Below, piece by piece: positions 1 to 20,131 of a DNA stretch of 20,131 bases (position 1 is its first letter; each line of letters opens with the position of its first letter). The translations under genes were made by a program, and so were the position numbers. The DNA lies in the IMG/VR virus record IMGVR_UViG_3300044675_002467, positions 1-20,131 of that record; one strand, 5' to 3'. The notes beneath the pieces were generated by a model. The model did not search any database and was not told the origin of the DNA. It worked only from the letters and a program-made list of their open reading frames with translations. Source of the DNA: a virus.

Positions 1-333
1 CCAGCCCGCTGGCAAAGAACTTTTATGGTTCTTGATGAAGAAGGCTTGCCTGTTGTTAGTTACCCCAACAGTGCTGCAAATATGGTACCCGCAACACAAA
101 AGTTCTACGAAGCCGTAGTGAATGAATCATTTACTCACGATGGAGATGAACGCCTTGCACGCCATGTTGCCAACTGCGTAACAAAACAATCTAGCCGTGG
201 TGTTATGGTTGCCAAAGCAAGTAGCAGGCGTAAGGTGGATGCCGCCGTTGCTTCAATCTTTGGTTATGATCGCGCTACTCAACCAGCCGAACCGCCAGCA
301 CCAGTTGCAAGATTCTTTTCAATTCAGGTATAG
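1..333 (+). CDS. Terminase large subunit, C-terminal part (5' end outside window)
   Basis: The reading frame is open from the first base, so this is the end of a gene that starts upstream. About 110 residues are visible. They carry the pattern typical of the end of a terminase nuclease domain: an LARHVANCVT segment, then RG-x-MVAKAS, then KVDAAVASIFGYDRA. In this family the Asp of the K-(I/V)-D-A-A-V-A stretch is a metal ligand of the RNase H-like nuclease that cuts concatemeric DNA during packaging. The ATPase half is not in the window. The following gene order (portal, protease, capsid) supports the call. A short Pro/Ala-rich tail ends the protein. Identification is from pattern and context. 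Confidence 0.85.
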   Translation, partial: PARWQRTFMVLDEEGLPVVSYPNSAANMVPATQKFYEAVVNESFTHDGDERLARHVANCVTKQSSRGVMVAKASSRRKVDAAVASIFGYDRATQPAEPPAPVARFFSIQV

Positions 334-341
334 GGAGCATA

Positions 342-482
342 ATGAAGAAGATTGATCTATCAGTTGCAGTTGAAGTTGTGGGCGTAACGCTTGCAACAAC
401 TGGGCTTGCAATGATTTCAGTGCCGCTAGCTTTAATTGTTGCAGGTATTTTTTTGGTATGGATAACAGAGAAGGCTAACTAA
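342..482 (+). CDS. Small membrane protein between terminase and portal (46 aa)
   Basis: This short gene starts at ATG 342, six bases after a GGGAG ribosome-binding site that begins right at the terminase stop. It ends in TAA, overlapping the portal ATG by one base (TAATG). The product starts MKKIDLSVAVEVV and is mostly hydrophobic from about residue 8 to 41, enough for one long or two short membrane segments, with a charged ITEKAN tail. Its tight fit between two certain genes argues that it is real. I do not recognise a family. Small hydrophobic proteins of unknown role are common at this position in actinophages (general knowledge). No function is proposed. Confidence 0.7.
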   Translation: MKKIDLSVAVEVVGVTLATTGLAMISVPLALIVAGIFLVWITEKAN

Positions 483-1876
483 TGAGTTTATCAAAGCGTT
501 TGGCAGGTTCAGGCAATAAGCGTTCAGCAAACAATCAATACATAGAGCCACTGATTCCTGGCCGCCCAGCGTTTAGTTCAATTGCTGGAGTAGTCGTAGA
601 TTCTGAATCTGCTATTCGTATGTCCACTGTTTATTCTTGTGTGCGCCTATTGGCAGATGCAACATCATCACTACCTGTTGGCGCTTATGTGCGCCGTGGT
701 CGTAACCGCTTGCCTTACTCAGTTATCTACGGCGATCAACCAAATTGGATTGCCCGCCCAAATCCTGAAACAACACGCCTTGAGTTTTATGAGCAAATTG
801 TTACTTCACTCAAACTTGAGGGCAACGCTTACATTCTTACAGTTCGCGATGATATGGGCGATGTTCAAGAGTTATATGTAATTGACCCACGCAATGTGCG
901 CATCGAACGCTTAGGGCCAGGTGAGCCATTAGTTTATTTTGTAAAAATTAAAGACTCACAAGGTTTTTATGAGCAACGCCTGACAGACAAAGAAGTTTTA
1001 CACATCCCTGATTTCCGCCTACCAGGTCAGCGCTACGGCCTCAGCCCAATTGCGGCTTGCCGTACAACACTTGGCGCAGCGATGGCAGCAGATGTTTATG
1101 CCGCTTCATATTTTGGCAATGCAGCCAACCCTGGCGGTGTGATTGAAGTGCCAGGTGAGTTAACTGAAGAACAGGCATCAGACATTGGCCGCGATTGGAA
1201 CCTCACCCACACTGGCCCATACCGCGCAGGCAAGATCGGTATTCTTTCAGGCGGTGCTTCTTTCAAGCCGCTACAAATCAACGCACAAGATGCGCAGTTG
1301 TTAGATACTCGCCGTTTCTCAGTTGAAGAAATTGCTCGTATTTTCCGCGTTCCACTATCGCTACTTGGTCATCCAGTAGCGGGTGCAATGTCATTTGCAT
1401 CAGTTGAAGCCCAAAACCTTTCATTTGTTCAGCACTCATTGCGCCCAATCTTGGAGCGAATTGAACAATCACTTTCAACATTGCTGCCTGAACCTGATGG
1501 ATTCATTCGCTTTAACCTTGATGCGCTGCTACGCGGTACAACAATTGAGCGCTACGATGCTTACACAAAGGGATTGCGTGAAGGATTCCTTTCACTCAAC
1601 GATGTTCACGCTTACGAAGATATGGCACCAATTGAAAATGGCGATCAGTACCGTGTGCCACTACAAAACATTGATGCAACAGATGCCAAGGATGTTGGCC
1701 TCAAGCTACGCACCGAAATTGCTGCAGCATTGATTCAGGTCGGCTTTGACCCAGCGGCAGTTACAAAGGCAGTTGGTTTGCCTGATATGAAGCACACTGG
1801 TTTGCCTTCAAGTCAATTGCAACAGATTTCAACAATTGACCCAGCCGACCCAACATCTGTTTATGAGGTTGAGTAA
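482..1876 (+). CDS. Portal protein, HK97-type
   Basis: This 464-residue protein has the expected length and features of the HK97-type portal family, the dodecameric ring at the capsid vertex through which DNA is packaged and ejected. Visible family features are an early STVYSCVRLLADATSSLPV helix (about residues 48-66), a LEFYEQIVTSLKLEGNAYI stretch around residues 100-118, a GLSPIAACRTTLGAA clip/stem region near 190, and an RFSVEEIARIFRVPLSLLG segment near 280. The ATG overlaps the preceding stop by one base, and its own stop overlaps the protease ATG by one base, so the three genes are probably translationally coupled. The last 60 residues are poorly conserved in type and end EVE. Confidence 0.93.
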   Translation: MSLSKRLAGSGNKRSANNQYIEPLIPGRPAFSSIAGVVVDSESAIRMSTVYSCVRLLADATSSLPVGAYVRRGRNRLPYSVIYGDQPNWIARPNPETTRLEFYEQIVTSLKLEGNAYILTVRDDMGDVQELYVIDPRNVRIERLGPGEPLVYFVKIKDSQGFYEQRLTDKEVLHIPDFRLPGQRYGLSPIAACRTTLGAAMAADVYAASYFGNAANPGGVIEVPGELTEEQASDIGRDWNLTHTGPYRAGKIGILSGGASFKPLQINAQDAQLLDTRRFSVEEIARIFRVPLSLLGHPVAGAMSFASVEAQNLSFVQHSLRPILERIEQSLSTLLPEPDGFIRFNLDALLRGTTIERYDAYTKGLREGFLSLNDVHAYEDMAPIENGDQYRVPLQNIDATDAKDVGLKLRTEIAAALIQVGFDPAAVTKAVGLPDMKHTGLPSSQLQQISTIDPADPTSVYEVE

Positions 1877-3165
1877 TGCCTTACCTTGTAAGTGATAAAC
1901 AGGCAGATTGCTCAGGTTGGGCAACAGTTAAAGAAGAATCAGATGGTTCTTATACAACAATTGCCTGTCACGATACAAAGCAAGATGCAGTAGATCAGAT
2001 GGTTGCAATTTCAATTTCCGAAGATATGGAACCAGGCGGGGAAGTTCGTGCAGTTGATTTGAGTGTTCCAGCGTTTATTCGTGAGAACGCACAAAGGGGA
2101 TTGGATTATCTTAAAGAAGGTTTCGGGGGAGATGGTTTAACCGAAGGCACCAAGCGTGAAGCACGCGAGATGGCAGCAGGTCGAGTAAGTGAAAACAAAG
2201 TTCGAAAGATGGCACCGTGGTTTGCCCGTCATCAAGTAGATGGACAAGCACCAAAAAATAATGACCCGTCAGATTCACAGTACCCAGGCGCAGGGCTTGT
2301 TGCTTGGTTGTTGTGGGGTGGAGATTCCAACTTTTCTGATAGGGCACAAAACTGGGCGCAACGCAAAATTGATGCGCTTGATGCCGAAGCCGATTCAAGG
2401 AGCAAAGTGAAAAAAATTGAACGCCGTACTTTTACGGTACAAGATGTTGAAGCACGCCAAGCCGAAGATGGAACAATGCGCTTGCGCGGTTATGCTGCAG
2501 TGTTTAATGATGCAAGCGTTCCACTACCATTTAAGGAAACTATCGCCCCTGGCGCTTTCCGTAAGACATTGAGCGAAACACCCGATGTTCGCTTGCTTAT
2601 TAACCATGAAGGTTTGCCACTAGCTCGTACAAAGAATGGCACATTGACTTTAAGCGAAGATGATCGTGGGCTTTTTATGGATGCCATCATTGCAGATACA
2701 ACAGAGGGGCGCGACCTTTACAAGTTAGTTGAGCGCGGAGATGTTGACCAAATGAGTTTTGCGTTTCGTGTTATCCGCCAAAAGTGGAGTGAAGATCGCT
2801 CAACTCGCACGCTAACTGAAGTTTCACTAGCAGATGGAGATGTTTCAGTGGTTACTTATCCTGCCTACCCAACAACAACAGTTGAAGCCCGTGAAGCACT
2901 TAATCACGCAATGGCCGCACTCAAAGAAGGTCGCGCACTAGATGGCGAATCAACTTTGGTTATCAACTCAATTCTTGAGAAGGTTTCAGAATCTTACGAT
3001 AGCCTTGAAGAAGGCAAAACAATGCTTGAAGTTTTGTTAGGGCTTAACACACTCACCCCAACTGTTGAGGTCGAAGAACCTGAAGTTGAGTTAGAGCCAA
3101 CAGATATGCCAGCGCGTTCAATTTCCCTGCGCCTAGCCAAAGCAATTATCAATAACACAAAATAA
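1876..3165 (+). CDS. Prohead protease (HK97/U35 family) with extra N-terminal domains
   Basis: Residues about 180-345 form an HK97-type prohead protease: a GYAAVFNDAS start, His244 in an LINHEG motif, Ser294 in a DQMSFAFRV motif, and a VSVVTYPAYPTT end. His and Ser are the expected catalytic residues. The enzyme cleaves scaffold domains during capsid maturation. The 429-residue protein is about twice the usual length. Residues 1-50 look like a small domain seen at the front of some phage proteins (CSGWATVK, then ACHDTKQDAVDQM). Residues 60-170 form a second unit with RENAQRGLDYLKEG, AAGRVSENKVRKMAPWFARH and GLVAWLLWGGDSNF, a pattern I recall from other phage and plasmid proteins of unknown role. 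The acidic C-terminus (EVEEPEVELEPTD) may act in scaffolding. It overlaps portal by one base. Confidence 0.9.
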   Translation: MPYLVSDKQADCSGWATVKEESDGSYTTIACHDTKQDAVDQMVAISISEDMEPGGEVRAVDLSVPAFIRENAQRGLDYLKEGFGGDGLTEGTKREAREMAAGRVSENKVRKMAPWFARHQVDGQAPKNNDPSDSQYPGAGLVAWLLWGGDSNFSDRAQNWAQRKIDALDAEADSRSKVKKIERRTFTVQDVEARQAEDGTMRLRGYAAVFNDASVPLPFKETIAPGAFRKTLSETPDVRLLINHEGLPLARTKNGTLTLSEDDRGLFMDAIIADTTEGRDLYKLVERGDVDQMSFAFRVIRQKWSEDRSTRTLTEVSLADGDVSVVTYPAYPTTTVEAREALNHAMAALKEGRALDGESTLVINSILEKVSESYDSLEEGKTMLEVLLGLNTLTPTVEVEEPEVELEPTDMPARSISLRLAKAIINNTK

Positions 3166-3168
3166 GTT

Positions 3169-3188
3169 TCTGCTGCACAAGTAGCAGA
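3169..3188 (+). promoter_or_regulatory. RNA hairpin in the capsid-gene leader
   Basis: Three bases after the protease stop there is an inverted repeat, TCTGCTGC then ACAA then GTAGCAGA, giving an 8-bp stem (one G-U pair) and a 4-base loop. It is not followed by a run of T, so it is unlikely to be a terminator. It lies in the 110-base gap upstream of the capsid gene, one of the longest gaps in this otherwise tightly packed module. A role in RNA processing or stability of the capsid message is possible but inferred. Confidence 0.5.
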
Positions 3189-3275
3189 TCGAAGTCGGAG
3201 CAAATCCCACACCCTAAAAGCGCCGTGGAGAGCATTGCCACCACCTCAAACAATTACAAACTCATTGGAGAAATA

Positions 3276-4628
3276 ATGTCAAAGTCATATCTTGATGTTG
3301 CTCTTGAGCGCCGTGATGCAGTTAAGGCAGAAATGGATGCAGTTCTTGAGGCAGTAGCCGCAGAATCACGCACCGACCTTACTGCAGAGGAAACCGAAAA
3401 GGTTGATGCTCTCGTAGAAGAAGCACGCGCACTAGATGCAAAGATCGAAAAGTTCACAACACAGGCAGCAGCAGATGCAAAGGTTGCAGAAATGCGTTCA
3501 TCAGTTGCAGCAGTTGTTGCACCAAAGGTAGGCGGAGCAATCGTTACACGCGAAGCACGCACATACTCACCTGAAGCTGGCGTTTCATTCGTAAAGGATG
3601 TTTTCAACGCACAGGTTCGTGGTGACTACAACGCACAAGAGCGTTTAGCACGCCACACAAAGGAAGAATCAATCGAGCGCCGTGATGTTGATACATCAAA
3701 CTTCGCTGGATTAGTTGTTCCACAATACTTGGTTGACCTAGCAGCACCTTATGCTCGCGCAGGCCGCCCAACTGCAGACTTTGCAACTGCAAAGCACACA
3801 CTTCCAGTAGCAGGTATGTCACTAGAGATTTCTCGCATGACAACTGGAACATCAACTGCAGTTCAGGAAACACAGAACACTGCAGTATCAGAAACTGATG
3901 CTGACGATACACTGCTCAGTGTGCCAGTGCGCACGATTGCGGGCCAGCAAGACCTATCCCGACAGGCGATTGAAAGAGGAACAGGCATTGACACATTCGT
4001 TGTTGCTGACCTAATCCGTTCATGGCACACAACAGTTGATGCTCAGGTTCTCAATGGAACAGGCAACAACGGACAGTTCAAGGGTATCCGTAACTCAGGT
4101 GGAAACGCAGTAACATTTACTGCAACAACACCAACAGTTGCACTTCTATATCCAAAGTTGGCTGATGCAATTCAAAAGATTCAGTCAAATGTGTTTGAGA
4201 CACCAACACACTGGATTATGCACCCACGCCGCCTAGCTTTCTTGCTAGCAGCGACAGATTCAACAGGCCGCCCACTTGTAGTTCCAAATGCACAAGGACC
4301 AATGAACGGTTCAGCAGCAGGCGCAGGCGCAGCAGGATACGGCAACTCAGGTTACTCAATGATGGGCTTGCCAATCATTGCTGATGCAAATGTTGGAACA
4401 ACATACGGAGCAGCAACAAATCAGGATGAAATCTACTGCGTAGCAGCACCTGAAATGCACCTATGGGAGCAGCCAGGTTCACCATTCGCATTATCATTTG
4501 ATGCAACTGGTGCTTCATCTCTAACAATCAAATCTGTTGTGTACGGCTTCGGTGCGTTCACTGCAGAGCGTTACCCACTAGCAGCCTCAATTATTTCAGG
4601 CACTGGTTTGGTAGCACCAACTTTCTAA
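3276..4628 (+). CDS. Major capsid protein, HK97 fold, with N-terminal delta-like scaffold domain
   Basis: The likely start is ATG 3276, preceded by TTGGAG at proper spacing. An in-frame GTG at 3225 would add 17 residues with no good ribosome-binding site. The product is 450 residues. Residues 1-90 are highly charged and helical (ERRDAVKAEMDAVLE, TEETEK-like segments), as in the delta scaffold domain that the protease removes. From about residue 95 the shell domain follows: TYSPEAGVSFVKDVF, VPQYLVDLAAPYARAGRP, ETDADDTLLSVPVRTIAGQQDLSRQ, THWIMHPRRLAFLLA and GLPIIADANV, all typical of the family. Codon use is strongly biased (Ala mostly GCA, Asn mostly AAC), as expected for the most highly expressed virion gene. 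It is followed by a strong terminator. Confidence 0.95.
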   Translation: MSKSYLDVALERRDAVKAEMDAVLEAVAAESRTDLTAEETEKVDALVEEARALDAKIEKFTTQAAADAKVAEMRSSVAAVVAPKVGGAIVTREARTYSPEAGVSFVKDVFNAQVRGDYNAQERLARHTKEESIERRDVDTSNFAGLVVPQYLVDLAAPYARAGRPTADFATAKHTLPVAGMSLEISRMTTGTSTAVQETQNTAVSETDADDTLLSVPVRTIAGQQDLSRQAIERGTGIDTFVVADLIRSWHTTVDAQVLNGTGNNGQFKGIRNSGGNAVTFTATTPTVALLYPKLADAIQKIQSNVFETPTHWIMHPRRLAFLLAATDSTGRPLVVPNAQGPMNGSAAGAGAAGYGNSGYSMMGLPIIADANVGTTYGAATNQDEIYCVAAPEMHLWEQPGSPFALSFDATGASSLTIKSVVYGFGAFTAERYPLAASIISGTGLVAPTF

Positions 4629-4645
4629 TCGAAAGTTAACAAATT

Positions 4646-4687
4646 GTAAGAGGCGGGTCTTTCTCCCCCGACTGGCCCGCCTCTTAC
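4646..4687 (+). terminator. Rho-independent-type terminator after the capsid gene
   Basis: GTAAGAGGCGGG (4646-4657) pairs perfectly with CCCGCCTCTTAC (4676-4687). Two further inner pairs, one of them G-U, extend the stem to 14 bp around a 14-base loop. A T-rich stretch (TTCTTAAATGATT) follows. The next gene begins only 25 bases downstream with no room for a separate promoter, so partial readthrough that lowers expression of downstream genes relative to capsid is the likely effect. Confidence 0.8.
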
Positions 4688-4696
4688 TTCTTAAAT

Positions 4697-4708
4697 GATT
4701 CGGGGGAA
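4697..4708 (+). promoter_or_regulatory. Ribosome-binding block shared with the second glycosyltransferase gene
   Basis: GATTCGGGGGAA ends three bases before the ATG of the first glycosyltransferase gene. The identical 12 bases occur at 18426-18437, two bases before the ATG of the second. The GGGGGA core is the Shine-Dalgarno element. Other genes here use GGAG or GGGGGAA but not the full 12-mer upstream of a start. Confidence 0.55.
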
Positions 4709-4711
4709 TCT

Positions 4712-5389
4712 ATGAAATCAGCACACAAAGTTTCAATTGGCAGTTGCGACCCAGGAACAGTTAATGGTGGGTTTGCATTTAGCTTGATTCAGGTTGCTCA
4801 GTCACGATCATCGCGACTTGGCCCATTCATTCGCATCAAAGGTTCAGGTTTGCTTTCAAAGCAACGCAATCGTTTGGTAAAACAGTTTTTAGAAACCAAA
4901 TCTGATTGGTTGCTAATGATGGATTCAGATGAGCAACTTTCGGTTGAAGCATTTGATAAGTTGATTGAAGCTGCACACGACACAGAGCGCCCAGTTGTAG
5001 CAGGTTTGGTGTTTGCTAGTTTTGAAACTGGCTATCCATACCCACAACCAGTGCCAACAATTTTTCAAGATGCCCCTGAAGGTTTCTTGCCATTAAATAA
5101 ATACGATAAAGATTCAGTTTTCCAAGTAGATGCGGCAGGCACTGGATGTTTGCTAATCCACCGCAGCGTTCTTGAGGCAATTCAGGCAGATGCCGACCCA
5201 CACCAGGGGCAAGATTGGTGCTGGTTTTGGGATGGCCCAATCAATGGCGAATGGATAGGCGAAGATTTACAGTTTTGCCGCAGAGTTCGTTCGCTAGGAT
5301 TTCCAATTTATGCGCATACTGGCGCGATACTGCCTCACTCAAAGAGTTATTGGCTAGATGATCGGCAGCACGATATATGGAACGCTTAA
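4712..5389 (+). CDS. Glycosyltransferase, GT-A fold (GT2-like)
   Basis: The 225-residue product looks like a compact GT-A glycosyltransferase, which moves a sugar from a nucleotide-sugar to an acceptor. Seen in sequence: an N-terminal strand with SIGSCDPGTVNGGF, a helix with LLSKQRNRLVKQFLE, then LLMMDSDEQLS with the DxD-type Asp71-Ser72-Asp73 that binds metal and nucleotide-sugar, a VDAAGTGCLLIHRSVL segment (residues 139-154), GEDLQFCRRVRSLG (183-196), where the Glu-Asp pair matches the catalytic-base region of GT2-like enzymes, and a late PHSKSYW. There is no membrane segment, so it should be cytoplasmic. It sits directly after the capsid terminator, between capsid and connector genes, where a virion target is plausible. 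Acceptor and sugar are unknown. Confidence 0.82.
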   Translation: MKSAHKVSIGSCDPGTVNGGFAFSLIQVAQSRSSRLGPFIRIKGSGLLSKQRNRLVKQFLETKSDWLLMMDSDEQLSVEAFDKLIEAAHDTERPVVAGLVFASFETGYPYPQPVPTIFQDAPEGFLPLNKYDKDSVFQVDAAGTGCLLIHRSVLEAIQADADPHQGQDWCWFWDGPINGEWIGEDLQFCRRVRSLGFPIYAHTGAILPHSKSYWLDDRQHDIWNA

Positions 5390-5502
5390 AAAGAATTTTA
5401 AGAATTAAGGTAAAATCAAAGGAAACCGCTACCGCCGTTCCACAACTGGAACGCGCAATGCTTCCCAAAGTAGAAACGAGAATAAAGCGTGGCGATAACT
5501 AA
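5377..5502 (+). CDS. Possible small basic protein (41 aa) bridging glycosyltransferase and connector
   Basis: An ATG inside the end of the glycosyltransferase gene opens a 41-codon frame that fills the otherwise empty 99-base gap and ends 14 bases inside the connector gene. The product starts MERLKRILRIKVKSKE and is rich in Lys and Arg. No convincing ribosome-binding site precedes the ATG, though coupling to the upstream gene would be possible. I recognise no family. The connector gene's weak start context (GTG at 5489 after AACGAG) would fit coupling to this frame. The stretch is locally AT-rich and contains a TAAAAT at 5411-5416 that could be a promoter -10, but no -35 is visible. The gene is a candidate only. 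Confidence 0.45.
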   Translation: MERLKRILRIKVKSKETATAVPQLERAMLPKVETRIKRGDN

Positions 5503-6097
5503 CGGGTATGTAACCCTGAATGAAGTTAAGGATGCACTGAATCTTGAAGATTCAATAGATAATGCAGCCCTTGAAGTTGCTATTGCAACCGCTTCACGCC
5601 AAATTGATGATTATTGTGGCCGTTTCTTTTACAAGGATGGCACCGAATTAGTACCAGCAACCCGTTATTACACCCCAACCGACTATTGGATTTTGCCAGT
5701 TGATGATTTTGTGAGCATCAGCGAGATTGCAACTGATGATAATTTTGATCGCTTATATGGCACTGTGTGGACTGTCAGCGATTCAATGTTTGAACCAGTC
5801 AACAATCCTTCACGCGGTTGGCCAATGTCTCGCATTTTGGCGGTTGGCTCTTATGTATTCCCATGGAACCTGCCACAATCGGTACGGGTTAAGGGTGTTT
5901 TTGGATGGTCAGCGGTGCCATACGAAGTAAAAACCGCAGCAAAAATTCAAGCCTCTCGCCTGTTCCTGCGTAACCAGTCACCATTTGGCATTGCTGGTAA
6001 TACAGATTTAGGAACAGTGCGTTTGGCTGCAAAGCTAGATGCCGATGTTGAGGCACTACTGCGCCCCCTACGCAAGAACAATGGGTTGGCTAAGTAA
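5489..6097 (+). CDS. Head-tail connector / adaptor protein (gp6-like)
   Basis: The gene starts at GTG 5489. The 202-residue product begins with YVTLNEVKDALNLEDSIDNAALEVAIATASRQIDDYCGRFFY, shown here only as a region (about residues 7-48), which is the helical signature of the HK97 gp6/SPP1 gp15-like adaptor that docks on the portal ring. Beta-rich middle segments (residues 60-130) and a helical part with AAKIQASRLFLRNQSPFG near 150-167 fit the longer actinophage versions. The stop overlaps the next ATG by one base. Its place after the capsid region supports the call. Confidence 0.85.
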   Translation: MAITNGYVTLNEVKDALNLEDSIDNAALEVAIATASRQIDDYCGRFFYKDGTELVPATRYYTPTDYWILPVDDFVSISEIATDDNFDRLYGTVWTVSDSMFEPVNNPSRGWPMSRILAVGSYVFPWNLPQSVRVKGVFGWSAVPYEVKTAAKIQASRLFLRNQSPFGIAGNTDLGTVRLAAKLDADVEALLRPLRKNNGLAK

Positions 6098-6495
6098 TGT
6101 TGCCAAGTGCCGTTAGAAACGGCTTAAAAGCCAACCTAGAGGCAATTAAAGGGATGCGTGTTTACGAACTAATCCCTACAGTGCCAGTTGCCCCTGCAGC
6201 AGTCGTTGGCCAGTTGGACTTCACATTTGATTTGAATAATGCCCGTGGACTTGACCAGGCAAACCTAGATGTTGTTGTTTTGGTGCAGCGCTTTACAGAG
6301 CGTTCAGGCCAAAACGAACTTGATAAGTACCTTGCAGGTAGCGGGGATTTCTCAATCAAGGCAGCAATTGAATCTGATCTAACTCTTGGTGGGGCTTGCA
6401 GCACTTTGCGAGTTACATCAGCCGAAGCGGGAACTTATACCGCTGGGGATATGGAGTTTCTTTCGTACCGCTACCGTCTCACCGTTTGGGGATAA
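6097..6495 (+). CDS. Tail terminator-like / head-tail joining protein
   Basis: The 132-residue product starts MLPSAVRNGLKANLEAIKGMRVYELIP and has the make-up of tail terminator proteins of siphoviruses: an N-terminal helix, a P-x-x-P-A-A-V-V strand, a run of alternating hydrophobic residues (LDVVVLVQRF), a NELDKYLAGSGDFSIKAAIESDLTLGG helix near residues 74-100, and a final strand YRYRLTVWG. Such proteins cap the tail tube and join it to the head. Head-closure function is the main alternative, because only two joining genes are found here where phages often have three or four. It overlaps the connector by one base (TAATG). Confidence 0.65.
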   Translation: MLPSAVRNGLKANLEAIKGMRVYELIPTVPVAPAAVVGQLDFTFDLNNARGLDQANLDVVVLVQRFTERSGQNELDKYLAGSGDFSIKAAIESDLTLGGACSTLRVTSAEAGTYTAGDMEFLSYRYRLTVWG

Positions 6496-6503
6496 GGAGA
6501 AAA

Positions 6504-6665
6504 ATGAGCTACATAGTCACATCGGATGTATTCACACCGAAGAAAAAGGGTGAGTCAATCACCGAAAAAGAATTGCTTGAACTTGGCCTCAACATTGATG
6601 CCTTAGTTGCAGGCGAATATCTAAAAAACACCGCAGCAATCAAACCAGTAGAGGAAGTAAAATAA
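6504..6665 (+). CDS. Small protein of unknown function before tail tube genes (53 aa)
   Basis: The start is ATG 6504, seven bases after the AAGGAG ribosome-binding site. A longer frame upstream overlaps the preceding gene and lacks such a site. The product begins MSYIVTSDVFTPKKKGESITEKELLELGLN and is charged, with a helical middle and no membrane segment. Its stop overlaps the tail tube ATG by one base. Short proteins at this spot are frequent in actinophages, and a tail-related accessory role is only guessed from position. Confidence 0.7.
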   Translation: MSYIVTSDVFTPKKKGESITEKELLELGLNIDALVAGEYLKNTAAIKPVEEVK

Positions 6666-7087
6666 TGCCACGCATAGTATTAACAGATGTGTCAGTTACA
6701 GTAAATGCTATTGATCTCAGCCAATTTTTAACTAGCGTTACACTTTCAACAAGTGTAGATGTTGTTGAAACAACAGGAATGGGAAGCGCAGCAGCAAAAA
6801 CTCGTTTGCCAGGATTGAAAGATAACTCTGTAACGCTAGAATTCAATCAAGATTTTGCAGCAGCAGGGCCTGAAATAACAATCAATGCAGTTGGTTCATC
6901 ACTTGTTGGAACATCAGTTCCTATTGTAATCAAGCCATCATCAGGTGCAGTCAGTGCAACGAACCCTTCATATTCCTTCACTGCGGTTTGCAGCGAGTGG
7001 CAAAATGTTCAGGGCAGCGTTGGTGAACTAAGTACCATTTCTGCAACTTGGCCAATCTCAGGCGCAATTACAAAAGCCGTTTCATAA
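6665..7087 (+). CDS. Major tail (tube) protein, copy 1
   Basis: The 140-residue product is beta-rich, starts MPRIVLTDVSVTVNAIDLSQFL and contains DNSVTLEFNQDF, IVIKPSSGAVSATNPSYSF and SEWQNVQGSVGELSTISATWPISG. This resembles the small tail tube proteins of actinophages, which stack as hexameric rings. It is clearly related along its whole length to the next gene, which shares the same blocks in the same order. It lies just upstream of the tail chaperone, the usual place for the tail tube gene. Start overlaps the preceding stop by one base. The ribosome-binding site is GAGGAAG. Confidence 0.8.
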   Translation: MPRIVLTDVSVTVNAIDLSQFLTSVTLSTSVDVVETTGMGSAAAKTRLPGLKDNSVTLEFNQDFAAAGPEITINAVGSSLVGTSVPIVIKPSSGAVSATNPSYSFTAVCSEWQNVQGSVGELSTISATWPISGAITKAVS

Positions 7088-7513
7088 ATGCCACGCCTTG
7101 TTCTCAATAACGCCTATGTGCTATTTGCAAGCAACGATATTTCGGAGTTTGTGACACAGATAGAATTGAAAACAAGCGTGGATACAATTGACACAACCCA
7201 AATTGGCGCACAATCAAGAACGCGCCAGGCTGGAGTGTTTGATAATTCTGTGACTTTTCAGTTCAATCAAGATTATGCCGACAATGCCCTTGAAGAACTT
7301 GTCAATGGTACTTCAATGGCAAACACGACAGTTGGAACTGCAGTTGCAATGCAGATCAGGCCAGTAAATGCACCAGTAAGTGCGAGCAATCCAAAATACA
7401 CATTCAATGCAGTTATCACCGAATGGCAATCTGTATCTGGTGAATTAGGAAGCCTTAGCACTGTTCAGGTTTCTTGGCCAATTTCAGGTAATATAACAAA
7501 ATCAATCACATAA
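7088..7513 (+). CDS. Major tail (tube) protein, copy 2 (tandem paralogue)
   Basis: This 141-residue protein starts immediately after the stop of copy 1 (TAAATG). It repeats its layout: MPRLVLNNAYVLFASNDISEF at the start, a TSVDTIDTT match to TSVDVVETT, DNSVTFQFNQDY, IRPVNAPVSASNPKYTF, and EWQSVSGELGSLSTVQVSWPISGNITKS at the end. Copy 1 and copy 2 therefore come from a gene duplication. Both lengths are intact and no stop or frameshift is seen, so both are probably used. Copy 1 or copy 2 could form the tube while the other forms a terminal or decorating ring; the sequence alone does not decide. Confidence 0.8.
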   Translation: MPRLVLNNAYVLFASNDISEFVTQIELKTSVDTIDTTQIGAQSRTRQAGVFDNSVTFQFNQDYADNALEELVNGTSMANTTVGTAVAMQIRPVNAPVSASNPKYTFNAVITEWQSVSGELGSLSTVQVSWPISGNITKSIT

Positions 7514-7527
7514 ACTAGGGGGAAAAG

Positions 7528-7806
7528 ATGGATGGATTATCAATTAAGTTAAAAACAACTGATGGTGTTGAGGCCTCTTACAAACTAACGCCTCGCATCA
7601 TTGTTGCATTTGAACAAAACTTTGGTGGGGGAATGCCTAAGTTGCTGGGCGAAGGGCAAAAAGTAGAATATATCTATTGGCTTGCCTGGAAAGCGTTGCA
7701 GACAAACGGCCATGTTGTAAAAGTTTTTGGGCCTGAATTCTTAGATACTCTTGTTAGCGCCGAATTGGATGCTGATGAATCTTTCGAATCCACCGCAACA
7801 GCCTAA
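7528..7806 (+). CDS. Tail assembly chaperone, short form (gpG-like)
   Basis: The 92-residue product follows GGGGGAAAAG at good spacing and starts MDGLSIKLKTTDGVEASYKLTPRI. It has the position and general form of the tail assembly chaperone that coats the tape measure protein during tail assembly: between tail tube and tape measure genes, helical, with an acidic C-terminus (LDADESFEST). In many siphoviruses a fraction of ribosomes change frame near the end of this gene to make a longer protein. Here a conserved-looking reading frame follows in the -1 frame, listed separately. The chaperone call rests on position, size and that pattern. Confidence 0.75.
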   Translation: MDGLSIKLKTTDGVEASYKLTPRIIVAFEQNFGGGMPKLLGEGQKVEYIYWLAWKALQTNGHVVKVFGPEFLDTLVSAELDADESFESTATA

Positions 7807-7931
7807 CTTATACGATTGCAGCCGTTGCGGTTGAAACAGGTATTCCAATCAGTGATTTGCTTGATGCGCCTGAAGGTATGCTTGAAGCAATCACTATCTA
7901 CATGAAGGAACGAGCTAAAGCCAATGGCTGA
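7779..7931 (+). CDS. Tail assembly chaperone, -1 frame extension (gpGT-like)
   Basis: The -1 frame relative to the upstream gene is open from 7779 to the TGA at 7929-7931 and has no start codon near its beginning. It encodes LTYTIAAVAVETGIPISDLL then DAPEGMLEAITIYMKERAKAN, which matches the helical T-domain pattern of chaperone extensions (an A-x-A-x-E-T-G-I turn, then a second helix). The best-looking slip point is TTC at 7783-7785, whose tRNA re-pairs with TTT one base back. A classic X-XXY-YYZ heptamer is absent. Slipping there gives a fusion of about 134 residues, reading ESF then RIHRNSL. The frame ends 8 bases inside the next gene. Confidence 0.7.
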   Translation: MFRIHRNSLTYTIAAVAVETGIPISDLLDAPEGMLEAITIYMKERAKANG

Positions 7932-8481
7932 AGAAGTAATTGTTCTGTATGGCATTAAAGAAACTCTTGATGCACTTAAAGAGTTTGATAAAGATGCAGT
8001 TAAGCGCTTCAACAAGGTTATCAATACCGAATTGGCGGGGGCAGAGCGAGATGCCAAAAACATCATCCAAGATCGCCCACCGATGAGTGGCTGGCGCAGA
8101 GCCGATGCTGCCAATGGCCGCACTCGTGGTGGTGCAGGTTGGCCTGGGTGGGATGCTGGTGAGATTAGGTCAAAGATTACAAAGACAAAGGCGCAAGGCA
8201 GAGTTCGTGGCAATTACACAACAAGTGCAGGTGCTTTACTTAACAAGTCTGCAGCGGGTGCAATCTTTGAAACTGCAGGTAAGAAAACCAAAGCAGGATT
8301 TGGTGGCGGTTCAGGGTCGCAATTCCTGCGAACTTTAGGCAACAGATTTGGTAAAGCCTCGCGTGTAGTATGGCGCGTTGTTGATAAAGATAGAGCAAGA
8401 ATTGAAGAAAATGTAGCCCGTGCGCTTGAAGAAGCAAAAGCCGATCTACAGAAACACCTACAGGGAGAGCGAGCTAAATAA
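7924..8481 (+). CDS. HK97 gp10-like minor tail / tail completion protein
   Basis: The 185-residue basic protein starts with VLYGIKETLDALKEFDKDAVKRF, the opening helix typical of HK97 gp10-like proteins, has an SGWRRA plus Gly/Arg-rich GGAGWPGWDAGEIR middle, and ends with FLRTLGNRFGKASRVVWRVVD followed by a long charged helix. Proteins of this type act at the head-tail junction or in tail completion. Their usual place is upstream of the tail tube gene, so its position between chaperone and tape measure is unusual. The start overlaps the chaperone extension by 8 bases, and the stop abuts the tape measure ATG. Confidence 0.6.
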   Translation: MAEEVIVLYGIKETLDALKEFDKDAVKRFNKVINTELAGAERDAKNIIQDRPPMSGWRRADAANGRTRGGAGWPGWDAGEIRSKITKTKAQGRVRGNYTTSAGALLNKSAAGAIFETAGKKTKAGFGGGSGSQFLRTLGNRFGKASRVVWRVVDKDRARIEENVARALEEAKADLQKHLQGERAK

Positions 8482-9960
8482 ATGGCAGTTGGCGCAGTTG
8501 TAGCCCGCATCCTCACCCAGTATTCTGATAAAGGTTCAAAGGCTGCTACAAAAGACATAAACAAATTGGGCAAGAGTTTTGACAAGTTTGCCAAGAAATC
8601 TGCAAAAGCCTTTGGAGTAGCAGCGTTAGCAGCAGCAGCATTTGCAGTAAAGATTGGCAAGGATGCAGTTGAAGCTGCAATGGCAGATCAAAAATCACAG
8701 GCACTTCTTGCTAACTCTTTGCGCAATACTGTTGGTGCAACCGATGGTGCAATTGAGGGCGTAGAAAAACACATCACTGCGCTTCAAAAGCAATTTTCAG
8801 TTGTGGATGATGAACTTCGCCCTGCATTTGGTCGTTTGGCTGCCGCGTTTGGTTCAACTACTGCAGCACAAGAAGCAATGCAAATTGCATTAGATGTAAG
8901 CGCCTTTGCTGGCGTTGATCTTGCTACTGCAACAGAGGCGATAATTAAAGCAAGTCAGGGTCAATACAGAGCGCTTAACAAACTTGTGCCAGGTATCGGT
9001 GCTGCAACAATTGCAACAAAAGATTTTGGCAAAATCACCGATAAGGTTACAAAGATTGTAGGCGGTGCCGCTGCCACTCGCGCAGGCACCCTTGAAGGCA
9101 AGATGAACGGCCTTAAAATTGCATTTGGCGAAGCCATGGAAACTTTGGGTTATGCGCTTTTGCCAGTGCTTGAAAAGTTTGCCACGATGCTTACAACACA
9201 AATACTTCCAAAAGTTGAAGATTTTATTGCACTCAATAAGGACAAGTTAGCGGCAGGATTTGCTTTTGCTGCTGAGATGGCACTCAAATTGCTTAACACT
9301 GCAGTTGCATTTTCTAACTGGTGCGCAAACAATATGGGCCTTGTAAAAGGTATGGCAATATTGATTGCTGGAATGTTTGCAGTAGGTCGGCTTGCTGCCT
9401 TTGTAACTGCAATACAGGCAATCACTGCCGCAATGGTAGTTTTACGAACCACTGCAATTGGTGCTGCGATTGCAGTTGCACTTACAACAGGTGGTTCAAA
9501 TCTTGCACTGGGAGCAGCCGCAATTGCAGCATACTCAGGATATTTATATTTTGGTCAAGATGACCCAGCCAAAAAGGGTAAAAAGGGCGTTAGCCCACGC
9601 GGTAATTCAAACAATCGTGATTTTATTACTGATCCTTTTGGGCCTGCTACTGATGGCCTTGAAGATTTTACTAGTGGCTTGAATAAAGCAACCGCAGCAG
9701 CAAAGAAATCTGTAGATCAGTTAATCAATGAAGCGGCAGCAAAGAAAAACTTAGAACGGCAAAAGATGCTTTCGGGTTCAACATCACTTGCAGTTGGACA
9801 AGGTGGCAAGTTGTACGGGGCAAATAGTGGCAGAAATGTAATTGTCAATGTTGCAGGCTCAGTTACCACTGAAGGCGATCTTGTCACCGCAATTGCAAAT
9901 GGATTAAGCCGCACAAATCGGCGTAGCTTTGGCAGCGCTGGGGGGCTTCTAACACTATGA
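8482..9960 (+). CDS. Tape measure protein
   Basis: This 492-residue, Ala- and Lys-rich helical protein sits right after the chaperone region, where the tape measure protein, which sets tail length and is ejected with the DNA, is expected. It begins with TQYSDKGSKAATKDINKLGKSFDKF, a common opening for actinophage tape measures, followed by a hydrophobic Ala-rich stretch (47-58). The region around LNKLVPGIGAATIATKDFGKI (165-185) and GTLEGKMNGLKIAFGEAMETLG (202-223) is family-like. Residues 290-356 are strongly hydrophobic, as in tape measures that form membrane segments. The C-terminus is basic and Ser/Gly-rich. At under 500 residues it is short, implying a short tail. ATGA overlap with the next gene. 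Confidence 0.9.
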   Translation: MAVGAVVARILTQYSDKGSKAATKDINKLGKSFDKFAKKSAKAFGVAALAAAAFAVKIGKDAVEAAMADQKSQALLANSLRNTVGATDGAIEGVEKHITALQKQFSVVDDELRPAFGRLAAAFGSTTAAQEAMQIALDVSAFAGVDLATATEAIIKASQGQYRALNKLVPGIGAATIATKDFGKITDKVTKIVGGAAATRAGTLEGKMNGLKIAFGEAMETLGYALLPVLEKFATMLTTQILPKVEDFIALNKDKLAAGFAFAAEMALKLLNTAVAFSNWCANNMGLVKGMAILIAGMFAVGRLAAFVTAIQAITAAMVVLRTTAIGAAIAVALTTGGSNLALGAAAIAAYSGYLYFGQDDPAKKGKKGVSPRGNSNNRDFITDPFGPATDGLEDFTSGLNKATAAAKKSVDQLINEAAAKKNLERQKMLSGSTSLAVGQGGKLYGANSGRNVIVNVAGSVTTEGDLVTAIANGLSRTNRRSFGSAGGLLTL

Positions 9961-11087
9961 CCGCATTTGATGGAATCACAACGCCTGCAGTAACAGTGCA
10001 ATTCTTAAAAAGTGGTTCATTTGTCACAGTTGCAACCAGTGATGTAATCAGCATAAACATTCGCCGTGGCCGAACACGCCAAAGTGAGCGCGATCAATGC
10101 GGCACTGCCGATATTATTCTCAACAATTTCAGCGGTATCTATAACCCTGATAATACCGATGCAAGTAACCCTTATGTTGTCAGCGGTGTAAACATCCTGC
10201 GTGATGGTTTGCAAATGCGCATTGTGGCTACAATCGGCGGTACCGCATACAACCTTTACTACGGCTTTTTGGAAATTACACGGGTTGATCAAGGCGAAGC
10301 CCCAGCGGTAACAATGACATTTGTTGATGGCATTGCCTACATCGCCGATGCCCAGGCACCAGCACTAGCCGCTGCCGCGAACGCTGAAACCGCAGCCACT
10401 CGCGTTGGCCGTATGTTAGACATTGTGGGCTGGCCAAGTGGCGGTTCACGCTCACTAACAGGTTCAGTGGGGATGCTGGCTACAGTGCAGAATCGCTCTT
10501 GTATGGCATTGATTTACCAGGCAGTTGATGCCATCGCTGGCCGTTTCTATATCTCACGCAATAATGTTGCAACCCTTGTGCCTCTTGCTGACAAGTTCTC
10601 ACGCCCAACCCAATTGCTTTTCACTGATACAGGTGCAAGCAACACTGTTGGCTATATGGAGTTATTCACCAACCCTGGCACTTATTATGTTGTGAATCAG
10701 GCAGTGGTTGATCGTGGCAATGCAAACAAGCAATACACATCAACCTATAACCCAAGCAAAAACTCATACGGTATTGCTAAGGCAGTTTTTGATGCACCTG
10801 TTGCAACCGATAGTAATGCTCAAAATTTAGCCTTATACGAATCACGCAAATTGGCTGACCCGCTTACCTATGTTGAGCGCATTGATTTTAACGCACTGGC
10901 AGTTGGCGATTATGGTGCCTTGTACCCTGACTTTCTATCAACTGAACTTGGCGATCAGGTAAGCGTTGTGCGCTCAGGTGTGCAATACAACCTAGTTGTT
11001 GAAGGTATGGCGTTTGTAATCGTGCAAAACAATTGGATGATGAGCTACACCACTTCAGCCATTAACCCTTACAGTATTACCATCTAG
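9957..11087 (+). CDS. Minor tail protein, tail-tip hub / distal tail-like
   Basis: The 376-residue protein follows the tape measure with a 4-base ATGA overlap. It opens with a beta domain containing ISINIRRGRTRQSERDQCGTADIIL and FSGIYNPDNTDASNPY, a pattern common in actinophage tail-tip proteins, where the R-G-R-T plus N-x-x-G-x-Y-x-P elements recur. The middle has VGRMLDIVGWPSG and QAVDAIAGRFYISRNN, and the C-terminus LGDQVSVVRSGVQYNLVVEGMAF, which resembles the hub fold of phage tail proteins (gp27-like). It probably caps the tube and holds the fibres. The fold assignment is by resemblance only. Confidence 0.75.
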   Translation: MTAFDGITTPAVTVQFLKSGSFVTVATSDVISINIRRGRTRQSERDQCGTADIILNNFSGIYNPDNTDASNPYVVSGVNILRDGLQMRIVATIGGTAYNLYYGFLEITRVDQGEAPAVTMTFVDGIAYIADAQAPALAAAANAETAATRVGRMLDIVGWPSGGSRSLTGSVGMLATVQNRSCMALIYQAVDAIAGRFYISRNNVATLVPLADKFSRPTQLLFTDTGASNTVGYMELFTNPGTYYVVNQAVVDRGNANKQYTSTYNPSKNSYGIAKAVFDAPVATDSNAQNLALYESRKLADPLTYVERIDFNALAVGDYGALYPDFLSTELGDQVSVVRSGVQYNLVVEGMAFVIVQNNWMMSYTTSAINPYSITI

Positions 11088-11095
11088 GGGGAACA

Positions 11096-12427
11096 ATGCC
11101 TTTATGCCCGCAGATCACTAACACGCCAATCACAGTTTCATTGACTGCAGATTACACAGTTACCAATGTGTTGCCAGTTCTTCCTGCAAATACTGAACAA
11201 CTAGCAGCAACTGATGCAAATGTTGCAGCGGCGGTGGCAACGGCAAATGCGGCAGCAGCAACTGCAGGAACTGCTCAAAGCACTGCCAATACCGCCCTTG
11301 CCAATGCAGCAACTGCATACAATGCCGCAATCGGCTCGCTTCAGCCAAGTGCCAGCACCATTGTTAATGCCAGCAATCAAATGACTGCAATAGCAGCCAA
11401 CGGCATTACAGTTTATTCAGGTGCATCTTCATCAAGCGGTGCGCGTGTAGTAATGAACTCTGTTGGCCTTGCTGGTTACGATGCTTCAAACAATGCAACT
11501 TTTTCAATTACTGCATCAACAGGAGCCGCAGTATTTTCAGGTTCAGTTACTGGCGCAACCATTACTGGCGGAACTCTTAATATTGCTGGTAATGCCATCA
11601 TCAATTCAAGTGGTTTATTGACTGCAACAGGTGCCACTATAACTGGCACGATCAATGCAACCGCAGGCTATTTTGGAACTGTAAGCAATGGATTCTCAAT
11701 TAACTCAACAGGTTTGGTTGGCGTTGGTAGCGGAATCATTGTTGGCGGAACAATCACCACTAGCTCAGGTTCAAACTCAGTATCTTTGGTTGGCTCAAGC
11801 AACTCATTAACATTCAAAAATGGCGGCAGCAATGTAGGCCATATTGTTCCACTCTCAAGCAATGGTGTGATTATGCACTACGGCGCAACCGCCGATGGTT
11901 CAGGTGGAACATTCCCGCAAATGTTCGTTGGTTCTGCAAATGCTTCAATGTCTGCCAGTTCAACACATAGCGTTGGTGTTTCAACATCAATTGGAATTAA
12001 CTTAACTGCATCAACTGGTGGCATCAATCTCAATAGCCAAACCAACTACCCAGGGATTGCAACGGGTGCTGGTAGCACAATGGTTGTTGTTACTACAGGT
12101 TCCCGTATTGCTTACACAACATCATCTGAACGCTTCAAGCAAGATATCCAATACATTGCAAGCCCAGGATGGCTTGATAAGGTAATGGCGATGAAGCCAA
12201 TCACCTACAAAACAAGTGAAGATTTTACAATTGAAGGTGAGCCAAATGAAACACAGTATGGTTTCCTGGCTGAAGATATTTATGATTTGGGTGGCGGTTT
12301 AGAAAAAGCCGTAGTTCTCGACCCACTAGGCGAGCCTTTCTCACTTTCATATGATCGTTTAACTGTATTTCTAACGCTTGCAATCAAGGAACTCAAAGCT
12401 GAAATAGATCAACTCAAGGGGGAATAA
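11096..12427 (+). CDS. Tail fibre/spike with C-terminal S74 intramolecular chaperone domain
   Basis: The 443-residue protein starts after TAGGGGGAACA. Residues 40-85 are Ala-rich and probably coiled coil; residues 95-340 are Gly/Ser/Thr-rich repeats (GATITGG, INSTGL, GTITTSSG) that suggest a beta-helical trimeric shaft. From residue 343 on, SSERFKQDIQYI, then ITYKTSED, TQYGFLAEDIYDL, SLSYDRLTVFLTLAIKELK match the S74 peptidase domain. In that family the Ser of the S-x-x-R-x-K motif cleaves the chain just before itself, with the Lys as partner, after the domain has helped the fibre trimerise. The motif here is intact, so self-cleavage near residue 343 is expected. The last bases overlap a small coiled-coil gene by one base. 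Confidence 0.88.
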   Translation: MPLCPQITNTPITVSLTADYTVTNVLPVLPANTEQLAATDANVAAAVATANAAAATAGTAQSTANTALANAATAYNAAIGSLQPSASTIVNASNQMTAIAANGITVYSGASSSSGARVVMNSVGLAGYDASNNATFSITASTGAAVFSGSVTGATITGGTLNIAGNAIINSSGLLTATGATITGTINATAGYFGTVSNGFSINSTGLVGVGSGIIVGGTITTSSGSNSVSLVGSSNSLTFKNGGSNVGHIVPLSSNGVIMHYGATADGSGGTFPQMFVGSANASMSASSTHSVGVSTSIGINLTASTGGINLNSQTNYPGIATGAGSTMVVVTTGSRIAYTTSSERFKQDIQYIASPGWLDKVMAMKPITYKTSEDFTIEGEPNETQYGFLAEDIYDLGGGLEKAVVLDPLGEPFSLSYDRLTVFLTLAIKELKAEIDQLKGE

Positions 12428-12537
12428 TGGAAAAAGAGATAGACATTCAAGAAGTCTTGAAGAATATGCGTGAAACCATCGGCGTACTCGCCCAGGAAAA
12501 CGCAGTTCTAAAGGCACAACTCACACTTAACTCATAA
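12427..12537 (+). CDS. Small coiled-coil protein (36 aa)
   Basis: A 36-codon gene begins on the last base of the fibre stop (TAATG) after AAGGGGGAAT, a good ribosome-binding site. Its product starts MEKEIDIQEVLKNMRETIG and continues LAQENAVLKAQLTL, with hydrophobic residues at heptad spacing, so it should be a short coiled coil. Such tiny proteins often follow fibre genes in phages; they might pair with the fibre or the membrane protein that follows. No family is recognised. Confidence 0.6.
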   Translation: MEKEIDIQEVLKNMRETIGVLAQENAVLKAQLTLNS

Positions 12538-12553
12538 CGGGAGAACCGCGCAA

Positions 12554-12748
12554 ATGACACCAGCAAACTGGGCAGGCTTAATTGTCTCAATCATCGCAAT
12601 TGTAAGTGCCTTTACAGGTGCAGTTCGATGGCTTGTTAAGCATTACTTGGCTGAACTCAAGCCTAATGGTGGCAGTTCAATGCGCGATTCAATTAACAGA
12701 CTTGAAGCACAAATGGACATTGTGCTTGACCTATTGGCAAAGAAGTGA
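12554..12748 (+). CDS. Small membrane protein, holin-like (first of lysis cassette)
   Basis: The 64-residue product starts at ATG 12554 after AACGGGAGAACCGCG. It has one strong membrane segment (WAGLIVSIIAIVSAFTGAVRW, about residues 6-26), then a basic and Gly/Ser-containing linker, and a C-terminal coiled coil (MRDSINRLEAQMDIVLDLLAKK). This is a common layout for small holin-like or holin-regulating proteins. Its GTGA overlap with the peptidase gene that follows supports a lysis role. A tail-associated membrane protein cannot be excluded. Confidence 0.65.
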   Translation: MTPANWAGLIVSIIAIVSAFTGAVRWLVKHYLAELKPNGGSSMRDSINRLEAQMDIVLDLLAKK

Positions 12749-13230
12749 GAGCAACACCAGCGGCAATGGCGGTGCTACGCCAAGCCACCGCCCTGAAGCC
12801 ATTGCGCAAGAAACTTTCAGATGGGTTACTGCCATCGGCTGCCCATCAGGTTCAAAATCCAAAGTCTGATCACAATACTGGCCTAGCCGTGGACCTTACC
12901 CACGACCCTAAAGGTGGCATTGATTGCGCTGAAATCTTTGAGAAGTTGAAAGATGACAAGCGCGTTAATTACTTAATTTTCAGCGGAAAGATTTGGTCAA
13001 AGGCCAAAGCTAAAGAAGGCAATCGCAAATACACTGGTTCAAACCAGCACACTAAGCACCTTCACATTTCCATCAAGGCAGAGTTTGCCAATGACACTTC
13101 ACCGTGGTTTTGGTGGCTTAATCAGCCCAAAATAATTACACAAATCGGTGCTAAAATCGTACCGATTCCTGCAAAAAAAGCATACAAAGCCGAAGTTTGC
13201 ACTTGTTGCAAAGTTCACGGCAAGAAATAA
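12745..13230 (+). CDS. Endolysin, M15-type zinc peptidase
   Basis: The 161-residue product starts at GTG 12745, overlapping the preceding stop by four bases. It carries the M15/VanY-type zinc site: SDHNTGLAVD (residues 41-50), which fits SxHxxGxAxD with zinc ligands His43 and Asp50, and KHLHIS with His105 and His107, the latter the likely third ligand. Enzymes of this type cut peptide bonds in cell-wall peptidoglycan (D-Ala-D-Ala or L-Ala-D-Glu). The C-terminal part (about 120-161) is Trp- and Lys-rich and ends in a CTCC cluster, possibly a small wall-binding or metal-binding tail. No signal peptide is visible, so it should need a holin. Flanked on both sides by small membrane proteins. Confidence 0.82.
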   Translation: MRATPAAMAVLRQATALKPLRKKLSDGLLPSAAHQVQNPKSDHNTGLAVDLTHDPKGGIDCAEIFEKLKDDKRVNYLIFSGKIWSKAKAKEGNRKYTGSNQHTKHLHISIKAEFANDTSPWFWWLNQPKIITQIGAKIVPIPAKKAYKAEVCTCCKVHGKK

Positions 13231-13242
13231 GGGAGCAATCAA

Positions 13243-13428
13243 ATGGAACAATTCAAGCAAATCGCACTTTCTTGGTTTCGCGCAGCAGCAGCAGCAGCAA
13301 TTGCCCTGTATCTTGCAGGCGAAACTGATCTAAAAACTCTTGGAATGGCCGCCGTTGCTGGCGCTGCAGGTCCAATCTTGAAATACTTAGATTCATCAGC
13401 AACAGAATTTGGCAACGGCTCAAAGTAA
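13243..13428 (+). CDS. Holin (small membrane protein, second of lysis cassette)
   Basis: The 61-residue product starts at ATG 13243 after AAGGGAGCAATCAA. It has two hydrophobic parts: WFRAAAAAAIALYLAG (about 11-26) and LGMAAVAGAAGPILKYL (33-49), separated by a short ETDLKT turn, giving a hairpin with both ends on the same side. This resembles r1t-type phage holins, which open the cell membrane at lysis. It follows the peptidase gene by 12 bases. A run of Ala codons (GCA repeated) is present near the start. Alternative: a non-holin membrane protein. Position beside the endolysin favours holin. Confidence 0.72.
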   Translation: MEQFKQIALSWFRAAAAAAIALYLAGETDLKTLGMAAVAGAAGPILKYLDSSATEFGNGSK

Positions 13429-13455
13429 TCCACCCCTAGTTTTTGGAGCAATTAA

Positions 13456-13803
13456 ATGGCGGCAGGTACCTTAGATTTTACGATTGAACAAGGGGCAACT
13501 TTCAATCTTCTTTTAACTTGGAAAATTAACAATGTTGCAGTCAACCTCACTGGTTACACTGCTCGCCTACAAGCACGCGTTGATGTTGAAGATACTGAAA
13601 CAATACTGAGCCTAACAACTGCAAATGGTGGCATCACACTTGGCGGCGTACTTGGCACAATTAGCCTAGATCAAACTGCCATTCAAACAACACTTTTGCC
13701 ACCAGGCACTTATGTTTATGATCTTGAATTGATTGCCTCCAATGCAACAGTTACCCGCCTTGTGCAAGGTGAGCTACTCATCAGCGCAGAGGTGACACGA
13801 TGA
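13456..13803 (+). CDS. LtfC/BppU-like beta-sandwich tail protein
   Basis: The 115-residue product starts after TTTGGAGC and has [17 protein letters not shown], then [15 protein letters not shown], then a [18 protein letters not shown] turn, and a final [34 protein letters not shown]-like region (about residues 82-115). This is the pattern of the small beta-sandwich domain found at the N-terminus of baseplate upper proteins and in stand-alone tail proteins of many phages. It probably links fibres to the tail tip. Its stop overlaps the collagen-like fibre gene by four bases (ATGA), so the two are likely coupled and may work together. Confidence 0.75.
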
Positions 13804-15917
13804 GTTCAATCGTCTATGTATCCTCAAGCACCACCGATGTAATTGCTGAAATTGCAAGCCCTGCCGAAGTTATTATTTCAAACCTACAAGGTCCACAAGG
13901 CGTTGCAGGTCCTACTGGCCCGACAGGTCCAGCGGGTGCAACTGGTGCAACAGGTGTAACTGGACCTGTAGGTGTCACTGGTCCAGTCGGTGCTAGCGGT
14001 GCTACAGGTGCAACTGGTCCTATCGGTGTCACTGGTCCTATCGGTGTCACTGGCCCAATCGGTGTAACTGGTCCAATCGGTGCAACAGGTCCTCAAGGTA
14101 TTCAAGGAATCCAGGGTGAGATTGGTGTAACTGGTCCAATTGGTGCAACTGGTCCACAAGGAATTCAAGGTGTAGTTGGCGCAACAGGTTCAACTGGCGT
14201 TACAGGTCCACAAGGTATTCAAGGTGATGTTGGTGCAACTGGCCCAGTAGGTGCAACAGGTCCTCAAGGTATTGTTGGTGCAACTGGTGCTACAGGACCC
14301 GCAGGTTCAACAGGGCCAACAGGCGCTGATTCAACAGTGCCAGGGCCAACAGGTGCAACGGGTGTGATCGGTGCTACTGGGGCAACTGGCCCTATCGGTG
14401 CCACTGGCGTTGCTGGTCCAACAGGTGCAACAGGTGCAAGCGGTCCAGCAGGTGCCAATGGTGGTTCAGCAACAATCTTTGAATATGCAGCCGATACATC
14501 TTCAACAACAGGCAAACCAGGTGCGGGCGATATTCGTTGGGGCAATGCAACACAAATTAACTCAACTCGAATCAACATAGATCACATTGACGATAATGGC
14601 GATGATATTGATTTCTTGCTTGCCTTACTTAAAGCAAATGATTTTATTATTATTCAAGATCGAGATGTTAACAATAACTTTCAAAAGTTCTTAGTTACAG
14701 GTGCGCCAGTATTGCAAACTGGTTATGTAGAATTGCCAGTTGTCATTGATTCATCAGGTGGCACTGGCACAACTAACTTTTCAAACTTTCAATTGCTTGC
14801 ACTCGTTACAATTGCAACTGGTTTAACTGGTGCAACTGGCGCTACTGGCCCCGCAGGTGCAACTGGGCCAATCGGAGCTACTGGAAACACAGGTCCAACT
14901 GGACCTATCGGTGCTACTGGTGCAAGCGGTGCTGATTCAATTGTTGCTGGCCCTACTGGTCCAACTGGACCAATCGGTGCCACTGGAGCTGCTGGTGCAA
15001 GCGGTGCAAATGGTGCAGATGGTGCAACAGGTGCAACTGGACCTGCAGGAACTGCGGGCGCGACAGGTGCTACTGGTCCTCAAGGTATTCAAGGCGTTGT
15101 AGGTGCAACTGGACCTGCAGGTGCAACAGGTGCTACTGGACCGCAAGGAATTCAAGGCATCCAAGGTAATGTTGGCGTTACTGGACCTGTTGGTGCCACT
15201 GGTGTTGCTGGCGCGGTTGGTGCAACAGGTGCAACAGGGCCAGCGGGAACCAATGGCGCAGTTGGTGCTACAGGCGCAACTGGCGTAACTGGCGCAACTG
15301 GGCCTGAAGGTATTGTTGCTCAAACAACGGCACCAACAAATACTGATGTGCTTTGGCTTGACACTGATGAACCTGCAGTTGCTGCAACTACACCGCCAGT
15401 GACTCAAATGGTAACTGGTCAGCATTATTTCTCAGGTACTGCATTTAGTATTGCCTCACAAAGTGTCAATTTCACATACTACATTCCATTTTATGTGCCT
15501 TACACAACAACATTTGATCGGATTGCATTGATGACGGCCTCAACATTTGTGGGAACGGGTGCTGTTCGTCTTGGAATCTACAACAACACAAATGGAGCGC
15601 CATCAACGGTTTTACTTGATGCGGGAATAGTGGCAACAACTGCTGCCTCAACAATTTACACAATCACCATCAGTCAAAGTTTGAGTGCAGGTGTTTATTT
15701 CTTGGCAGCAAATTCAACAACTGCCGCGACAACAAACACTTTTAATTCATACACGGCAGTCTCTGGGATGATTCCAAATAATTCAACTGGAACCACATCA
15801 GGTAGTTTTAATCGTGGGTTTTCTCAGTTTGTAAATGTCACATCAGGATTTGCAACCGCCGTGAGTCCATCATTTAGCAACGCCTCTCTTTACGGCGTAT
15901 CTTTAAGGAGTGCATAA
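13800..15917 (+). CDS. Collagen-like tail fibre with two collagen blocks
   Basis: The 705-residue protein has: a short N-terminal attachment part (1-30); a Gly-X-Y block (31-222) rich in [12 protein letters not shown] and GIQ triplets; a non-collagen domain (223-340; [28 protein letters not shown]); a second block (341-504); and a C-terminal beta-rich domain (505-705; [31 protein letters not shown]) ending LYGVSLRSA, which may bind the host. Trimeric collagen-like shafts are common in phage fibres. Each block is interrupted once by GADS-(T/I)-V-(P/A)-GPTG. Thr often fills the third triplet position, a possible glycosylation site as in bacterial collagen-like proteins. No S74 domain is present. 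Confidence 0.88.
13890..14465 (+). repeat. Collagen-type Gly-X-Y repeat block 1
   Basis: A 9-base period coding Gly-X-Y triplets runs across residues 31-222 of the fibre, with a break at [11 protein letters not shown]. At 14016-14080 an 18-base unit coding GPIGVT is repeated three times, varying mainly at silent positions, a sign of recent expansion or slippage. Confidence 0.9.
14820..15311 (+). repeat. Collagen-type Gly-X-Y repeat block 2
   Basis: The second 9-base-period block codes residues 341-504 of the same fibre, with the matching break [11 protein letters not shown] near residues 377-387. It shares GPQGIQG and GATGPAG units with block 1, so the two blocks likely came from one duplication or recombine. 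Confidence 0.9.
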
Positions 15918-15918
15918 A

Positions 15919-16020
15919 ATGCAAATAATTACTTATGGACTTGGTGGCTACGATCAAAGCAAGCCCAACGACAACATCATTGAAATTATTGATATACCTG
16001 ATGAGGAAGTGACTGAATAA
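15919..16020 (+). CDS. Small acidic protein between collagen-like genes (33 aa)
   Basis: A 33-codon gene starts two bases after the fibre stop, with AAGGAG 9 bases upstream of the ATG, and ends in TAATG overlap with the next collagen-like gene. Product begins [19 protein letters not shown] and ends in an acidic IPDEEVTE. The exact fit between two genes and the good ribosome-binding site support it. No family is recognised; an II-T-x-G-x-GG start is seen in other tiny phage tail-region proteins as far as I recall. Confidence 0.6.
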
Positions 16021-16247
16021 TGGCACAACTAAAATACTGGGATGGCAGTGCCTGGGTTACGGCAATTGTTGGAGCGCAAGGTGAAACTGGCCCACAAGGT
16101 TTAACGGGTGCAACTGGACCTACAGGTGCCACTGGCCCAGTCGGAGCCACTGGCCCAGTCGGTCCTACAGGAACGACAGGTGCCACGGGCGCGACAGGTG
16201 CCACTGGCCCATCAGACTTTACAATGGTATTTATGGGTGCCTATTAA
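16020..16247 (+). CDS. Short collagen-like tail protein (75 aa)
   Basis: The 75-residue product begins [20 protein letters not shown], a beta element that often precedes collagen stretches in phage fibre proteins, then has about 16 Gly-X-Y triplets ([19 protein letters not shown] in part) from residues 18 to 64, and ends [12 protein letters not shown]. It is far shorter than the 705-residue fibre but uses the same Thr-rich triplets. It could form a thin spike, or an accessory chain that joins the same collagen trimer. The start overlaps the 33-aa gene stop by one base (TAATG). Confidence 0.75.
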
Positions 16248-16248
16248 A

Positions 16249-16275
16249 ATGACAAGAAACTGGAGCAACAACTAA
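16249..16275 (+). CDS. Possible 8-codon minicistron
   Basis: ATG 16249 opens an 8-codon frame (MTRNWSNN) whose TAA overlaps the next gene's ATG by one base, in the same TAATG pattern used at many junctions here. It spans the ribosome-binding site (CTGGAGCAACAACTA) of that next gene. Translation of it could influence the next start. It may also be chance; there is no protein evidence. Confidence 0.25.
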   Translation: MTRNWSNN

Positions 16276-16580
16276 TGCCACAAACATCAAAGGCACTCTT
16301 TCGAGGCGCTGCAACCACAACCACAACAACGCTTCTTTATACAGTTCCAGCTTCAACAACAACTGTTGTAACTGACATTGTGGTTACTAACACTGCAGGG
16401 TCGGCTGGCACATTTACGATCTCACTCAACGATGTAAGCATTGCAACAACAGTTTCTGTTGGGGCCTATGATTCAACTGTGATTCCACTCAAGCAAGTGT
16501 TGGCTACAACTCAAACGATCAAGGGCGGCGCATCTGCCACCACGATCAACCTTCACATTTCAGGTGTTGAGATTTCCTAA
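16275..16580 (+). CDS. Small beta-rich tail/virion protein (101 aa)
   Basis: The 101-residue product starts MPQTSKALFRGAATTTTTTLLYTVPASTT, continues VVTDIVVTNTAGSAGTFTISLND, and ends HISGVEIS. The strand-turn-strand layout, with many Thr and Val, resembles small Ig-like or jelly-roll proteins encoded near phage fibres, which often have the pattern Y-T-V-P-A-x-T-x-x-x-V-T-x-I-x-V-x-N. A structural role at the fibre or tail tip is likely from position; a decoration role is possible. Both ends overlap neighbours in TAATG style. Confidence 0.65.
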   Translation: MPQTSKALFRGAATTTTTTLLYTVPASTTTVVTDIVVTNTAGSAGTFTISLNDVSIATTVSVGAYDSTVIPLKQVLATTQTIKGGASATTINLHISGVEIS

Positions 16581-17188
16581 TGCCATCAAATAACAACATC
16601 TATAAGATGAGTAACGCGGGTGGCTTTAAGTCACTCAACCGTTACTACGATATGTTGGCTGGAAATGCCACTTTTGTTGAAACGGCTTATGAATCAATTG
16701 CTAGTTCATCACCTGCTGGTTCTGCCAACATAACCTTTTCTTCAATTCCTCAGACTTATCAACATTTGCAAATTCGTTTTTATATGCCTGATTGTTCAAC
16801 TGCACCAGGTAATCTTTGGTTTTATCCAAATGGTGATACAACTGGAAATAAAACATTGCACGAAATGAATGGAACTGGTTTTGCTACAACTTCTGGTTTT
16901 GCTAATGGATTGCCTTGGAACCGAATTTGTTATCAAGGTGCAACTCATGCTTATCCTTTGGTTTCAATTTGCGATTTGTTTGATTATGCAAATACAAATA
17001 AATTCAAAACTTCTAGGGTTTTATGGGGTTCAAATAGAAATAATAGTGGTGCGCCCTACGATACCTATATTGGCTTAACATCAGGATATATACCAATTAT
17101 TAATGCTTTTACTTCTTTAACTATTGGCAGAGATTCTGGAAACTTTCCAACTGGAACACACATTGGCTTATACGGAATTAAGGGGTAA
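16580..17188 (+). CDS. Tail-tip/receptor-binding-type protein, paralogue 1, with extra N-terminal part
   Basis: The 202-residue product has an N-terminal segment (1-35) with IYKMSNAGGFKSLNRYYDMLAGN, a unit that I recall as a separate small protein in other phages, followed by a domain starting YESIASSSPAGSANITFSSIPQTYQHLQI and ending IGLYGIKG. The second domain shares its opening and ending with the two genes that follow. The middle is unlike them (NRICYQGATHAYPLVSICDL). Such proteins are common at the end of phage tail modules and probably bind the host surface. Function is inferred from place and pattern. Confidence 0.65.
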   Translation: MPSNNNIYKMSNAGGFKSLNRYYDMLAGNATFVETAYESIASSSPAGSANITFSSIPQTYQHLQIRFYMPDCSTAPGNLWFYPNGDTTGNKTLHEMNGTGFATTSGFANGLPWNRICYQGATHAYPLVSICDLFDYANTNKFKTSRVLWGSNRNNSGAPYDTYIGLTSGYIPIINAFTSLTIGRDSGNFPTGTHIGLYGIKG

Positions 17189-17190
17189 CA

Positions 17191-17679
17191 ATGCCATCTA
17201 CATATGAGCCGATTGCTACAAGCACCCTTTCAAGCACTGCTTCAATTATTACTTTTTCAAGTATTTCAGGTACTTATACTGATCTTGTGCTTGTTGTTTC
17301 TTGCCTAGATAACGGCGCAAGTCGTACCCGATTGCGCTTAAATGGTGATTCAGCAACAAACTATTCACGCATAAATCTTGTTGGTAATGGTGTAAACCCT
17401 AATTCTTATTCAGCAAGCAATGAAACATTGTTTGATCTATCAGTGGCCGCTGGAACATCTAGCACTAATCCAACTGCTCAAATTATCTCAATCAATAATT
17501 ACTCAAATACGACTACTAATAAAACAATTCTTTCGCGATATTCTTTAGCATCTGGAGCAGTTGAGGCAATGGTTGGTCTTTATCGTTCAACTGCTGCCAT
17601 AACTTCAGTTTCTTATTTTACGCTAGGAACAATGCAAATTGGCACTACTGCAACTCTATACGGAATCAAGGCGGCCTAA
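17191..17679 (+). CDS. Tail-tip/receptor-binding-type protein, paralogue 2
   Basis: The 162-residue product starts two bases after the previous stop, with AAGGGGTAACA as ribosome-binding site. It begins MPSTYEPIATSTLSSTASIITFSSISGTYTDL, has an RLRLNGDSATNYSRINLVGNG block near residue 50-70, and ends TATLYGIKAA. The opening, the L-x-x-NG---SRINL-x-GNG block and the LYGIK end are shared with the next gene. Beta-rich, Ser/Thr-rich, no membrane segment. Likely a trimeric tip or side fibre head; not proven. Confidence 0.65.
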   Translation: MPSTYEPIATSTLSSTASIITFSSISGTYTDLVLVVSCLDNGASRTRLRLNGDSATNYSRINLVGNGVNPNSYSASNETLFDLSVAAGTSSTNPTAQIISINNYSNTTTNKTILSRYSLASGAVEAMVGLYRSTAAITSVSYFTLGTMQIGTTATLYGIKAA

Positions 17680-17681
17680 TT

Positions 17682-18194
17682 ATGCCAACAACATACCAAG
17701 CAATTGCCACTGTCACAGTTGGTTCAGGTGGAGCTGCAAACATTGTATTTACAAGCATCCCGCAAACTTTTACCGACCTTGTTCTTAAAGTCAGCACAAG
17801 AACACTTGCTGCTGGAACTGCAGATGCTTTGGGAGTTTATCTAAACGGGGTACAGACAAACAGATCACGCATTAATCTCACTGGTAATGGTTCAAGCGTG
17901 GCTAGTGCTTCTTCAACATACCGCGATCTGGGTGTTTCAAATGGAAACGGATCTACGGCTAACACTTTTTCAAATATTGAACTTTATTTTCCAAACTATA
18001 CTTCATCCAATTATAAATCAATAAGTTCAGATTCTGTTTATGAAAACAACGCAACAGCGGCAGAAGCAAGTTTTTACGCTGGTTTGTGGTCAGTCACAAC
18101 AGCAATAACAGCCATAACATTAGACAGTGCAAGTGCTGGTGTAAATTTTATGCAATACTCAAGCGCAACACTTTACGGCATCAAGAACTCATAG
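17682..18194 (+). CDS. Tail-tip/receptor-binding-type protein, paralogue 3
   Basis: The 170-residue product begins MPTTYQAIATVTVGSGGAANIVFTSIPQTFTDLVL and ends SATLYGIKNS. A VYLNGVQTNRSRINLTGNG block matches paralogue 2, and LYFPNYTSSNYKS matches the I-x-N-Y-S-N-T region there. The centre varies most. The start follows a two-base gap, with AAGGCGGCC upstream as a weak ribosome-binding site. Tandem copies with conserved ends and variable middles suggest diversification for host recognition. Confidence 0.65.
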   Translation: MPTTYQAIATVTVGSGGAANIVFTSIPQTFTDLVLKVSTRTLAAGTADALGVYLNGVQTNRSRINLTGNGSSVASASSTYRDLGVSNGNGSTANTFSNIELYFPNYTSSNYKSISSDSVYENNATAAEASFYAGLWSVTTAITAITLDSASAGVNFMQYSSATLYGIKNS

Positions 18195-18202
18195 GGAGAA
18201 AA

Positions 18203-18418
18203 ATGACAACAGCAATTGAAGTTAACTGCGAAACGGGCGAGACAATTGAGCGCGAACTAACTGCCGATGAACTAACCCAGCGTGAGGCAGATGCGGCTAA
18301 GTTTGAGGCAGATCGTGTAGCTCAAGAAGCCGAAGCAACACAAAAGGCTGCAGAAAAGGCAGCATTGTTAGCAAAGTTGGGCATTACTGAAGATGAGGCT
18401 AAGTTACTTCTTGGCTAA
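18203..18418 (+). CDS. Small coiled-coil tail-region protein (71 aa)
   Basis: ATG 18203 follows TAGGGAGAAAA, a strong ribosome-binding site; a longer in-frame opening upstream lies inside the previous gene and is not needed. The product begins TTAIEVNCETGETIERELTADEL and continues as a charged, Ala-rich helix (QREADAAKFEADRVAQEAE), ending LAKLGITEDEAKLLLG. This arrangement, a beta hairpin with a T-G-E turn then a coiled coil, is common in small proteins after fibre genes of actinophages. The role is unknown; fibre attachment or assembly is possible. Confidence 0.7.
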   Translation: MTTAIEVNCETGETIERELTADELTQREADAAKFEADRVAQEAEATQKAAEKAALLAKLGITEDEAKLLLG

Positions 18419-18425
18419 ATAAACA

Positions 18426-18437
18426 GATTCGGGGGAA
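18426..18437 (+). promoter_or_regulatory. Ribosome-binding block identical to that of the first glycosyltransferase gene
   Basis: GATTCGGGGGAA, two bases before ATG 18440, is identical to 4697-4708. The two genes lie about 13.7 kb apart and encode unrelated folds (GT-A and GT-B), so the identity is not from gene duplication. Confidence 0.55.
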
Positions 18438-18439
18438 CT

Positions 18440-19519
18440 ATGCGTTTTCACATCGTGGCACTGCCACACACACAGGTAACAAAAGAGTTTGCAGGATGCG
18501 CTTTTACTGAAAAGGTCAGGCGATTCTGCATAATGATGCACGATCTAGGCCACGAGGTATTTCTTTATGCTGGCGATGAAGTCGAAGCACCTGTTACCGA
18601 ACTGATTACTTGCGTTTCCAAAAAGCAACAAGAGGCAGCACTTCACGATATAGCTCACTACACCCAGTTCCCGTTTAACGGGTGGCTTTGGGATAAGTTC
18701 AACGCCAATGCCATTGAAGCAATTGGCCAGCGCATCCAAAAAGAAGATTTCATTTGCTTAATCGGCGGCAGCGCACAAAAGCCAATTGCCGATGCCTTTC
18801 CTGCGCATATGTCAGTGGAGTTTGGCGTTGGCTACGGCGGTGTGTTTGCCAAGTATCGGGTGTTTGAATCCTATGCTTGGATGCACTCAATCTATGCAGG
18901 GTGGAAAAACCCCACAACTGCCGATGGCCAGTTCTACGATGCAGTGATTCCTGGCTATTTAGAACCTGAGATGTTCCCACTGGGAGATGGCAAGGGCGAT
19001 GAAAAGGGTGAGTATTACCTGTTCATTGGTCGGCTGATTGATCGCAAGGGATACAGAATTGCCCAAGAAGTGTGTGAGCGATTAGGCAAGCGGCTTATCT
19101 TGGCAGGGCCTGGTGAGCAAAGCGGGTATGGCGAGTTTGTGGGCAGTGTCGGCCCTGCCAAACGCGCAAAGCTAATGGGCGGTGCCACTGCCACCTTTGC
19201 CCCAACACTTTATGTAGAACCTTTTGGCAATGTGGTGATCGAATCACAGGCTTGTGGCACACCTACAATCACAACTGATTGGGGTGCATTTACAGAGAAC
19301 AACCCTGAAAGTTCAGGCTTTAGATGCCGTACTTTGCGTGAATTTGTGCAGGCAGCCGAAGGGGTCAAATACCTAGATCGGACTAAAATCCGAAATCGTG
19401 CAGTTTCGCTCTATAACCTTGATACTATCGCCCTTCAATACGAAGCATACTTTCAGCGATTATTAACCCTTTGGGGCGATGGCTGGTATGAGATGGGGGA
19501 AACAGATGGAACGCGGTGA
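18440..19519 (+). CDS. Glycosyltransferase, GT-B fold (GT4-like)
   Basis: The 359-residue product has the two-domain GT-B layout. The N-terminal domain (about 1-180) starts MRFHIVALPHTQVTKEFAGCAFTEK with FLYAGDE at 41-47. The C-terminal nucleotide-sugar domain has LFIGRLIDRKGYRIAQEV (194-211), LILAGPGEQ (219-227), and Glu260 to Glu268 in EPFGNVVIESQACGTP, the E-x7-E motif of retaining GT4-type enzymes. No membrane segment is seen, so it is cytoplasmic. It directly follows the fibre genes and overlaps the next gene by 14 bases. A virion protein, such as the collagen-like fibre, is a possible acceptor; cell-surface glycan change is the alternative. Confidence 0.88.
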   Translation: MRFHIVALPHTQVTKEFAGCAFTEKVRRFCIMMHDLGHEVFLYAGDEVEAPVTELITCVSKKQQEAALHDIAHYTQFPFNGWLWDKFNANAIEAIGQRIQKEDFICLIGGSAQKPIADAFPAHMSVEFGVGYGGVFAKYRVFESYAWMHSIYAGWKNPTTADGQFYDAVIPGYLEPEMFPLGDGKGDEKGEYYLFIGRLIDRKGYRIAQEVCERLGKRLILAGPGEQSGYGEFVGSVGPAKRAKLMGGATATFAPTLYVEPFGNVVIESQACGTPTITTDWGAFTENNPESSGFRCRTLREFVQAAEGVKYLDRTKIRNRAVSLYNLDTIALQYEAYFQRLLTLWGDGWYEMGETDGTR

Positions 19520-19769
19520 AATCTTAGATGAAGCCAAGCACCTTACTCACGGTGATCGCAATAAGAATTATGGAAAGCCATTAACAAATCATCAGCGCAT
19601 TGCTGGTTTATGGTCAATTTATTTAGAACAAGAGATTTCTCCATCTCAAGCTGCGATCTGCCTTGCACTCGTCAAAGTTGCCAGGTTGATTGAATCACCT
19701 GATCACCTTGATAGTTTTGTAGATGGCGCTGCATATTTTTCAATTGCTGGCGAGATCGCCACAGATTAA
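19506..19769 (+). CDS. DUF6378-like small protein (87 aa)
   Basis: The likely start is ATG 19506, after TGGGGGAAACAG; an in-frame ATG at 19479 would add 9 residues without such a site. The product has MERGEILDEAKHLTHGDRNKNYG, NHQRIAGLWSIYLEQEISPSQAA, LALVKVARLIESPDHLDSFVDGAAYFSIAGEIA-like segments in order, matching the common phage domain I know as DUF6378 (E-A-x-x-x-x-x-x-G-D-R-x-x-x-Y-G ... K-x-A-R ... D-x-x-x-D-x-A-G-Y). It is helical with conserved acidic and His residues, reminiscent of small all-alpha nucleotide-handling proteins, but its function is not established. Last gene before the terminator. Confidence 0.75.
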   Translation: MERGEILDEAKHLTHGDRNKNYGKPLTNHQRIAGLWSIYLEQEISPSQAAICLALVKVARLIESPDHLDSFVDGAAYFSIAGEIATD

Positions 19770-19796
19770 GTTTTAGGCGCGAAAACGCCCCCATAG

Positions 19797-19832
19797 AAAA
19801 ACCCCCTGCAGCCGTTCCTGCGGGGGGTTTTT
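19797..19832. terminator. Bidirectional terminator between convergent modules
   Basis: AAAAACCCCC (19797-19806) and GCAG (19808-19811) pair with CTGC (19818-19821) and GGGGGTTTTT (19823-19832), with a T-G pair between, around a 6-base loop CCGTTC. A-run on the left and T-run on the right make it work for both strands: + strand tail genes and - strand genes to the right. A small GGCG/CGCC hairpin (19776-19789) precedes it. Confidence 0.9.
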
Positions 19833-19843
19833 CGTTTCTTAAA

Positions 19844-19969
19844 TTATTTGATGTAATCGCGCAATGCTTGAATGATGATTGCGGTGGCGGTGGTGCCTTC
19901 ATTTCGCGCTTTTTCTAATGCCAGTTGCCACAAGTCGGCATCAACGCGGATTGATCTAAGCGGTGTCAT
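19844..19969 (-). CDS. Ribbon-helix-helix DNA-binding protein (41 aa)
   Basis: Read on the - strand, a 41-codon gene begins MTPLRSIRVDADLWQLALEKA and continues RNEGTTATAIIIQALRDYIK. The RSIRVD strand, the LWQLALEKARNEG helix, and the TATAIIIQALRDYI helix fit the ribbon-helix-helix fold of small phage repressors (Arc/CopG type), which bind DNA as dimers through the strand. It overlaps the preceding membrane protein gene by four bases and ends next to the shared terminator. It may regulate its own operon; no operator is visible in the window. Confidence 0.75.
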   Translation of the reverse strand: MTPLRSIRVDADLWQLALEKARNEGTTATAIIIQALRDYIK

Positions 19970-20130
19970 AGAACTACGCACTCAGTCATTGAACCCCAGC
20001 ACCAGCCAAGAAACTCAGCCGTTGGTGCATCAATGCCAACCCACCAAAGGTTTGCAGCGATCTGCCAAGCCAAGATAATGCCAAGTGCAATTGCAACTGC
20101 GCGTACGCGCTTGCCACGCTTTGTAATCAT
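19966..20130 (-). CDS. Small membrane protein (54 aa), start near window edge
   Basis: On the - strand an ATG at 20128-20130 opens a 54-codon gene ending in ATGA overlap with the ribbon-helix-helix gene. The product starts MITKRGKRVRAVAIALGIILAW, with basic residues then a membrane segment (about 11-30, AVAIALGIILAWQIAANLWW), and a short Trp-rich tail. The ribosome-binding site and any longer start lie outside the window. No family is recognised. It appears to be in one operon with the DNA-binding protein. Confidence 0.6.
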   Translation of the reverse strand: MITKRGKRVRAVAIALGIILAWQIAANLWWVGIDAPTAEFLGWCWGSMTECVVL

Positions 20131-20131
20131 T

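Follow-up and report, generated by a model that had tools for sequence, protein, structure and literature searches.

A probable programmed -1 frameshift at a non-heptameric site, followed by a conserved stem-loop, in the putative tail assembly chaperone gene of an uncultured phage

Introduction

Conserved frameshifts in phage tail genes were reportedly the subject of a 2004 paper in Molecular Cell, and the slip site of phage lambda is the classic heptamer G_GGA_AAG. Frameshifting of lambda G/GT is described in an excerpt of PMC5009743, which lists relaxed P-site triplets (X_XX: G_GU, G_GA, G_UU, C_CA, and U_CC) as forms lying between a complete heptamer and the simpler sites. According to the excerpted text of PMC10885494, the authors of PRFect, whose slip motifs come from SEA-PHAGES tail chaperones, state that the motif XXXYYY is missing from most annotated frameshift overlaps in their set of phages. 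The usual spacer between slip site and downstream structure is given as 5–9 nt in PMC7618472. Among titles and the opening lines of abstracts, no paper on the frameshift of the phage group studied here was found.

The DNA analyzed here, referred to as the window, is a 20,131-base IMG/VR virus record with a tailed-phage structural operon. It resembles the lambda G/GT region in having a short G open reading frame after a major tail protein gene and a T domain in the -1 frame. As in lambda (PMC5009743, excerpt), the fusion would be expected from a minority of ribosomes. The kind of frameshift is well known, but the slip site of the window is not of textbook form: it reads A_TCT_TTC in place of the classic heptamer of lambda. 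Further differences from lambda are a covarying 3' stem-loop and a gene for 185 amino acids that separates T from the putative tape measure gene. We consider it very probable, judging from sequence comparison, that a lambda-type programmed -1 frameshift at the non-heptameric TCT_TTC, aided by the stem-loop, yields both G and a G-T fusion. In this way one gene would supply two tail assembly chaperones, G alone with 92 amino acids and a G-T fusion with 134.

Materials and methods

Relatives were collected in six scans of viral contigs, which returned at least 465 loci; many are the same contig met repeatedly, and the collection is a sample, with further relatives existing beyond those fetched. 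The working set comprised 468 sequences, the window having been added to 467 loci; these include the window's own place (L081) and the cultured phage phiPsal1 (L467). Homology of G was assessed by tblastn at E 1e-4, by which 459 of the 468 matched; three were truncated at the beginning of the contig. When the first 430 nt were compared, 185 sequences were distinct. Six were excluded because they run into a contig end or have an interrupted zero frame (L068, L072, L164, L333, L361, and L377), and the usable set consisted of 178 distinct sequences, window included, plus phiPsal1. In the alignment used, the G frame of L164 meets a stop at codon 5, reflecting either a broken gene or an assembly error. 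For counts at the slip site, one sequence was kept for each of the 127 distinct 75-nt slip regions (window included).

One fetch used the slip motif TTTCGAATCCACCGCAAC. Only L199 of the 178 sequences and none of the 127 slip regions depend on that fetch, so that a recount without the motif-fetched loci leaves the class counts standing. More distant relatives were retrieved with a pattern or a profile placed in G, independently of the slip site. A scan of genome contigs for relatives gave 37 candidates and no true relative. The letter patterns of the PRFect motifs were derived from the motif names. Covariation was evaluated on an alignment (A4) of 98 of the 100 sequences that share the window's stem register, L172 and L212 being left out.

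Results and discussion

Gene context and the putative function of G

The coordinates of the features discussed are collected in Table 1.

Table 1. Features of the window at and around the candidate frameshift
Feature	Positions	Strand	Basis or remark
Portal gene	482-1876		Pfam match
Capsid gene	3225-4628		Pfam match
Two tandem major tail protein genes	6665-7087, 7088-7513		PHROG 4574 matches
G open reading frame (zero frame), putative tail assembly chaperone G, 92 aa	7528..7806	+	ORF call, relatives, gene position
T frame, -1 relative to G	7779..7931	+	Open 7779-7928, stop TGA 7929-7931
Position of C_CCA_AAT in relatives	7776..7782	+	Window reads T_GAA_TCT
Candidate slip site A_TCT_TTC	7779..7785	+	P-site TCT, A-site TTC; TTC would re-pair to TTT
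Spacer GAATCC	7786..7791	+	6 nt from TTC to unbroken stem (7792); 3 nt to first pair (7789)
Stem-loop, 5' arm TCCACCGCAAC	7789..7799	+	Covarying positions 7794, 7796, 7797, 7799
Stem-loop, 3' arm GTTGCGGTTGA	7824..7834	+	Mismatch at 7832 in window
Inner pairs 7801-7822 and 7802-7821, loop between	7801..7822	+	
Next gene, 185 aa	7924..8481	+	8-nt overlap with end of T frame

G lies directly after the two major tail protein genes, and the 185-aa gene stands between T and a 492-aa gene. The latter is called a putative tape measure gene by its position only, its single PHROG match being without function. No match for the 185-aa gene was found in PHROG or Pfam at E 0.1, nor did G match any family there at this threshold, tail chaperones included. 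The AlphaFold model of G has a mean pLDDT of 79.7. With this model, Foldseek retrieved 14 viral proteins at E<=0.001, all uncharacterized or unnamed, and no solved structure from the PDB at E 0.001; a named tail assembly chaperone appeared only at E 0.17. A sequence search of the PDB gave weak unrelated matches only, and tblastn against cultured phages gave nothing for the window's fusion at E 1 or for a T consensus at E 10. We infer that G is a tail assembly chaperone from gene order, from the G/T layout, and from the gene order in phiPsal1.

Reading frames in the window and in its relatives

The G frame runs from the ATG at 7528 to the TAA at 7804-7806. The -1 frame is closed immediately before T by TGA codons at 7773-7775 and 7776-7778 and then encodes IFRIHRNSLTYTIAAVAVETGIPISDLLDAPEGMLEAITIYMKERAKANG. 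A preliminary description of this DNA, made from the letters alone, had stated that the open -1 stretch begins at 7779 and that the frame past the 7806 stop has no start of its own. Both statements agree with the codons present, as the earliest ATG, GTG, or TTG of the T frame is the TTG at 7857, and none is found near the overlap with G. Its further statement that the slip falls within 7779-7806 is right for the codons read in -1 after the slip, but a tandem slip could start one codon earlier.

The same layout was observed throughout the relatives. The zero-frame ORF ends at 92, 93, or 97 amino acids in all 178 distinct usable sequences, and in all of them the -1 frame extends 125–137 nt past the first base of the G stop, in line with the earlier description of a widely conserved frameshift. 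The first open -1 codon lies at the position of 7779 in 84/178 sequences and later in none. Two findings had been named beforehand as speaking against a frameshift, an in-frame G-T fusion in relatives and a separate start codon for the downstream frame; the former occurs in 0/178 sequences, and no start codon of that frame is common to all 127 slip regions. From +5 to +110 the first, second, and third codon positions of the -1 frame (n=127) have entropies of 0.57, 0.285, and 1.362 bits, i.e. the -1 frame evolves under protein-like constraint. The relatives inspected retain the -1 residues [FL]R[IV]HR[NDE]SL despite residue changes in the zero frame (GAA to GTA, GCA, or GGA; TTC to TCC or TCA).

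These observations bear on two explanations in which no fusion is made by frameshifting. T might be a separate small protein whose translation begins at a non-standard start, either independently of G or coupled to it. The G stop does overlap the T frame, and 96/127 slip regions have a start-type codon in the -1 frame no later than 45 nt past the stop, but the positions of these codons are scattered, the commonest (GTG at +26) is present in only 62/127, the window has none before 7857, and the -1 frame conserves RIHR, a segment lying ahead of such starts, while zero-frame residues change. A separate T seems highly improbable to us. The -1 frame could also be a remnant or the product of an assembly indel; a single window taken alone could well contain an indel, but a layout common to 178/178 sequences and the protein-like constraint on the -1 frame make this scarcely conceivable.

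The slip site

An X_XXY_YYZ heptamer was sought at 7773-7808 of the window and is absent, as are the eight backward slip motifs of PRFect. The preliminary description had reported the lack of a classic heptamer, which is correct for the window. In 42/127 slip regions of the family the textbook heptamer C_CCA_AAT stands in frame one codon upstream of TCT_TTC. Relatives of this kind in IMG/VR (L334, L335, L397, L434, and others) have a homologous G/T, the same stem-loop, and the same -1 relation, and differ by C_CCA_AAT. The family as a whole is therefore not non-canonical, whereas the window's branch is. A further 11/127 slip regions carry C_CCT_TCY at the upstream position, and 74/127 have no C_CC[A/T] site, two of these having T_CCT_TCT. 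The window's A_TCT_TTC is found in 12/127 and a T_TCT_TTC group accounts for 58/127, neither of which fits the eight backward PRFect motifs; AAATTCC, a form of the PRFect motif 'threetwotwo', occurs in 24/127.

The codon at 7783-7785 follows these classes. It is TTC in 74/74 slip regions without the upstream Pro-type site, as against 8/53 with it (106/106 and 13/72, respectively, over all 178 sequences). In the presence of the upstream site, TCC, TCA, and TTA are also found. In our reading, the codon would be read only in -1, as F or L, in the class with the upstream site, and TTC itself would be the slip codon in the class without it, where it must re-pair to TTT. The window, with T_GAA_TCT at the upstream position, belongs to the latter class; as judged from the codons, T_GAA_TCT offers no plausible re-pairing. 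The slip from TTC (7783-7785) to TTT that had been favored at the outset thereby gains support from the sequences. In the closest relatives the region is nearly frozen as TCT TTC GAR TCC ACC GCA ACA G.

Two other ideas about this region were abandoned. That poor P-site re-pairing demands TTC in the A site fits 17/17 sequences versus 65/110, which is not significant on the tree and is better explained by the classes with and without the upstream site. A stimulator resembling a Shine-Dalgarno sequence (GGAG, GAGG, or AGGA) upstream of the slip codons was rejected, being present in only 4/178 sequences.

The downstream stem-loop

A stem-loop downstream of the slip site, an element that the preliminary description does not mention, is present in some form in 127/127 distinct slip regions. 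The register of the window fits best in 100/127. In the other 27 the 3' arm is shifted 6 nt upstream, and 13 of the 14 positions 7790-7803 are paired in 27/27; a 3-nt register shift, tried on these 27, was found in none. On the quick tree the stem register needs nine changes, which points to errors in the tree, to recombination, or to a register that switches easily.

On alignment A4, 91.2% of cells pair, compared to 82.9 +/- 0.6% after shuffling (0/500 shuffles as high) and 35–53% in slid registers. Cells changed on both sides number 102 versus 40 in shuffles, and further pair types number 9, which is not above shuffles (mean 10.0). Two pairs, the third (7791-7832) and the eleventh (7799-7824), fail in 36 and 39 of the 98 sequences. 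With the shifted-arm sequences set apart, RNAalifold returned the same stem, with changes on both sides in 4 of 11 pairs; on 140 pooled 102-nt regions with mixed registers it gave almost no consensus structure (-0.19 kcal/mol). The clearest case is pair 7794-7829, which is C-G in 72 and A-U in 28 of the 100 sequences, with no exception. In the -1 frame, position 7829 is a four-fold degenerate wobble base, closing an Ala or Ser codon; on the tree each side changes three times, and so does the pair. Positions 7796 and 7827 pair in 97/100, and their coupled change alters residues in both frames. An Rfam search gave no match.

The hairpin is among the best 1% of the 46-nt windows of its own locus in 90/127 cases and among the best 5% in 111/127. 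When the 3' side was recoded synonymously, <=5% of recodings folded as well in 99/127 (median 0.7%). The window has a weak hairpin (-14.8 kcal/mol, z -1.9): 5.8% of the windows of its own locus and 13% of synonymous recodings fold as well. The eight T_GAA_TCT_TTC sequences are weak-stemmed as a class, with a median of 13% of recodings as good.

A pseudoknot between the loop and the 3' flank is not supported. In a first look with one shuffle, the longest helix measured 6 in 67/140 sequences versus 29/140 shuffled ones, and >=7 in 7 versus 21. With 60 shuffles the mean longest helix was 5.40 versus 5.36 (range 5.14–5.51). The likeness of TTCGAATCC to the tRNA T-loop consensus was set aside as a coincidence; ARAGORN finds no tRNA in the window, and the likeness is lost in relatives with GTATCC or GCATCC.

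Spacing and the two classes of slip site

The foot of the stem differs between the classes. Pair 7791-7832 is intact in 52/53 slip regions with the upstream Pro-type site and in 10/74 without it, and the lowest stem pairs are intact in 42/42 C_CCA_AAT slip regions, where the distance from AAT to the stem is 6 nt. According to this pattern, the solid stem starts 6 nt after the proposed slip pair both in the C_CCA_AAT class and in the window's clade. Such spacing is compatible with a slip site located one codon downstream at constant spacer length; the shifted-arm class (27 sequences, stem starting 4 nt after TTC and not 6) and the 10 exceptions deviate from it. On raw counts the associations of class with the stem pair and with codon TTC have Fisher values of 5e-24 and 2e-26, but since only four changes of the upstream site, five of the stem pair, and seven of codon TTC lie behind them on a quick tree, and since the two to four supported independent pairs for class patterns and covariation cannot reach significance, the associations are suggestive and not proven.

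Proposed mechanism and alternatives

In the window, the ribosome would slip while TCT and TTC occupy its P and A sites, respectively. The Phe-tRNA would shift from TTC to TTT, and the Ser-tRNA would re-pair poorly (TCT to ATC). The stem-loop, its solid part 6 nt downstream of TTC, would hold the ribosome at the slip site. A fusion made by slipping ribosomes should read '...DADES F RIHR...', the junction ESF-RIHR being the best prediction. Many related phages would slip one codon upstream at C_CCA_AAT, likewise 6 nt before a stem that has three more continuous base pairs at its foot. The frame layout, its conservation, the covarying stem, and the class-wise codon pattern are visible in the sequences themselves; from these we infer the slipping, its exact place, the tRNA pairings, and a stimulating role of the stem.

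Whether N_UCU_UUC is the slip site of a large group of uncultured phages, one codon away from the position of C_CCA_AAT in sister phages, with little but the Phe codon re-pairing well and with the hairpin foot opened to re-set the distance, appears to us evenly balanced. Viral sites with an imperfect P-site triplet (PMC5009743, excerpt) appear to keep a re-pairing A-site codon, as the window does; N_UCU_UUC is not in the list of imperfect triplets in that excerpt, and the first base of the window's site (A) also fails to pair.

A -1 frameshift might also proceed by slipping of a single tRNA at another step, either on TCT alone as the P-site codon, or once TTC has reached the P site and GAA occupies the A site. 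In relatives with C_CCT_TCC_TTA or C_CCT_TCC_TCA the codon that follows TCC would be unable to re-pair in -1, as read from the codons, so that slipping in those relatives must depend on codons before it; a P-site TTC, for its part, re-pairs well to TTT. With GAA in the A site, however, the stem would abut the A site with zero spacer, and a slip on TCT alone would exchange TCT for ATC, a poor re-pairing, with the preceding base being A, T, C, or G among relatives. On balance we find a single-tRNA slip unlikely. A different doubt concerns the hairpin, which might be a by-product of overlapping coding (a conserved TCCACCG versus conserved Ala-Val-Glu codons) and stimulate nothing even though the frameshift is real. 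Six of the 13 stem pairs are invariant, independent changes are few, and the window's hairpin is weak, as such an origin would allow. The coupled changes at the four-fold wobble base 7829, the re-registered 3' arm in 27/127 slip regions, and the small share of synonymous recodings (<=5%) that fold as well in 99/127 speak against it, and we hold a by-product hairpin to be distinctly unlikely. The preferred reading continues to be a slip on TCT_TTC aided by the stem-loop.

If a large group of phages does slip at N_UCU_UUC with a re-set distance to the hairpin, the family would represent a natural evolutionary series in which a frameshift signal migrates, and the window would hold a -1 site outside X_XXY_YYZ that software based on slip motifs misses. 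The 127 aligned natural variants, which are alike in protein context and have the hairpin in common, could be used to work out the tRNA re-pairings and spacer lengths required for -1 frameshifting in bacteria. Annotation by homology, combining the G frame, the T frame, and the stem, would be a way to G-T fusions in uncultured phages and, as is suggested, in phiPsal1.

The cultured relative phiPsal1 and further observations

By tblastn, a divergent G (L345) reaches one cultured phage, phiPsal1 (MG835450), at 25.9% identity and E 4e-3. Its gene phiPsal1_016 is a distant homologue of G, and the -1 frame behind it encodes a T-like domain, which by eye we judge to be akin to the T domain described here. 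The gene order is tail tube, G, one gene, and 'tape measure'. In place of the window's A_TCT_TTC, phiPsal1 has a slip run of seven A (A_AAA_AAA) directly before the G stop. The T-like -1 frame is unannotated (L467 3240-3380; MG835450, about 11056-11196), and a strong hairpin (-24.2 kcal/mol) is predicted after it.

Matches of the head proteins to cultured phages point in two directions. The capsid protein matched 57 mycobacteriophages (35–37% among the matches listed), its best matches being phages such as Cracklewink, Bipper, and Courthouse. The best match of the portal protein among 2132 records is Pontimonas phage phiPsal1 (38%). The head module is perhaps a mosaic, and an actinobacterial host in fresh water would be a guess from these distant matches.

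The two major tail protein genes are paralogous, with 46% identity over 142 columns, and two kinds of subunit may make up the tail tube. In the distal part of the operon, two ORFs (13800-15917 and 16020-16247) contain long collagen-like G-P-T/G-A-T repeats and are perhaps tail fibre genes.
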